From Vibrio cholerae (GTDB lineage: Bacteria; Actinomycetota; Actinomycetes; Actinomycetales; Micrococcaceae): DNA of 64,000 bases. A program made the position numbers and the translations under genes. Where the stretch lies: positions 124,001 through 188,000 of the forward strand of contig WNZI01000002.1 in NCBI GenBank assembly GCA_009728235.1, read 5' to 3'. Shown here piece after piece: positions 1 through 64,000 of the stretch. Numbering within the stretch: the stretch's first letter is position 1; each line of letters starts with the position of its first letter. The notes below the pieces were generated by a model that saw nothing but the letters and a program-made list of their open reading frames with translations, did not search any database and was not told where the DNA came from.

Positions 1-45
1 CGGTCGCTCGATCGCGGACCGCCCCGACCGGAACAGGTAGGTCCC

Positions 46-618
46 ATGACTGTCCATCCCATCGTCATCCTCGGCGAACCCGTCCTCCACCGGCGGGCAC
101 AGCCGGTCGGGGCTTTCGACGAGGAGTTGCGTGTTCTCATCGCCGACATGGTGGAGACCATGGACGTCGCGAACGGCGTGGGCCTCGCCGCGCCCCAGAT
201 CGGCGTCGGTCTACGTGTCTTCGTCTATGCCATGGAGAACGACGACGGCGTACCGCCCCGCGGCGTCCTCGTGAACCCGACCCTCGTCACCTCGAAGGTC
301 CCGGGTTCCGATCCGGACCCCGAGGATGAAGCCGAGGGCTGCCTGTCGGTTCCGGGCGAGGCCTTCGCCCTCAAGCGTGCGGACTGGGTGCGCGTGTCCG
401 GCTTCGACGGGGAGGGCACTCCTGTCGAGTTCGAGGCGACCGGGTGGTTCGCGCGGTGCATGCAGCACGAGTACGACCACCTGGACGGGAAGCTGTATGT
501 GGACCGCCTCAACAATCGCCAGGGCCGGAAGGCCAGCAAGGCGATCAGGAACCAGGGTTGGGGCGTGCCCGGACTGACCTGGCTGCCCGGTGTCGACCCC
601 GATCCCTTCGGCCACTGA
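46..618 (+). CDS. def: Peptide deformylase
   Basis: Removes the N-formyl group from nascent proteins at the ribosome, using a metal (usually iron) centre. The 190-aa product has all three family motifs: GVGLAAPQIG at about residues 44-53, EGCLS at 97-101 (metal-ligand Cys) and HEYDH at 141-145 (two His ligands and the catalytic Glu). Length and motif order fit the type I/III actinobacterial enzymes. The ATG follows a weak AGGT sequence. It is convergent with the MFS gene, with only about 33 bp between stop codons. The window starts 45 bp upstream, so operon context on the left is unknown. Confidence 0.97.
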   Translation: MTVHPIVILGEPVLHRRAQPVGAFDEELRVLIADMVETMDVANGVGLAAPQIGVGLRVFVYAMENDDGVPPRGVLVNPTLVTSKVPGSDPDPEDEAEGCLSVPGEAFALKRADWVRVSGFDGEGTPVEFEATGWFARCMQHEYDHLDGKLYVDRLNNRQGRKASKAIRNQGWGVPGLTWLPGVDPDPFGH

Positions 619-651
619 TCCCGGCCCCGGGGTGGGAACCGGCTTGCAGGG

Positions 652-1944
652 TCAGGCGTTCCCCGGCTTACCGACGAGTGGGTCGACGGCGGGGGCCTCG
701 ACGAGGTCCTCGAGCCTCCTGATACCGCGAAGGGGTCCCATCAGGGCGACGAGCGGCGCCAGGGCGGCGATGATCACGCCGATGAGGACGGCTTCGCGGA
801 TGCCGACCGTCTCCGCGAGCACGCCCGCGAGCAGGCTCGCGAGGGCCAGCATTCCCCAGCTAACGGTGCGGGAGGCAGCACCGAGGCGACCCATCATGCC
901 CGGCGGGCACACGCGCTGGCGGAAGCTCGAGCCGACCACGATGTTCCAGGAGACGCTTGCGCCCATGACGAACATGCCGACGATCCCCCACAGCATGCCC
1001 CAGCCGGGACTGAGCATCAGGAGCGACGCGTAGCCGAACACTCCTGGGACCATGGACCAGCGCCAGAGCGGTCCCGACCCGAAACGCTCGCCCAGGGATG
1101 TGGCGGTGATCCCACCGACCGCTCCTCCCACCGACGCAGCTGCCAGCAGGAGCCCGAGCCACACCTCCGACTCGCCCAGCGTCCGCAGGACCAGGAGGAC
1201 CAGCAGGGATGCCGCGATGTTGCCACCGAGGTTCCAGAGAGCCGCGTTGAGGAGGAGGGCGCGGAGAGGGGCCGTGCTGAAGGTATAGCGAAGGCCCTCG
1301 TACATCTCGCGCACGATCCGACGGTCGGTGTGCGGCTGGACGATCTCCTTCACGTCGAGGCGCTGGATGGCGACCAGGGAGACGACCGACGCCACCAACT
1401 GGACGAGCAGCGTGTTCGAGGCGCCGGCCAGCGTGGTGAGCCAACCCGCCGCGGACCGGCCCGCCGCATCAGCAGCGGCACCGGACCCGGTGATGAGCCC
1501 GTTGCCCTCCATGAGGTCGTCCGGTGTCACCGCTTGCTGGACGAGGGCCGCGTCCGCCAGTTGGAAGAAGACGGAGGCGACTCCGGCGATGAACGCTGCG
1601 GCGAACAGGAGAGGCGTGCTGAGGAAGTCGAGCCAGTAGCCCACCGGCAGGAGACCCAGCACGACGACGCGCACTCCGAGCGACATCAGCATGACAGGTT
1701 TGCGGGGCAGTCGATCCACCCAGACGCCGATCAGGAGGCCGAAGAGGAGCCAGGGCAGGAACGTCATCCCTGCCAGCGCAGCCACTTCGAAGTTGCTGGC
1801 ATCGAGTTCCACCGCTGCGATGATCGGCAACGCCACAGCGGCGACAGCGTTCCCGAGGACGTTGAAGGTGCTGGAAACCATGAGGGCACGGAAGTTGCGG
1901 TTGCGTACCAGCAGGTGTTGCTTGGCCGTACCCCCAGCGCTCAT
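652..1944 (-). CDS. MFS transporter
   Basis: A 430-aa membrane protein of the major facilitator superfamily with about 12 hydrophobic segments. The N-terminal motif GVWVDRLPRKPVM lies in the loop between TM2 and TM3 and is the MFS motif A, and a second-half equivalent (TSLGERFGSG) is present. The look is that of the MFS_3/EntS-like group of drug, siderophore or macrolide exporters. The substrate cannot be read from sequence. It has its own ATG and stands alone, convergent with def, with a long upstream intergenic region. Confidence 0.88.
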   Translation of the reverse strand: MSAGGTAKQHLLVRNRNFRALMVSSTFNVLGNAVAAVALPIIAAVELDASNFEVAALAGMTFLPWLLFGLLIGVWVDRLPRKPVMLMSLGVRVVVLGLLPVGYWLDFLSTPLLFAAAFIAGVASVFFQLADAALVQQAVTPDDLMEGNGLITGSGAAADAAGRSAAGWLTTLAGASNTLLVQLVASVVSLVAIQRLDVKEIVQPHTDRRIVREMYEGLRYTFSTAPLRALLLNAALWNLGGNIAASLLVLLVLRTLGESEVWLGLLLAAASVGGAVGGITATSLGERFGSGPLWRWSMVPGVFGYASLLMLSPGWGMLWGIVGMFVMGASVSWNIVVGSSFRQRVCPPGMMGRLGAASRTVSWGMLALASLLAGVLAETVGIREAVLIGVIIAALAPLVALMGPLRGIRRLEDLVEAPAVDPLVGKPGNA

Positions 1945-2504
1945 CCGATCACCCTAACCGAGTGCGCCCATGGCACCGTGACGATTCGCCCTCCGCGGCG
2001 GATGCCATTTCTTCGTCCCTTGACGCCCCTGCCCCACTGCTCGACAATGGTTCGTTCCGGCAATGAACGTCTCACGTCCGATGCTCCCGATTACTCCCTT
2101 GGCATAGTCGTCCACATCCGATTGCCGCACGGATACCGCGGGCGGAAAATAGAGGAGGGAGCCCCACCCCGCGGTCGTTTCCCCAGCAGTACCGCGGCGG
2201 ACGCGCTCCCGAGGCGGCTATAGACGCCGAGCGGTCCCCCCACCTCTTGAGACCGGGTGGGGGGCCGTTTCATGACAGCCGGTGTCTCGCCGGCGCGAGG
2301 TTGTGGGGCCGGCCCGCTACCCCCAGCGTCCGGACCGGCCCTTCCCTCCCGCCGCGCCTGACGAAGAGACCCGCGACGGTTTTCACAGAGTAGGCCCGAC
2401 GGCGGATTTCGACAATGCGCAGGCGCCGGGCGAGCCGGACCGGTGGGCGAACGGTACGGAAAACGAGACGACATGCCGTCCGCCGGGGCTTCGGCCGCTC
2501 GGGG
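1945..2504. other. Non-coding interval between the MFS gene and rnpB
   Basis: About 560 bp with no convincing gene on either strand; open frames here lack a ribosome site and recognisable content. It carries the upstream region of the MFS gene near 1945-2150, a small imperfect inverted repeat near 2120-2140, a strong GC hairpin at 2232-2266, and the sequence downstream of the RNase P RNA 3' end. Confidence 0.6.
2232..2270. terminator. GC-rich hairpin, possible terminator
   Basis: CCCCCCACC at 2236-2244 pairs with GGTGGGGGG, with an outer CGG/CCG pair past one bulged T and an 11-base loop. On the plus strand it is followed by TTT. No plus-strand gene ends nearby, so it either terminates an unseen plus transcript or, as a U-less hairpin, stops the minus-strand rnpB transcript about 235 nt past its 3' end. 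Confidence 0.45.
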
Positions 2505-2906
2505 GGATGGGTCGACCGATACGCCGGGTTCTGTCATCGCGCGCCGTTGCCGGCACGCGAGTAGCGGTCATCCATCTACGGACGCCGTTGCCGACGCCCT
2601 CCAGCGGCCTACCCGTGCACTCGGGCGAGCAGCCCTCGATCGCGCACTGTCTGGCCTTGCTCCGGGTGGGGTTTACCGAGCCGCGCCGGTCACCCGGCAC
2701 GCTGGTGGTCTCTTACACCACCTTTTCACCCTTACTGCCCCCCGCGGACCGAAGCCCGTGACGAGCAGCGGTCTCTTTTCTGTGGCACTGGCCTGCGGGT
2801 CACCCCGAGTGGGCGTTACCCACCACCCTGCCCTGTGGAGCCCGGACGTTCCTCGGTGGACAGCTGCTTGCGCATCGTCCAACGCGACCGCCTGGTCGAC
2901 CCATCC
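2505..2906 (-). ncRNA. rnpB: RNase P RNA (M1 RNA, bacterial type A)
   Basis: Catalytic RNA of RNase P, which matures tRNA 5' ends. Read on the minus strand, the terminal helix P1 is a perfect 13-bp pairing: GGATGGGTCGACC at the 5' end (2906-2894) with GGTCGACCCATCC at the 3' end (2517-2505). Conserved elements are present: GAGGAACGTCCGGGCTCC near the 5' end, AGGGTGAAAAGGTGGTGTAAGAGACC in the middle (only in parts quoted here), and GACAGAACCCGGCGTATCGG at the 3' end. Length is about 402 nt, normal for type A. A TAGAAT -10 box at 2914-2919 puts the transcription start at P1. It is divergent from yaaA. Confidence 0.96.
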
Positions 2907-2913
2907 CACCTCT

Positions 2914-2943
2914 ATTCTAGGTGGCACCGGCGGCAGTGGCAGA
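2914..2943 (-). promoter_or_regulatory. Promoter of rnpB
   Basis: Minus-strand -10 hexamer TAGAAT (2919-2914) lies 7-8 nt before the 5' end of P1. A CTGCCA-like -35 sits 17 bp further upstream. The match between predicted start and RNA 5' end supports the call; the -35 is weak. Confidence 0.6.
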
Positions 2944-3017
2944 CCGCCGTCGGACGGGGGTGGGCCACTGGCGATGCGGGGTCAGGGGCCGCGGTTCCGG
3001 TTGGATACAGTTGACCG

Positions 3018-3779
3018 GTGCTGATCCTGCTCCCGCCGTCCGAAGGCAAGACCGAGGCCCGAACCGGTGATCCCCTCCGGCTGGAGGCCCTTCGCTTCCC
3101 CGAACTCACTCCCGCCCGCCGTTCCGTGCTCGCGGCCCTCGCCGAGACGAGCAGCGCGATCGATGCGCACCGGATCCTCGGTGTCGGCAATTCCCTGGCA
3201 GCAGACGTGCTGCGAAACCTCGTCCTCGAGACCGCCCCCGCCGCACCGGCCTACAGCGTGTACTCCGGAGTCCTCTACGACGCACTCGGATACTCCTCCC
3301 TGACAACCGTGCAGAAGCGCAAGGCCCGGGAGAACTGCCTGGTCATGTCGGGGCTGTGGGGCGCGATCGGCCTCGGTGACAGGATCCCCGCGTATCGTCT
3401 GTCGATGTCGGTGGACCTGCCAGGCACCGGTCGGCTGGCCTCGTTCTGGAGGGAGCACCTCGCCTCCCCCATGGCCCGGCTCGCCGATGCCCGACTCGTC
3501 GTCGACTGCCGGTCCAGTACCTACGCAGCGGCCTGGACGCCACCGGCGCTGCAGAGCGCCGCGGTGAACGTGTTCCAGGTGCGGAACGGCAGGCGGACCG
3601 TCGTCTCCCATTTCGCCAAGCACACGCGCGGCGAGTTCGCCCGACACCTGCTCTCCCGCCGGGGAGCCGCTCCGACGACACCGGAGGGCCTGCTGAAGGT
3701 CGCGCGCGAGAAGTGGACGGCAGAGCTGGAACCGGCGACGCCACGGAAGCCCGCACAGCTCAGCATCGTCCTGGACTGA
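3018..3779 (+). CDS. yaaA: YaaA family peroxide stress protein (DUF328)
   Basis: The 253-aa protein begins LILLPPSEGKTEA, the signature start of the YaaA/DUF328 family, and retains later family features such as YSGVLYDALGY and the SHFAKHTRGEFAR segment near the C-terminus. In E. coli YaaA lowers free intracellular iron during peroxide stress and binds DNA; a role here is inferred from the family. The GTG start has no Shine-Dalgarno sequence. A TACAGT -10 box at 3006-3011 predicts transcription starting at or next to the GTG, so the mRNA is probably leaderless. Monocistronic, divergent from rnpB. Confidence 0.93.
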   Translation: MLILLPPSEGKTEARTGDPLRLEALRFPELTPARRSVLAALAETSSAIDAHRILGVGNSLAADVLRNLVLETAPAAPAYSVYSGVLYDALGYSSLTTVQKRKARENCLVMSGLWGAIGLGDRIPAYRLSMSVDLPGTGRLASFWREHLASPMARLADARLVVDCRSSTYAAAWTPPALQSAAVNVFQVRNGRRTVVSHFAKHTRGEFARHLLSRRGAAPTTPEGLLKVAREKWTAELEPATPRKPAQLSIVLD

Positions 3780-3803
3780 CACCTCAGGAACGCCTGCGGC
3801 ACG

Positions 3804-4742
3804 TCACTCCGCGACGAGTTCCACCTCGAGGCCCTCGGCATTCTCGAGGTAGGCGGCATAGTGCTCGGGCCCGCCCGCGAACGGGTGCCTGTCGGCGAAC
3901 AGCAGCGTCCACCCGTGGCTCGCGGCGCGGCGTGTCAGCAGGTCGACGTCCGCTCGCGTGCCCGCCCGGAAGGCGAGGTGGTTCACCCCAGGGCGACGGC
4001 GTTCGTGGCCGCCGGACGCGAGGTCGGGGCCGCTTTCGAGGACGAAGTAGAAGTCGTCGGATCCGTAGCTCGCGCCGTTCGTCCAGGTGTCCTTCCGAGG
4101 GAAGCCCAACCGTTCGAGCAGCCAGCCGAGGCTCGCCAGGGCGGCAGTCAGGTCCTGCGTCCACACCTCGACGTGGTGCAGCCTGCCCGTAGGCCTCGGG
4201 GTCGGCTCGGCCTCCGGCGACCGTTCAGGCGTCGCAGCGGCCGCAGTACGCGGCTTCCATTCCACTCCCGCCATCCCTGCATCCATGGCTTCGTTGGACA
4301 ACCTGTCCGCATCCTTGTTCCGCTCGCGGGGGATCCATTCGTAGGTGACGCGCCGGGGGTCGAGGACCTTGCGCGCCTTCGCTGCAAGCACGCGCATGTC
4401 CGCGTGCTTGATCTGCCACCGCCCGGACATCTGCTCCACGACGAGTTTCGAGTCCATCTTCACGTGGACGGCAGCCTGGGGATTGATGTCCCGGGCGAGT
4501 CCGAGTCCCGCGACGAGACCCGAGTATTCAGCGACGTTGTTGGAGGCCTTGCCGATGTACTCTGCCTTCTCCACCAGGATCCGTCCGGTCTCGGGGTCGC
4601 GCACGAGCGCCCCATACCCCGCGTGCCCGGGATTTCCGCGGGACCCGCCGTCGGCCTCGACGACGAGTCGCGCGGGCGCTCCTGCCACGGCCGAGTCCTG
4701 CCGGTCCTGTTCGTACGGGTCGAACAACTGCTGGTCTGCCAC
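3804..4742 (-). CDS. RNase HI domain fused to a VOC (glyoxalase-like) domain
   Basis: Residues about 24-155 form an RNase HI domain: EADGGSRGNPG with catalytic D31, the Glu in NNVAEYSG (about 72), the Asp in KMDSKL (about 97) and D146 in NKDADRLSN. After a Pro/Ala/Glu linker (about 163-186), residues 187-312 form a VOC domain opening RLHHVEVWTQDL and closing with YAAYLENAEGLEVELVAE. No start codon lies in the linker, so the two domains are translated together. Mycobacterial homologues in this operon (Rv2228c type) carry a CobC-like acid phosphatase at the C-terminus, so the partner domain has been exchanged. The GTG start follows the zinc-ribbon stop by 2 nt; an ATG at 4799 is possible but overlaps the upstream gene. 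Confidence 0.9.
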   Translation of the reverse strand: MADQQLFDPYEQDRQDSAVAGAPARLVVEADGGSRGNPGHAGYGALVRDPETGRILVEKAEYIGKASNNVAEYSGLVAGLGLARDINPQAAVHVKMDSKLVVEQMSGRWQIKHADMRVLAAKARKVLDPRRVTYEWIPRERNKDADRLSNEAMDAGMAGVEWKPRTAAAATPERSPEAEPTPRPTGRLHHVEVWTQDLTAALASLGWLLERLGFPRKDTWTNGASYGSDDFYFVLESGPDLASGGHERRRPGVNHLAFRAGTRADVDLLTRRAASHGWTLLFADRHPFAGGPEHYAAYLENAEGLEVELVAE

Positions 4743-4744
4743 GG

Positions 4745-5488
4745 CTACTGGTGTCCCCAATCGGCGGAGCGGACGAGGATGCAGCCGGAGTCGGGACACA
4801 GCACGATGTCGTCCGGAGCGGCTCCGGCGATGTCCGCGAGGTCGCCCGGGCTGAGCTCCATACCCGAACCCTCCGACTTGCCGTGGAACAGTCGTGCCGC
4901 TCCCACGCCCCGCCGTGCGAGGATGCGCTCGTACATCGCCAGGAGACCCGTGTCGAAGGTGGCTGCGACGTCGTCCCTCCGCGACTGCACCTCGCTACGC
5001 TGCACCTCGATGTCGGCCAGTTCGGCGTCGCGCGCCTCCTCGAGCGACCGCAGCTCCGCCCGGACGCTGTCCGTGCGCGCCTGGATGTCGCCCTGCACGC
5101 CACGGGCGGCCTCCACGCGTTCCATGACGTCCAGCTCCACGTCCTCGAGGTCCGCGCGGCGCTTGGTCAGGGAGGCGACCTCGTGCTGGAGCGCAGTGAG
5201 ATCCTTCGATGTCCCCGTGCCGCTGTTCAGGCGCTTCTCGTCCCGTTCGAGCCGGTTGACGACCGACTGCACCTCGTCCTCCGCCTTGGTCAGTTCCCGC
5301 TGGAGATCTCCCACTTCCGTGGTCGCGCGCACGAGCTCGGCATCGACCTCGGCGACGCGCGCCGCGACGACGCCGAGTTCGGGGTTGCCTCGGGCGGCGG
5401 CAGCGTGCCTGCTCAGCTTGTTCAGGGTCGAATCGAGCGCCTGCAGCTCGAGCAGGCGCAGTTGTTCCTCTGGTGCAGCCTTGGCCAC
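4745..5488 (-). CDS. Coiled-coil C4 zinc-ribbon family protein
   Basis: A 247-aa protein with a long helical coiled coil (about residues 10-175) and a C-terminal segment matching the zf-RING_7/CT398-like family. Normally two Cys pairs bind zinc. Here the first pair is absent (AARLFHGKSEGSGMELSPGDL) and only the second remains as CPDSGC near the C-terminus, so zinc binding is doubtful. Members are thought to act in secretion or nucleic-acid metabolism, but the function is not established. It lies between nif3 and the RNase HI gene on the same strand, the same order as Rv2230c-Rv2229c-Rv2228c. Start ATG with a GGAGGTTTACC ribosome site. Confidence 0.88.
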   Translation of the reverse strand: MAKAAPEEQLRLLELQALDSTLNKLSRHAAAARGNPELGVVAARVAEVDAELVRATTEVGDLQRELTKAEDEVQSVVNRLERDEKRLNSGTGTSKDLTALQHEVASLTKRRADLEDVELDVMERVEAARGVQGDIQARTDSVRAELRSLEEARDAELADIEVQRSEVQSRRDDVAATFDTGLLAMYERILARRGVGAARLFHGKSEGSGMELSPGDLADIAGAAPDDIVLCPDSGCILVRSADWGHQ

Positions 5489-5570
5489 GGTAAACCTCCA
5501 GGGTGGGACGGAGAATCGCTCGACGGGCGGGCGCGGGACGTCGTTCCAGCCTAGGCCACGCCGTGGCGGG

Positions 5571-6508
5571 TCAGGAGCCGGGGGTGAGGACGAAGTCCCA
5601 CGGGTCCGTGTTGACGCTGCTCACTCGGATGTCCGTGGAGAATCCCTGATCGGAGAGCACGTGGGTCAGCGCATCCGCCGCAGGCGTCAGCCAGACCCAC
5701 TCACTGCCGAAGTGCGAGACATCGATCAGGTACGGCGTCCCGCCACCCGCTGCTTCACGTACCTCCGACGCCGGGTGATGACGGAGTCGGCGGTGACATA
5801 GACGTCGGCCTGACTGGACCGCACCCGATCCAGGAGGGAGTCCCCGGCGCCCCCACACACCGCGATGCGTCGCACCAGGGCATCCCTGTCACCGGCGACC
5901 CGAACGCCACCCGCCACGGCTGGGAGGATCGAGAAGACCACCTCGGCGAAGGTACCGAGCGACATCGGCGCCGCCAGGTCTCCCACGCGACCGATGCCCT
6001 CCTCGGGCAGCCCGTCGGCGGCGGGCGCAAGCGGTGACACGTCGATGAGTCCGAGCGCGTCGGCCAGCACGTCGGAGACGCCACCCACGGCGCTGTCCCC
6101 GTTGGTGTGCACCGTCACGAGGGCGCACCCCGCCTCGATCAGGCGATGGAGCACCTCCCCCTTGAAACCCGAGGCAGCCACCGAGGAGACGGGCTTCAGC
6201 AACAGGGGATGATGGGACACGACCATGCTCGCTCCCCACGCCAGTGCTTCATCGAGGACCTCGGCCGTCGGGTCGACGGTGAAGAGGATCTTCTGCACCG
6301 GGTTCGCCGATCGTCCCGCGACGAGCCCGACGGCGTCCCAGCCCTCGGCGAGACTCTCCGGCCAGAGTTCCTCGATGGCGAGCAGGACATCACCGACCGT
6401 CGGTGTCGCGGCGCGGGCAGGGCCGTCGTCGTCCGACGCCGTGACGGGACCGGGTTCCCGGTCCGTGGGCTCCGGTGCGACCTCGGCGTCGTGCTCGTTC
6501 TCTTCCAT
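5571..6508 (-). CDS. Nif3-like dinuclear metal centre protein (frameshifted in this sequence)
   Basis: Nif3/YbgI/DUF34 family, a hexameric protein with a two-metal site; in actinobacteria it may act as a GTP cyclohydrolase-like or general metal-dependent hydrolase, but the role is unsettled. The N-terminal part has WDAVGLVAG and the metal motif SHHPLLLKP, then HTNGDSAVGGVSDVLAD. Near the C-terminus the frame breaks: the 5' frame reads DVYVTADSVITRRR, while TADLRHHPASEVREA followed by DVSHFGSEWVW is expected and continues in another frame. One base is missing at about 5786. Start taken at the ATG at 6508; first gene of the Nif3 / zinc-ribbon / RNase HI operon. Confidence 0.85.
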
Positions 6509-6615
6509 GCCATCAGTAATACCCGCCGCCGCCCCGCCCTCCAACTCATGCGGGTGTTCTCCTGCAGCGGAGCACGCGCGGGAATCTTCGGCGTGTGCCG
6601 CGCATTGACACAGGC

Positions 6616-7140
6616 ATGAAGACTTTTGTGCTCGGAGGGGGCTGTTTCTGGTGCCTCGATGCCCTTTACCAGAAGACACGCGGCGTGACCGAGGTCGTGT
6701 CGGGCTATACCGGTGGCCACACGAAGCACCCTGACTACGATTCGGTCTGCTCCGGCATGACGGGACACGCGGAGGTCGTCGCGGTGACGTTCGACGAGAC
6801 GGTGATCCCCGAGGAGGTCATCCTCGACATGTACTTCGTGTCGCACGACCCCACCACCCTGAACCGTCAGGGGTACGACGTCGGCACCCAGTACCGGAGC
6901 GTCATGTACTACCAGGACGCCGGGCAGAAGACCGTGTTCGAGGATGCCATCGCGCGGAACCAGGAGAACTGGAAGAACCCGATCGTCACCGAGGTCAGCC
7001 GGCTGCCCGAGTTCCATGTGGCGGAGGACTGGCACCAGGACTATTACGGGAAGCACCCGGAGCAGGGCTACTGCCAGGTGATCATCAATCCCAAACTCGC
7101 GAAGGCGCGGAAATATTACGCCCAGTGGCTTGCGGCGTAG
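6616..7140 (+). CDS. msrA: Peptide methionine sulfoxide reductase MsrA
   Basis: Reduces methionine-S-sulfoxide in proteins, repairing oxidative damage. The catalytic motif GCFWC sits at residues 9-13, with Cys10 the nucleophile. Further family blocks are SGYTGG, GHAEVV and YRSVMYY, and the C-terminal region has a second Cys (QGYCQV) that could resolve the disulfide. The 174-aa length is typical. The ATG at 6616 begins MKTFVLGGGC as in homologues; a GTG at 6595 would add seven residues with no support. Divergent from nif3. Confidence 0.96.
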   Translation: MKTFVLGGGCFWCLDALYQKTRGVTEVVSGYTGGHTKHPDYDSVCSGMTGHAEVVAVTFDETVIPEEVILDMYFVSHDPTTLNRQGYDVGTQYRSVMYYQDAGQKTVFEDAIARNQENWKNPIVTEVSRLPEFHVAEDWHQDYYGKHPEQGYCQVIINPKLAKARKYYAQWLAA

Positions 7141-7248
7141 GCGCACCCCAGCCCACCCGTTAAGCTTGCCGCCGTCGGTCGCTGGGCGGCTTGCGCCCCT
7201 TCCACGGCATCCTTCCACGTCCACTCCAACCGAACAGGCAGGCTCCGC

Positions 7249-8184
7249 ATGGCAAAGATCTACGACGACGTCACCCAATTGGTGGGACGCACACCCCTGG
7301 TGCGCCTCAACCGTCTCACCGAGGGCCTCGACGCGCAGGTGGCCGTCAAGCTCGAGTTCTACAACCCTGCCAACAGCGTCAAGGACCGCATCGGCGTCGC
7401 CATCATCGATGCCGCTGAGAAGGCCGGAGCCCTTCAGCCCGGAGGCACGATCGTCGAAGGAACCTCGGGGAACACGGGGATCGCCCTGGCGATGGTCGGG
7501 GCTGCCCGCGGCTACAAGGTGATCCTCACGATGCCCGAGACCATGTCCACCGAACGCCGCGTCATGCTGAGGGCTTACGGCGCGGAGATCGTCCTGACAC
7601 CCGGTTCCGAGGGCATGCGTGGGGCCGTCGAACGCGCGAAGGAGATCGTCGCGACGACAGAGAATGCCATCTGGGCGCAGCAGTTCGCCAATGCCGCCAA
7701 CCCGGCGATCCACCGGGCGACGACGGCGGAGGAGGTGTGGGACGACACCGACGGCGCGGTGGACATCTTCGTCGCAGGAGTCGGTACCGGCGGGACCATC
7801 ACCGGCGTCGGGCAGGTCCTGAAGGAACGGAAGCCCGGAGTGCAGATCGTCGCCGTCGAGCCGGCGGACTCCCCCATCCTCAACGGAGGCGCACCCGGTC
7901 CCCATAAGATCCAGGGCCTGGGCGCCAACTTCATCCCGGAGAACCTCGATCGTGAAGCATACGACGAGGTCCTCGACGCGACGGTCGAGGATTCGGTCCG
8001 GGTGGCACGAGCGCTCGGCACCCAGGAGGGCATTCTTGGCGGGATCTCGTCCGGAGCCATCGTCTGGGCGGCCCTGGAGCTCGCGAAGCGCCCGGAGAAC
8101 GCCGGTAAGCTCATCGTGGCCATCGTCTGCGACTTCGGTGAGCGCTACATCTCCACGGTGCTCTTCGACGACATCCGCGGGTAG
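7249..8184 (+). CDS. cysK: Cysteine synthase A (O-acetylserine sulfhydrylase)
   Basis: PLP enzyme that makes cysteine from O-acetylserine and sulfide. The 311-aa sequence has the PLP lysine in NSVKDR (Lys45), the substrate loop TSGNTG at 72-77, the phosphate-binding GTGGTITG and a closing GISSGA block. Length and order match CysK. The cysE gene follows 56 bp downstream on the same strand, and the pair forms the cysteine synthase complex in other bacteria. The C-terminus of CysE would be the docking partner of this active site. Confidence 0.97.
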
Positions 8185-8240
8185 TGATCCTCCGAACCAC
8201 CTCCTGACACACCAGCCGTACACCCCATGCAAAGGTAGCC

Positions 8241-8828
8241 GTGAGCTTTCTCGAACGATTGCGCGAGGACCTCGAGACCGCGCGCACGCACGATCCTGCT
8301 GCCCGCGGTCCGCTGGAGAACACCGTCGTCTACTCAGGGCTCCACGCCATCTGGGTACATCGGCTGACGCACCGGATGTGGCGTCGTGACAAGCTCCGCT
8401 TCCCGGCACGGGTGCTGTCCCAGCTGGCCCGCGCGGTCACCGGGGTCGAGATCCACCCGGCAGCGACGATCGGTCGGAGGTTCTTCATCGATCACGGCAT
8501 GGGGATCGTGATCGGCAGTACGGCGGAGATCGGCGACGACGTGATGCTCTACCAGGGCGTCACCCTCGGCGGGCGGTCGCTCGAGAAGATCAAGCGCCAT
8601 CCCACCATCGGTGACCGGGTGACGATCGGGGCCGGGGCCAAGGTCCTCGGGCCCATCACGATCGGCGCGGGAAGCGCCGTCGGTGCCAACGCCGTCGTCG
8701 TGAAGGACACACCGCCCGACTCCATCGTCACGGGTATCCCGGCCACGTTCCGTCACCGCGACTCGCGGCGCGAGACACAACCCGCCGTCGACCCGGCGGA
8801 GTACGTCGACCCCGCTATCTATATCTGA
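8241..8828 (+). CDS. cysE: Serine O-acetyltransferase (EpsC/CysE type)
   Basis: Transfers acetyl from acetyl-CoA to serine, feeding CysK. The 195-aa protein is a left-handed beta-helix enzyme: hexapeptide repeats from [22 protein letters not shown] through GANAVVVKD, with the catalytic His in DHG and GVTLGG as in family members. It ends EYVDPAIYI; the C-terminal Ile is the residue that inserts into the CysK active site in known complexes. It is the short bacterial form lacking most of the E. coli N-terminal domain. GTG start with upstream AAAGGTAG-type ribosome site; followed by a strong terminator. Confidence 0.96.
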
Positions 8829-8847
8829 TCCGACGGACGGTCGTGAA

Positions 8848-8886
8848 TGACGGAAGCCCCGGACCTCGGTCCGGGGCTTCCGTCGT
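8848..8886. terminator. Bidirectional terminator between cysE and gnd
   Basis: GGAAGCCCCGGACC and GGTCCGGGGCTTCC form a near-perfect stem with a very short loop, between the convergent cysE and gnd stop codons, so it can serve both. Confidence 0.85.
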
Positions 8887-8900
8887 TCGAGGACCGTCGG

Positions 8901-10340
8901 TCAGTGGGTGTCGACGGCTTCGATCTCGGACTTGTCCTCGCCCCAGAGGGTGTGGAACGTGCCCGCGGTGTCGACGCGGTTGTAGGTGTGCGCGCCGAAG
9001 AGGTCGCGCAGTCCCTGGGTGAGGGCGGCCGGCAGGCGCTTGCGGCGCAGGCCGTCGTAGTAGGCCAGCGATGCCGAGAAGACCGGCACGGGGATGCCGA
9101 GCTGGACAGCCGTGGCAACCACGCGGCGCCAGGCAGGGACGGCGCCGGCGATCGCGTCGGCGAACGCCGGGGCCAGCAGGAGGTTCGCCGGTCGGTCATC
9201 GGCGACGGCATAGGCCTTCATGATGTCATCGAGCAGTTCGGCCCGGATGATGCAGCCGGCGCGCCAGAGGGACGCGATCTCGTCGAGCTTGAGCTCCCAT
9301 CCGTATTCCGTGGCGGCGGCCGTGAGCATGTCGATGCCCTGCGCGTAACTGACGAGCTTGGACGCGTACAGGGCGAGCCGCACGTCCTCCACGAAGGACT
9401 CCGGCAGTTCCACCGTGCCCTCATGGCCCTGCAGGATGTCCTGCGCCTGAAGGCGCTGATCCAGCTGCGAGGACAGAGCCCGTGCGAACACCGACTCCGC
9501 GATGCCCGACGTCGGGCTCCCCAGTTCCAGCGCCGAGACGACCGTCCACCGGCCGGTACCCTTCTGACCCGCAGCGTCGACGACGACGTCGACGAACGGC
9601 TTGCCCGTCCGCGCGTCGGTGTGGCCGAGGACCTCGGCGGTGATCTCGATCAGGAACGAGGACAGCGTGCCGGAGTTCCAGTCGGTGAAGATCTTCGCCT
9701 GGTCCGCCGGTTCGATCCCCGCGCCGGACCGGAGCAGGTCGAACGCCTCACCGATGACCTGCATGTCGGCGTACTCGATGCCGTTGTGCACCATCTTCAC
9801 GAAGTGGCCGGCGCCATCGGTGCCGATCCAGCGGCAGCAGGGCTCTCCGTTGTACTTGGCCGAGATCTTCTCGAGCATCGGGCCGAGGGAGTCGTAGGAT
9901 TCGCGGGAACCGCCCGGCATGATCGACGGGCCCAGGAGCGCACCCTCCTCACCGCCCGAGACACCCACGCCGACGAAGTGGAGATCGTGCTTCGACAAGG
10001 CGGCTTCGCGGCGGCGCGTGTCCTCGTAGTGGGAGTTACCGCCGTCGATCACGATGTCGCCGGGTTCCAGCAAGGGCACGAGCTGATCGATCACCGAGTC
10101 GACGGGCTTGCCGGCCTTGACCATGATCAGCACGCGGCGCGGCTGCTCGAGGGAATCGACGAGTTCCTGCAGGCTCTCGGTGCGGATGAACTCGCCGTCT
10201 CCGCCGTGCTTCTCCAGCAGGGCGTCCGTCTTCTCGATGGACCTGTTGTGCAGGGCCACGGTGTAGCCGTTCCGGGCGAGGTTCCGGGCGAGGTTCGCTC
10301 CCATGACTGCCAGGCCTGTGACGCCGATCTGTGCGCTCAA
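8901..10340 (-). CDS. gnd: 6-phosphogluconate dehydrogenase (NADP-dependent, decarboxylating)
   Basis: Oxidative pentose phosphate pathway: converts 6-phosphogluconate to ribulose 5-phosphate, CO2 and NADPH. The 479-aa length is the long GndA form. The N-terminus [18 protein letters not shown] is the Rossmann nucleotide site. The catalytic Lys lies in [15 protein letters not shown], and the substrate segment GTGRWT(V)VSALELG(S)P is present. It starts at a TTG behind GGAG with 6-nt spacing. The partner enzyme gene zwf is in the window at 39.8 kb, not adjacent. Divergent from rlmN. Confidence 0.97.
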
Positions 10341-10567
10341 TGTGTTCTCCGTCGTTTGTCAGCTGCATGCAACGCGCTGCATGTGCCGGTGCTCTCGCTT
10401 GCGTTGCCGCGGGCACGCCGGCCGCTTTCACACTATTACCGTCGCAACACCCGCCGCCACACCGGGAGCCGCCCGCGCCCTTATGTTTCGTGCCGCTCAG
10501 CCCGGGAACGTGGTGGAGCCGACAGGCATCGGACTGTGACGCTGGCGCCATCCGTGAAACAATGGTA

Positions 10568-11797
10568 ATGATGTCCGACGTTACGATTACCCCCGCCGCC
10601 CCCGCACCCTCCTCCTCGCGCCCCCAGGTGCGCCCCGAAGTGGAGGGCGCCCAGCCGATCGTGTCCAGCGACGGTCGTCCGCTACTGCAGTTCAAGTCGC
10701 CGCGGGTCAGCCAGCCCCCGGTGCACCTCGCGGACCTCACGCTCGTCGAGCGACAGGAACGACTGAAGGAACTCGGGCACCAGGGGTTCCGCGCGAAGCA
10801 GCTGTCCACCCACTACTTCTCGCACTACACCACGGATCCGGCCGCCATGAGCGACCTCCCGAAGGCCGGCCGCGAGGAACTCGTCTCGGCCATGTTCCCT
10901 CCCCTGCTGACCGAGGTGAAACGGCTGACCACGGACAACGGCGACACCATCAAGTTCCTCTGGCGCCTCTTCGACGGCGCACTCGTCGAGTCGGTCCTCA
11001 TGCGCTACCCGGGCCGGGTGACACTCTGTGTGTCCTCGCAGGCGGGCTGCGGCATGAACTGCCCGTTCTGTGCCACCGGACAGGCGGGCCTCACCCGCAA
11101 CATGTCGACGGGGGAGATCGTGGATCAGGTGGTCGCCGCCAACCGCGCCCTCGCGGAAGGGGCGCTCGGTGATCTGCGCACCGACGGCGGGCACGACGCC
11201 GACCGCGTCACGAACATCGTCTTCATGGGTATGGGCGAACCGCTGGCGAACTACAAGCGGGTCATGGGCGCACTGCACCGCTTCGTCGACGACTCCCCCG
11301 AGGGCCTCGGGATGTCGGCCCGGAACATCACCGTCTCCACGGTCGGGCTGGTACCGGCCATCAACAAACTCGCGGCGGAGTCCCTCCCGGTCACCTTCGC
11401 ACTCTCCCTGCACGCGCCGGACGACGAGCTGCGTGATGAGCTGATCCCCGTCAACACGCGCTGGAAGGTCGACGAAGCCCTCGATGCCGCGTACAACTAC
11501 TACCGCACGACGGGGCGGCGGGTGAGCATCGAGTACGCCCTGATCAAGGACATGAACGACCACGGCTGGCGCGCCGACCTGCTGGCGAAGAAGCTCAACC
11601 AGCGCGGACGCGGATGGGTGCACGTCAACCCGATCCCGCTGAATCCCACCCCCGGCTCCATCTGGACGGCTTCCGAGAAGAGCGTCTCGACCGAGTTCAT
11701 CAACCGGCTCCGCGCAGCGGGTATCCCCACGACCCTGCGCGATACCCGCGGCAAGGAGATCGACGGTGCCTGCGGGCAGCTCGCAGCCGGCGAGTAG
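10568..11797 (+). CDS. rlmN: 23S rRNA (adenine2503-C2)-methyltransferase RlmN
   Basis: Radical-SAM enzyme that methylates A2503 of 23S rRNA and A37 of some tRNAs. The iron-sulfur motif CGMNCPFC is followed by [10 protein letters not shown], and the downstream blocks [18 protein letters not shown] and the C-terminal Cys in EIDGACGQL (the methyl-carrying/resolving Cys region) are present. About 410 aa, a little longer than average because of a Pro/Ser-rich N-terminal extension. Three in-frame ATGs occur at 10562, 10568 and 10571, none with a clear ribosome site. Divergent from gnd. Confidence 0.95.
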
Positions 11798-11807
11798 CCC
11801 GGACGGA

Positions 11808-11838
11808 TTGGTGCGACCGGGCGGCGAGCGGGTATAGT
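11808..11838 (+). promoter_or_regulatory. Probable tRNA-Val promoter
   Basis: TTGGTG at 11808-11813 and TATAGT at 11833-11838 are separated by 19 bp, about 58 nt before the tRNA. The -10 is good and the spacing is long. Confidence 0.5.
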
Positions 11839-11896
11839 CGATCCTCGTGATGAGGCAGGGAGCGGCCTGGCCGGTCGCCCTGCATCCGCAGCACAA

Positions 11897-11972
11897 GGGT
11901 CTTTAGCTCAGCTGGTAGAGCGCCACGTTTACACCGTGGATGTCATCGGTTCGATCCCGGTAGGACCCACCA
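11897..11972 (+). tRNA. tRNA-Val (anticodon TAC)
   Basis: A complete 76-nt cloverleaf with encoded CCA. Acceptor GGGTCTT pairs with AGGACCC, the D-loop region is TAGCTCAGCTGGTAGAGC, the anticodon loop is TTTACAC with TAC reading GUA codons, and the T arm contains GGTTCGATCCC. Followed by a terminator 15 nt downstream. Confidence 0.98.
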
Positions 11973-11986
11973 CAAGGTGATGCAGA

Positions 11987-12022
11987 CGGAAGGAGCCCCG
12001 CAGTAGCGGGGCTCCTTCCGCG
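11987..12022. terminator. Terminator after tRNA-Val
   Basis: CGGAAGGAGCCCCGC and GCGGGGCTCCTTCCG form a perfect stem closed by a four-base loop. It lies between tRNA-Val and the convergent secreted-protein gene and can serve both. Confidence 0.88.
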
Positions 12023-12079
12023 TTGGGTCGCTGCACCGGCCCGCCAGGTCAGGGCCGCGCCGGACAGCTCGGCGTCCTG

Positions 12080-12850
12080 CTAGGAGGACGGCGGCGCGGG
12101 CGCGATGGGTTCGAGCGGGTCCGGTGCCGGGTCCTCGAAGATCGGCTCCAGCAGCTCCGGCGGGATGCCCGGGGGCGTCGGCTCGTGGAACGGGACCGAA
12201 CCCGGCGGGATGCAGGTGTAGGGGTCCGACGGGTCCGTCCACCACGGGCCGGCCTCCGTGATCGGGCACTGGGGGTAGGGCGGCGTGGGCAGGTCGCCGG
12301 GCGGGAGATCGCCGCCCATACCGGAGCCCGCCCCACCGGTGCCGGCGCCGTCTGCGACGGGCGCCTGCCCGGGCGTCTCGACCGTCGCATCGACGGGCAT
12401 GGGCACGGGCACCACGACGATCGGAGACACTTCGACCGCCGGATCGGCGGGCGGGATGGTCCATGAGGTCGGTGTGTCCTCGACGGTGGGAGGCGCGGCG
12501 GGCAGCGGCACCGCTTCAGGAGAGCCACCGACGATGGCGTGCATCCCGAGCGACGCCGGTTCCGCTCCCGCGACGGCCGGGTCGGCGCTGCCCACGGCCG
12601 CGGAGGCGGGCGCACCTCCATCCAGGACCGTCGCCTCGACGACGTCGGGCGTCGGTCGGGCGGACGGCGCGGGCCGCACGGGACTCGGTGACCCGACCGC
12701 GTCATCGACGATGGTGGTGGGGGCACCGCCGCTCGCGGACCTCGGATCGCCCGACGTCGCGCCGGTCCGGAGATCCAGGGCGAGGGGAGCCACGGCTATG
12801 GCCGCGACGGTAGTGAGAGCTATGGCAAGAGACCTGATTGAAGAACGCAT
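12080..12850 (-). CDS. Secreted Pro/Ala-rich hypothetical protein
   Basis: No known family recognised. From the ATG at 12850 the 256-aa product has a basic start (MRSSIRS), a hydrophobic core (LAIALTTVAAIAVAPLAL) and then a low-complexity Pro/Ala/Val/Gly chain, which fits a Sec signal peptide with an exported, largely disordered product. One small ordered-looking segment near residues 190-215 has two Cys and three Trp/Tyr (PQCPITEAGPWWTDPSD, then YTCIPPG), possibly a disulfide loop. A GTG two codons upstream is an alternative start. A role at the cell surface is only inference. Confidence 0.7.
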   Translation of the reverse strand: MRSSIRSLAIALTTVAAIAVAPLALDLRTGATSGDPRSASGGAPTTIVDDAVGSPSPVRPAPSARPTPDVVEATVLDGGAPASAAVGSADPAVAGAEPASLGMHAIVGGSPEAVPLPAAPPTVEDTPTSWTIPPADPAVEVSPIVVVPVPMPVDATVETPGQAPVADGAGTGGAGSGMGGDLPPGDLPTPPYPQCPITEAGPWWTDPSDPYTCIPPGSVPFHEPTPPGIPPELLEPIFEDPAPDPLEPIAPAPPSS

Positions 12851-12968
12851 GTTCACCCCGGTTGAGAGACCTATGGGTCGAATCTAGGGTTCTCCGGGCG
12901 CGAGCGGGAGAGTGGTCGCTACCCGAATCGAGACGTGACTACCTGCTTCGGTGCGAGTAGAACACGCG

Positions 12969-13928
12969 TCACGGCGTGAGGTCGGGAAGTTCGTCCGCCA
13001 GGTACGTCAGTGCTTCCGAGACTCCGGCCTCGATCTTCAGCGACGCGAACTCGTCCCCGCGCGTCCATCCACGGTTGATGATGACCACGGGTTTGCCGGC
13101 CTTGAACGCATGCCGGACGAATCGGAGCCCGCTCATCACCGTCAACGACGACCCGGCCACCAGCAGCGCGCCCGCGGACTCCACCATCGCGTAGGCGTCC
13201 GCCACCCGATCCTTGGGGACGTTCTCGCCGAAGTAGACGAAGTCGGGCTTGAGCATGCCGCCGCACACAGGGCACGGAGCCATCACGAAGTCCCCCGTGT
13301 CGTCGACGTCGGCGTCGGCGTCGGGCGCTACGTCACCGGCATCGGATTCCCGCTCGAGGTACCCGGGGTTCAGTTCCTCGAGGATCTCTGCTATCCGTGA
13401 ACGCGAGAAGGTGGAGGAGCACTGGAGGCACACCACGCGATCGAAGGTCCCGTGCAGGTCGATCACCCTGGTGCTGCCCGCCGAGGAGTGCAGCTTGTCG
13501 ACGTTCTGGGTGATGAGCCCCGTCAGCAGTCCGCGCTGCTCCATTCTCGCGACCGCCGCGTGTCCTGCATTGGGGTCGGCTCTGCGAAGATGCCGCCAGC
13601 CCACATGATTCCGGGCCCAGTACCGGCGACGCAGCACCTCGTCTCCGACGAACTGCTGATAGGTCATCGGATGACGGGGCACCGACCGCGGACCGCGGTA
13701 GTCGGGGATGCCGGAGTCGGTGCTGAGCCCCGCGCCGGTCAGGACGGCCAGGCGGAGGCCCCCGAGCAGTGCAACGGCCTGGTCGAGCAGGGCGCGCTCC
13801 CCTGCTGCGAGTGGGGCGAGCTCCTCCGCAGGAGTCCCGCTCACGAAACCGGTCAGCCCCAACCTCGGATTCGACTCCGGTCCGGGAAGGTCCTGAGGCG
13901 AACGGGAGCGGTCCCCCGGCGAGCTCAT
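12969..13928 (-). CDS. Sirtuin-family NAD-dependent protein deacylase
   Basis: Removes acyl groups from lysine using NAD. The 319-aa sequence has the NAD motif GAGLSTDSGIPDYRG, TQNVDKLH, the catalytic His in DLHGT, and two zinc Cys pairs (CLQC and CPVC), with VYFGENVP and GSSLTV following. The spacing between Cys pairs is enlarged by an acidic insert (ERESDAGDVAPDADADVDD), longer than in most bacterial Sir2 proteins. An N-terminal extension of about 40 residues precedes the core. It is followed on the same strand by the secreted protein and preceded by the peroxiredoxin gene. Confidence 0.94.
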   Translation of the reverse strand: MSSPGDRSRSPQDLPGPESNPRLGLTGFVSGTPAEELAPLAAGERALLDQAVALLGGLRLAVLTGAGLSTDSGIPDYRGPRSVPRHPMTYQQFVGDEVLRRRYWARNHVGWRHLRRADPNAGHAAVARMEQRGLLTGLITQNVDKLHSSAGSTRVIDLHGTFDRVVCLQCSSTFSRSRIAEILEELNPGYLERESDAGDVAPDADADVDDTGDFVMAPCPVCGGMLKPDFVYFGENVPKDRVADAYAMVESAGALLVAGSSLTVMSGLRFVRHAFKAGKPVVIINRGWTRGDEFASLKIEAGVSEALTYLADELPDLTP

Positions 13929-13958
13929 CGTGCAGTCCGGTCCCGGGTCATTGCAGCG

Positions 13959-14423
13959 TCACAGTGCCGCTTCGACCGCGGACAGTGCTCGGGAGTAGTC
14001 GGTGATCGGCCGTCCCTGCCCGTGCTCGGAGGACACCACCGCGCGGACCACGCCGGCGCCGTCGAGGACGTAGCTGACCCGATCCGCGTAGCCCTTGGTG
14101 TCGTCGAAAGCTCCGTAGGCGCGGGTCACAGCGCCATGTGGCCAGAAGTCGGCGAGGAGATCGAAGGAGATGTCATTGGCGTCCGCGAACGCCCGGAGGG
14201 TGTACTTATGGTCGACCGAGACGGCGACGAGGGTGACGCCCGCAGCATCGAACAGGTCCAGATTGTCCCTGAGCTGACCGAGTTCGTCGGTGCAGACGCG
14301 CGAGAAGGCGAAGGGGAAGAAGACCACCACCGAACCGCCGACCAGCGAGGAACTCTCGACGGTCTCGCCGAACTGGTTCCCGAGGGAGAAGGCAGGAGCG
14401 ACAGAACCTACATCCAGGGGCAC
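13959..14423 (-). CDS. AhpE-like one-cysteine peroxiredoxin
   Basis: A 154-aa thioredoxin-fold peroxidase. The peroxidatic Cys is Cys44 in FPFAFSRVCTDEL, the variant of the Prx motif seen in mycobacterial AhpE. No second Cys is visible, so it is a 1-Cys enzyme needing an external thiol such as mycothiol or mycoredoxin (inference from family). GTG start just after the DUF3052 stop codon, so the two genes are probably co-transcribed. Confidence 0.93.
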   Translation of the reverse strand: MPLDVGSVAPAFSLGNQFGETVESSSLVGGSVVVFFPFAFSRVCTDELGQLRDNLDLFDAAGVTLVAVSVDHKYTLRAFADANDISFDLLADFWPHGAVTRAYGAFDDTKGYADRVSYVLDGAGVVRAVVSSEHGQGRPITDYSRALSAVEAAL

Positions 14424-14426
14424 GCT

Positions 14427-14846
14427 CTACTGCTTCCGGCGACTGACGAGCCGCGTCGCGGCCCATTCCTTGGACACGCCCGCGGAGGATGTCGAGTGCA
14501 GACCGGCGGTCGGCGCGGACTCCTGGACGTCGGCCGGAGCAACGTAGCCCGGTCGGCCGGACTTCGGGGTCAGCAGCCAGACCACTCCGCCGTCGCCCAG
14601 TGAGGTCAGCGCGTCCACCAGCGCATCGACGAGATCACCATCGCCGGCACGCCACCACAGGACGACGCCGTCGACCACGTCCTGATCGTCCTCCGTGAGC
14701 AATTGGGAACCGATGCCGTCCTCGAGCTCTTCCCTGAGGTCGAAGTCGACGTCGTCGTCGTAACCGAGTTCCTGAACAAGGTCTCCATCCTTGAAACCCA
14801 ACTTGCCTGCCACGTCGACCGCAGTGGCGGCTTCAGCCTCGCTCAC
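14427..14846 (-). CDS. DUF3052 family protein
   Basis: A 139-aa acidic actinobacterial protein. Hallmarks are AGKLGFKDGDLVQELGYDDDVD near the start and VVWLLTPKSGRPGYV followed by SSAGVSKEWAATRLV near the end. The family is confined to actinobacteria and often sits next to a peroxiredoxin and aceE, as here. Its function is unknown. Strong ribosome site AGGAGG six bases before a GTG start. First gene of a leftward pair with the peroxiredoxin. Confidence 0.93.
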   Translation of the reverse strand: MSEAEAATAVDVAGKLGFKDGDLVQELGYDDDVDFDLREELEDGIGSQLLTEDDQDVVDGVVLWWRAGDGDLVDALVDALTSLGDGGVVWLLTPKSGRPGYVAPADVQESAPTAGLHSTSSAGVSKEWAATRLVSRRKQ

Positions 14847-15206
14847 TTAGCTCCTCCTGGAAAAGACGGGACTGTCGCCTGAGACGCCCTCGTATAGAAA
14901 TACATTGCTACCAGCCAACACCTTTATACGCCACGCATCAAGCCGGTCCCCTGTTTGAGGCGCCGATCCGCCCTTTTCACCCTGTCGGGCGCCCGTACCG
15001 CGCCCTGTGGGCAAGCCCTCGGCGTAATCTGCCCGGTGGCCCTGATCCCGCTACGCATGCAGGGCACGGCGACGATAGAGTGAGTCGATATATGGCCGCG
15101 GTGCCTACACCGACCGGCCGAGCATGCATCTCTGCGCGGGCCCACACGAGCCGTGCGCAGGCATAAAGCGACACAGACAAGATCTGTGGAAGTGGAGAGA
15201 TATCGC
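14847..15206. other. Divergent intergenic region between DUF3052 and aceE
   Basis: 360 bp carrying the control region of both genes. A leftward promoter is visible at 14891-14918. For aceE I see the ribosome site GGAG at 15194-15197 but no clear promoter consensus. No RNA structure or small gene could be supported. Confidence 0.55.
14891..14918 (-). promoter_or_regulatory. Promoter for DUF3052-peroxiredoxin
   Basis: On the minus strand TTGGCT (14918-14913) and TATACG (14896-14891) are 16 bp apart, about 45 bp before the GTG start. Good spacing and a reasonable match to the vegetative sigma consensus. Confidence 0.5.
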
Positions 15207-17959
15207 GTGGCTGCAGAACAAGGTACAGCGGATATTCTGAGCGGTCTGACGGCCGGCAAGCCCGACGGCGATCCCGAGGAGACGGCCGAGTGGATCGAAT
15301 CCCTCGATCAGCTGATTCGCACCCAGGGCACCGAGCGCGCGCAGTACATCATGCGTTCGCTCCTTCAGCGGGCGGGTGCGCAGTCCGTGGGCGTTCCGAT
15401 GGTCACCACGACGGACTACGTCAACACCATCCCTGCCGACCAGGAACCCGAGTTCCCGGGGGACGAGGAGATCGAGCGGAAGTACCGTGCATGGCTGCGG
15501 TGGAACGCCGCCGTCATGGTGCACCGTGCGCAGCGCCCCGAGATCGGCGTCGGCGGCCACATCTCGACCTACGCCGGAGCGGCCACCCTCTACGAGGTGG
15601 GCTTCAACCACTTCTTCAAGGGCAAGGACCACCCGAGCGGTGGAGACCAGGTGTTCTTCCAGGGGCACGCCTCCCCCGGCATGTACGCCCGCGCCTATCT
15701 CGAAGGCCGTCTCACCGAGGAGGATCTCGACGGGTTCCGTCAGGAGAAGTCGAAGGAGGGCCACGCCCTCTCCTCCTACCCGCACCCCCGCCTGATGCCG
15801 GAGTTCTGGGAATTCCCCACGGTCTCCATGGGCATCGGGCCCATGAACGCCATCTACCAGGCCCAGTCGAACCGCTACCTGCACAACCGCGGGATGAAGG
15901 ACACGTCCGACCAGCAGGTCTGGGCGTTCCTCGGCGACGGCGAGATGGACGAGCCGGAATCGCGCGGCCTGCTCCAGCTCGCCGCGAACGAGAAGCTCGA
16001 CAACCTGAACTTCGTCATCAACTGCAACCTCCAGCGCCTCGACGGACCCGTCCGCGGTAACGGCAAGATCATGCAGGAGCTCGAGGCCTTCTTCCGGGGC
16101 GCGGGCTGGAACGTCATCAAGGTCGTCTGGGGGCGCGAGTGGGACTCGCTGCTCGCCAAGGACGACGACGGCGCCCTCGTGGACATCATGAACCAGACGC
16201 CCGACGGCGACTACCAGACGTACAAAGCGGAGTCCGGTGGATTCGTCCGCGACCACTTCTTCGGCAAGTCCCCGGCGACCAAGGCAATGGTCGAGGACCT
16301 CACGGACGCGGAGATCTGGAACCTCAAGCGCGGTGGGCACGACTACCGCAAGGTCTTCGCCGCGTACAAGGCCGCCACCGAGTTCAAGGGCAAGCCAACG
16401 GTCATCCTCGCCAAGACCGTCAAGGGCTACGGCCTCGGCCCGCACTTCGAGGGCCGCAACGCGACCCACCAGATGAAGAAGCTCACCAACGCGGACCTCA
16501 AGGCCTTCCGCGACCACCTGCGCATCCCGGTCACCGACGAGCAGATCGACGACGACCTCTACAACGCGCCGTACTACCACCCGGGAGCCGACGCCCCGGA
16601 GATCAAGTACCTGTTGGAGCGCCGGCGTGAGCTCGGCGGATTCGTCCCGGAGAGGCGCACCAAGCACGCTGATGTCGTCCTTCCCGGCGACAAGGCGTAC
16701 GAGACGGCGAAGCGGGGCTCCGGCAAGCAGATGGCCGCGACCACCATGGCCTTCGTCCGTATCCTCAAGGACCTCATGCGCGACAAGGAGTTCGGCAAGC
16801 GGATCGCCCCGATCATCCCGGACGAGGCCCGGACCTTCGGCATGGACGCGTTCTTCCCGACGGCGAAGATCTACAACCCGAACGGCCAGAACTACCTGTC
16901 CGTGGACCGCGACCTCGTCCTGGCGTACAAGGAGTCCATCGAGGGCCAGATCCTGCATGCGGGCATCAACGAGGCCGGCTCGATGGCGGCCTTCACCGCA
17001 GCCGGGACGGCTTACGCCACCCAGGGGCAACCGCTCATCCCGATCTACGTGTTCTACTCCATGTTCGGGTTTCAGCGCACGGGTGATTCCATCTGGGCCG
17101 CCGCCGACCAGATGCGCGCGGATTCATCATCGGAGCCACGGCGGGGCGCACCACCCTGACCGGCGAAGGCCTGCAGCACGCCGACGGGCACTCGCCGATC
17201 CTCGCGTCCACGAATCCGGCAGTCGTCACCTACGACCCGGCCTTCGGGTACGAGATCGGGCACATCGTGCGCGACGGGCTCAACCGGATGTACGGGGACA
17301 TCGGCGACAAGCCGGAGTCGTTCCGTAACGTCATGTACTACCTCACCGTGTACAACGAGCCCTTCGTGCAGCCGGCCGAGCCGGAGGAGCTGGATGTCGA
17401 GGGACTGCTCAAGGGCATCTATCTGCTCAAGCCGGCAAAGGTCGACGGCCCGCGGACCCAGTTGCTCGCGTCCGGTGTCGCGGTGCCGTGGGCGCTCGAA
17501 GCGCAGAAGATCCTCGCGAAGGACTGGGGTGTCTCGGCCGATGTCTGGTCCGTGACGTCCTGGAACGAACTGCGCAGGGACGGACTCGACGCCGAGGAGG
17601 AAGCCTTCCTGAATCCGGGCGCGGACGCTCGCAAGCCGTTCGTCACCCAGCAGCTCGAGGGCGCCACGGGTCCGATCGTCGCCGTGTCGGACTTCATGAA
17701 GGCCGTACCGGACCAGATCCGGCAGTTCCTCCCGAACGAGTTCGCCACCCTGGGAGCCGACGGCTTCGGTTTCTCGGACACGCGCGCCGCGGCTCGCCGG
17801 TTCTTCAAGATCGACAGCCACTCGGTCGTCGTCCGTGCGCTCGAGATGCTTGCACGCCGGGGCGAGGTCGACGCCGATGCGCCCAGGGAAGCGATCGAGA
17901 AGTACCGTCTGCTCGACGTGAACGCGGGAACCACGGGCAACGCCGGGGGCGATTCGTAG
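15207..17959 (+). CDS. aceE: Pyruvate dehydrogenase E1 component, homodimeric (frameshifted in this sequence)
   Basis: Thiamine-diphosphate enzyme that decarboxylates pyruvate in the PDH complex. The start is a GTG at 15207 behind GGAG. The thiamine-binding segment [12 protein letters not shown] and the long AceE sequence run to about residue 635. There the frame breaks: the 5' frame reads [14 protein letters not shown] and stops at 17159, while the expected [21 protein letters not shown] continues in another frame. One G is missing at about 17113. The remaining C-terminal third is intact, ending near 17959, for a corrected total of about 917 aa. The enzyme is central in this group, so the break is probably an error. 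Confidence 0.93.
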
Positions 17960-17975
17960 GGCTCCCACCCCCGAG

Positions 17976-18027
17976 GAGGGCGACGACGACGGCGGGCCAA
18001 GCCCTGCGGTCGTCGTCGTCCCTTTTT
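17976..18027 (+). terminator. Rho-independent terminator of aceE
   Basis: GGGCGACGACGAC pairs with GTCGTCGTCGTCCC around a GC-rich loop and is followed by TTTTT at 18023-18027. The U-run overlaps the first bases of the proposed FasR operator. Confidence 0.85.
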
Positions 18028-18042
18028 GTAGCCTTCTCACAA
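18026..18042 (+). promoter_or_regulatory. Candidate FasR operator upstream of fasR
   Basis: Inverted repeat TTGTAG-N5-TCACAA, 38 bp before the fasR ATG. It has the same half-site and same 5-bp spacer as the repeat upstream of fabD (19388-19404), which suggests one regulator binds both. The link to FasR is inference. Confidence 0.5.
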
Positions 18043-18079
18043 ATGGAAGCCCGCTGCACCGAGACCGTATGCTCGGAGC

Positions 18080-19378
18080 ATGCCGCAGCCCGAAGAAGTC
18101 CCCGGGAGCGCCCCGAGTGCGATCGGAGCGACGAACGCAGGTGCCGCTCCTCCCGACCCGGCAACCGTTGAAAGACTGCGCTCGACCATCGGTTCGCTCT
18201 CGACGGCGACCCTCAAGCAGCTCGACACGGATCTTCCGTGGTACCGGGGCCTGCGCCCCGACGAACGGTCCGCACTCGGGATGGTCGCCCAGAAGGGCAT
18301 CGCCTCCTTCGTCAACTGGTACCAGAAGCCGGTGTCGCCCGCCTGGGTACTCAGCGACGTGTTCGGCACCGCACCGACGGAGCTCACCCGCTCCATCAGC
18401 CTGCAGAAGGCACTCCAACTCATCCGGGTCGTGGTGCAGGTCGTCGAGGACCACGTGCCCTTCCTCGCACCCGCGGCTGACCAGGCCCCGCTGCGTGAAG
18501 CGGTCCTCCGGTACTCCAGGGAGGTGGCGTTCGCAGCGGCGGACGTCTACGCCCGCGCCGCTGAGACGCGCGGGTCATGGGACACCCGCCTGGAAGCACT
18601 CGTCGTCGACGCGATCCTCCGCGGTGAGAGCTCCGACGCCCTGCGCTCCCGCATAGCCGCCGTCGGATGGACCTCGCAGGCCCCCATCACCGTCATGGTG
18701 GGCAGCGCGCCCCAGGAGCCCAATGCCGGCTTCCTCAACGAACTCCGCCGGGTCACGGGCCGCCTCGCCGAGGACGTGCTCGTGGGCATCCAGGGAGAGC
18801 GGCTCATCCTCGTTCTCGGCGGTGTCCGTGATGCGGCCAAGGCCTACCCGCGCATCAGTGAACTCTTCGGTGAAGGACCCGTGGTCTTCGGACCGGAAGC
18901 TGAATCGCTCGTGGCAGCGAGCAGTTCCGCCCAGGCGGCCTTCTCCGGGCTGACGGCAGCCAGGGCGTGGCCTGCAGCGCCCCGCCCGGTGTCCTCCGAG
19001 GACCTCTGGCCCGAACGCGTGATCTCGGGTGACGACTCTGCACGGCGCGCGCTGGTCAGGAGCATCTACAGGCCCCTCCTCGCCGCGTCCAACGGACTCG
19101 AACAGACGCTCTCCGCCTACCTGACCCTCGGTCATTCGCTCGAGGCCACGTCGCGGTCCCTCTTCGTCCACGCCAACACCGTCCGGTACCGGCTGCGCCG
19201 GGTCTGCGACGTCACCGGTTGGGATCCCCTGCTTCCCCGCGAGGCGTACGTGCTGCAGACGGCGCTCGTCGTCGGACGCCTGGCAACTCCTGTCTCCTCG
19301 CCGTCGAACGGCAAGGTCCCGGCAGGGCCGGTGCGCCGGACACGAACATCGGCAGCATCTCCTGCCACGCCTGGCTGA
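18080..19378 (+). CDS. FasR-like PucR-family transcriptional regulator
   Basis: A 432-aa regulator with a C-terminal PucR-type helix-turn-helix: AYLTLGHSLEATSRSLFVHANTVRYRLRRV, where the NTVRYRL helix is the HTH_30 signature. The upstream part is a family-specific sensor region containing PTELTRSISLQKALQLIRVVV. It lies directly before fabD in the order seen for Streptomyces FasR, which activates the fabD-fabH-acpP-fabF operon. That role is inferred from position and family. The ATG at 18080 has little room for a ribosome site; a TATGCT box at 18068 would give a near-leaderless mRNA. Inverted repeats lie before this gene and before fabD. Confidence 0.9.
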   Translation: MPQPEEVPGSAPSAIGATNAGAAPPDPATVERLRSTIGSLSTATLKQLDTDLPWYRGLRPDERSALGMVAQKGIASFVNWYQKPVSPAWVLSDVFGTAPTELTRSISLQKALQLIRVVVQVVEDHVPFLAPAADQAPLREAVLRYSREVAFAAADVYARAAETRGSWDTRLEALVVDAILRGESSDALRSRIAAVGWTSQAPITVMVGSAPQEPNAGFLNELRRVTGRLAEDVLVGIQGERLILVLGGVRDAAKAYPRISELFGEGPVVFGPEAESLVAASSSAQAAFSGLTAARAWPAAPRPVSSEDLWPERVISGDDSARRALVRSIYRPLLAASNGLEQTLSAYLTLGHSLEATSRSLFVHANTVRYRLRRVCDVTGWDPLLPREAYVLQTALVVGRLATPVSSPSNGKVPAGPVRRTRTSAASPATPG

Positions 19379-19387
19379 CCGCGCTCC

Positions 19388-19414
19388 TTGTAGAGTTCCT
19401 ACAAAGAGCTACAA
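19388..19414 (+). promoter_or_regulatory. Candidate FasR operator upstream of fabD
   Basis: TTGTAG (19388-19393) - N5 - CTACAA (19399-19404) is a perfect inverted repeat, and a further CTACAA half-site follows at 19409-19414, exactly 10 bp (one helical turn) after the previous one. A GATAAT -10-like box at 19439-19444 follows with no good -35, as expected for an activator-dependent promoter. Assignment to FasR is inference. Confidence 0.6.
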
Positions 19415-19471
19415 GCAGCTTGGTTCAGCCGAACACCCGATAATGCTCCGCCACTTTGGAAAGCTGGAACA

Positions 19472-20437
19472 GTGCTTGCAATCGCCTGCCCCGGACAGGG
19501 CTCCCAGACCCCCGGCTTCCTCAGCCCCTGGCTCGACCTACCGGGAGTAAGGGACCAGCTCGAGTACCTGAGCGACCTCGCGGGCATCGACCTCGTCCTG
19601 CACGGTACGACGTCGGACGAGGAGACCATCAAGGACACTGCGGTCGCCCAGCCGCTGATCGTGGCCGCCGGACTCATGACGGCCCGCCTGCTCCTGGCCG
19701 GATACCGGCTGACCGCGTCCACCGTCGTCGCCGGCCACTCCGTGGGCGAACTCACGGCGTCCGCCGTCGCCGGCGCACTGACCGAGAAGGACGCCGTCGC
19801 CTTCGTCCGCGTGCGCGCCACGGCGATGGCGGAGGCAGCCGGCGTCACGCCGACCGGCATGAGTGCCGTCCTGGGTGGGGATCCCGCGGACGTCGCAGCC
19901 CGCCTGGCCGACCTGGGGCTCACGGCGGCGAACGCCAATGGTGGCGGGCAGGTGGTCGCGGCGGGGACCCTCGACCAGCTCGCGGCCCTTGCCGCGACAC
20001 CCCCTGCGAAGGCGCGCGTCGTCGCCCTGAAGGTAGCCGGAGCCTTCCACACGGAGCACATGGCTCCGGCCGTGACGGCACTCGAGGAGCTCCGGCCGTC
20101 CCTGCAGCCGATGGCGCCCGTCGCAACCCTGATGTCCAATTACGACGGTCAACCCGTGGCCACCGGCGAGGGCAACCTCGACAGCCTCATCGCCCAGGTG
20201 TCACGGCCCGTGCGCTGGGACCTCTGCATGGAATCGATGCAGGCGATGGGAGTCACCGGCATGATCGAACTCTCTCCCGCCGGCACCCTTGCCGGCCTGG
20301 CCCGACGCGGAATGCGCGGTACGGCGACGTTCACCGTAAAATCGCCCGAGGACCTGGACGAGGCCCGCCGCTTCATCGAGGAGCACTCGCGGACCCCGGA
20401 TCCCGACCCGTCCCTTACCCCCGAAGGACATCAGTGA
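19472..20437 (+). CDS. fabD: Malonyl-CoA:ACP transacylase
   Basis: Loads malonyl groups onto the acyl carrier protein for FAS II. The 321-aa sequence has GQGSQ at 8-12, the nucleophile Ser90 in GHSVGE, the Arg-containing RVRATAM block, and the catalytic His in AGAFHTEHM. GTG start. Its TGA overlaps the fabH GTG (GTGA), so translation of the two is coupled. First gene of fabD-fabH-acpP-fabF, under the repeats described upstream. Confidence 0.97.
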   Translation: MLAIACPGQGSQTPGFLSPWLDLPGVRDQLEYLSDLAGIDLVLHGTTSDEETIKDTAVAQPLIVAAGLMTARLLLAGYRLTASTVVAGHSVGELTASAVAGALTEKDAVAFVRVRATAMAEAAGVTPTGMSAVLGGDPADVAARLADLGLTAANANGGGQVVAAGTLDQLAALAATPPAKARVVALKVAGAFHTEHMAPAVTALEELRPSLQPMAPVATLMSNYDGQPVATGEGNLDSLIAQVSRPVRWDLCMESMQAMGVTGMIELSPAGTLAGLARRGMRGTATFTVKSPEDLDEARRFIEEHSRTPDPDPSLTPEGHQ

Positions 20438-21495
20438 GCATCGCCTCCATCAAGCAAGCTCCCCTGCGCGAGCACACGCGCATCCTCGGAGTCGGCGCAT
20501 ACCGGCCAGAGATCATCGTCACCAACGAGGACGTGTGCCAGTGGATCGACTCCTCCGACGAGTGGATCCGCCAGCGGACGGGCATCGTGACCCGGCATCG
20601 CGCTCCTCGTGACGTCAGCGTGATCGACATGGCGGAAGCCGCCTCGCGGGAAGCCCTGGCGTCCGCCGGGATCGACGCGTCGCAACTCGGGGCGGTCCTC
20701 GTGTCGACCGTGACACACCCCTACGCCACGCCCTCCGCCGCGGCGCAGCTCGCCGACCGCCTCGGCGCGACGCCGGCCCCCGCGTACGACATCTCGGCAG
20801 CCTGTGCGGGGTACTGCTACGGCATCGCCCAGGGGGATGCCCTGGTCCATGCAGGAACCGCGGACTACGTGCTGGTGGTCGGCGTCGAGAAACTGTCCGA
20901 TTTCATCGACAACTCCGACCGCACCATCTCGTTCCTGCTCGGTGACGGCGCGGGCGCCGTCGTGATCGGCCCTGGAGACACAGCAGGAATCGGCCCATCC
21001 GTGTGGGGCTCCGACGGCAGCAAGCACGAGGCCATCCGGATGACGCACTCCCTCATCGACGTGCGTGACTATGCGCTCGGGGCCGTGACCAGCGAAGCCG
21101 AGCGTGAGCATGACGCCGACGCCGGCACCGAAAGCCTCTGGCCGACCATGCGACAGGACGGGCCCACGGTCTTCCGCTGGGCTGTCTGGGAGATGGCCAA
21201 GGTCGCCCAGCAGGCCCTCGACGCAGCAGGCGTCACAGCGGACGATCTCGCGGTATTCCTCCCCCACCAGGCCAACATCCGTATCATCGATGAGATGGTG
21301 AAGCAGCTGAAACTACCCGACCACGTCTACGTGGCCCGGGACATCGTGGACGCCGGTAACACCTCGGCTGCCTCGATCCCCCTGGCCATGCATCGTACGC
21401 TCAAGGAGCAGCCCTCGCTCAGTGGCACACTCGCCCTGCAGATCGGCTTCGGTGCGGGCCTCGTGTTCGGTGCGCAGGTCGTGGTCCTTCCCTAG
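20434..21495 (+). CDS. fabH: 3-oxoacyl-ACP synthase III
   Basis: Condensing enzyme that starts fatty-acid chains from acyl-CoA (branched primers in this group) and malonyl-ACP. The 353-aa product has the catalytic triad Cys124 in DISAACAGYCYG, His in PHQANIRII and Asn in DAGNTSAASIP, and the C-terminal GFGAGLVFG. The GTG start at 20434 overlaps the fabD stop. An upstream in-frame start would extend through fabD and is not credible. Second gene of the FAS II operon. Confidence 0.97.
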   Translation: MSIASIKQAPLREHTRILGVGAYRPEIIVTNEDVCQWIDSSDEWIRQRTGIVTRHRAPRDVSVIDMAEAASREALASAGIDASQLGAVLVSTVTHPYATPSAAAQLADRLGATPAPAYDISAACAGYCYGIAQGDALVHAGTADYVLVVGVEKLSDFIDNSDRTISFLLGDGAGAVVIGPGDTAGIGPSVWGSDGSKHEAIRMTHSLIDVRDYALGAVTSEAEREHDADAGTESLWPTMRQDGPTVFRWAVWEMAKVAQQALDAAGVTADDLAVFLPHQANIRIIDEMVKQLKLPDHVYVARDIVDAGNTSAASIPLAMHRTLKEQPSLSGTLALQIGFGAGLVFGAQVVVLP

Positions 21496-21570
21496 ATTCC
21501 AAGCCCAGATCGCAGTACGCGATCTGTCCATCCCCTGCCGTGCACCGGCAAGAACAGAAAAGGAGCCACC

Positions 21571-21816
21571 ATGGCTAACAACGAAGAAATCCTGGCCGGT
21601 CTGGCCGAGATCGTCAATGAGGAGACCGGGCTCGCTCCGGAGTCCGTCGAGATGGACAAGTCCTTCACCGACGACCTCGACATCGACTCCATCTCGATGA
21701 TGACCATCGTGGTCAACGCCGAGGAGAAGTTCGGTGTCCGCATCCCCGACGAAGAGGTCAAGAACCTGAAGACCGTCGGCGACGCCGTCAACTTCATCGC
21801 GGGCGCGCAGGCCTAG
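21571..21816 (+). CDS. acpP: Acyl carrier protein
   Basis: Carries growing acyl chains on a 4'-phosphopantetheine arm attached to Ser40 in DDLDIDSISMM. The 81-aa acidic, helical protein has the usual size, with a strong AAAGGAG ribosome site before the ATG. It lies between fabH and fabF as in Streptomyces (fabC/acpP). It would feed the FAS II enzymes whose products can reach the ole pathway encoded 28 kb away. Confidence 0.98.
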   Translation: MANNEEILAGLAEIVNEETGLAPESVEMDKSFTDDLDIDSISMMTIVVNAEEKFGVRIPDEEVKNLKTVGDAVNFIAGAQA

Positions 21817-21927
21817 CTCCAGCAGCTCCCAGCGCTGCGGCCGCTCCCGGTGTCAACGCCGAGAGCGGCCGCATTCGTCATCCCTCGCTCCGGTCCCGCC
21901 GGTGCCCTCAGCTTCGAAAGAGTGACC

Positions 21928-23162
21928 ATGCCACGCAAAGTCGTCATCACCGGACTCGGTGCAACCACCCCCATCGGAGGGGACGTGCCCACGATGTGGG
22001 CGAACTCCCTCAAGGGCGTCTCGGGCGCACGGACCATCGAAGCCGACTGGGTGCAGAAGTACGAGTTGCCCGTGACATTCGCCGCGCAGATCACCGTCCC
22101 GGCCTCGGACGTACTCTCCCGGGTCGAAGCCAAGCGCATGGACCCCTCGACCCAGTTCGCCGTGGTCGCCGCGCGTGAGGCCTGGCGCGATTCCGGCATC
22201 GAGGACGTCGATAAGGATCGCCTCGCGGTCGCTTTCGCGACGGGGATCGGTGGCGTGTGGACCCTGCTCGATGCCTGGGACACCCTTCGGGAGAAAGGAC
22301 CCCGGCGGGTCTGCCGATGACCGTTCCCATGCTGATGCCCAACGGCCCGGCGGCCGCCGTGAGCCTGGACCTGGGCGCGCGCGCCGGCGCCCACACCCCC
22401 GTGTCCGCCTGCGCCTCCGGGACCGAGGCCCTCCACCAGGGACTCGAACTGATCCGGTCGGGGAAGGCCGACGTCGTGGTATGCGGTGGAGCCGAAGCTG
22501 CGATCCATCCGATGCCGATCGCCGCCTTCGCCTCGATGCACGCCCTGTCCCGGCGGAACGACGAACCCGAGCTCGCCTCACGTCCCTACGACATGGACCG
22601 TAACGGGTTCGTCATGGGTGAGGGCGCCGGCGCGCTCGTCATCGAAGCCGAGGAACACGCCCTCGCCCGCGGTGCACGCATCTACGCCGAGCTGGCCGGT
22701 ACGTCCGTGACAGCTGATGCCTACCACATCACGGCACCGGATCCCGAGGGCCTGGGAGCGACGCGCGCCCTCAAGGCGGCGCTGTTCGATGCCCGCGCCC
22801 AGGCCGAGGACGTGGTGCACATCAATGCTCACGCGACCTCCACACCGGTCGGCGACAAGCCCGAGTACATCGCCCTCAAAGCAGCCCTCGGCGCCCACCT
22901 CGATGGTGTTGCGGTCTCGGCCACGAAGTCGCAGACCGGTCACCTCCTCGGCGCGTCAGGGGCCGTCGAGGCGGTCATGACCGTTCTCGCCATCCATGAC
23001 CGGAAGGCTCCCGTCACGATCAACCTCGACAACCAGGATCCGGAGATCCCGCTCGATGTCGTGACGGCGCCCCGCGACCTTCCGTCCGGGGACATCGTCG
23101 CGCTGAGCAACTCGTTCGGGTTCGGCGGACACAACGCCGTCATCGTCCTCCGGAACGTCTGA
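21928..23162 (+). CDS. fabF: 3-oxoacyl-ACP synthase II (frameshifted in this sequence)
   Basis: Elongation condensing enzyme of FAS II. It starts MPRKVVITGLGATTPIG; the catalytic Cys is in VSACASGTEA, with the two His residues in NAHATSTPVGD and KSQTGHLLGASG, and the end is SNSFGFGGHNA. After residue about 127 the 5' frame reads EKGPRRVCR and stops at 22320, whereas the family sequence LPMTVPMLMPNGPAAAVS continues in another frame. One base is missing at about 22310. Corrected length is about 411 aa. The last gene of the operon, followed by a terminator. The break is likely a sequence error because FabF is essential. Confidence 0.93.
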
Positions 23163-23211
23163 CGGAAGGTGCGGGAACTCCGACCTGAACCGTGAGCGAC
23201 CAGGAGAAGCA

Positions 23212-23243
23212 CTGAAGGCGCCACCCGAGGGCGGCGCCTTCAG
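23212..23243. terminator. Terminator between fabF and DUF3145
   Basis: CTGAAGGCGCC and GGCGCCTTCAG are perfect inverted repeats around a 10-base loop, between convergent genes. Confidence 0.82.
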
Positions 23244-23348
23244 GAGAAGAAGCGGTGGAGGTTCGGCTGGCATCATCAGATCGTACGATGACCGGGCCGA
23301 AGGATCGTCACCGCGCCGGTCCGTCCGGAGGTGCCCGTCCAGCTCGGG

Positions 23349-23852
23349 TCAGCCCACCTGATGAAGCCAGCGAACGGGGGCGCCCTCAGCGGCATGGCGG
23401 AACGGCTCGAGTTCCTCGTCCCAGGACTCGCCGAGGGCGAGGGAGAGTTCGTGGTAGACCGCCGCGGGATCGCCGGCGCCCGTCTCGTACGCGTAGCGGA
23501 TGCGGTCCTCGGTCACCATGATGTTGCCGTGGACGTCGGTCGTGGCGTGGAAGATCCCCAGCTCAGGAGTATGGGACCATCGGCCCCCGTCCGCTCCGGC
23601 GCTCTGCTCTTCGGTGACCTCGTACCGAAGGTGCGCCCAGCCCCGGAGGGCAGAGGCGAGCTGAGCGCCTGCACCCTGAGGACCGACCCAGGACAACTCG
23701 GCGCGCAGCAGTCCGGGCGCAGCCGGCTGGGCTGTCCACTCCATGTCGATGCGCTTGTCCAGCACGGACCCGATGGCCCACTCGACATGTGGGCACAGCG
23801 CAGAAGGAGCCGAGTGCACGTACAGGACTCCACGAGCCATCACAACAGACAT
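23349..23852 (-). CDS. DUF3145 family protein
   Basis: A 167-aa actinobacterial protein of unknown function, starting MSVVMARGVLYVHSAPSAL. Other recognisable blocks are GHxV-like CPHVEWAIG, DMEWTAQPA and, near the end, GESWDEELEPFRHAAEGAPVRWLHQVG. It is regularly found beside the FAS II operon in actinobacteria, here convergent with fabF, so a link with lipid metabolism has been suggested by position only. The internal ATG at 23852 was chosen: it has a GGAGG site (ATGGAGGATGGA) at good spacing, and a promoter lies just upstream. Confidence 0.9.
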   Translation of the reverse strand: MSVVMARGVLYVHSAPSALCPHVEWAIGSVLDKRIDMEWTAQPAAPGLLRAELSWVGPQGAGAQLASALRGWAHLRYEVTEEQSAGADGGRWSHTPELGIFHATTDVHGNIMVTEDRIRYAYETGAGDPAAVYHELSLALGESWDEELEPFRHAAEGAPVRWLHQVG

Positions 23853-23869
23853 TCCATCCTCCATAGCTG

Positions 23870-23897
23870 TAGGTACGTCTTCCCCAACGACCTTCAA
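23870..23897 (-). promoter_or_regulatory. Promoter of the DUF3145 gene
   Basis: Minus-strand TTGAAG (23897-23892) and TACCTA (23875-23870) are 16 bp apart, and the predicted start leaves a short leader with GGAGG before the ATG at 23852. Confidence 0.5.
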
Positions 23898-24075
23898 TGG
23901 CTGATGAACTGCAGTGGATATGCCAGAACCGCACGACACCCTCCCGCGGACTTACGCGGGTTTCCTCCGACTAGTGCCCATTGTGCCCGAGTAGGACGAA
24001 TTCCGCCACTGTAACTACCCGCATGGCATGAGGTCCCGGTCGGGCACTGGTCGAGGCCTGGGCCTCCCGGTGTCC

Positions 24076-25008
24076 TCAGGCCCTCGGGTGGGCCTGCTCG
24101 TAGCTGCGCCTGAGGCGATCCACCGACACGTGCGTGTACAACTGTGTCGTGGCCAGACTCGAGTGACCGAGAAGCTCCTGGACCGACCGGAGATCGGCGC
24201 CGCCGTCGAGCAGGTGCGTTGCAGCACTGTGCCGGAGCGCGTGCGGCCCGCGGGCTGCCGTATCCCCGAGCGACTGCAGTGCGTCCCTGACCTGTGTTCG
24301 CACCGCCCGCTGGTCGATTCGTCCGCCCCTCCGGCCGAGGAACAACGCAGGCCCGCTGCTCCCGGACACCCAGTGCGGCCTGCCACGCCCCAGCCAGGCG
24401 CCGAGCGCCGCCGCGGCGGGCACACCGTAAGGAACGGTCCGTTCCTTCGAACCCTTCCCGAGCACCACGAGGGTTCTCCGCTCGGTGTCCAGGTCGTCGA
24501 TATCCAGTCCCGTCAGCTCTCCGACGCGGATCCCGGTCCCGTAGAGGAGTTCGATCATCGCTCTTCGCTGGAGCTGCTGCGGATCGTCCTGTTCAGCCTG
24601 CTCGCCGAGGCCATCGAACAACGCATCCGCCTGCTCGTGGCTGAGAACGGTGGGTAGGGTGCCGCTGCGCTTCGGAGCGCGGAGTCGAAGGGCGGGATTC
24701 GTCGGCACCAGTTCTTCACGGACAGCCCAGTCCATGAAGCTCCGTACCGACGCGGCCCGTCGGGCGATGGTGGAACGGGACAGACCGCTCGCGTCCAAAG
24801 TACCGAGCCAGGATCGGAAATGCCGCAGTTCGAGGCGTCCGAGGTCGGTCACTCCCCCGCGGGAGGCATGCTCGAGGAAAAGCTCGACGTCCTTCCGATA
24901 GGCCCGTACCGTGTGCGCAGAGCGGTTCCGCTCGCGCACCAGGTACTCCTCGAAACCCTTCGCCGCCTTGCCGAGTTCGGTAGCAAGGGGAGCACTGCCT
25001 GCTGTCAT
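24076..25008 (-). CDS. xerC: Tyrosine recombinase XerC
   Basis: Site-specific recombinase that resolves chromosome dimers at dif with XerD. From the ATG at 25008 the 310-aa product has an N-terminal SAM-like core-binding domain (GFEEYLVRERNRSAHTVRAYRKDV) and a C-terminal catalytic domain with Arg in GTGIRVGEL, Lys in GKGSKERTVP, HxxR in HALRHSAATH, His in LLGHSSL and the Tyr nucleophile in TTQLYTHV. It sits at the end of the dprA-comM block as in other actinobacteria and is housekeeping, with no integrated element beside it. Confidence 0.95.
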   Translation of the reverse strand: MTAGSAPLATELGKAAKGFEEYLVRERNRSAHTVRAYRKDVELFLEHASRGGVTDLGRLELRHFRSWLGTLDASGLSRSTIARRAASVRSFMDWAVREELVPTNPALRLRAPKRSGTLPTVLSHEQADALFDGLGEQAEQDDPQQLQRRAMIELLYGTGIRVGELTGLDIDDLDTERRTLVVLGKGSKERTVPYGVPAAAALGAWLGRGRPHWVSGSSGPALFLGRRGGRIDQRAVRTQVRDALQSLGDTAARGPHALRHSAATHLLDGGADLRSVQELLGHSSLATTQLYTHVSVDRLRRSYEQAHPRA

Positions 25009-25143
25009 GTCTGCCTCCCCTACCAGTATCCATACCTCTCGCTGGATCGTGTGCCGCGAAGCGACTCCCCGGGCCTCGTCCACCTCCACATCGTCCACGT
25101 CGTGGTGCAGATGGAACTCCTCCAGGTGATCTCCCATACCCGC

Positions 25144-25788
25144 TCAGATAAGCCCGTTGCTGGTCGTGTCGTTCCTGTCCTGAGGAGAGTTCCTGCGCAC
25201 GGACGCCTCCTCGAGTTCCAGCAGGGCCGTTTTGGCCTGCGTACCGGCCGAGTAGCCGAGGACCGCTCCACTCGTACTCACCACGCGATGACCGGGGATG
25301 ACGATGGACAGGGGATTCGCCCTTACGGCCGCTCCTATCGCACGCCCCATCGCTCCGTTCCCCAGGCCCGACGCGATGCGACGGTAGCTCCACCGTTCGC
25401 CGTACGGTATCTGCGTCAGAGCGTTCCACACCCGGAGCTGGAAAGGAGTGCCGCGGGGAGACGTCGGAAGGGTGAACTCCCGGCGGATGCCCTCGAAGTA
25501 CTCGCCGAGTTCCTGAGTCGCCGCCGTGAGTACCTCGTCGTACCGAGTCGCAGCACCGTCTGTGGGCGCTGCGGAAGTGTGCCGCAGCTCTCGCCGCTCG
25601 CCACCGCTGAGCGGATCGATGCACCGGCCGAGCAGTGCGACGGCCGGTGGTGGGTAGTGGGGTTGGTGGTACACACCTACTACTACGCTGTCCGTCGCTA
25701 CGACCCGAAGGGCTCCGATGGGTGACGATACGACGGTGTGGAAACGTTCCTCCTCGGCACCCGGAGGAGCGGCGTTGCTGCTGTTCAC
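25144..25788 (-). CDS. O6-methylguanine-DNA methyltransferase-like protein lacking the active-site cysteine
   Basis: The 214-aa product has the MGMT layout: N-terminal ribonuclease-like domain, then FQLRVWNALTQIPYGERWSYR, GRAIGAAVRANPLSI and the active-site loop. That loop reads IPGHRVV, where functional enzymes have PCHRV; the codon is GGT, one base from TGT. Without the Cys the protein could not accept an alkyl group. It could be an alkyltransferase-like (ATL) DNA-binding protein, although ATLs usually have Trp or Ala, or the base may be a sequencing error. The GTG start has a strong AGGAGAAG site. Three copies of a 10-bp repeat lie just upstream. Confidence 0.88.
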   Translation of the reverse strand: MNSSNAAPPGAEEERFHTVVSSPIGALRVVATDSVVVGVYHQPHYPPPAVALLGRCIDPLSGGERRELRHTSAAPTDGAATRYDEVLTAATQELGEYFEGIRREFTLPTSPRGTPFQLRVWNALTQIPYGERWSYRRIASGLGNGAMGRAIGAAVRANPLSIVIPGHRVVSTSGAVLGYSAGTQAKTALLELEEASVRRNSPQDRNDTTSNGLI

Positions 25789-25811
25789 GGTCTTCTCCTG
25801 CCTCGGGCGTT

Positions 25812-25841
25812 GTTCTTCGGCGTTCTTCGGCGTTCTTCGGC
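25812..25841 (+). repeat. Three tandem copies of a 10-bp repeat
   Basis: GTTCTTCGGC occurs three times in perfect tandem, in the leader of the MGMT-like gene, 24 bp upstream of its GTG. A change in copy number would alter leader length or promoter spacing. Confidence 0.9.
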
Positions 25842-25970
25842 GTCCCGCAGCGGACGGGGCAGATGCTCTGACCGCCGCGTGGCTGACCGGCACCGTTCGG
25901 TTCCCGTTCCCCTGCAGGACGAGCTGCGCCCTGCATCCGTCGACTCAGCGGCGCAACGGGTTCGAGAGAA

Positions 25971-27197
25971 TCAGGTCTTCCCACGTCGCCAGCCTTCATT
26001 CGTTCTGACGGCGAGGCGCTGGAGCTCGAGTCGCGTCAGACCGGCGATCACGTCCCGAGCTGAGAGACCTGCTACCTGCGTCAACTTGTCCACGGTGGTC
26101 GAGGCACGGACTGGCAGCGCATCCAGCAGCAGCAGGTCGGGCACCGACAATCCGTCCTGATCCATCGTCGGTGCGGCCTCCTCGCGTGCTCGGTCGCCAG
26201 AGGCCACTCCGATCGGACCAGCCAGCTCGACGATGTCCGCTGCATCCGTCACGCAGACCGCTGTGCCGTCCCGGAGGAGACGATGGCAGCCGGCCGAGTT
26301 CGCCGAGTGGACCGATCCGGGCACTGCTCCGACGGGTCTGCCGATACCGGCGGCATGATGCGCCGTGTTCAGTGCCCCCGAGCGCCACCGGGCCTCGATC
26401 ACCACGGTGATACCGCTCAGGGCCGCGATGATCCTGTTCCGCTGGAGGAACCGCCACCGCGTCGGCGAGCTACCCGGAGGCACCTCGGAGATCAGCAGGC
26501 CGCGGTCCGCGATCGCTCGCAGCAACTCCTCGTTCCCAGCGGGATAGTACCGGTCCAGGCCACACGCCATGACGGCGATCGTGACAGCCACCGTATCCAT
26601 TCCCGAAGCACCCGTCGGACCGTTCTTCGCTCCCCCGGCCGCAGCCAGGGCAGCACGGTGTGCCTGTGCGTCGATGCCATAGGCTCCACCGGACACGATG
26701 GAGTACCCGCGGGACGACAGTCCGGAGGCGATGTCCGAGGTCACCGATGCTCCGTACTGCGTGCTGTCGCGTGACCCGACGAGTGCTGCGAGGCGGGGAG
26801 AGGGAGGGATGTCGGCCTGTCCGCGCACCCAGAGACACAGCGGTGCAGCGCCCTGCAGATCGTCGAGCGCTGCTGGCCACTCCGTGGATTCGGGGACAAC
26901 GAGACGTCCCCCGAGCCGGGCGAGTGTGGCGAGGTCCCGTCGGGGCGCCAGGTCCGCCACGCGCGGCGCCCATCGGGCGAGTCCCTCTGCGAGGACATCC
27001 TTCCGACCGGGCTCGAGGCCCAGGGCTTCGTGTACCTGCCTGGTAAGCGTGGTGCCCGGCGTGATCTCCCGTCCAGCGATCCGCAGGGCATCGACGGGAC
27101 CCGCGACGGATACCAGGGCAAGACCGACTGCGTCCGACGGCTCGAAGAGTCTCGAAAGGGCGGCCCTCGCGAACACCTCCGGCTCCACACCCGTCAC
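25971..27197 (-). CDS. dprA: DNA-processing protein DprA
   Basis: Loads RecA onto incoming single-stranded DNA in natural transformation; in non-competent species the role is unclear. The 408-aa protein has the DprA Rossmann fold: LAALVGSRDSTQYGASVTSDIASGL, the ssDNA-binding region SGGAYGIDAQAHRAAL, AVMACGLDRYYP, SEVPPGSSPTRWRFLQRNRIIA and EARWRSGALNTAHHA. The C-terminal part (about 350-408) resembles the winged-helix domain. The GTG start overlaps the comM stop as GTGA. It follows comM, as is usual. Confidence 0.94.
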   Translation of the reverse strand: MTGVEPEVFARAALSRLFEPSDAVGLALVSVAGPVDALRIAGREITPGTTLTRQVHEALGLEPGRKDVLAEGLARWAPRVADLAPRRDLATLARLGGRLVVPESTEWPAALDDLQGAAPLCLWVRGQADIPPSPRLAALVGSRDSTQYGASVTSDIASGLSSRGYSIVSGGAYGIDAQAHRAALAAAGGAKNGPTGASGMDTVAVTIAVMACGLDRYYPAGNEELLRAIADRGLLISEVPPGSSPTRWRFLQRNRIIAALSGITVVIEARWRSGALNTAHHAAGIGRPVGAVPGSVHSANSAGCHRLLRDGTAVCVTDAADIVELAGPIGVASGDRAREEAAPTMDQDGLSVPDLLLLDALPVRASTTVDKLTQVAGLSARDVIAGLTRLELQRLAVRTNEGWRRGKT

Positions 27198-28729
27198 GCT
27201 GCACGCTCCTGCAGACGGAAGGCCAGCGCTGTCGTGACCGCATCGATGTCCGGCCGATCATGCCCAGCGAGATCAGCGATGGTCCACGCCACGCGCATCA
27301 CCCGGTCCCAGCCGCGGGCGCTGACCAGGCTCCGCTCGAGAGCCCGGTCCAGGGTTGCGGTGACCGACCGCGGCAACGCCAGCTCTCCCCGCAGGATGCG
27401 TCCCTGTACCTCGGCATTCGTGGAGCAGCCCCACGGCCGCAGCCTCTCACGCTGGGCCTTCCTGGCCAGAGCGACCCTCCTGGCGACCGTGACCGACCGC
27501 TCAGCCGAGTGCCCCTCCACGTAGTCGGCGACTCCTACCCTTCGAACGGCCAGCTGCAGGTCGACGCGGTCGAGCAGCGGTCCGGACAACCGGTTGAAGT
27601 AGCGCCGCCGCTGCTGCGCAGTACAGACGCACTCGATTCCCTTCCCGCTGGCCAGACCGCAGGGACACGGGTTGAGCGCCAGGACGAGTTGGAATCGTGC
27701 CGGATAGGAGGCGGTGCCGGAGGCGCGGTGCAGGACGAGTCGCCCGCTCTCCAGCGGCTCTCTCAGCGCCTCGAGGACGCGCCGCTCGTACTCCGGTGCT
27801 TCATCGAGGAACAGGATCCCGCGATGGGCCCGCGAAGCCGCTCCCGGACGGGGGATACCACTTCCGCCGCCGATGATCGAGGCCGTCGTGGCCGTGTGAT
27901 GCGGACTCTCGAACGGTGGCTTCCGAACCAGTTCCGTACAGTGCCTGTCACCGCTCAGGCTGTGGATGGCCGTGACTTCCATCGCCTGGTCGTCCTCGAG
28001 ATCGGGCAGGATGCCGGGCAGGCGTTCGGCGAGCATCGTCTTGCCTGCTCCTGGGGGCCCGACCATGAGCAGATGGTGGGCACCCGCGGCCGCTATCTCG
28101 AGTGCGTACCGCGCCTCATGCTGCCCTGCGATATCCGACAGGTCGCGAAGCGGACCCGGAGCCGGGACCGAAGCCGTGGGCTCTTCACGCGCCGGTGTGT
28201 CCGGCAGTCTCACCTGCGTATCGTCGGCGCCGAAGGCCAGGGCGACTTCGGCGAGGCTATGGAACGAGAAGACGTTCGCGGAGGGCACGAGGGCTGCCTC
28301 GGCGGCGTTCTCCGTCGCCACGACGATGCGGCGGTGCCCGGCATCGACCGCCGCCATCACAGCCGGAAGGACCCCGCGGACCGGTCTCAGCTGCCCGTCG
28401 AGACCGAGTTCCGAGATGAACACCGTGGAGCCGCACCCTCGCACATCCCCTGCCGCAGCCAGTGCCGACATCACGATCGCGAGATCGAAGGCGGAACCGC
28501 GCTTCGGGAGGGAGGCCGGGATCAGATTGACGGTGATCTTCCGGCGACTGAGCGGCACACCCGCATTGCGGGCAGCCGCACGGATCCGGTCCTTTGCCTC
28601 GTTCAGGGAGGCATCGGGCAGCCCGAGCAGCACGAACGCCGGCAGGGTCTGTCCGATGTCTGCTTCCACCTCGACGACGTGCCCGTTCATGCCCACCAGG
28701 GACACCGCGTAGGTGCGTCCGAGGGACAT
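27194..28729 (-). CDS. comM: YifB/ComM-family magnesium chelatase-like AAA+ ATPase
   Basis: A 511-aa protein. The N-terminal ChlI-type S5-like domain is followed by a AAA+ domain with Walker A GPPGAGKTML, Walker B GILFLDEAPEYE and a C-terminal segment that includes the NPCPCG and CxC motifs. ComM is a helicase that aids branch migration in transformation in proteobacteria; the function in actinobacteria is inferred. The ATG at 28729 shares one base with the yraN TGA (TGATG). Translationally coupled to yraN upstream and dprA downstream. Confidence 0.94.
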   Translation of the reverse strand: MSLGRTYAVSLVGMNGHVVEVEADIGQTLPAFVLLGLPDASLNEAKDRIRAAARNAGVPLSRRKITVNLIPASLPKRGSAFDLAIVMSALAAAGDVRGCGSTVFISELGLDGQLRPVRGVLPAVMAAVDAGHRRIVVATENAAEAALVPSANVFSFHSLAEVALAFGADDTQVRLPDTPAREEPTASVPAPGPLRDLSDIAGQHEARYALEIAAAGAHHLLMVGPPGAGKTMLAERLPGILPDLEDDQAMEVTAIHSLSGDRHCTELVRKPPFESPHHTATTASIIGGGSGIPRPGAASRAHRGILFLDEAPEYERRVLEALREPLESGRLVLHRASGTASYPARFQLVLALNPCPCGLASGKGIECVCTAQQRRRYFNRLSGPLLDRVDLQLAVRRVGVADYVEGHSAERSVTVARRVALARKAQRERLRPWGCSTNAEVQGRILRGELALPRSVTATLDRALERSLVSARGWDRVMRVAWTIADLAGHDRPDIDAVTTALAFRLQERAA

Positions 28730-29085
28730 CAGATCACTGCCCTCACGTGCTCGATGCGGGGCGGGCCAGCGCCGTCGTCGAGAATGCCCACCGCGTCGAC
28801 GCGGAAGCCGCTGAAGCGCAGGTTGTGTGCGCGCGCCCACTTGGAGGCGAGCAGGTAGAGCCGCTCGAGCTTTCCCGCTGTGATCGCCTCGAGCGGCTGC
28901 CCGAAATCGTCGGAACTGCGGGTCTTCACCTCCACGATGACGAGCGTCGACCCTTCGACGGCCACGAGATCGATCTCGCCCGCCGGACACCGCCAGTTGC
29001 GGTCGACGATCCTCAACCCGGCCTTCTCCAGAAACTCGGCAGCCGTCGCTTCCCCGCGACGCCCCAATTGATCCTTCGCCTGCAT
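28729..29085 (-). CDS. YraN family protein (UPF0102)
   Basis: A 118-aa Holliday-junction-resolvase-like nuclease fold. The core motif is GEIDLVAVEGSTLVIVEVKTR, with the acidic and Lys residues (E-x-D-L, EVK) typical of restriction-nuclease-like folds, preceded by LGRRGEATAAEFLEKAG. Function is uncertain. The ATG at 29085 has a strong GGAGG site five bases upstream and fits the family start; the longer frame to 29250 is rejected. Head of the yraN-comM-dprA operon. Confidence 0.92.
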   Translation of the reverse strand: MQAKDQLGRRGEATAAEFLEKAGLRIVDRNWRCPAGEIDLVAVEGSTLVIVEVKTRSSDDFGQPLEAITAGKLERLYLLASKWARAHNLRFSGFRVDAVGILDDGAGPPRIEHVRAVI

Positions 29086-29289
29086 GGCTTCACCTCCTCC
29101 CCCAGCCTCGGCCAGAAGGAAGCGACCTGACCGGCCGCGCAGCGCTATGTGGACAACGCAGCGACGTGCGGCCCACTGCGGTGATGAGGACCTGCACAGC
29201 GGCGGAAACCGGTGGCGGCTGTCTCCGCTTCCTCGTACCGTGGATAGCATGTCGGCGGCCCCGCCCCCGCACGCGCGAAGGGAGACACT

Positions 29290-29592
29290 GTGTCAGAGTC
29301 GAACAACATCCTGCCCCTCGGAACCGATGCCGACCTGCAGGAGCAGGCAAGACCGGCCATCACCGACGATGGTGCGGAGGATGCGGGAAGCACCCGAGAA
29401 GGGACCGGAGGGTCCGAGGCGGACGTGCAGGAACAGTCTGCGTCGGTGCACAACGACCTCGAGGACGGCGTCATTGCAGGGGAAGGAACCGGAGGCTCCG
29501 AGGCTGACAGGCTCGAACAGGCCTCCACCGTACCCATGGACGGTGAGGACGCTTTCCCCCGTGCCGATACCGGCGACGACCCGGTGGCGTGA
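29290..29592 (+). CDS. Small acidic repeat protein, hypothetical
   Basis: A 100-aa, very acidic, Gly/Ser/Asp/Glu-rich protein with no hydrophobic core, so likely disordered. It contains a repeat of the type EGTGGSEADxxEQ at about residues 37-49 and 65-77, with weaker echoes (DADLQEQA) near the start. No family is recognised. The GTG has a strong AAGGGAG site and a TAGCAT -10-like box upstream. It lies alone on the plus strand between leftward operons, so it is probably a real gene, but the function is unknown. Confidence 0.7.
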   Translation: MSESNNILPLGTDADLQEQARPAITDDGAEDAGSTREGTGGSEADVQEQSASVHNDLEDGVIAGEGTGGSEADRLEQASTVPMDGEDAFPRADTGDDPVA

Positions 29593-29674
29593 TGCCCACA
29601 CTCACAGACATCGCGCGGCTCCTCGCCTCCGTCACGAGCGATAGCGCCCGTCGGCCGGCCGGTGTCGCCGTCCG

Positions 29675-30001
29675 TCAGTTGCCGAGCGTCCCGTCCTTCG
29701 GCAGTGCGATGTCGTCCGACTTCGAGAGTTCCTCGACGTTCACGTCCTTGAACGTGATGACCCGGACGTTCTTCACGAAGCGCGCCGATCGGTAGACGTC
29801 CCACACCCAGGCATCCTGCAACGTCAGGTCGAAGTACACCTCACCGTCGGCGGAGCGTGCCTGGAGATCAACCGTGTTGGCAAGGTAGAAACGGCGCTCG
29901 GTCTCCACGACGTAACTGAACAGCCCCACGACGTCGCGGTACTCACGGTAGAGCTGGAGCTCCATGTCTGTCTCGTAGTTCTCAAGATCCTCGGCACTCA
30001 T
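29675..30001 (-). CDS. DUF2469 family protein
   Basis: A 108-aa actinobacterial protein starting MSAEDLENYETDMELQLYREYRDVV (only part quoted). Other blocks are SYVVETERRFYLAN and the long DVYRSARFVKNVRVITFKDVNVEEL. Members sit beside rnhB and yraN throughout actinobacteria; function is unknown. The ATG at 30001 has a GGAGG site eight bases upstream. It follows rnhB by 7 bp, so it is in the same transcript. Confidence 0.94.
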   Translation of the reverse strand: MSAEDLENYETDMELQLYREYRDVVGLFSYVVETERRFYLANTVDLQARSADGEVYFDLTLQDAWVWDVYRSARFVKNVRVITFKDVNVEELSKSDDIALPKDGTLGN

Positions 30002-30008
30002 TCGATCA

Positions 30009-30752
30009 TCATCCTCCACTTTCGATGCGTGGCGCGTCGGCCCGGTCTCTGCTTCCCAGGCGCCACGTCTTCCGGTGATACTCGTTTGGTCCTACGAGGT
30101 CGATCGCTCTCCGATGTCCCTCGGTGGCATAACCCTTGTTCACGTCCCAGCCGAACGAGGGGTGGTCCGCGGCGAGAGACACCATCAGGGCGTCGCGCTC
30201 GACCTTCGCCAGCACGCTGGCCGCAGCAACGCTGAGGCACGTGAGGTCGGCCTTGATCCGCGTGCGGACAGGAGCGGTACAGCCTGAGGCTGGAACGATC
30301 GCGGGGCCGCCCTCGCCGGCGTCGAAGAGACTCCCCTGGCTTCGCATGGACAGCCAGTCATGGTTCCCGTCGAGGATCACGGCGTCCGGGCTGACGGTGT
30401 CGAGGACCGCCGACCATGCCCTGCTGCCGGCGGTACGCAGGGCGGCCATCAGCCCCAGCTCGTCGATCTCGGCGGCGGAGGCATGGCCTACGGCAGACGC
30501 CACGGACCAGCGGCGGATGCGCGGCACCAGCGCTTCGCGCTCGACGGGAGGCAGGAGTTTGCTGTCGCGCACACCGCGCAGTCCCACCGGGGCGGAGAGA
30601 TCGACGACGACGATGCCGACGGAGACCGGACCCGCCAGCGCACCCCGGCCGACTTCGTCGCAGCCTGCAACGTACCTGTGACCGTCGGCGGCGAAGGATT
30701 TCTCGAAGCTCAGGGTAGGAGCGGTGGAGCGTTTGCTGCGGATGGGTGTCAT
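30009..30752 (-). CDS. rnhB: Ribonuclease HII
   Basis: Cleaves the RNA strand of RNA-DNA hybrids, including single ribonucleotides in DNA. The 247-aa sequence has the DEDD active-site start [14 protein letters not shown], the DSKLL block, an Asp in VILDGNHDW, and the catalytic Asp in [23 protein letters not shown] overlaps the lepB stop as ATGA, so translation is coupled. Note that the window also has an RNase HI type enzyme at 3.8-4.7 kb. Confidence 0.95.
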
Positions 30753-32350
30753 GATCCCGCAGGTTCGGGCTGCCCGGCGGTCTCGGGGTCAGGGACACCG
30801 TCGAAGACCTCCGGGTGGTTCCCGAGGAAGCCGACGCGGTTCAGGGGCCAGGCGATCACCGCAGCCTTTCCTTCGATGTCATCGACGTCGACGAAACCCT
30901 TCCCGGGCTTGTCCTGATTGGCGCGCGAGTCCGCCGAGGCGTTGCGGTGATCGCCCATGACCCAGATCTTCCCGTCCGGCACGACGACGTCGAACGGGAG
31001 GTCGGAGGGCGTGGCGCCCGGGAAGAGGTAGGGCTCCTCGAGCGGCTCCCCGTTGACGGTGATCCGCCCCTGGGCGTCGCAGCAGATGACGTGGTCGCCA
31101 GGAAGACCGATCACCCGCTTGACGAGGTGCTGCTGCGATTCGTCCGGGGCGAGCCCGATGAAGATGAGCGCTTCCTTGAGCCAGCTGACCTGCTGCTCCA
31201 CCTGCTCGGGCAACCAGCCCTCCGTGTCACGGAAGACGACGATATCGCCGCGCTGCAGGTCGAAGGGCTGGGGCACGAGCTGATTGACGAAGATGCGGTC
31301 GTCGATCTCGAGCGTCTCCTCCATGGATCCCGACGGGATGAAGAAGGCCCGGAAGAGGAACGTCTTGATGAGGAAGGACAGCACGAGCGCGATCACGACG
31401 ATCGTCGCGATCTCCTTGAGCCACGCGCCGAACCCCCGATCGGGTTCCCTCCTGTCCCTCGGGCGGTCCTGCGGCTCATCACCGGAGACCACTGGAGCGT
31501 CGGCATCGGGATCGAAAGCCTGGGTCGTGGGCGATGATGCGGCCCCCGGGGGTGACTTCCTGCGGAAGCTCCGTGCCATGTACTGTCTTCCTCTTCGGTC
31601 GTGATACCCGGTGGCCGCGGGCCGGGTGACATCGTGCTGCGGCGGAATCCGATTCCGGCCGGTCGGCTCAGCCGATCGGCCGTCGATGGGAGCGAACCGG
31701 TCAAGTGGCCAGACTAACTGAAAGGCCTGGCCGATGATCCGATCCTCGGCGACGAGCCCTCCACCCGGCGCCCCGAGGAGCGACCGGGAGTCCATCGAGG
31801 CCGAGCGGTGGTCACCCAGGAGCCAGACGCGCCCCTCGGGGACGACGACGTCGAAGTCCAGCTCGCTGGGGGCGTCCCCCGGATGGACGTAGGGCTCGTC
31901 GACGGGGGCCCCGTTCACCGTCAGCCGCCCGTCGCCGGAACAGCAGCGCACGTGGTCGCCACTGACCCCGATGACCCTTTTCACGTAGACGGTCTCGCTG
32001 CCCGTCAGCCCGAGCCATTGCCCCACCCCCGCCGCGAGGCGCTCGGGTAGTCCCCGCGGGTCGGTGATCGGGTCGAAGGATCCCCGCCCGTCGAAGACGA
32101 CGACGTCGCCCCGGTGCAGGTCCTCGCGCATCGGAGCGACCTTGCTGACCAGGACCCTGTCACCTTCGGCGAGCAGGGGCTCCATCGATGCGGAGGGGAT
32201 GAAGTACACGTCGATCAGGAAGGCCCGCACCAATCCCGTGACGAGGGCAGCGACGATGATGGCGGAGAACACGAAACGCCAGCCCGCAGAACGGGACCGG
32301 CGTTTCGTGTGCTCTCCGGCCGATGACCGGGAAGCGGGGGTTTGGTGCAC
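30749..32350 (-). CDS. lepB: Two tandem signal peptidase I genes in one continuous frame
   Basis: A single 533-aa ORF contains two complete type I signal peptidases. Copy 1 (residues about 1-235) has a TM segment, the Ser motif [11 protein letters not shown], the Lys motif [14 protein letters not shown] and [11 protein letters not shown]. Copy 2 (residues 258-533, ATG at 31579 behind GAGGAA) has a TM segment, [11 protein letters not shown], the Lys motif [14 protein letters not shown] and [11 protein letters not shown]. Actinobacteria usually have two separate genes here. Adding one base near 31680 would end copy 1 at a TGA (reading ...DGPIG), so the fusion is suspected to be an indel artefact. 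If real, it is a double-headed peptidase. Confidence 0.9.
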
Positions 32351-32359
32351 CAGAGGAGG

Positions 32360-32719
32360 TTACTTGACCGTCTTGGGGTCGCGCTTCTCCTTGATCTTCG
32401 CTGCCTTACCGCGCAGTTCACGCATGTAGTACAGCTTGGCGCGACGCACGTCGCCCTTGGAGACAACTTCGATCTTGTCGAGGACCGGGCTGTGGACGGG
32501 GAAGGTACGCTCCACGCCGACTCCGAAGCTCACCTTGCGGACCGTGAAGGTCTCGCGGATGCCGTCACCCTGGCGGCCCAGGACGAAGCCCTTGAAGATC
32601 TGAACACGGGTGTTCTTGCCTTCGATGATGTTGACGTGCACGTTGACGGTGTCGCCCGCGCGGAAATCGGGGACGTTGTCGCGGAAGGCTCCGGCGTCGA
32701 CCGAATCGAGAATATGCAT
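32360..32719 (-). CDS. rplS: 50S ribosomal protein L19
   Basis: L19 lies at the 30S-50S interface. The 119-aa protein starts [25 protein letters not shown] and holds the family blocks [31 protein letters not shown] and [21 protein letters not shown] (parts quoted). The ATG at 32719 follows AGGAG with 7-nt spacing; two upstream ATGs are rejected because the alignment starts at MHIL. A GTCACCCACGTGGGTAAC palindrome lies in its leader. Confidence 0.97.
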
Positions 32720-32932
32720 GCTCATGCTCCTGGTGAATGCCACAGGTCACCCACGTGGGTAACAGCGGACAAGGACCGGACGTGTCATCCGGGCGATACC
32801 GCCGAAGTAGATCCCGGCCCTGCCCGATGGTTCGGGGACCGGAGTGTTGAACTGTTGGCTGGACGCCCCCTGTGGCAGGGTCCGGCCCAGTGGACACAGT
32901 CTATGATTATTCCACAGCGTCAGTACCGAAAG

Positions 32933-33724
32933 CTAATGCGCCCGGCGTACCAGTTCGCCGTCGACGACGTCGAAGCCCGCTTCGCGCAGTGCCGTGAGAT
33001 CGGACCGGCTGAGGGCGCTCGCATCGACGCGGGCCAGGAGGTCGGGCCGCCGCTCGGCGGTGCGGTGGAACTGCTGGAGTCGTCTCCACTGCGCGATCCG
33101 GGCGTGGTTCCCACTCAACAGGACCTCGGGGACCTCCCTCTCACGCCAGGAGGACGGCTTCGTGTACACGGGGTACTCGAGCAGGCCGTCGGAGTGTGAC
33201 TCCTCGACCAGCGATTCAGGGTTGCCGACGACGCCCGGGATGAGCCTGCCGACCGCTTCGACCATGGCGAGGACCGCGACCTCACCACCGTTGAGCACGT
33301 AGTCGCCGAGGGAGACGGGACGCACGTCGAAGGCAGCCCGGGCCCAGTCGATCGCGCGCTCGTCGATCCCTTCGTAGCGACCGCAGGCGAAGACCAGATG
33401 GTCCAGCTCGGCGAGGTCGTGCGCCATCGCCTGATCGAAGACGGCCCCGGCGGGCGAGGGCACCACCAGGGTCGGTCGGGGTTCCGCGGCAGGCGCTTCG
33501 GCCAGCACGGCCTCGAGCGCCTGAGCCCACGGTTCCGCCTTCATGACCATCCCGGCACCGCCGCCGTACGGGGTGTCGTCGACCGTACGGTGCCGGTCCG
33601 TGGTGAAGGACCGCAGGTCGTGCACGCGGATGTCGAGGACGCCGTCCTGCCGTGCCTTACCGATGAGTGACAGGTCGAGTGCGGCCAGGTACTCCGGGAA
33701 GATCGAGACGACGTCGATGCGCAC
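32933..33724 (-). CDS. trmD: tRNA (guanine37-N1)-methyltransferase
   Basis: Methylates G37 of tRNAs to prevent frameshifting. The 263-aa sequence has the trefoil-knot SPOUT features: [12 protein letters not shown] at the start, [27 protein letters not shown] and [13 protein letters not shown], and a C-terminal helical part. The GTG overlaps the rimM TAG by one base (TAGTG). In the operon rpsP-khpA-rimM-trmD, followed by rplS. Confidence 0.97.
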
Positions 33725-34315
33725 TAGTCGCGTGCCCCGTCGGAGCCCGGGCCGGCCGCGTCGCCCAGGGTCTCGTCAGCCCCGTCGTCGGGCGCCTGGT
33801 TCGATCCGGGCGTGTTGAGGTCGAAGAGCCCGGCGGGCGGGACGACGGTCACGAAGCCACCCTCGAGGTCGACGTCGGGAACGATCGCGGCGACGAACGG
33901 CACCAGTGCCTCGTGCCCTTCGGTCAGCTCGACCACGAGGAGGTCCTGGACGGCCAGGGTCCGCAGTCCGGAGACCTTGCCGACCGACTGTCCGTCCACC
34001 CGGACGTCGAGCCCGACCAGCTCGTGCTCGTACCAGGCATCCTCGTCGTCGTCGTCGGCCGTGTCACTGTCGATGAAGAGCTTCGCCCCGCGCAGTCTCG
34101 GCCTGGTTCCGGTCCGGTACCTGCTCGAAGCCGACGATCAGGATGTCCTTGTTCCAGCGCGCCTTCACGACGGTGAGCTCCGACACCGGAGCGTCCTCGA
34201 CCCGGAACGTCGCCCCGGGCTCGAAGCGATCCTCGGGAGCATCGGTGAACAGCTGGACCGTCACCTCGCCCTTGATGCCGTGGGGCTTGCCGATCCGGGC
34301 TACGAGTAATTCCAT
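33724..34315 (-). CDS. rimM: 16S rRNA processing protein RimM (frameshifted in this sequence)
   Basis: Assists maturation of the 30S head with S19. The N-terminal domain begins [20 protein letters not shown], and the C-terminal PRC-barrel part reads [25 protein letters not shown]. Between them the frame breaks: the 5' frame gives [16 protein letters not shown] and stops at 34064, whereas ...[20 protein letters not shown] is expected and found in another frame. The change is one extra or two missing bases near 34105. An acidic tail follows the PRC domain. The ATG at 34315 has AGGAG seven bases upstream. Confidence 0.9.
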
Positions 34316-34355
34316 CGTGGTGCTCCTGCTGCTTGTGCAATGGGTGATACATGAA

Positions 34356-34392
34356 ATCGGCCCCACCACCAGGTCCTGGTGGTGGGGCCGAT
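34356..34392. terminator. Strong hairpin between khpA and rimM
   Basis: ATCGGCCCCACCACCAGG pairs almost perfectly with CCTGGTGGTGGGGCCGAT, with virtually no loop. It lies inside the rpsP-khpA-rimM-trmD operon, so it may be an attenuator or RNA-processing site rather than a full terminator. No U-run follows. Confidence 0.6.
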
Positions 34393-34421
34393 CGACGTGC
34401 TGCGTGGCTGGTGCTCCGGGC

Positions 34422-34667
34422 TCAGGTCCTGCGACGGTCGGTGTCGACGACGTCGACACGGACGGGCTCGCCGTCAGCGAGGGCCGCGACGACGGTGCGC
34501 AGCGCGCGGGCCGTCCGTCCCTGACGACCGATCACGCGACCGAGATCATCCTGGTGGACGCGGACCTCGAGCGTCTCGCCGCGGCGGTTGTTCTTCGCGG
34601 AGACCCGGACATCGTCCGGGTTGTCGACGATGCCGCGGACGAGGTGCTCCAGAGCGTCGGCCAGCAA
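34422..34667 (-). CDS. khpA: KH-domain RNA-binding protein KhpA
   Basis: An 81-aa single KH-domain protein. The GxxG loop is in GRVIGRQGRTARALRTVV, and the N-terminus LADALEHLVRGIVDNPDDVRV is typical. KhpA with KhpB binds RNA and affects cell division in other Gram-positives. The gene follows rpsP in the standard order and precedes rimM. The first usable start is a TTG at 34667, next to the rpsP TAA, so expression probably depends on coupling. Confidence 0.93.
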   Translation of the reverse strand: MLADALEHLVRGIVDNPDDVRVSAKNNRRGETLEVRVHQDDLGRVIGRQGRTARALRTVVAALADGEPVRVDVVDTDRRRT

Positions 34668-34668
34668 T

Positions 34669-35073
34669 TTACTCTGCCTCGGTCGCTTCCGCGGCTGCGT
34701 CGTCGTTCTTCTTCGCCTTCGGGGTGATGGCCTCGGGAACGATCACGGAACCCTTCTCGGGGACGACGAACGCCTCCTTGGGTGCCTTGGTCCTCAGTGT
34801 GCCTTCCTGGCCCTTGAGTCCCTTGAACTTCTGCCAGTCACCGGTGATCTTCAGCAGCACGGAGACCTGCTCGGTCGGCTGTGCGCCGACGCCTAGCCAG
34901 TACTGCGCGCGATCGGAGTCGATCTCGATGAACGAGGGCTCCTCGGTGGGGTTGTACTTACCGATCTCTTCGAGGGCACGGCCATCTCGCTTGGAGCGAG
35001 CATCCATGACGACGACACGGTAGAAAGGTGCGCGGATCTTGCCCATGCGCTTGAGGCGAATCTTTACGGCCAC
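34669..35073 (-). CDS. rpsP: 30S ribosomal protein S16
   Basis: Starting [22 protein letters not shown], the typical S16 opening, the 134-aa product has a family core of about 85 residues and an Ala/Glu-rich C-terminal extension ([19 protein letters not shown]) common in actinobacteria. The GTG at 35073 was chosen because alignment starts there; AAGGAG lies 11 bases upstream, a long spacing. First gene of the rpsP-khpA-rimM-trmD operon. Confidence 0.96.
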
Positions 35074-35227
35074 TTGTGTGGTCACTCCTTGTAAATGAAA
35101 AGGGGCGAACCCGTCATCCTGCTCCCGTGGGGCGGGCCATTCATGGGGGTTCAAAGGACACGATTCACGCACAGAGAGAGGGGCTGCACGGATCGAGTAC
35201 GAATCCATTGTGCCAGACGGCAGTAGT

Positions 35228-36127
35228 TTAGGCGATTCCGCCGGGCGCGCCGTCGACGGTGACCCTCATCCGGTTGCGCCAGGGGTCCTCGAAGCGTAGT
35301 TCAGCGCCCGTATGGTGGCTCGCGATGCCGGCGTGGCCCAGCCTGTCGGCGAGTGCCGCCACGTCGTCGGCCCCGGGCACCCTGATCAGGACCTCACCCA
35401 GCCCGAGGGTGTCCCGGCGCGGTCCTGCCCCCCGGCTGTTCCAGACGTTCATGGCCATGTGGTGGTGATAGCCGCCCGCGGAGACGAACAGCGCCTGATC
35501 GTGCCAGCCTGCCGTCCGCTCGAAGCCGAGGATGTCGACGTAGAAGCTCTGCGCCAGCCCGACGTCACCCACCTGCAGGTGGACGTGGCCCACGACGGCG
35601 TTCCTGGTCTCCGCCTGCGTGATCGCCTCCTCCGTCAGGTGCGCGTCGATGTACTCGCGCGGCGACAGAGGGAGGCTGTCCATCGTGACGGTGCGGTTCC
35701 CCTGCTCGTCGCGCGACCAGTTCCAGGAGGCACGCGGCCGGTCGACGTACAGTTCGATGCCGTTACCCTCGGGATCCGAGAAGTAGAACGCCTCGCTGAC
35801 GAGATGGTCGGCGCTGCCCGCGAAGGTACTGAGCGGGTGCCGGGCCGCGGAGGCGACCGCGACGGCGAGGTCGGCCCTGTCCCCGAAGAGAAGTGCGGTG
35901 TGGAACAGGCCCGCCTCACCCCGGGGCGGAAGACGCAGGTGACCGGCGGCTTCCAGGCGGAGGACGGGAGCGCCACGGCGCCCCAGCACGACGACGCCCC
36001 CTCCTTCCTCCTGCACCTCCAGGGTGAGCGCCGCGGCGTAGTAGGCGGACATGGCGGCGAGGTCACCGACCTTGAGGGTCAGCGCTCCCATGGCGGTCTC
36101 GGTGGGCAACAGGTCCTGGGAGGACAT
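35228..36127 (-). CDS. VOC family dioxygenase-like protein (CatE/YfiE type)
   Basis: A 299-aa protein with two tandem VOC domains: residues about 10-125 ([36 protein letters not shown]) and about 175-299 ([36 protein letters not shown]). This is the extradiol dioxygenase-like family that includes B. subtilis CatE. Metal ligands would be His in VGHVHLQ, His in YHHHMA and Glu near the end ([10 protein letters not shown]). The actual substrate cannot be read. ATG at 36127 behind AGGAG. Stands alone on the minus strand next to a hydrolase/amidohydrolase pair. Confidence 0.87.
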
Positions 36128-36186
36128 CGTGGTCTCCTGGTCGGAACGAAGGGGTGTCACTCCGAACAAGTCATTGAAGGTTCAAC

Positions 36187-38019
36187 TTATTCCCCATCGG
36201 TTCGCCCGATGATGGTGCCCCGAAGCACGACGGCGCCGAGGGACGCCAGCGCGCCGACGTCCTTCCGCGGATCCGCGGTACAGACGACGGCGTCGGCGCT
36301 GGCTCCCTCCTCGATGCCCGGGAACCCCAGCCAGGACCGGGCCGACCAGCAGGCCGCGTCCAGGGCCGCAGTCGCGCCCATCCCGGCGTCGGCCAGCGCG
36401 GACACCTCGTCGGGCAGGCGTCCGTGAGCGATGACGCTTCCCGCGTCGGTGCCGGCGTAGACCGCGACCCCCGCGTCGTACGCCCGGCGGACCATCTCCT
36501 GCCGGCCACCCCACAGCCGTCGCATGTGCGCCGCGTAGTCCGGGTACTTCGAGGCCGCACCGTCGGCTATGGCGGGGAAGGTGTCGACGTTGACGAGCGT
36601 CGGGACGATGGCCACTTCCTGTTCCACGAAACGCGACAGGTGTCGTGGAAGCATGCCGGTAGCGTGCTCGATGCAGTCGATGCCGGCATCGAGCATCCCG
36701 TCCAGCGTCTGGGCCGCGAAACAGTGGGCGGTGACGCGGGCGCCTTCCGCGTGGGCGGCCGCCACCGCGTCCCTCAGTGCCGCGGGAGGAAAAGCGGGGG
36801 CCAGGTCGCCGACCGATCGGTCTATCCAGTCACCGACGATCTTGACCCAGCCGTCACCGAGCCGTGCCTGCTCCGCGACGGCCTCGGCGAGGTGTGGCGG
36901 CTCGACCTCGACCGCGTAGTCCCGGAAGTAGCGCCGCGTGCGCGCCACATGGCGTCCTGCACGGACGAGCCTCGGAAGATCCGGGCGGGCCTGGATCCAG
37001 CGGGTGTCGTTGACGACGCCGGCATCACGGATGAGGAGCGTGCCGGCGTCCCGATCCTGCAGGGCCTGCTGTTCGGCGAGCTCGTCCGGGACCCGGCCGC
37101 GCCGGTCCAGGCCCACGTGGCAGTGCGCATCCACGAGACCGGGCAGCACCCAGCCCTTCAGCGTCCGCGCCGGGCGTCCGGGCGGGCGGGTGAACGTGAA
37201 GACGCCGCCCTGCACGTAGACGTCACGGACAGCATGCGACGGCGAGAGGAGCACGGTACCGGTGAGGTGGAGATAGCCCGGCTCTTCACTCGTCATGCGA
37301 GGCCGATCTCCGCTCCGGGGCGCGATCACGGCGCCCCGGAGGAACTTGCGGACGTGCGCCGCCCCCTCGTCGGTGTCGTGCGGCCGGTGGCCACCTGGAG
37401 CCACGCGGTGGACCGCACCGGTACCGACGAGGTATTCCGCCACCTCCTCGTACAGCGGCTCCCACCCGCCGGTGAGCACGAGGGTCGGCACGCCCGGAAC
37501 GATCGACAGCGGCGCTTCCCAGGGCGGGCACTGCAGCCGCAGCCTGGCAGCACCGCGGCGCGCCTCCGCGGTGAGGGGCTGCTGGGCGTCGGCGGCGAAG
37601 GACCGCGGGACGAAGGCACGCAGGAACTCCTCGTCGGTCATCGAGGAACGCGCAGCGAACAGCGGAGCCATCAGCGCGATGTGCGCCGACGTGGCCGGCA
37701 GGTCCGCCGTCAGCGAGAGGCATGCGGGCTCGACCAGCGTCAGGGTGCGGACGAGGTCCGGACGTTCCACCGCGAGCAGCATGGCCGGGACCGCACCCTG
37801 CGAGTGCGCCACGACGTGTCCGGCGTCACCCAGGGCGCCGACGATGACGTCCTGGTCGCGCCGGTGATCGGTCGGCAGTGGGTCCTCCGAGGCCGAGTAC
37901 CCGTGGCGCCTGACGTAGAGGCAGTCGAACTCGCGCGACAGGCCGTGCTGCTTCGGCCATGCGGCCGCACCGGAACTGCCGGTGCCGTGGACGAAGACGA
38001 CGCGCTCGAGCGTCAGCAC
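36187..38019 (-). CDS. Alpha/beta hydrolase and amidohydrolase in one frame
   Basis: A 610-aa ORF combines two enzymes. Residues 1 to about 240 are an alpha/beta hydrolase (FVHGTGSSG; nucleophile in VAHSQGAVPA; His near PGGHRPHD). From MTSEEPGYLHLTG (residue about 245, near 37296) on is a metal-dependent amidohydrolase: VLPGLVDAHCHVGLD with the HxH ligands, VTAHC, CIEHATGM and VYAGTDAGS. The junction shows the pattern of two overlapping genes: dropping one base in the GCGCCCCGG run would end the hydrolase at a TGA overlapping the amidohydrolase ATG (ATGA), and adding one would end it 11 nt inside. So two genes fused by an indel is the more likely reading. Confidence 0.82.
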   Translation of the reverse strand: MLTLERVVFVHGTGSSGAAAWPKQHGLSREFDCLYVRRHGYSASEDPLPTDHRRDQDVIVGALGDAGHVVAHSQGAVPAMLLAVERPDLVRTLTLVEPACLSLTADLPATSAHIALMAPLFAARSSMTDEEFLRAFVPRSFAADAQQPLTAEARRGAARLRLQCPPWEAPLSIVPGVPTLVLTGGWEPLYEEVAEYLVGTGAVHRVAPGGHRPHDTDEGAAHVRKFLRGAVIAPRSGDRPRMTSEEPGYLHLTGTVLLSPSHAVRDVYVQGGVFTFTRPPGRPARTLKGWVLPGLVDAHCHVGLDRRGRVPDELAEQQALQDRDAGTLLIRDAGVVNDTRWIQARPDLPRLVRAGRHVARTRRYFRDYAVEVEPPHLAEAVAEQARLGDGWVKIVGDWIDRSVGDLAPAFPPAALRDAVAAAHAEGARVTAHCFAAQTLDGMLDAGIDCIEHATGMLPRHLSRFVEQEVAIVPTLVNVDTFPAIADGAASKYPDYAAHMRRLWGGRQEMVRRAYDAGVAVYAGTDAGSVIAHGRLPDEVSALADAGMGATAALDAACWSARSWLGFPGIEEGASADAVVCTADPRKDVGALASLGAVVLRGTIIGRTDGE

Positions 38020-38062
38020 GCCTCGGTCGCCGACTCCCGGCCGGTGACCGCTTCCGTCACCA

Positions 38063-39646
38063 CTACTTCCCGAGGAACTTCTCGAAACCCTTCGGGAGGT
38101 TCATGGCGGCGGGATCGAAATCCTGCTGGCCACCGAACGCGGCACCGGTCGGTGCGGCAGTCCGGGCGGCGGCGCGGCGTGCCTCCGCCTCCTGCGCCTC
38201 GAGGGCGGCTTTCGCAGGATTTCCGGATCTCGGCTTCTTCTTGCCCTTCGCGGCAGCGGCCTTGGTCTTGCGAGGGCCACCGAAACCACCCGGGCCTGCC
38301 ATTCCAGGCATGCCCGGGATGCCTCCGCCGGACGCCATCTTCTTCATCATCTTCTGTGCCTGCGTGAAGCGCTCCAGCAGGCCGTTGACCTCGGAGACGT
38401 GGACGCCCGAACCGCGGGCGATCCTCGCCCTTCGCGAACCGTTGATGATCTTCGGAGCCAGCCGCTCGTGCGGGGTCATGGAGCGGACGATGGCCTCGAC
38501 GCGGTCGATCTCGCGCTCGTCGAAGTTCTCCAGTTGCTCCCTCATGTTGGCGGCACCCGGCATCATCATCAGCATCTTCTTCATGGAGCCCATGTTGCGG
38601 ATCTGCTGCATCTGCGCGAGGAAGTCCTCGAGTGTGAAGTCCTCCTGGTCGGCGAACTTCTTCGCCATCCGGGCTGCTTCGTCCTTGTCCCAGGACTGTT
38701 CCGCCTGCTCGATCAGGGTGAGGATGTCGCCCATGTCCAGGATGCGCGAGGCCATCCGGTCGGGGTGGAACAACTCGAAGTCGTTCAGCCCTTCACCGGT
38801 GGAGGCGAACATGACCGGCTTACCCGTGACCGACGCGACGGAGAGGGCGGCACCGCCGCGAGCGTCGCCGTCGAGCTTGGTCAGGACGACCCCGGTGAAG
38901 TCCACTCCCTCGTTGAACGCGAGCGCGGTGTTGACGGCGTCCTGGCCGATCATCGCGTCGATCACGAACAGCACCTCGTCGGGGCTGATCGCAGCGCGGA
39001 TGTCCGCCGCCTGCTGCATCAGCTCGGCGTCGACGCCGAGGCGGCCCGCGGTGTCCACGATCACGACGTCGTGCAGCCGGGCGCGTGCCTCGGCCACGCC
39101 CTGGCGAGCCACGGCCACCGGGTCTCCGGTGGCGGACTCGAACTCGGAACTGACGCCCGGGTGCGGCGCGTACACGGGGACCCCCGCCCGCTCACCGTTC
39201 ACCTGCAGCTGCCGGACGGCGTTGGGGCGCTGGAGGTCGCAGGCGACCAGCAGGGGGCTGTGCCCCTGGCCCGTGAGCCACTTCGACAGCTTGCCGGCGA
39301 GGGTCGTCTTACCCGCGCCCTGCAGTCCGGCCAGCATGATGACGGTTGGTGGATTCTTCGCGAGCCGGATGCGACGGGTCTCGCCACCGAGGATGCCGAC
39401 GAGTTCCTCGTTGACGATCTTGACGACCTGCTGCCCCGGATTCAGTGCCTGCGAGACCTCGAGCCCGAGCGCGCGTTCCTTCACGGCAGCCGTGAAGGCC
39501 CGGACCACCGGGACGGCGACGTCCGCGTCGAGGAGCGCCCGCCGGATCTCGCGCACCGTGGCATCGATGTCCGCCTCGGTGAGGCGCCCCTTGCCACGGA
39601 GGTTCTTGAAGGTCGCAGTCAGCCGGTCTGAGAGTGAATTGAACAC
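38063..39646 (-). CDS. ffh: Signal recognition particle GTPase Ffh
   Basis: Targets ribosome-nascent chain complexes to the membrane with 4.5S RNA. The 527-aa protein has the N domain (VFNSLSDRLTATFKNLRG), the G domain (GLQGAGKTTLAGKL, DTAGRLGVD, TKLDGDARGG) and a Met-rich M domain (QMQQIRNMGSMKKMLMMMPG), with a Gly-rich C-terminal tail. GTG start. Transcribed leftward beside the hydrolase pair; its partner ftsY lies at 43-44 kb. zwf is divergent upstream. Confidence 0.97.
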   Translation of the reverse strand: MFNSLSDRLTATFKNLRGKGRLTEADIDATVREIRRALLDADVAVPVVRAFTAAVKERALGLEVSQALNPGQQVVKIVNEELVGILGGETRRIRLAKNPPTVIMLAGLQGAGKTTLAGKLSKWLTGQGHSPLLVACDLQRPNAVRQLQVNGERAGVPVYAPHPGVSSEFESATGDPVAVARQGVAEARARLHDVVIVDTAGRLGVDAELMQQAADIRAAISPDEVLFVIDAMIGQDAVNTALAFNEGVDFTGVVLTKLDGDARGGAALSVASVTGKPVMFASTGEGLNDFELFHPDRMASRILDMGDILTLIEQAEQSWDKDEAARMAKKFADQEDFTLEDFLAQMQQIRNMGSMKKMLMMMPGAANMREQLENFDEREIDRVEAIVRSMTPHERLAPKIINGSRRARIARGSGVHVSEVNGLLERFTQAQKMMKKMASGGGIPGMPGMAGPGGFGGPRKTKAAAAKGKKKPRSGNPAKAALEAQEAEARRAAARTAAPTGAAFGGQQDFDPAAMNLPKGFEKFLGK

Positions 39647-39764
39647 GTGCCGTGAACTACTTTCATCGGGAGGTAGGAAGACTCAACTCCCAAGGGTATC
39701 AACTGGGCGTCGCCGGGGTTCGCGACTGCAGGACACGGGCAGGGATAAGTGGCAAGGTGAAGAG

Positions 39765-41204
39765 GTGGATACTCACTCACTCGCAGAACATGACAGCATT
39801 CCGGCCGAAGCCGATACCCGCGTGCGGACACTCCTCATCCTGGGGGCGTCCGGCGACCTCACGGGTCGGCTGCTGCTTCCGGGACTCGCCAGGCTCATCC
39901 GGCTCGGCCGCGCCGACGGACTGAAGCTCGTCGGCGCAGGCTCCGACGACTGGACCGACCAGCAGTGGCGGGATCGGATCGACGGGGCTTTCGCCGGGGC
40001 GCTGGAGAAGGCGGACGATGCCGGCCGGGCCTCGCTGCAGCAGGTGCGGGACGACAGCTCGTACCACCTGATAGACGTCACGAAGGACGGCCTCGCCGCG
40101 CTCGTGCACTCGCTCGAGGGGCCCGTCGCGATCTACTTCGCGCTGCCACCCGCCGTCAGCCAGAAGGCCTGCAGCGCGCTCGGCCCCGGCTCACTGCCGT
40201 CGAGCACGCGCCTCGTCATGGAGAAACCCTTCGGGACGGACCAGGCGAGTGCGCACATGCTCAACGACAAGCTCTCGAGGCTCGTACCCGAGCAGAACAT
40301 CCACCGGGTGGACCACTTCCTCGGCAAGGCGACAGTCTTCAACATCCTGGGCCTCCGCTTCGCCAACCGGATCCTCGAGCCGGTGTGGAACAACCTCCAT
40401 GTGGAGAAGGTCGAGGTGATCTTCGACGAGGACCTGGCACTGGAGAACCGCGCACGCTACTACGACGGTGCGGGCGCGCTGCGCGACATGATCCAGAGCC
40501 ACCTCCTCCACGTCATGGCACTCCTTGCCCTGAACGCGCCGTCGACGCTTCACGAGCGGGACCTGCGGGACCACATCGGATCGATCCTGCGCGCCAGCTC
40601 GGTGGACCTGGACAGCCCGGACAGCAGCCGCCGCGCCCGGTACACCGCCGGCACGATCGGGGACCGGGAGATCCCGGATTACGCCGCCGAACCCGGTGTC
40701 GATGCCGCCAAGGGCACGGAGACCCTCGCCGAGGTCACCGTGTCGATCAACAACGAGCGGTGGTCCGGTGTCCCCTTCGTCCTCCGGTCCGGCAAGGCCC
40801 TCGGGGCCAAGCGGAAGGAGGCGGTCATCACCTTCAAGCCGGTCAGTCACCTGCCTGTCGGGTTCTCCGGCCAGGACGCCCCGACGAAGCTGCGTATCGG
40901 TTTCGGCCCGGACACCCTCCAGCTCGAACTGGACGTCAACGGGCCCGGTGACATCTTCTCGCTGGACCGGGCGACGCTGAGCGCGGACCTCAACGAGACC
41001 GATCTCCTCCCCTACGGCGAAGTGCTCGACGGCGTCCTCGCGGGTGATCCGACGCTCTCGGTCCGCGGCGACACCGCCGAGGACTGCTGGCGCATCGTGG
41101 AGCCGGTGCTCAAGGCGTGGTCAGAGGGCCGGGTGCCCCTCGAGGAGTACGCCGCAGGATCGGCCGGGCCCGAATCCTGGCCGTCCTCCCACGGCAGGGC
41201 CTAG
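39765..41204 (+). CDS. zwf: Glucose-6-phosphate 1-dehydrogenase
   Basis: First enzyme of the oxidative pentose phosphate pathway, producing NADPH. The 479-aa sequence has the nucleotide motif LGASGDLTGRLLLPGL, EKPFGTD, the active-site segment HRVDHFLGKATV and the Gly-rich closing blocks. It is the Zwf-like form common in Arthrobacter, somewhat divergent from E. coli Zwf. The start is a GTG at 39765 after GAAGAG; longer frames to the left overlap ffh in antisense and are rejected. Followed by a strong terminator before glnK. Confidence 0.94.
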   Translation: MDTHSLAEHDSIPAEADTRVRTLLILGASGDLTGRLLLPGLARLIRLGRADGLKLVGAGSDDWTDQQWRDRIDGAFAGALEKADDAGRASLQQVRDDSSYHLIDVTKDGLAALVHSLEGPVAIYFALPPAVSQKACSALGPGSLPSSTRLVMEKPFGTDQASAHMLNDKLSRLVPEQNIHRVDHFLGKATVFNILGLRFANRILEPVWNNLHVEKVEVIFDEDLALENRARYYDGAGALRDMIQSHLLHVMALLALNAPSTLHERDLRDHIGSILRASSVDLDSPDSSRRARYTAGTIGDREIPDYAAEPGVDAAKGTETLAEVTVSINNERWSGVPFVLRSGKALGAKRKEAVITFKPVSHLPVGFSGQDAPTKLRIGFGPDTLQLELDVNGPGDIFSLDRATLSADLNETDLLPYGEVLDGVLAGDPTLSVRGDTAEDCWRIVEPVLKAWSEGRVPLEEYAAGSAGPESWPSSHGRA

Positions 41205-41297
41205 CGAGGGGCCGGCAGCAACCGGCGCGCACGGATTGTCCGTCGGAGCCGATCAGGAAGCCGTCAGGAGCCGGGATCGGCGGAGGCCCGCAACGAC

Positions 41298-41330
41298 GGA
41301 AGGGCCGCCACGTCGCGTGGCGGCCCTTCC
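41298..41330. terminator. Bidirectional terminator between zwf and glnK
   Basis: GGAAGGGCCGCCACG pairs with CGTGGCGGCCCTTCC around TCG, between convergent genes. Confidence 0.87.
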
Positions 41331-41361
41331 GGGTCGGATTGCTGCTGCTGTGGATCCGCTC

Positions 41362-43037
<1,676 letters not shown>

Positions 43038-43160
43038 CAAACACGATCCTTCCAAAGGGGCGGGGACTTCCCGCTCCTCAAGAATGCGGTGGTCGTGTTT
43101 CCGTCCTTTGGGCGTTCCGTTGCGGGGAGGTTACATCCGTCTCACCGATGTAAAAGGCTC

Positions 43161-43187
43161 GTGACACCGACGTTTCCGGCAGGTTTC
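43161..43187 (-). promoter_or_regulatory. GlnR-like binding site upstream of amt-glnK
   Basis: On the minus strand the sequence is GAAAC-N6-GAAAC-N6-GTCAC: three half-sites at 11-bp period (plus strand GTGAC 43161-43165, GTTTC 43172-43176, GTTTC 43183-43187). This matches the actinobacterial GlnR pattern AC-N9-AC. It lies about 125 bp before amt, suitable for activation under nitrogen limitation. GlnR itself is not in the window. Confidence 0.7.
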
Positions 43188-43244
43188 CCCGTGCTCCAGC
43201 CCTTGCCGGCGGCTTCACCTGCGAGTAGGCGAGCGGCCGGACGC

Positions 43245-44438
43245 CTAGTTCAGCAGCGCGTCGACGAAGCTCTCGGCGTCGAAGGGTGCGAGGTCGTCCG
43301 CGCCCTCGCCCAGACCGATGAGTTTCACGGGTACTCCGAGGCTGCGCTGGATGGCGACCACGATGCCACCCTTCGCGGTTCCGTCGAGCTTGGTCAGCAC
43401 GATGCCCGTGATGTTGACGACCTCGGCGAAGACGCGCGCCTGGCTGAGCCCGTTCTGTCCGGTCGTCGCGTCCAGGACCAGGAGGACCTCGTCGACCGTG
43501 CCCTGCTTCTCGACGACCCGCTTGACCTTCCCGAGCTCGTCCATCAGCCCGACCTTGTTCTGCAGCCGGCCCGCAGTATCGATGAGGACGACGTCGACCT
43601 CCTGCTCGATACCGGCCTTCACGGCCTCGAAGGCCACGGATGCCGGGTCGGCACCGTCGACGTCGGACTTCACCGTGGGAACACCGACCCGGGCCCCCCA
43701 GGTGGCCAGCTGTTCCGCCGCCGCAGCGCGGAAGGTATCCGCAGCGCCCAGGAGGACGTCCTTGTCGTCGGCGACCAGCACGCGTGCCAGCTTGCCGACG
43801 GTCGTGGTCTTGCCCACACCGTTGACTCCGACCACCATCACGATGGCAGGGCGGTCTGCGTGGCGGGCCGTCGCCAGGGTCCGGTCCATCGACGGATCGA
43901 CGAGCTTCACCAACTCCTCCCGAAGCATGTCCTCTACCTCGGCGGGGTTGCGGCTGCCCGCCACCTTGACGCGCTCACGCAGGGCGTCGACCAGTTCCAT
44001 GGTGGGCTCGGTGCCGAGGTCCGCCATGAGCAGCGTCTCCTCGACCTCGTCCCACACGTCCTCGTCGATGCTGTCCCGCGAGAGCAGGGCGAGAAGTCCC
44101 TTGCCGAGAGCGTTGTTGGACCGGACGAGGCGGGCTCGCAGACGCGCCAGTCTGCCCTGGACCGGCTCGACGGTGTCGAAGCGCGCTGCAGGAGGCGCTC
44201 CGTCGAGTCCGCTCAGATCGTCCGGGACGAGGACGTCCGTCGGGACACCGTCCGGCCGGTCGAGCACGTCGGTGGACGTGGCGCCGTGCGCAGCGCCGGT
44301 CACCTGGTCATCCGGGTCCCGGGTCCCGGGATACAGCCCGGGGGGCGTGCGCCTGCCGCGCACGAGCAGCACGGCGAGCGAGCCGATCACGGCGATCGCG
44401 AGGATGACGAAGATGACAGGCAGAAGGATGTCGTTCAC
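43245..44438 (-). CDS. ftsY: Signal recognition particle receptor FtsY
   Basis: Membrane-bound GTPase partner of Ffh. The 397-aa protein starts with a TM segment (ILLPVIFVILAIAVIGSLAVLLV), an anchor typical of actinobacteria, then an A domain, the NG domain with GVNGVGKTTTVGKLA, DTAGRLQNK and TKLDGTAKGG. GTG start after AAGGTGG. Located between the amt pair and the MFS gene rather than directly by smc, but on the same strand and in the same block. Confidence 0.97.
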   Translation of the reverse strand: MNDILLPVIFVILAIAVIGSLAVLLVRGRRTPPGLYPGTRDPDDQVTGAAHGATSTDVLDRPDGVPTDVLVPDDLSGLDGAPPAARFDTVEPVQGRLARLRARLVRSNNALGKGLLALLSRDSIDEDVWDEVEETLLMADLGTEPTMELVDALRERVKVAGSRNPAEVEDMLREELVKLVDPSMDRTLATARHADRPAIVMVVGVNGVGKTTTVGKLARVLVADDKDVLLGAADTFRAAAAEQLATWGARVGVPTVKSDVDGADPASVAFEAVKAGIEQEVDVVLIDTAGRLQNKVGLMDELGKVKRVVEKQGTVDEVLLVLDATTGQNGLSQARVFAEVVNITGIVLTKLDGTAKGGIVVAIQRSLGVPVKLIGLGEGADDLAPFDAESFVDALLN

Positions 44439-44502
44439 TGATCCACCTTCTCATACGGGCCGATTGAGGAAGCCGTTGGAGCAGTGACACAATGCGAGGA
44501 CC

Positions 44503-45804
44503 ATGGCCGGATTCCCCCGCACGCGCAAGAACGTCCTCCTGCCCCGCGTCTCAGCGAAGAGCGCGGACGAGGCCCCGGCCCCGCGCGTACCCCGCGAGCC
44601 GATACCGCGCGAGATCAGGGTCCTCATCGCTGCCGCGTTCGTGATCGCCATCGGTTTCGGACTCGTCGCACCGATCCTCCCCCAGTTCGCCCAGAGCTTC
44701 GACGTGGGGGTCACGGCAGCCTCGATCATCGTGAGCGCCTTCGCCCTCACCCGGCTGCTGTTCGCCCCGGCGGGCGGTTGGCTCGTGGAACGGCTCGGCG
44801 AGCGGCCCGTCTACATCGTCGGCCTGCTGATCGTCGCCCTGTCGACGGCCGCGTGCGCCTTCGCGGCGGACTACTGGCAGCTGCTGGTCTTCCGCGGCCT
44901 CGGTGGTATCGGCTCGACGATGTTCACGGTCTCGGCCATGGGCCTGATCGTCAGGCTCGCCCCGCCCGCCATCCGCGGCCGGGTGTCCGGAGCGTATGCC
45001 ACCGCCTTCCTGCTGGGCAGTATCGGCGGACCGATCCTCGGGGGTCTCCTCGCCGGCTTCGGGCTCCGCGTGCCGTTCCTGGTCTACGCCGGGGCGCTTC
45101 TCCTGGCCTCCGCCGTCGTCTTCTTCCAGCTCAAGGGGACCTCGCTCGCCGAACGGCAGGCTGCCCGGGGCCAGACGCCGCTGGCGGTGCGGGAGGCCCT
45201 GAAGGACTCGGCCTACCGTGCCGCGCTCGTGTCCAGCTTCGCGAACGGCTGGTCCTCGTTCGGCATCCGCATGGCGCTCGTTCCCCTGTTCGCGACGGCC
45301 GTGCTCGCCGCCGGACCTCAGATAGCGGGCATCTCGCTCGCCTTCTTCGCGGCCGGGACGGCACTCGCCCTGACCGTGTCGGGACGCCTCGCCGACACCG
45401 TCGGCCGGCGGCCACTCGTCATCGCCGGGCTCCTCGTCAACGGAGCGGCGATGATCGCCCTCGGATTCGCCGGCAATGTCGTCGTGTTCCTGGCGATCTG
45501 CGTCATCGGAGGGGTCGGCACGGGCCTGCTGAATCCCGCCCAGCAGGCGGCGGTCGCAGATGTGATCGGCAACGGGCGCAGTGGCGGCAAGGTGCTCGCG
45601 GCGTTCCAGATGAGTTCCGATCTCGGCGCGATCATCGGTCCGATCGTGGCCGGCCTGATCATCGACCGGTTGTTCGTCGGGTCCTACGACGTGGCCTTCA
45701 TCGTGACCGGCATCCTCGCGGTGCTCGCTGCAGCGGTCTGGATCGGGTCCCGGGAGACGCTGCCCGGAGCGGCCGAGGGGTCACGGCCTCCTGACGGTCG
45801 CTGA
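44503..45804 (+). CDS. MFS drug-efflux type transporter
   Basis: A 433-aa protein with 12 predicted TM segments, N-terminal basic region, the MFS motif A-like GGWLVERLGERPVYIVG, and SGRLADTVGRRPLVIAG in the second half. DHA1-type drug:H+ antiporter appearance; substrate unknown. ATG with ACCATGG context. It sits on the plus strand between leftward ftsY and smc, an addition to the usual smc-ftsY order. Convergent with smc with 37 bp between stops. Confidence 0.88.
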   Translation: MAGFPRTRKNVLLPRVSAKSADEAPAPRVPREPIPREIRVLIAAAFVIAIGFGLVAPILPQFAQSFDVGVTAASIIVSAFALTRLLFAPAGGWLVERLGERPVYIVGLLIVALSTAACAFAADYWQLLVFRGLGGIGSTMFTVSAMGLIVRLAPPAIRGRVSGAYATAFLLGSIGGPILGGLLAGFGLRVPFLVYAGALLLASAVVFFQLKGTSLAERQAARGQTPLAVREALKDSAYRAALVSSFANGWSSFGIRMALVPLFATAVLAAGPQIAGISLAFFAAGTALALTVSGRLADTVGRRPLVIAGLLVNGAAMIALGFAGNVVVFLAICVIGGVGTGLLNPAQQAAVADVIGNGRSGGKVLAAFQMSSDLGAIIGPIVAGLIIDRLFVGSYDVAFIVTGILAVLAAAVWIGSRETLPGAAEGSRPPDGR

Positions 45805-45841
45805 TCGTCACGGGCTCTCAGGCGGAGGGACCCTCGGTTCA

Positions 45842-48800
45842 TCACCGAGAGGGGGCGGAGGATCCCACGTCGCCGTCGAGCACGCCGTCCGAGCCGGCCG
45901 CGAGGCGCTGGCTGATCACCGTGGAGACCCCGTCTCCGCGCATCGTGACGCCGTAGAGGGCGTCCGCCACCTCCATGGTCCGTTTCTGGTGCGTGATGAT
46001 GATGAGCTGACTGGATTCGCGGAGTTCCCTGAAGATGCTGATGAGCCGGCCGAGGTTGGTGTCGTCGAGCGCAGCCTCCACCTCGTCCATGACGTAGAAC
46101 GGGGAGGGCCGCGCCTTGAAGATCGCGACCAGGAGGGCGACGGCGGTCAGTGACCGCTCACCCCCGGACAGCAGCGACAGTCGCTTGATCCTCTTGCCCG
46201 CCGGCCTCGCCTCGACCTCGATGCCCGTCGTGAGCATGTCCGCGGGATCCGTCAGGACGAGCCTGCCCTCACCGCCGGGGAAGAGAGTGGCGAACACACG
46301 CTCGAACTGCTCGGCGGTGTCGCGGTAGGCGGCTGTGAAGACCTGCTCGACGCGCTCGTCGACCTCGCGGATGATGTCCAGGAGGTCCTTCCGCGTCGCT
46401 CTCAGGTCCGCCAGTTGGTCGCTCAGGAAGCGGTGCCGTTCCTCGAGCGCCGAGAACTCCTCGAGGGCCAGCGGATTGACCTTGCCGAGGGCGGCCAGAT
46501 CCCGTTCCGCCCGTTTCAGCCGCTTCTCCTGCTCAGCCCGGACGAAGGGGACGCCCTGGGCCAGCGGAGTGCCGTCGTCGTCGACGGGGGCCCTGAGCGC
46601 TGCCCATTTGTCCGTCGTGTCCTTCGCGGTGGTGTCCTCGGGGACCGGGACGTGCGGTCCGAATTCCTCGACCAGGTGGTCGGGCGTCAGGCCGAGCTCC
46701 TCGATGGCGCGGTTCTCGAGCGCCTCGATCCTCAGCTGCTGCTGGGCGCGGGCGAGCTCGTCGCGATGCACGGATTCGGTGAGCTGTGCCAGCTCGACGG
46801 TCAGGGCCGCGGTCCGCCTCCGGAGTTCCTCCAGTTCCGCGTCCTGGCGGGAGCGCAATTCCTCGGCAGCGTCGCGTTCCCCGGCTGCGGCGGCCACCGA
46901 CGCGGCTGCCCGCTGCTCGGCCAGCCTCGCTGCCCTGGCGACGGCCGCGGCTTTCGCCGCCTGCGCCCTCCGGATGCGGGCCTTCTCGGCCGCCTGTTCA
47001 CGGGCGCGGCGCTCCGACTGGGCGGCGCGCTCGAGCGACGCAGCCCTGGTGGAGAGCGCGGACAGCTGTTCCTCCCGGCTGCGAAGGGCCAGGCGTGCCT
47101 CCAGTTCCGTCTGCCGGGCCCGGACGGCCGCCCGCTGCAGGGCATCGCGTTGCTCCGTCGACGGGGCGGTGTCGACCGGTTGCTCCTGAAGGTCCCGCAA
47201 CCGCTGCGCGGCCTCCTGCAGCCGAATTTCCTCCCGGGCGAGGTCGGCCTCTGCCGCACGGAGAAGCGCCGTCAGGCGTTCCGCCTCTCCGGCCGCGGAG
47301 CGCAGGCCCGCGTTCAGCTGGCCCAGTTTCTCGGCGACCGCGGCCATGCGCGCGTCCGATTCGTGCAGCCGTTCGAGGGCGGCGTCAGCGCGCTGCCGGG
47401 CGGCGTGCTGTTCCGCCCGCAGAGTGGCCGCACGGAATCGCAGTGTCTCCTTCCCGGCGGTGGCAGCGGCGAGCTTCGCCTCCGTCTCCTCGACGGCGGC
47501 TCGGAGTTCGAGATACCCGGCCGCACCCGGAGTACCACCTCGCGCCGCGTGCCTGCGAAGGACATCACCCGTTCGCGTCACCGCGGTCCCCGCCGTGCCT
47601 GCCTCGATGACCGCCTGCGCGATCCCGAGGTCCGCGACGACGACCACGCCGCGCAGCAACTCCTCGACCGCGGGGCGCAGGACCGGAGCCATCGAGACCA
47701 CCGAGAGCACCGGGACAGCGCGTCCCTGGTCCGGTTCAGCCGCGACACATGGCGAGGATCGACCGTCGCGTCCTTCCGACTCCTGCCCGGGCGCGACGAC
47801 GAGGGAGACCTGGCCCGCGTCCTCCTGCTTCATCAGCTCCAGCGCCCGCACCGCCACGCCGAGGTCCTCGACGATGACGGCGTCGGCCGAGGCCTCCAGC
47901 GCTGCGGCCACCGCCCGCTCGAATCCGGGCGCAACCTGAAGGCGCTGCGCGAGGGGCTGAGACACCCCGACCAGACCGGAGGCCAGGAGCGTCGTGGAGC
48001 CGTCGCGTCGCTGCAGTCCTTCCCGCTGCGCCTCCAGCCGGGCGACGAGGGACCCGCGATCACGCTCCACCGCGCGCTCCTCCTCCACCACACCGGCCAG
48101 CTGCTCCGTCACGGACGCGAGGGCAGCGGACGCTTCCTCGAACTCCGCGTCGAGGCCCTCCTCCCCCTCCTCGTCTCCGGCAACGCGGCTCTCGAGGGCC
48201 GTGAAGTCGCTCTCGGCACTACGGCGTCGTTCCTCGGCAGCGGCGATCGACACGCGGAGCCGACCGAGTTCGGCAACCGCCGCTTCGACCCTGGAACGGG
48301 CTGCTCCGACCGTTCCCGCGACACGGGCCTCGCCCTCACGCCTGTCCGCGGCGAGCCGGAGGGAGCGCGCGAGCCTGGCATCCTCGGCGGCGGACTCCTC
48401 CTCTGCCTCCGTCCGGGCGGCGAGCGTCGACTCCAGGGCGCGTCCCAGTGTCGCCACCTCGTCCTGCAGCCCGGCGACCTCGTCTCGGACCCGGGCAGCC
48501 TGGCGGTCGAGGTGATCGGGATCCCGGCCCCCGGTCGGCTCGGGGGCGCCCTGACCGAGCAGCTGTCCGCGGTCCTCCGCCCGGGTGGCGAGTGCTGCCA
48601 GCTTCTCGCGAACACTCGACAGTGCGTACCAGGTCTCCCTGGCCCGGTTGAGGGCCGGAACGGATGCCGCTGCGGCCTGTTCGAGTACCGCCTGCCGTTC
48701 GCGTACTGCAGACAGCATCTGCTCGACGGCGTCGCGGCGCTGGTGCAGCGCCGCCTCGGCAACGCGTCCTCGTCGAGGCCGGAGCGCAGGGAGACCAGCT

Positions 48801-49496
48801 CGTCGGCGAGGAGTCGCGAGCGGGCGTCACGCACGGCGAACTGCACCTGCTGGGCGCGACGTGCCACCTCCGCCTGCTTCCCGAGGGGGGTGAGCTGGCG
48901 CCTGAGTTCCGTGGTGAGATCGGACAGTCGGGCCAGATTCGCCTGCATGGCGTCGAGCTTGCGCACGGTCTTCTCGCGCCGTCTGCGGTGCTTCAAGATT
49001 CCCGCGGCTTCCTCGATGAAGCCCCGCCGCTCCTCCGGCGTCGCATGCAGCACCTTGTCGAGTTGTCCCTGGCCGACGATGACGTGCATCTCCCTGCCGA
49101 GGCCCGAGTCCGAGAGGAGTTCCTGGATGTCGAGGAGCCGACAGTTCCTGCCGTTGATCGCGTACTCGGATCCTCCGGCACGGAAGAGCGTCCGGGAGAT
49201 GGTGACTTCGCTGTACTCGATGGGCAGCGCGCCGTCGGCGTTGTCGATCGTGAGTGAGACGTGGGCGCGGCCGAGCGGTGCGCGGCCGAGGTGCCGGCGA
49301 AGATGACGTCCTCCATCTTGCCGCCCCGGAGCGTCTTGGCGCCCTGCTCGCCCATGACCCATGCCAGCGCGTCCACCACATTGGACTTGCCGGATCCGTT
49401 GGGGCCGACCACGGCGGTGACGCCGGGCTCGAAGTCGAAGGTGGTCGCCGAAGCGAAGGACTTGAACCCTCGCACGGTTAGACTCTTCAGATGCAC
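45842..49496 (-). CDS. smc: Chromosome segregation protein SMC (two frameshifts in this sequence)
   Basis: Condensin core ATPase. The GTG at 49496 begins [13 protein letters not shown] with Walker [10 protein letters not shown] (31-38). The coiled-coil arm, the hinge ([24 protein letters not shown]) and the C-terminal signature [15 protein letters not shown], Walker [14 protein letters not shown] are all present. Two breaks: near 49284, where [18 protein letters not shown] is expected but [13 protein letters not shown] is read (one base missing), and near 48760, where [20 protein letters not shown] becomes [12 protein letters not shown] (one base missing). Corrected length is about 1218 aa. 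Upstream of it, divergently, lies oleA. Confidence 0.94.
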
Positions 49497-49731
49497 GGTG
49501 TCAGGATCTCCAGGTGGGGTGGGACCTCCCCAATCTACTGGAACGCACCGTCCGTGCGGAGTATTGGATAGGCAAGGCGACGGGCTCCCAGGATTTTCCG
49601 GGTGACCGACGGGTGAATTAAGAAGTAGGCTTACAAAAAGTTTCAGCAGTATCCAGAGGCGTCCAGGCCGATCCATTCATGGGTCCCTTCCGGCCACCCA
49701 CCGGCGCTCACCAGTTGACGAGGCAGGAAAT

Positions 49732-50757
49732 TTGACCGGTAACGCGACGTTTCGACATGAAAACACGGCCTTGCTCGCCGTCACGAGTGTGGAGGCGCCG
49801 GTAGTCGTCAGTTCCGCAGAGTTCGACGAACGGCTGGCACCCAGCCTCAAGAGGCTCCGCCTCTCGAAGCGGCTCCTGGAGCGCGTCGCCGGGGTGACGG
49901 AGCGGCGCTGGTGGTCACCGGGAACCGACTTCGACGACGCCGCGATCGAGGCCGGCGCGAAGGCCATGGCCGAGGCCGGTATCGAGCCCGGCGACGTCGG
50001 GCTCCTGATCAACACCTCGGTGACCCGGCGCAACCTCGAGCCCTCCGTCGCCGTCAAGATCCACCACTCGCTCGGTCTTCCGTCCTCCGCGATGAACTTC
50101 GACCTGGCCAACGCCTGCCTCGGCTTCGTCAACGGAATGACCCTCGCGGCGAACATGATCGACTCCGGTCAGATCAAGTACGCGCTCATCGTCGCCGGTG
50201 AGGATGCCCAGCGGACCCAGGAAGCCACGTTCAACCGGCTCAACCGCGAGGATTCCACGCGCGAGGACTTCCTCAGCGAGTTCGCGACCCTCACCCTCGG
50301 GTCCGGCGCGGCTGCAGCCGTCATCGGTCCGGCCGACCTGCACCCGGGATCCCACCGGATCCTCGGCGGAGTGTCCCGTGCCGGCACGCAGCACCACGAG
50401 CTCTGCGTCGGTGGCATCGACGGTATGTACACCGACACCAAGGGCCTGCTCGACGGCGGTCTCGAACTCGTCGTGACGGCCTGGCACGAGGCTCAGGGTG
50501 ACGGCTGGAACTGGGCTGCCATGGACCGCTACGTCACCCATCAGGTGTCCAACTCCTACACGAATGCCATCATCAAGGCGGTGGACCTCGAGCGCGAACG
50601 CGTTCCCATCACGTTCCCCCACTGGGGCAATGTGGGCCCGGCTTCCCTCCCGATGACACTCGCACAGGAGTCGCAGTCCCTGAATCCAGGGGACCGGGTC
50701 CTGTGCCTCGGCGTGGGTTCGGGACTGAACACCTCGATGATGGAGATTGCGTGGTAG
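49732..50757 (+). CDS. oleA: OleA thiolase-fold head-to-head condensing enzyme
   Basis: Condenses two fatty acyl-CoAs to a beta-keto acid that leads to long-chain olefins. The 341-aa protein is FabH-like but of the OleA group: catalytic Cys129 in FDLANACLGFVNG, His in VTHQVSNSY and Asn in HWGNVGPASLPM. The opening ENTALLAVTSVEAPVVVSSAEFDERL is the OleA type. Start is a TTG behind AGGAAA. The stop lies inside the start of oleBC, so the genes are coupled. The pathway is known from Micrococcus luteus, Stenotrophomonas and Xanthomonas. Confidence 0.94.
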   Translation: MTGNATFRHENTALLAVTSVEAPVVVSSAEFDERLAPSLKRLRLSKRLLERVAGVTERRWWSPGTDFDDAAIEAGAKAMAEAGIEPGDVGLLINTSVTRRNLEPSVAVKIHHSLGLPSSAMNFDLANACLGFVNGMTLAANMIDSGQIKYALIVAGEDAQRTQEATFNRLNREDSTREDFLSEFATLTLGSGAAAAVIGPADLHPGSHRILGGVSRAGTQHHELCVGGIDGMYTDTKGLLDGGLELVVTAWHEAQGDGWNWAAMDRYVTHQVSNSYTNAIIKAVDLERERVPITFPHWGNVGPASLPMTLAQESQSLNPGDRVLCLGVGSGLNTSMMEIAW

Positions 50758-53411
50758 CACTCCCCGGCGTCGACTCCTCGTGGTCGACGTTCATCGACGT
50801 GCCCTCGACCAGCGGGGCGGACGCCCCGGGCACCAGCCACCGCTGGCACTACCTCGACAACCGGGCCGGCCTGGACGGCCGGACAGTGCGCGGCACGCTG
50901 CTCTGCGTGCACGGCAACCCCACGTGGTCCTACCTGTGGCGGAGCTACCTCACCGCCGGAGCCGAGGCGGGCTGGCGTGTGGTCGCCGTCGACCAGCTCG
51001 ACATGGGCTACTCCGCCCGCACCGGTACGTTCCGGCGACTGGAACACCGCATCACCGATCTCGAGGACTTCACCGCCGCCGTGGAACTCGGCGGGCCCGT
51101 CGTCACGGTGGGCCACGACTGGGGTGGCGTCATCAGCCTCGGCTACGCCAACCGCAACCGGGAGAACCTCGCCGGCGTCGTCCTCACCAACACGGCCATC
51201 CACCAGGACCCGGACCGCCGCATCCCGGCACCGCTCAGGCTCGCGCTGGCACCGGGCGTGCACGCTCTCGGAACCAGGACCACCAGCGCGTTCCTCGATG
51301 TCACCCTCGCCCTCGCCCGCCCGGCCGTCGCCAGGGACGTCCGCCGCGCATTCAGGGACCCCTACCGTAGCGCGGCCGCGCGCGAGGGAATCGCCAATTT
51401 CGTCTCCGACATCCCGGCCGATCCGTCACACCCCAGCTACTCCGCGCTGACCGACACCGCCGAGGGTATCCGGAGCCTCGAGGTCCCCGTCCTCATGATG
51501 TGGGGCCCGAACGATCCGATCTTCTCGGATCCCTACCTGGAGGACCTCGCCCGAAGGTTGCCCCAGGCCGACATTCACCGCTTCGAGCGGGCCGGTCACC
51601 TCGTTCAGGAGGACGCCGATACGGCCGCGACCGCCGTCGAATGGCTCTCCGCTCGGGCCGTCGGAGCGCGGCAGGCTGTCGTCGACATCCCCGCCGCACC
51701 CGCCCGCAGGAACGCGACGGATCATCGTCCGCTCGGGCAGCGCATCCTCGAACTTGCGGCCGGGCCCGAAAGCTCGAGGACGGCCGTCGCCGAGATGCTG
51801 GCTTCCGGTGGTGCACGCACCCTGTCCTGGCGGGAGCTCGCAGAGGACGTCGACGCCGTCGCCGCCGGTCTCACCGCCCTCGGCTACGGCACGGGCACCC
51901 GGGTGAGTCTCCTCGTTCCCCCCGGCGTGGACCTCACCGTACTCATCTACGCGTGCCTCCGGATCGGTGCTGTGATCGTCGTCGCCGACGCGGGCCTCGG
52001 TGCCCGCGGCCTGAGCCGTGCAGTGAAGGGCGCCGCACCCGACGTCGTCATCGGTATCGAGCGCGCACTCGCAGCCGCGCGGGCCTTCGGGTGGCCGGGA
52101 CGGCGGATCAGCGCAGTCCCGCTTCCCGCCGCCAGGCGCCGGCTCCTGGGCGTCGACGCCTCCCTCGACGACCTTCGCGCGGCGAGGCATTCACGGATGG
52201 CAGGGACGCACGATCCTGACGGTTCCGCCTCCGCCGTCCCCGCCCCTGACGATGATGCCGCCATCCTGTTCACGTCGGGATCCACCGGGCCGGCGAAGGG
52301 CGTCGTGTACACGCACCGGCAGCTCTCGGCCATGCGCGACGTCGTCGAGTCCACCCTCGGTCTGGGTCCCGGAACCGGGCTCGTCGCGGGTTTCGCACCG
52401 TTCGCCCTGCTCGGTCCTGCACTCGGCGCCACCTCCGTGACCCCCGACATGGACGTCACCGCTCCGAGGACCCTGACGGCACAGGCACTTGCCGACGCGG
52501 CCCGCGCGATCGATGCGACGGTCGTCTTCGCCTCGCCGGCAGCTCTGCGGAACGTCCTGGCGACGGCGGCCGATCTGAGCGCCGCCGGCAGGGAAGCGCT
52601 CGGCCGCGTCTGCCTGCTGCTCTCGGCCGGAGCGCCCATCCCGGCTCCCCTGCTCGAAGCCGTCCAGGAACTCGTTCCCGCGGCAGCCCTCCACACGCCC
52701 TACGGCATGACCGAATCCCTGCTCGTCGCGGACATCGAACTCGAGGGTATCCGTTCCGCGGCGACCGCCGTCGAGGAGGGACTCGAGGGCGCCGGAAACG
52801 GCGTGTGCGTCGGCCGACCGGTCGATGGAGCGCGGGTGGCGGTGAGTCCGCTCGACGGAACCGGTGCCGCAACCGGGGAGGCGACAGCATCCGCCGGCGT
52901 CAGTGGCGAGATCCTCGTCGACGCACCCCACGTCAAGGACCGCTACTTCCGGCTGTGGAGGACCCAGCAGGACTCGGCCCGCACACCGCCGTGGCACCGC
53001 ACCGGCGACGTCGGGCACTTCGACGCGGACGGCCGCCTGTGGGTCGAGGGTCGCCTCGGCCACGTCATCACGACACCGACGGGAGTCGTGACGCCCGTCG
53101 GCCTCGAACACGCGCTCGAAGGCCTCGACGGCGTCGTGCTGGCCGCCGTCGTCGGAGTAGGACCCGGGGGCACACAGGCAGTGGTCGCAGTCCTCGAACT
53201 GGAAACCGCACGCCGGCGTCCGCAGCTGGCCGGCGAACAGCTCGCAGCGGCCGCCAGATCGGCCGCACTTCGGCGTGGCGTCGACCTCGCCGCCGTCATC
53301 ACGGTTCCGGCCCTTCCGGTGGACATCCGCCACAACGCCAAGATCGATCGCACCCGGGTAGCGGCGTGGAGCAGCCGGTTCCTCTCCGGCAGCCGCGCCG
53401 GCACGCTGTGA
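50751..53411 (+). CDS. oleBC: OleBC fusion: beta-lactone decarboxylase plus beta-lactone synthetase
   Basis: The 886-aa product fuses two steps. OleB domain (about 1-305): alpha/beta hydrolase of the haloalkane-dehalogenase group with nucleophile Asp123 in GHDWGGV and CVHGNPTWSYLWR; it decarboxylates the beta-lactone to the olefin. OleC domain (about 330-880): AMP-binding enzyme with FTSGSTGPAKG (about 506-516), TPYGMTES and RTGDVGHFD; it forms the beta-lactone from the beta-hydroxy acid. Fused OleBC is a known actinobacterial feature. GTG at 50751 overlaps the oleA stop by 7 nt. A Pro/Ala-rich linker joins the domains. Confidence 0.94.
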   Translation: MVALPGVDSSWSTFIDVPSTSGADAPGTSHRWHYLDNRAGLDGRTVRGTLLCVHGNPTWSYLWRSYLTAGAEAGWRVVAVDQLDMGYSARTGTFRRLEHRITDLEDFTAAVELGGPVVTVGHDWGGVISLGYANRNRENLAGVVLTNTAIHQDPDRRIPAPLRLALAPGVHALGTRTTSAFLDVTLALARPAVARDVRRAFRDPYRSAAAREGIANFVSDIPADPSHPSYSALTDTAEGIRSLEVPVLMMWGPNDPIFSDPYLEDLARRLPQADIHRFERAGHLVQEDADTAATAVEWLSARAVGARQAVVDIPAAPARRNATDHRPLGQRILELAAGPESSRTAVAEMLASGGARTLSWRELAEDVDAVAAGLTALGYGTGTRVSLLVPPGVDLTVLIYACLRIGAVIVVADAGLGARGLSRAVKGAAPDVVIGIERALAAARAFGWPGRRISAVPLPAARRRLLGVDASLDDLRAARHSRMAGTHDPDGSASAVPAPDDDAAILFTSGSTGPAKGVVYTHRQLSAMRDVVESTLGLGPGTGLVAGFAPFALLGPALGATSVTPDMDVTAPRTLTAQALADAARAIDATVVFASPAALRNVLATAADLSAAGREALGRVCLLLSAGAPIPAPLLEAVQELVPAAALHTPYGMTESLLVADIELEGIRSAATAVEEGLEGAGNGVCVGRPVDGARVAVSPLDGTGAATGEATASAGVSGEILVDAPHVKDRYFRLWRTQQDSARTPPWHRTGDVGHFDADGRLWVEGRLGHVITTPTGVVTPVGLEHALEGLDGVVLAAVVGVGPGGTQAVVAVLELETARRRPQLAGEQLAAAARSAALRRGVDLAAVITVPALPVDIRHNAKIDRTRVAAWSSRFLSGSRAGTL

Positions 53412-54376
53412 CCGTCCTCGTCACGGGGGCCAGCGGCATGCTGGGCCGCGCTGTCGCCCGTCAGCTCGTCCTCGACGGTGACGACGTGCGATGCTTCCAG
53501 CGCCGCCCGTCCGGCGTCGACGGGGCCAGCGACGCCCTCGGCTCGATCGAGGACCGGCGGGCTCTAGAGGACGCCGCGCGCGGGTGCCGCGCCGTCATCC
53601 ACCTCGCGGCGAAGGTGTCCTTCACGGGCGTCTCCGCCGACTTCCGACGGATCAACGTGGACGGGACGGGCAACGTGCTCGACGCGGCGCAGCAGGCCGG
53701 AAGCACCGATGTCGTGTACGTCTCCTCCCCCTCCGTCGCGCACGTCGGCACCTCGCTGGTCGGCGCGTCGGCGGGCCCTGCGGACCCGGACCGCGCCCGG
53801 GGCGACTATGCGCGCACCAAGGCATCCGCGGAGGTCCTCGCGCTCGGACGCTCGAGCGCGTCGTTCCGGGTCGCCGCCATCCGGCCGCACATCGTCTGGG
53901 GTCCAGGGGACACCCAACTCGTGGAGCGTGTGATCGCCAGGGCGCGCCGGGGACGGTTGCCGCTGCTCGACGGCGGCACTGCCCTGATCGACACCACCTA
54001 CGTGGACAACGCCGCATCGGCGATCGTGGCCTGCCTGCGGCGCATGGACGCCGCGCAGGGAACCGCCCTGGTGGTCACGAACGGTGAACCACGGCCCATC
54101 GCGGAACTGCTCGCCGGGATCTGCCGCGCCGGCGGGGTGCGCCCGCCGCACCGCTCGGTACCAGGGGCCCTCGCCCGCGGAGCCGGAGCCGTGATCGAGC
54201 GGGCCTGGCTCACCCTGGGGCGTGACGAAGAACCGCCGATGACCCGGTTCCTCGCCGAGCAGCTGTCCACCGCGCACTGGTTCGACCAGCGGCGCACGAG
54301 ACAGATGCTCGACTGGGCGCCCTCCGTCAGCATCGACGAGGGATTCGACCGGCTCGCCGCCCACTACCGCCGCTGA
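53408..54376 (+). CDS. oleD: OleD short-chain dehydrogenase (2-alkyl-3-oxoalkanoate reductase)
   Basis: Reduces the OleA product, a 2-alkyl-3-oxoalkanoate, with NADPH to the beta-hydroxy acid used by OleC. The 322-aa protein is an extended SDR: TVLVTGASGMLGRAV (nucleotide site), catalytic Ser in VYVSSPSVA, Tyr134 and Lys138 in DYARTK, and IRPHIVWGPGD. GTG start overlaps the oleBC TGA as GTGA. It ends the oleA-oleBC-oleD set, so all four activities are present. A terminator follows. Confidence 0.93.
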   Translation: MTVLVTGASGMLGRAVARQLVLDGDDVRCFQRRPSGVDGASDALGSIEDRRALEDAARGCRAVIHLAAKVSFTGVSADFRRINVDGTGNVLDAAQQAGSTDVVYVSSPSVAHVGTSLVGASAGPADPDRARGDYARTKASAEVLALGRSSASFRVAAIRPHIVWGPGDTQLVERVIARARRGRLPLLDGGTALIDTTYVDNAASAIVACLRRMDAAQGTALVVTNGEPRPIAELLAGICRAGGVRPPHRSVPGALARGAGAVIERAWLTLGRDEEPPMTRFLAEQLSTAHWFDQRRTRQMLDWAPSVSIDEGFDRLAAHYRR

Positions 54377-54397
54377 CGACGGACGGAGGCGGATACA

Positions 54398-54434
54398 CAG
54401 AAGGACGGGATGCGCACTGCATCCCGTCCTTCTG
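54398..54434. terminator. Terminator between oleD and the NlpC/P60 gene
   Basis: CAGAAGGACGGGATGC pairs perfectly with GCATCCCGTCCTTCTG around a five-base loop and serves both convergent genes. Confidence 0.88.
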
Positions 54435-54466
54435 TTCTGCGGCCGCGCTATGGACCGGGCGTGCGA

Positions 54467-55321
54467 CTAGCGGGTGTAGTAGCCGTCGACCGACATGGCG
54501 CCGACCGGGTGCACCTGGGTTCCCTGTCCGGGGTTCAGGGCGCTGATCATCTGGCCGTTGCCCAGGTAGATGCCGACGTGGCCCCCGCCGTTCTGGCTCA
54601 CCAGATCGCCCGGCTGGGGGTTGCTGGTGGGCGTCAGGGTGGCGAACTGGTCCCACGTGGTGCGCGGCAGGTTGATGCCGTTCTGCGCGTACACCCACTG
54701 GACGAAGCCCGAGCAGTCCCAGGCTCCGAAGGAGGTTCCGCCGTAGACATAAGCGGAACCCTGACCCTGCATGGCCGTGCCGACGATGCCGGTGGCCGGA
54801 GCGATCGAGGACGACTGCATGCCGAGCCCGGTCGAGTTGCCGGCGGACACTGCGGGTGCTGCTGCAACTGCCGGTGCGGCGGAGACCGCGGGTGCTGCAG
54901 GCGCAGCGACCGAGGGCGCCGACTGGAGGGAATACTGCTGGGTGGAGGCCGCTCCGCCGAGCACGATGGACTGGCCCGGGTAGATGACCGAGCTGTAGCT
55001 CAGCCCGTTGGCGGTGAACAGCGCATCGAGGCTGACGCCGTGCGCCGCCGCGATGCTTCCCAGCGTGTCTCCGGCCTGGACCGTGTAGGTCCCTGCTGTG
55101 CTGGTCGCGGTCTGCTGGCTGCTCGCGGTCTCGAGGCTGATCTCACCCGCGGCACTCGCCGGCAGAGCTGCACCGAGCATGAGGCCAGACGCCGCGACGA
55201 CGACGGCGGCAGGCTTGCCCGCCACCGATGCGCTCGCGGTGACGGCGCGTGATGCTGTGATGAGGGGGTTGATGCGCGTGGGGACGGCCCGGTGGCGCGC
55301 GATAGTGGTCTTCCTGGACAT
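54467..55321 (-). CDS. Secreted LysM and NlpC/P60 peptidoglycan hydrolase
   Basis: Cleaves stem peptides in the cell wall. From the ATG at 55321 the 284-aa product has an N-terminal export region (hydrophobic AAVVVAASGLMLGAALPASAA), a LysM domain (YTVQAGDTLGSIAAAHGVSLDALFTANG, about 76-120), an Ala/Pro linker, and an NlpC/P60 domain with the nucleophile Cys in GAWDCSGFVQWVY and the His in GGGHVGIYLGNG. The 18 extra codons of a longer frame fall inside the riboswitch, so the 55321 start is preferred; GGGAAAGG is its ribosome site. A c-di-AMP riboswitch precedes it. Confidence 0.95.
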   Translation of the reverse strand: MSRKTTIARHRAVPTRINPLITASRAVTASASVAGKPAAVVVAASGLMLGAALPASAAGEISLETASSQQTATSTAGTYTVQAGDTLGSIAAAHGVSLDALFTANGLSYSSVIYPGQSIVLGGAASTQQYSLQSAPSVAAPAAPAVSAAPAVAAAPAVSAGNSTGLGMQSSSIAPATGIVGTAMQGQGSAYVYGGTSFGAWDCSGFVQWVYAQNGINLPRTTWDQFATLTPTSNPQPGDLVSQNGGGHVGIYLGNGQMISALNPGQGTQVHPVGAMSVDGYYTR

Positions 55322-55336
55322 GCTGTTGCCTTTCCC

Positions 55337-55520
55337 AATGCCTGCGAAGTTAGCTGTCGGGTTCGGATGGGACATCCGGACATGTACTGCAGGTCATCCC
55401 CCAGTGCTGACCTGCACGTGTCTTTACCCCTAGGACTCGGATCGAGCCCGCTATCGGTTCCCCCGCCCCTGTCGAATGTGTTGAGCGAACGGTCCGTCCT
55501 CATCGACAGGGCTAGGCAGA
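55337..55520 (-). ncRNA. c-di-AMP riboswitch (ydaO/yuaA class)
   Basis: In the leader of the NlpC/P60 gene, the minus strand carries the conserved 3' segment CCGAACCCGACAGCTAAC followed by TTCGCAGGCA (about 55339-55371), as in B. subtilis ydaO, and upstream GGGGGAACCGATAG and CTAGGGGTAAAGAC in the expected places. The ends TGCCT (55518-55514) and AGGCA (55343-55339) can form P1. c-di-AMP binding usually turns off cell-wall hydrolase genes. No expression platform was modelled; ends are approximate. Confidence 0.88.
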
Positions 55521-55630
55521 GTGAGGGCGGGCGCCCTTCCGTGATGGAATGAGCGCGCGACCAACGGTACGCCCTGGTCGCTCGATTGTCACATTAAGGT
55601 CACGGGCGGGCCGGCGTTGCCGTGGGCCGA

Positions 55631-56593
55631 TCAGAGGCGCGCGTTGCGCGGCAAGGGCTGGCAGGAGGGGCACAGGAAGGACGACCTGCCCATGAATGCC
55701 TCCCGGCGCAGGATCGAGTGCCTCCCCTCGGACTCACAGCGGCGACACGGCCGGCCCTCGCGTCCGTAGGCCTCGAGCTCCCGGGCGAAGTAGCCCGACG
55801 AGCCGTTCACGTTCACGTAGAGGGAATCGAAGCTGGTGCCGCCCGCCTCCAGGGCACGTTCCATGACCGTGGTGACCGCCCCGACGATCCGTTCGGTGTC
55901 GGGTCGCCGCATCGTGTCGGTGGGGCGCGCGTAGTGCATCCTGGCACTCCACAGGGCTTCGTCCGCGTAGATGTTGCCGATGCCGGAGATGAGTCCCTGA
56001 TCGAGGAGCGCCCGCTTGAGGCCGGTCCTCCGTCCGCGCAACCGGCGGTGCAGGTCCGGAATCGAGAACGCAGGATCAAGGGGATCCCGCGCGATGTGCG
56101 ACGCCTGGCGGGGAATGAGGTCGAGGTCGGTCGCACCGCGGCCGCCGGGGTGTCCGTCCGGTGTCGGCTCCAGGTCGGTGATGAACATCCCACCGAAGAT
56201 GCGCTGGTCGACGAAGCGGAGCTCCTGGGGCATGGGCTCTTCGCGCGCATCGGAGTCGTTGGACAACCCGAGGAGCACCCTCAGGTGTTTCTCCCTCGGC
56301 GCGTCGGGCTCCTCGACGAGCAACTGGCCGCTCATGCCGAGATGCGCCATCAGTGCCAGGTGCGGTCGCCCCGTCGGCTGGTCGGGCTGCTCGAGAGGCA
56401 TCCAGAGGAACTTCCCGCGTCGCACCACGTCGGTCACGCGGGCGCCGGCAAGGTTCCCGGCGAAGTCCTCGGCGCCGTCGACGTGCCTTCGCACGGATCG
56501 TGGATCGACCACCTCGACGGCCTCGATCGTGCGTCCCGTCACCCAGCGCGCCAGGCCGCGACGCACCACCTCGACCTCGGGTAGTTCGGGCAC
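55631..56593 (-). CDS. mutM: Formamidopyrimidine-DNA glycosylase
   Basis: Removes oxidised purines such as 8-oxoguanine. The 320-aa enzyme begins with PELPEVE (catalytic Pro and Glu after the initiator is removed), has a Lys in RRGKFLWM, the helix-two-turn-helix [18 protein letters not shown] and a C-terminal zinc finger with CRRCESEG and CPSC. A GTG start directly after the rnc TGA indicates coupling. Standard order rnc-mutM; smc normally follows but here the NlpC and ole genes intervene. Confidence 0.97.
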
Positions 56594-57316
56594 TCAGGCG
56601 CCGCTGGGGTGCTGCGTCATGGTCCCGGGCACCGGGAGCGCGTCCGACAGGAGCTTCCAGGTCTCGGCAGCGGCCGCCTGCTCGGCTTCCTTCTTGGAGT
56701 GGCCGCACCCGGACCCGTACTCCACCCCGCCGATCACGAGGCGGGCGGTGAAGGTGCGGTCGTGGTCCGGGCCGGTCCCCTCGACCTGGTAGTCGATCAG
56801 GCCGAGACGGCGGCCTGCGGCGGTCTCCTGGATCCGCGTCTTCCAGTCGGTACCCTCGCCGAGGACCGCGGAGTCCCGGAGCAGAGGGCTGATGAGCCTC
56901 ATGACCATCGCCCTGGCGGTCTCGATGCCGTGACTGAGGTACGCAGCCCCGATCACGGCCTCCATGGTGTCGGCGAGGATGGAGGCCTTGTCCCGTCCGT
57001 TGGTGAGCTTCTCGCCCTGGCCCAGCAGCACGTAGCTTCCCAGATCGAGGGTGCGGGCCACCCCCGCGAGGGCCTTCGTGCTGACGACCGCGGATCGCCG
57101 CTTGGCGAGCTCGCCCTCCGACAGCGACGGGTTGTCCCGGTAGAGGGCATCGGTCACCGACAGACCGAGCACCGAGTCGCCGAGGAACTCGAGCCGCTCG
57201 TTGGTCGGGATCCCGCCCTGCTCGTAGGCGTAGGAGCGGTGCGTCAGGGCAAGACGAAGCGTCTCGGTGTCGATATCGACACCGAGACGCTTGGTGAGTT
57301 CTGCTGTGTTCTTCAC
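56594..57316 (-). CDS. rnc: Ribonuclease III
   Basis: Cuts double-stranded RNA, including rRNA precursors. The 240-aa protein has the signature NERLEFLGDSVLGL with catalytic Glu/Asp, the downstream DTMEAVIGA block, and a C-terminal dsRNA-binding domain (DWKTRIQETAAGRR, GCGHSKKEAEQAAA). The GTG at 57316 (VKNTAELTKRLG) is favoured; the longer frame to 57382 extends into rpmF spacing. In the set DUF177-rpmF-rnc-mutM. Confidence 0.95.
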   Translation of the reverse strand: MKNTAELTKRLGVDIDTETLRLALTHRSYAYEQGGIPTNERLEFLGDSVLGLSVTDALYRDNPSLSEGELAKRRSAVVSTKALAGVARTLDLGSYVLLGQGEKLTNGRDKASILADTMEAVIGAAYLSHGIETARAMVMRLISPLLRDSAVLGEGTDWKTRIQETAAGRRLGLIDYQVEGTGPDHDRTFTARLVIGGVEYGSGCGHSKKEAEQAAAAETWKLLSDALPVPGTMTQHPSGA

Positions 57317-57389
57317 GACCGCATCAGCTGATCCAGCATCGGGCGCTACCCGCCGTGGCAGCACGGCTGCGGCGGGTCGCACTCCGGTG

Positions 57390-57593
57390 TCAGACGTCGG
57401 CTACCTTGCGGCCCTTGTACTCGAGGAACAGCGGCGTGCCGGCCGAGTCGGTGACGACCTTCGCCTGGTGGGCGAGGCTGTAGGTGACGCGACCGTTCTC
57501 GAGGGTCTTGACCAGCTTGGGCGCGGTGGCCTTCCACTGGGACCGGCGTGCGCGGGTATTCGCGCGGGACATCTTCCGCTTCGGGACTGCCAC
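57390..57593 (-). CDS. rpmF: 50S ribosomal protein L32
   Basis: A 67-aa ribosomal protein starting [21 protein letters not shown]. It lacks the zinc-binding Cys pairs of the C+ form, so it is the C-minus type. Located between DUF177 and rnc, the classical order. The ATG immediately follows the DUF177 stop (57596). Confidence 0.97.
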
Positions 57594-57595
57594 GG

Positions 57596-58186
57596 CTAAC
57601 TCTCTTCTCTCTCGTCTGACTCTGACTTGGTTGCCGCGTCGTTCTCAGCGGCGGTGCCGGTCAACCCGGCGAGGGCTGACCAGCGAGGATCCAGGACTTC
57701 ATGGTGGTGGTCCGGATCGTCATTGAGCTGTGCTCCACATTCGGAACACAGCCCCTTGCAATCCTCCCGGCACACCGGCTGGAATGGCAGCGATGTGACT
57801 ACCGCATCCCTCAGCACGGGCTCCAGATCGACCGCATCATTCTCCACCCGGTGCTGTTCTTCTTCCTCTTCCACCGACAGCGACTCGGAGTCGCTGTAGA
57901 AGAAGAGCTCCTGGATGTCCACCTCGCGGTCGAACCGCAGTGGCTCCAGGCAGCGGCCGCACTCGCCGGTTACCTCGACGTACGCCGTTCCCGATACCAG
58001 GATTCCCTCGTGCACCGATTCGAACCGCAGGTCGAGTTCCATGTCGGAACCCTCCCGCACCCCGATCAGCACCACGCCGAAGTCCTTGGGTACCGGTACA
58101 TGTTCTTCGACTGTCCGCATGCTTCCCGGACTGCGTCCGAGATCCTTGACACTGAATGTCAAAGGCGAACTGAGATCGCTTTTAAT
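57596..58186 (-). CDS. DUF177 family protein (YceD-like)
   Basis: A roughly 196-aa protein linked to rRNA/ribosome assembly by genetic context, always beside rpmF. Family blocks: [35 protein letters not shown], the Cys motif [10 protein letters not shown], and [20 protein letters not shown]. The start is a problem: behind AGGAG the first codon at normal spacing is ATT (58186), the next upstream start is GTG at 58273, which lies ahead of the promoter, and the next ATG (Met in GSM) would delete conserved residues. ATT is a rare start codon; an indel here is possible. Confidence 0.85.
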
Positions 58187-58218
58187 GGTGACTCCTGTAG
58201 AACATATGACCGACGTAC

Positions 58219-58248
58219 CATCTAGCCTGATCAGGCGGGCAGGCCCAA
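58219..58248 (-). promoter_or_regulatory. Promoter for DUF177-rpmF-rnc-mutM
   Basis: Minus-strand TTGGGC (58248-58243) and TAGATG (58224-58219) are 18 bp apart. The start falls near 58212, giving a leader of about 25 nt before the ATT at 58186 with AGGAG, which argues against the GTG at 58273. Confidence 0.5.
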
Positions 58249-58306
58249 AACACCGTACCGTCGACGCCCCCACGGCCCATCGGATGGCCGTCCCGACGGG
58301 CCGGGG

Positions 58307-58780
58307 TCACGCCCTCGGCCGAAGCCTCTCCAGGACGGACGCCGGCACGAAGGGACGGATGTCGCCGCCGAGCGATGCGACCTCCTTGAGCAGGGTCGAG
58401 GAGACGTGCGAGAAGTCGGTTCCCGTCGGCAGGAAGACCGTCTCGACACCCGCCAGGTGCCGGTTCATGGTGGCCATGGGGAGCTCGTAGTCGAGATCGA
58501 GCCCGGACCGGAGGCCCTTGACGAGTGCCTCGGCGCCGTGGTCACGGCAGAAGTCCGCAAGGAGACCCGATTCCATGGGCAGCACCGTCACGTTGGGAAG
58601 GTGCGAAAGACTCCCGGCGCAGAAGGTCATGCGCTCATCGAGGTCGAACATGTACTTCTTGGCGGGGTTCGTCGAGACCGCGACGATCACCTCGTCGAAC
58701 AGGTGCGCGGCGCGCGTGATGACGTCCACGTGCCCGTTGTGGACGGGGTCGAACGATCCGGGGCAGACTGCGCGGCTCAT
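58307..58780 (-). CDS. coaD: Phosphopantetheine adenylyltransferase
   Basis: Fourth step in coenzyme A synthesis. The 157-aa protein starts MSRAVCPGSFDPVHNGHVDVI, with the nucleotidyltransferase motif HNGH at 14-17, KGLRSGLDLDYE and the late FSHVSST block. The ATG at 58780 is chosen; the longer frame has no family support. CoA also supplies the 4'-phosphopantetheine arm of AcpP. It is the upstream neighbour of the DUF177 set on the same strand. Usually it lies next to rsmD, which here sits at 62.6 kb with four plus-strand genes between. Confidence 0.95.
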   Translation of the reverse strand: MSRAVCPGSFDPVHNGHVDVITRAAHLFDEVIVAVSTNPAKKYMFDLDERMTFCAGSLSHLPNVTVLPMESGLLADFCRDHGAEALVKGLRSGLDLDYELPMATMNRHLAGVETVFLPTGTDFSHVSSTLLKEVASLGGDIRPFVPASVLERLRPRA

Positions 58781-58847
58781 GCGCCAACCGTATCCAAGAT
58801 CTCGCGCAACAGGTCGTCCCGGCAGCGGGAACGGCAATACTGGTGTC

Positions 58848-60079
58848 ATGACGACACACGCGCAGGTGCCCCCCACCGTCGGTGGAACAGCGCCGTGGGC
58901 CAGGGCGGCGAACGGTGCGAATCTCCTCGGCGACGACGGCCGGCTCGGCCTCACGATCTTCGAGGAGGTCACGGCCCTCGCCCAGCAGCACTCCGCCGTC
59001 AATCTCGGGCAGGGATTCCCGGACGAGGACGGACCACGGGAGATCCTCGACGCCGCCCGCGCTGCCATCGCAGGCGGGGCGAACCAGTACGCGCCCGGTC
59101 AGGGACTGCCCGTCCTGCGCGAGGCGGTCGCCGCGCACCAGGAGCGGTTCTACGGCCTGCAGCTCGATCCACGGACCGACATCATCGTCTGCACGGGCGC
59201 CACGGAAGCGATAGCCGCGGCGATCCTCGCGTTCGCCGGGCCCGGCGACGAGGTACTCACCTTCGAACCCTTCTACGACTCCTACGGAGCCGTCATCGGT
59301 CTCGCCGGTGCGACGCACACCACCGCCCCGTTGCTCGCCCCCGATTTCCAGCCGGACCCGGCCGACCTCGAGGCCGCCTTCAGCGAGCGCACGAGGATCG
59401 TGGTCGTGAACAATCCGCACAATCCGACGGGTAGCGTCTTCGGGCGGGAGGCCCTCGAACTCATCGTGCAGCTGGCTGAACGCCACGGGGCGATCATCGT
59501 GACGGATGAGGTGTACGAGCACCTCACGTTCGGGAACGGGTACGTGCCCATCGCGTCGCTGCCCGGCGCGCCGGCCGCACCCTGTCGATCTCCTCCGCGG
59601 GGAAGACGTTCTCGGTGACCGGCTGGAAGGTCGGGTGGCTCAGCGGTCCGGCCGAGCTGGTCGCCCAGGTGCGCACTGTCAAGACGTTCCTCACCTACAC
59701 CTCCGGAACTCCCTTCCAGGGAGCAGTCGCCCTGGGCCTCGGGCTACCCGACGAGTTCTTCTCCTCCACCGCAGCGACCCTCCTGACGAAGCGCGACCTC
59801 CTCGGTGAGGGACTCCGAGCGGCAGGTTTCGAGGTCTTCGAACCGGAGGGGACCTTCTTCACGATGGTGGATGCCGCGCCACTCGGCATCGACGACGCGA
59901 CGGAGCTCGCGAGACGACTGCCGGCGCTGATCGGCGTCGCCGCGATACCGGTGGCGATGTTCTGCCATGAGGAAGGCGCGATGCGCAATCGCTCCCTGCT
60001 GCGCTTCGCCTTCTGCAAGAAGTTCGACGTGATCGAGGAGGGCGCGCGCCGCCTCGGCACCCTGAGGGAGCGGCTGTGA
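58848..60079 (+). CDS. PLP-dependent class I/II aminotransferase (frameshifted in this sequence)
   Basis: Fold-type I aminotransferase, DapC/kynurenine-aminotransferase-like by general appearance; substrate not certain. N-terminal blocks are VNLGQGFPDEDGP and NQYAPGQGLPVLREAV; NNPHNPTGSVF and TDEVYEHLTF follow. The frame then breaks: ASLPGAPAAPCRSPP stops at 59618, but GRTLSISSAGKTFSVTGWKVGW with the PLP Lys in SAGKTF is expected and continues in another frame. One base is missing near 59571. The remainder MTGWKVGWLSG to the end is intact. Start ATG 58848. The TGA overlaps the next gene's GTG. Confidence 0.88.
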
Positions 60080-60894
60080 GCTCCGGGCGCGAACCCTCGC
60101 CGGGCTCCGACGTCGAGGTACCCACGCGCTGGCTGTCCGGCGCAGGTGCGTATGCGGAGATCGACGAGGACGCCTACATCGAGGGCGCCCTGATCCTCAG
60201 CATCGGCGGTGCCCAGCAGTCCCACGTGGATGTGCGACACCCGGACCGGGTGTTCTACGAGTACCTCCAGCGCATCGCCCACGTCATCGATCTCCTGGGC
60301 GAGCCGGGTGCTCCCCTGCGTGTCCTGCACCTCGGCGCCGGGGCCCTCACCCTCGTGAGATACGTGCAGGCAACGCGTCCCGGGTCTCCCCAGGTCGCCG
60401 TCGACACCGAGCGGGATCTGATCGATTTCGTCCTCGAGGAGATGCCGCTGGCCGGGGGAACCGCCTGCGAGATCATCATCGGTGATGCCGCCGATGCCGT
60501 CCTCGAACACCCCGATGCCGCCTTCGACGTCGTCGTGCTGGACATCTTCGCCGGGGACGACGCACCCGCCCACCTGACCTCGTCCGACCTCGCTGCGCAT
60601 CTCCTGCGGATCTGCTCCCGTGACGGCGTGGTCCTGGTGAATGTCGGCGATGACCCTCCCCTGACGTTCGCACGGGCACAGAGCCGGCAGCTCGCGGCTG
60701 TGGCACCGGGAACGGCCGTTCTGACGGAGGCGGGCATGGTCTCCGGCGAACGGCCCGGCAACGTGATCATCGCGGCGCGTCGGGGGCCCTGGCCCGAGGA
60801 ATGGACGGAAGCGCTGCTCACCGCCGGGCCGCACCCGGCCGCCGTCCTCACCGGCTCCCGGCGCATCGCCTTCGAGCAGGCGGACGCTCTCTAG
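60076..60894 (+). CDS. Spermidine synthase-like SAM-fold protein
   Basis: A 272-aa protein with a Rossmann fold of the SpeE/spermidine synthase-like methyltransferase superfamily: VLHLGAGALTLVRYVQ, then IIIGDAADAVLEH and VVLDIFAGDDAPAHLT where spermidine synthases have the catalytic Asp. It has no TM segments, unlike the fused MFS/synthase members. Many such actinobacterial homologues are not proven polyamine enzymes. The GTG start overlaps the aminotransferase stop (GTGA), so the two are probably a unit. Confidence 0.82.
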   Translation: MSSGREPSPGSDVEVPTRWLSGAGAYAEIDEDAYIEGALILSIGGAQQSHVDVRHPDRVFYEYLQRIAHVIDLLGEPGAPLRVLHLGAGALTLVRYVQATRPGSPQVAVDTERDLIDFVLEEMPLAGGTACEIIIGDAADAVLEHPDAAFDVVVLDIFAGDDAPAHLTSSDLAAHLLRICSRDGVVLVNVGDDPPLTFARAQSRQLAAVAPGTAVLTEAGMVSGERPGNVIIAARRGPWPEEWTEALLTAGPHPAAVLTGSRRIAFEQADAL

Positions 60895-61079
60895 CCGCGG
60901 TTCTGCCCGCCCGACGAGGTACTGCTCCCGCGGGACGAGACGTGCGGGACCAGGCTCGCCGTTGCTGGACGGCCCAGCCGGCCCATCCGGGGGTCCGTGC
61001 CGGACGAAGTACGAGAAGGGCACGGTTGTACGCTGGTGAAGCGGAACCACCGCACGACGTCAAGGGGAAGGGGCGCGCA

Positions 61080-61679
61080 GTGACTGCATCGGCACTCCCC
61101 TATGCACGGTCCGTTCTGCTCGTCTCGCTGATCCTCTCCGTCTCCGCGACATCCCATGTGCTGGCCGCCGGGCACCTCCCCGCCGTCGGCGTGATGGTGC
61201 TGTTCGGAGTCCTCCTCCTTCTTCCGACGCTGCTGCTGGCTCGGCGGGTTCTCACGCTGCGGTCGGCACTCGGGGCGATGGGCGCCGGCCAGGTGCTGCT
61301 GCACCACCTCTTCGCCATGACTGCCGTGCCCGCCGTCTGTCGGACCTCCTCTGCCATGCCGGACCATCACGCGGCGTTCGAACTGGCCTGCGCACCGACG
61401 ACGACCGAGCAGATGAACGCGGGTAGTGGACCTGCGATGATCCTCTTCCATGGTGTGGCGACCGTCCTGCTGGCCGTCGCGGTTGCCCGCTGCGACGCGG
61501 CCCTCGAGTTCCTGCGGGCGTGGCTGCGGCCGCTGCTCGCGATGCCTACGCTTCCACCCCCGGCCTCTGCGCCGCCACGTGAGGCACCGGACGCCCCCAC
61601 GCCGGTCGCTCCGCTGTCGGTGCACGCGGCCGTGCCCACGCTGCGGGGACCGCCAGCGCTGGTCCTGTCCCCGGCCTGA
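61080..61679 (+). CDS. Membrane protein of unknown function beside YcnI
   Basis: The GTG at 61080 follows an AAGGGGAAGGGG purine run. The 199-aa product has four or so hydrophobic segments (SVLLVSLILSVSATSHVLAA, VGVMVLFGVLLLLPTLLLA, ALGAMGAGQVLLHHLFAM, MILFHGVATVLLAVAVA) and a Pro/Ala-rich C-terminal tail. His and Met residues occur near the segments (HLFAMTA, PDHHA). No family is recognised for certain. It lies directly before the YcnI gene, so a copper role is possible, but only by context. Confidence 0.72.
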   Translation: MTASALPYARSVLLVSLILSVSATSHVLAAGHLPAVGVMVLFGVLLLLPTLLLARRVLTLRSALGAMGAGQVLLHHLFAMTAVPAVCRTSSAMPDHHAAFELACAPTTTEQMNAGSGPAMILFHGVATVLLAVAVARCDAALEFLRAWLRPLLAMPTLPPPASAPPREAPDAPTPVAPLSVHAAVPTLRGPPALVLSPA

Positions 61680-61828
61680 ACCGTACGTCTCCCTCGCGCA
61701 GCGTCCCCCGGCGGACCCTTCGCCGAGGCTGAACGGGGCGGAGGACGATTCGATCAGCCAGTCCAGCATCCGCTGCTCCATGTCCCCGCATCCCTGCGGC
61801 TGGAGCGCATTCTTCGAAAGGCAGTTCC

Positions 61829-62584
61829 ATGACCAGTTCCACCTCCAGGCGTGCCCTGACCACCGGCGCCGTCGCCCTGACCACCGCGGGGCTGATGGGC
61901 CTCGGCCTCGGCGCCGCCAGCGCCCATGTCACCGTCGCACCGGCCTCGACCACGGAGGACGGCTACTCCCAGCTCACCTTCAGCGTGCCGAACGAGTCCG
62001 AGACGGCGGCCACCAACAAGCTCGAGGTGACGCTGCCCACGGAGCAGCCCTTCACCTCCGTCCGCGTCAGGCCGATGGAGGGGTGGACGGCCGAGGTCAT
62101 CACCGGCGCCCTTCCGGAACCGGTCACGACAGCCGACGGAGCAACCCTCACCGAGGGACCCCTCTCCGTCGTCTGGACCGCTGACGCCGGGTCGGAGATC
62201 TCACAGCAGGAGTACCAGACCTTCTCGATCTCCGTCGGGCGCCTGCCCGAGGCCGGGTCCACGGTGATGCTGCCGGCAACGCAGTCCTACACGGACGGCG
62301 AGGTCGTCGGATGGGACGAGGAGACCGTCGAGGGCGCGGAGGAGCCGGACAAGCCCGCGCCGTCGTTCGTCACCACAGCCGCGGTCGAGGGCGAAGGCGG
62401 GCACGGCGGAGCCCACGGATCCGCGGACACCGCGGAGACCGCGGAAGCGATCGACGCGGAGCAGACCGCGTCGAGCACGGAGACGGGCTCGACGTCAGCG
62501 GTCGGCTGGGCTGGTCTGGTCGCCGGCCTGCTCGGACTCGCCGCCGGAGTTACTGCCCTGCTGAGGACGCGCCGGGCGGCGTAG
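61829..62584 (+). CDS. YcnI family copper-binding protein (DUF1775)
   Basis: Extracytoplasmic Cu(II)-binding protein. The 251-aa precursor has a signal peptide ending GAASA, so the mature chain starts HVTVAPAST; the N-terminal His binds copper in YcnI. Conserved blocks are LTFSVPNES, LEVTLPTEQPF and WTAEV. A His/Gly/Asp-rich linker (GEGGHGGAHGSADT) and a C-terminal TM segment with RRAA anchor it. YcnI genes usually sit with copper-import membrane proteins, which supports the role of the gene before it. A terminator follows. Confidence 0.93.
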   Translation: MTSSTSRRALTTGAVALTTAGLMGLGLGAASAHVTVAPASTTEDGYSQLTFSVPNESETAATNKLEVTLPTEQPFTSVRVRPMEGWTAEVITGALPEPVTTADGATLTEGPLSVVWTADAGSEISQQEYQTFSISVGRLPEAGSTVMLPATQSYTDGEVVGWDEETVEGAEEPDKPAPSFVTTAAVEGEGGHGGAHGSADTAETAEAIDAEQTASSTETGSTSAVGWAGLVAGLLGLAAGVTALLRTRRAA

Positions 62585-62599
62585 CTCCCCTGCGAAACC

Positions 62600-62633
62600 G
62601 GCGCGGCGCCGGAGTGCGAATCGGCGCCGCGCC
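62600..62633. terminator. Terminator between ycnI and rsmD
   Basis: GGCGCGGCGCC pairs perfectly with GGCGCCGCGCC around a 12-base loop, between convergent genes. Confidence 0.75.
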
Positions 62634-62635
62634 CC

Positions 62636-63220
62636 TCACTCGGAAGCGGGAGCTCCTGCGGGCTCCAGGAACCACAGGCGGGTCTCACCGTATTTGCGGT
62701 CGGAGAACCGCTCGAGGCCGGCGGGCCAGGCAGGCTCCGGCGACCTCGCCGAGCGCTCCACCACGACGACGGCGCCCTCTGCCAGCCTCGATTCGAGCGC
62801 TGCCAGCACGGCGATGACGCCGTCCGCGTCGACGGTGTACGGCGGATCCATCAGGACGAGGTCCCACTGCAGTTCCGGGGCGACGCGCTCGAGGTAGGTC
62901 TCCACCTTGGCCCGGTGGACCCGCACCGCGGTCCAGCCGAGCACCCGATTGACCAGGTCGGCGTTGCGCTGGGCCACCACTGCGGCTCGTTCGGCCGACT
63001 CGACCAGATCGACCGTGGCCGCTCCCCGACTGGCGCTCTCCACACCGAGCGATCCGGACCCGGCGTAGAGGTCCAGGACGTGTGCCCCGTGCAGCACGTT
63101 GTAGGACTCGAGGCGCGAGAACAGCGCCTCCTTCACCCGATCGGTGGTCGGTCGGGTCCCGTTGCCTTCGACGCTGGCGAGGGTCGAGCCTCCCGCGGCT
63201 CCGGCGATGATTCGCGTCAT
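62636..63220 (-). CDS. rsmD: 16S rRNA (guanine966-N2)-methyltransferase RsmD
   Basis: A 194-aa SAM methyltransferase that starts MTRIIAGAAGG. Motif I is VLDLYAGSGSLGVESASRGA and motif IV the catalytic LMDPPYTVD, and it opens with the RsmD signature RPTTDRVKEALFSRL. The ATG at 63220 is favoured over the one 8 codons upstream. Transcribed leftward; usually beside coaD. Confidence 0.94.
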   Translation of the reverse strand: MTRIIAGAAGGSTLASVEGNGTRPTTDRVKEALFSRLESYNVLHGAHVLDLYAGSGSLGVESASRGAATVDLVESAERAAVVAQRNADLVNRVLGWTAVRVHRAKVETYLERVAPELQWDLVLMDPPYTVDADGVIAVLAALESRLAEGAVVVVERSARSPEPAWPAGLERFSDRKYGETRLWFLEPAGAPASE

Positions 63221-63264
63221 TCTCCCGACTCTATCCCTCGGCACGCCTCCACCGCAGGTCGGTC

Positions 63265-64000
63265 CTACAGTGCATAGATGAGGGCATCCTGATGACGGAC
63301 ACCGAGGAAGACCTCCGTTCCCGGCGTGATGCCGAGCTCGACGACGTCGGCCGGCATCACGTCGGCGGCCAGACCCGCCGCCGAGACGCGCACGAGGTCG
63401 CCGTGGTGCTCGACGTCGTCGACGACCGCCCTGATCCAGCTCCAGCCCGGTTCGTGTCCGGCCGTTCGTCCCACCGCGACACCGGTGGGAGAACGGCCAG
63501 GCCGAGCCGCTGCCCCTCGGGCCGGACCTGCCCGAACGGGACGTCCAGGCCGTTGCCCCCGCGGAACCCGGATGGGGTCCGCTCCCCCGTCACCAGGTTC
63601 AGCCCCGCCAGCCGGGCGCCGAAGGCTGTGACGGGACGCGTGAGGACCTCCCTCGTGGGTCCGGCCTCCGCGATCCTCCCGGCCTCGAGGATGAGGACCT
63701 GGTCCGCGAGCAGCAGGGCATCGAGCGGTCGTGCGTCACGATGATCGCGGAACGGTCCGCCAGGACGGTCCGCAGGAGGGTCCGCAGGGCCGGTGCCACC
63801 GTGACGTCGAGGGCGGCCAGAGGCTCGTCCAGCAGCAGCAGGGACGGATCCGCGGCCAGTGCGCGCGCGACCGCGACGCGCTGCGCCTGCCCGCCCGAGA
63901 GTTCGGCGGGTCGGCGGGGTGCGAGGTCGGGCACTCCGACGCGATCCAGCCAGGTCCGGGCCGTGGAACGGGCGCGCGTCCTGCCCTGTCCGCGGCTCCG
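63265..64000 (-). CDS. modC: Molybdate ABC transporter ATP-binding protein, C-terminal part (two frameshifts in this sequence)
   Basis: The gene runs off the right edge. Visible parts: ABC signature [16 protein letters not shown], Walker [13 protein letters not shown] and the H-loop in IIVTHD, then a TOBE domain at the C-terminus ([19 protein letters not shown]). The assignment to molybdate rests on the TOBE domain and general shape and is not certain; sulfate or other ModC/CysA types are possible. Two breaks: near 63735, where [20 protein letters not shown] is expected but THDRSMPCC is read (one base missing), and near 63468 before the TOBE part. The Walker A is beyond the window. Confidence 0.75.

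Follow-up and report, generated by a model that had tools for sequence, protein, structure and literature searches.

The gene at positions 3804–4742 on the reverse strand of the window (the whole 64,000-nucleotide stretch of DNA analysed, from an Arthrobacter) encodes an RNase HI joined to a VOC domain. The fusion is genuine and widespread, a variant of the bifunctional RNase HI already known from actinobacteria. The most telling new point is an exact division of the sampled Micrococcaceae into genomes with the RNase HI of this slot and genomes with a canonical RnhA, together with VOC genes that stand alone at the slot. It is probable that the protein combines two enzymes which work independently on a single chain and that its N-domain is the cell's RNase HI, whose loss is tolerated where RnhA is present and sometimes leaves the VOC part alone.

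The single frame of 312 amino acids begins with a GTG at 4742, 2 bases on from the stop of a zinc-ribbon gene, and ends with a stop at 3804. As the original prediction had it, this one frame contains both domains, RVT_3 at residues 30–152 (E 2.9e-19) and Glyoxalase_4 at residues 189–298 (E 6.2e-7, 30.1 bits against a cut-off of 27) in a Pfam search of the full protein. The RNase HI domain (residues 25–157, positions 4272–4670, reverse strand) also passes the RNase_H profile of Pfam with 28.4 bits against a cut-off of 25.8 and is 53% identical, by structural alignment, to 3hst_B, the RNase H domain of Rv2228c (sequence match E 1e-40; Foldseek E 1.7e-15, TMt 0.91). The VOC domain (residues 188–312, positions 3807–4181, reverse strand) was recognised by the Glyoxalase profile as well, with 23 bits against a cut-off of 20.6 for the full protein, and when the VOC part was run alone 32.7 bits were obtained for Glyoxalase_4 and 25.8 for Glyoxalase at the same cut-offs of 27 and 20.6. 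The search of this half against NCBIfam gave no usable name, the sole match being TIGR02295 at 11.9 bits against a cut-off of 321.4 (E 0.094). Its closest solved relative is 3ct8, a putative glyoxalase of Bacillus halodurans (41% identity by structural alignment; sequence match E 1.8e-27; Foldseek E 5.9e-13, TMt 0.87), which differs in standing alone and in having V and an adjacent Q at the position of E236 of the fusion. In the model, at residues 190–236 and 255–310, helices and strands follow one another as in the paired beta-alpha-beta-beta-beta units of the VOC fold. No match to the histidine phosphatase profile His_Phos_1 appeared in the fusion protein at E 0.1, and the phosphatase RHG motif is found in none of the fused loci among the best 80 of 215 relatives. 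Profiles, sequence and fold thus agree with the proposal that the C-terminal domain is a VOC and not a phosphatase.

The AF2 model of the fusion shows two confident domains connected by a disordered linker (pLDDT <50), with a pTM of 0.48. The linker (residues 158–187, positions 4182–4271, reverse strand) is variable in length and has a pLDDT <50 at residues 161–177; across the fused proteins the stretch corresponding to residues 155–187 is 25–110 residues long. The linker had been described as free of start codons, which holds for codons 161–188, where no in-frame ATG, GTG or TTG occurs, but ATG153, ATG157 and GTG160 lie in frame just upstream, so that an internal start may give a VOC-only product.

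The known system to which the gene belongs is the actinobacterial bifunctional RNase HI/acid phosphatase (CobC), represented by Rv2228c, MSMEG_4305 and SCO2299 (NCBIfam NF005567, PRK07238), from which the fusion differs in having a VOC instead of a histidine phosphatase as its C-terminal half. NF005567 accordingly matches the fusion at residues 25–200 only, with 229.7 bits, below its cut-off of 326. Searches of open-licence PMC papers for an RNase H-glyoxalase/VOC fusion, a scope that does not itself show absence in print, listed PMC7890812, PMC4614350, PMC12419801 and PMC7466739; in the last of these the words "glyoxalase" and "fusion" do not occur.

The active sites of both halves are highly conserved. 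All four catalytic acids predicted for the RNase HI half, D31 (4650–4652), E72 (4527–4529), D97 (4452–4454) and D146 (4305–4307), all on the reverse strand, are indeed kept, each in 63 of 63 distinct fused proteins, a set that includes L076, which is broken at its end. Four residues of the VOC half, H190 (4173–4175), E236 (4035–4037), H255 (3978–3980) and E308 (3819–3821), likewise on the reverse strand, are putative metal ligands, a role which we assume from VOC enzymes, and the His-Glu-His-Glu site that they form presumably resembles that of glyoxalase I. Both histidines are found in 63/63 fused proteins, E236 in 62/63 (Q in L031) and E308 in 62/63, the exception being L076 with its broken VOC part. 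The same four positions are kept in 17–18 of 18 VOCs standing alone at the slot and each in 29–34 of 34 VOC relatives elsewhere. Mean pairwise identity among the 63 distinct fused proteins is 0.81 for the RNase H, 0.67 for the VOC and 0.24 for the linker, and median dN/dS values of 0.045 and 0.112 were obtained from 120 sampled pairs of fused proteins, in which dS is possibly saturated. Judging from these sequences, the putative His-Glu-His-Glu site of the VOC half is held by purifying selection.

The locus itself is recurrent. Upstream of the fusion gene lies a gene for a zinc-ribbon coiled-coil protein (4745–5488, reverse strand; CT398_CC/Zn_ribbon_9 in Pfam), a relative of which occurs in 100 of 120 Micrococcaceae genomes, preceded by a putative Nif3-like gene at 5571–6679 (reverse strand), which is split over two overlapping frames in the assembly. 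On the other side the slot is bounded by a convergent YaaA gene (3018–3779, forward strand; H2O2_YaaD E 2.2e-40). Both the Nif3-like gene and YaaA are syntenic in most relatives read, and the gene order Nif3 > zinc-ribbon > slot < YaaA was seen in most of the 60 Micrococcaceae loci read, exceptions being, for example, L163, where the zinc-ribbon gene alone was recognised, and the Nesterenkonia loci. In Nesterenkonia (g25) and in genus g28 (L127–L131, L172–L176) there is no zinc-ribbon match, and Nif3 and the slot gene are still there.

The fusion is not confined to this genome. When 57 genomes were searched, both domains were matched in the genome of the window and in 34/34 genomes of the same genus, the matches being split in five of them (G001, G005, G016, G017 and G026, the last on two contigs). 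A frameshift separating the domains, named in the original prediction as what would speak against it, is ruled out by 30/30 same-genus loci (29 relatives and the own genome) without a stop through both domains. A wider scan, made with a pair of RNase H peptide patterns, yielded 215 relatives. The best 80 were kept, and the search for other RNase HI-VOC fusions was successful in 57 of these 80, where both domains lie in one frame; among the 57, the VOC part of L076 is broken, L083 ends at a contig end and L085 has a run of N. Carriers of the one-frame fusion are Arthrobacter, one genome labelled Paenarthrobacter, Micrococcus, Citricoccus, Haematomicrobium and other Micrococcaceae, and many assemblies made independently, among them a complete chromosome, contain the fusion intact. 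The remainder of the best 80 (of 215) are L087 with broken frames, nine loci with an RNase H-phosphatase and 13 with an RNase H match only, one of which (L089) ends at a contig end. L087 (3992–5565) is the fusion of Arthrobacter sp. ATA002, a complete genome, in which it is spread over several frames. A domain swap unique to the genome of the window was considered and rejected, same-genus genomes and other genera carrying the fusion.

To survey the slot, PF13456, zinc-ribbon and VOC searches over the same 120 Micrococcaceae genomes were combined, giving 29 fusions, five lone RNase HI genes, 23 lone VOC genes and 63 genomes in which neither was found there, ten of the latter having no zinc-ribbon match, so that the slot was not located in them. 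PF13456 was matched in 35/120 genomes, that of G511 (E 1.7e-6) being a different gene, which leaves 34 at the slot, and VOC relatives occur in 75/120. The 63/120 genomes with neither domain mean that the VOC half, too, is often dispensable. All five lone RNase HI genes, of ~150 amino acids, come from Nesterenkonia. Among the 23 lone VOCs, 18 follow the zinc-ribbon gene at a distance of no more than 100 bases and the other five, from g28, lie downstream of Nif3 without a zinc-ribbon match; three of the 23 (G463, G495 and G511) are truncated or broken. YaaA is close behind the VOC in three of the g28 loci, ~3 kb on in G478, where the VOC is ~2 kb from Nif3, and outside the stretch examined in G494.

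Comparing genomes that harbour or lack the slot RNase HI with the presence of RnhA revealed a complete division. The genome of the window has one RVT_3 gene, and its sole PF00075 match is the same gene; the N-domain is taken as the cell's RNase HI on the ground that no RnhA was found beside it. Across the 120 Micrococcaceae genomes the slot RNase HI is present in 34 and a strong RnhA, defined in the family as a PF00075 match at E 1.4e-27 or better, in 86, with an overlap of 0 and a union of 120, and there is no such match in the 34 slot genomes. The four DEDD acids could be read by eye in 18/18 RnhA genes inspected. A further weak PF00075 match (E 1.8e-9 to 4.1e-15) occurs in five genomes of the Micrococcus-type genus g35 and in G445, and a second weak match also in several RnhA genomes, so that the claim is "exactly one of two types" and not "no other RNase H-like gene". 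In two g35 loci (L290 and L291) a protein of >300 amino acids contains an RNase H-like domain (PF00075 E 1.4e-14 and 2.8e-13), in which acidic residues of an RNase H site are apparently present; from their sequences the g35 genomes may hold a second RNase H activity, making the slot gene less surely the only RNase HI there. Within the family, both the absence of the RNase H half exactly where RnhA is present and the VOC alone at the same locus go beyond what had been predicted.

The 34/86 split is phylogenetically clumped. An rpoB tree was read for independent changes, with 60 genomes (57 ingroup), four of 64 being left out (G024, G332, G473 and G508), and with the broken slot VOCs of G463, G495 and G511 scored as present. 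Within the ingroup the slot RNase H label changes six times. Well-supported branches carry five independent contrasts, and RnhA is opposite in 5/5 of them (sign test p 0.0625), RnhA having been entered as the complement of the slot RNase H given their complementarity in these genomes. Across the order the exclusion is not absolute: in a sample of 396 genomes the slot type is found in 103 and a strong RnhA in 303 (354 genomes with a match of any strength, less the 51 whose best E did not reach 1e-20; tallied by hand), with both in 18 and neither in eight, some of the latter genomes being incomplete. That each cell has one of the two RNase HI types is strongly supported. In M. smegmatis, according to PMC4429107, rnhA and MSMEG4305 can each be deleted alone and are lethal when deleted together; the paper adds that, where a pair of such RNase HI domains exists, one could be expected to become inactivated.

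Exclusion between RNase H genes is an idea already published. The mutual exclusion of RNase HI and HIII (Kochiwa et al. 2007, PMC1950709) is similar in that a lineage does not inherit redundant RNase H genes jointly, and the same paper considers how RNase HI with a hybrid-binding domain and RNase HI lacking one replace each other, which is close to the present case. The difference is that the exclusion seen here is between two kinds of RNase HI and that the missing part is one domain of a bifunctional gene, of which the other may stay.

For the history of the locus, one early fusion in the family followed by repeated loss of one or both halves is the simplest reading, although several fusions are possible. 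The RNase H domains of Micrococcaceae form one clade (support 98/91). This clade joins Terrabacter-type and Dermatophilaceae sequences bearing phosphatase or degenerate tails, though weakly (81/85). In the VOC tree, which is short of columns for its number of rows, 44 fused and eight slot-alone VOCs form one clade (100/97) with the slot-alone VOCs nested among the fused ones in at least two places, while the fused VOC of Haematomicrobium and the slot VOCs of g28, g29, g126 and g115 fall outside this main clade with poor support. That tree kept 97/120 rows; the short fragment L134 and 23/69 fused rows (even-numbered loci, for size) were left out, and L076, L083, L085, L087, L089, L136, L137, L139, L186 and L210 were set aside as having a broken, truncated, masked or missing VOC. 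Counting losses only gives 10 RNase H losses (9–12) and 13 VOC losses (11–14) over 200 bootstrap trees. The evidence for the order of gains and losses is moderate, and the tree does not fix it. The lone RNase HI of Nesterenkonia was considered as an ancestral state and rejected, since the rpoB tree nests this genus in the family with the Micrococcus/Citricoccus-type (97/85); for the same reason loss of the VOC is preferred there, the RNase H tree leaving its place open.

Repeated origin of the fusion from adjacent RNase HI and VOC genes, as opposed to a single origin at the family's base, is the best placed of the alternatives and still unlikely. VOC genes alone right behind the zinc-ribbon gene are common (18/120), and Haematomicrobium and several slot VOCs stand outside the main fused clade, as multiple fusions would have it. 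Against this, RNase H and VOC never occur as a neighbouring pair of intact genes in the 60 family loci read. Among the best 80 (of 215) loci, L087 alone has the two halves in different frames, by frameshifts, and in L085 a run of N lies between them. On the RNase H tree one label change suffices for the VOC-fused RNase H, though the branch concerned has a support of only 64/18.

Outside the family the partner of the slot RNase HI varies. Among 20 slot-type RNase HI genes from 15 other families of the order, the partner is a histidine phosphatase in 13, nothing in three, a rhodanese in two, DUF1737 in one and an unrecognised "degenerate" tail in one. In a chosen set of 72 rows (65 distinct) typed by motif, 29 carry a VOC, 22 a histidine phosphatase, nine a degenerate phosphatase, eight nothing, three a rhodanese (two distinct genomes) and one DUF1737. 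Pfam on a subset confirms DUF1737 (L298), rhodanese (L299 and L308) and His_Phos_1 (L302, L305 and L306), while L095 falls just below the His_Phos_1 cut-off and L303 has no phosphatase match, so that its label is weak. The statement that relatives carry a phosphatase therefore applies to other families of the order but not to relatives inside Micrococcaceae. Of nine intact RNase HI-phosphatase loci, four resemble the present locus in following directly after Nif3 and the zinc-ribbon gene (L094, L109–L111), four have the phosphatase-bearing gene ~2.2–2.6 kb behind (Oerskovia L101, L102, L104 and L108) and L103 ends at a contig end. With the fusion common to many genera of one family and with such varied partners, the earlier idea of an unusual single exchange is not supported, and the exchange of phosphatase for VOC is only one episode in the history of the slot. 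The accompanying view of the partner as a tolerated module fits well, a phosphatase, a degenerate tail, a rhodanese, DUF1737, a VOC or nothing being found on the slot RNase HI, and the evidence for modularity of the two halves is strong.

Some of these partners were observed in detail. L091 (2827–3810) is a fusion of RNase HI with a rhodanese-like domain, its gene following a zinc-ribbon gene, and L299 (384–1265) likewise joins RNase HI to a rhodanese-like domain, while in L298 (1271–2080, reverse strand) the partner is DUF1737 (Pfam E 5.5e-20). The His_Phos_1 half of L306 (1024–2109, reverse strand; E 2.5e-43) has LVRPGST in place of the LVRHG of its relatives, and from this motif its catalytic histidine seems to be replaced. 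Eight loci (L095, L097–L100 and L105–L107) have a Terrabacter-type RNase HI with a tail lacking the RHG motif, weakly phosphatase-like in L095, and CobS is present in 8/8.

Functional coupling of the halves, in which the VOC unit, probably a dimer, would pair the RNase H domains or add a substrate contact and so replace the basic protrusion, as proposed for CobC in Rv2228c, is somewhat less likely again than repeated fusion. The halves have remained fused over many genera, and PMC7466739 reports the isolated RNase H domain of Rv2228c to be slower than the full protein; the same paper, however, describes truncation of the CobC half in M. smegmatis with hardly any effect on growth, for which its authors suggest drift. 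The lone RNase HI of Nesterenkonia, the lone slot VOC in 23/120 Micrococcaceae genomes, the unrelated partner folds elsewhere in the order and the flexible linker of such variable length all speak against coupling.

It is very doubtful that the VOC half deals with lesions linked to nucleotides or RNA/DNA hybrids, such as aldehyde adducts. In that case the fusion would clean up in two steps, and the other partners (rhodanese, phosphatase, DUF1737) would point to a family of proteins at the Nif3/zinc-ribbon locus in which the handling of metabolites or damage is coupled to RNase HI. More improbable still is that the phosphatase half was dropped after loss of vitamin B12 synthesis, when CobC was no longer needed: CobS is missing or borderline in Micrococcaceae (2/120 match, one at and one below the cut-off), as this would predict, but elsewhere CobS occurs in 2/9 genomes with an intact RHG phosphatase half against all eight of the Terrabacter-type without the motif, which contradicts it. 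An artefact of assembly or frameshift joining two genes, for which one could cite that rpoB (G000:C36) and the Nif3-like gene are both split over frames in this assembly, the rpoB split making assembly indels the likely cause in Nif3, is practically excluded by the intact fusions in other assemblies.

In the preferred reading of two independent enzymes on one chain, the N-terminal domain, with its RNase HI fold and DEDD acids, would cut the RNA strand of RNA/DNA hybrids as the cell's RNase HI, and the VOC unit would probably act on a small molecule as a metal-dependent homodimer, the flexible linker letting the two halves work apart. In other families of the order the slot RNase HI mostly bears a histidine phosphatase, whose place the VOC would have taken near the base of Micrococcaceae. 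Where a canonical RnhA is present the RNase H half would become redundant and be lost, leaving the VOC alone or nothing; in Nesterenkonia the VOC half would have been lost instead.

The locus thus presents a gene for a bifunctional enzyme whose two halves have separate fates. In the Micrococcaceae sampled, genomes with the RNase HI half are always without RnhA, by which the synthetic lethality known from M. smegmatis shows up as a genomic pattern. That the partners differ so much argues that the RNase HI-CobC pairing of mycobacteria need not be a functional coupling, and the natural one-half versions, lone RNase HI and lone VOC, form together with the fusion a set for testing the effect of fusion. 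For the VOC half, the slot defines a VOC group with a recurrent genomic place.
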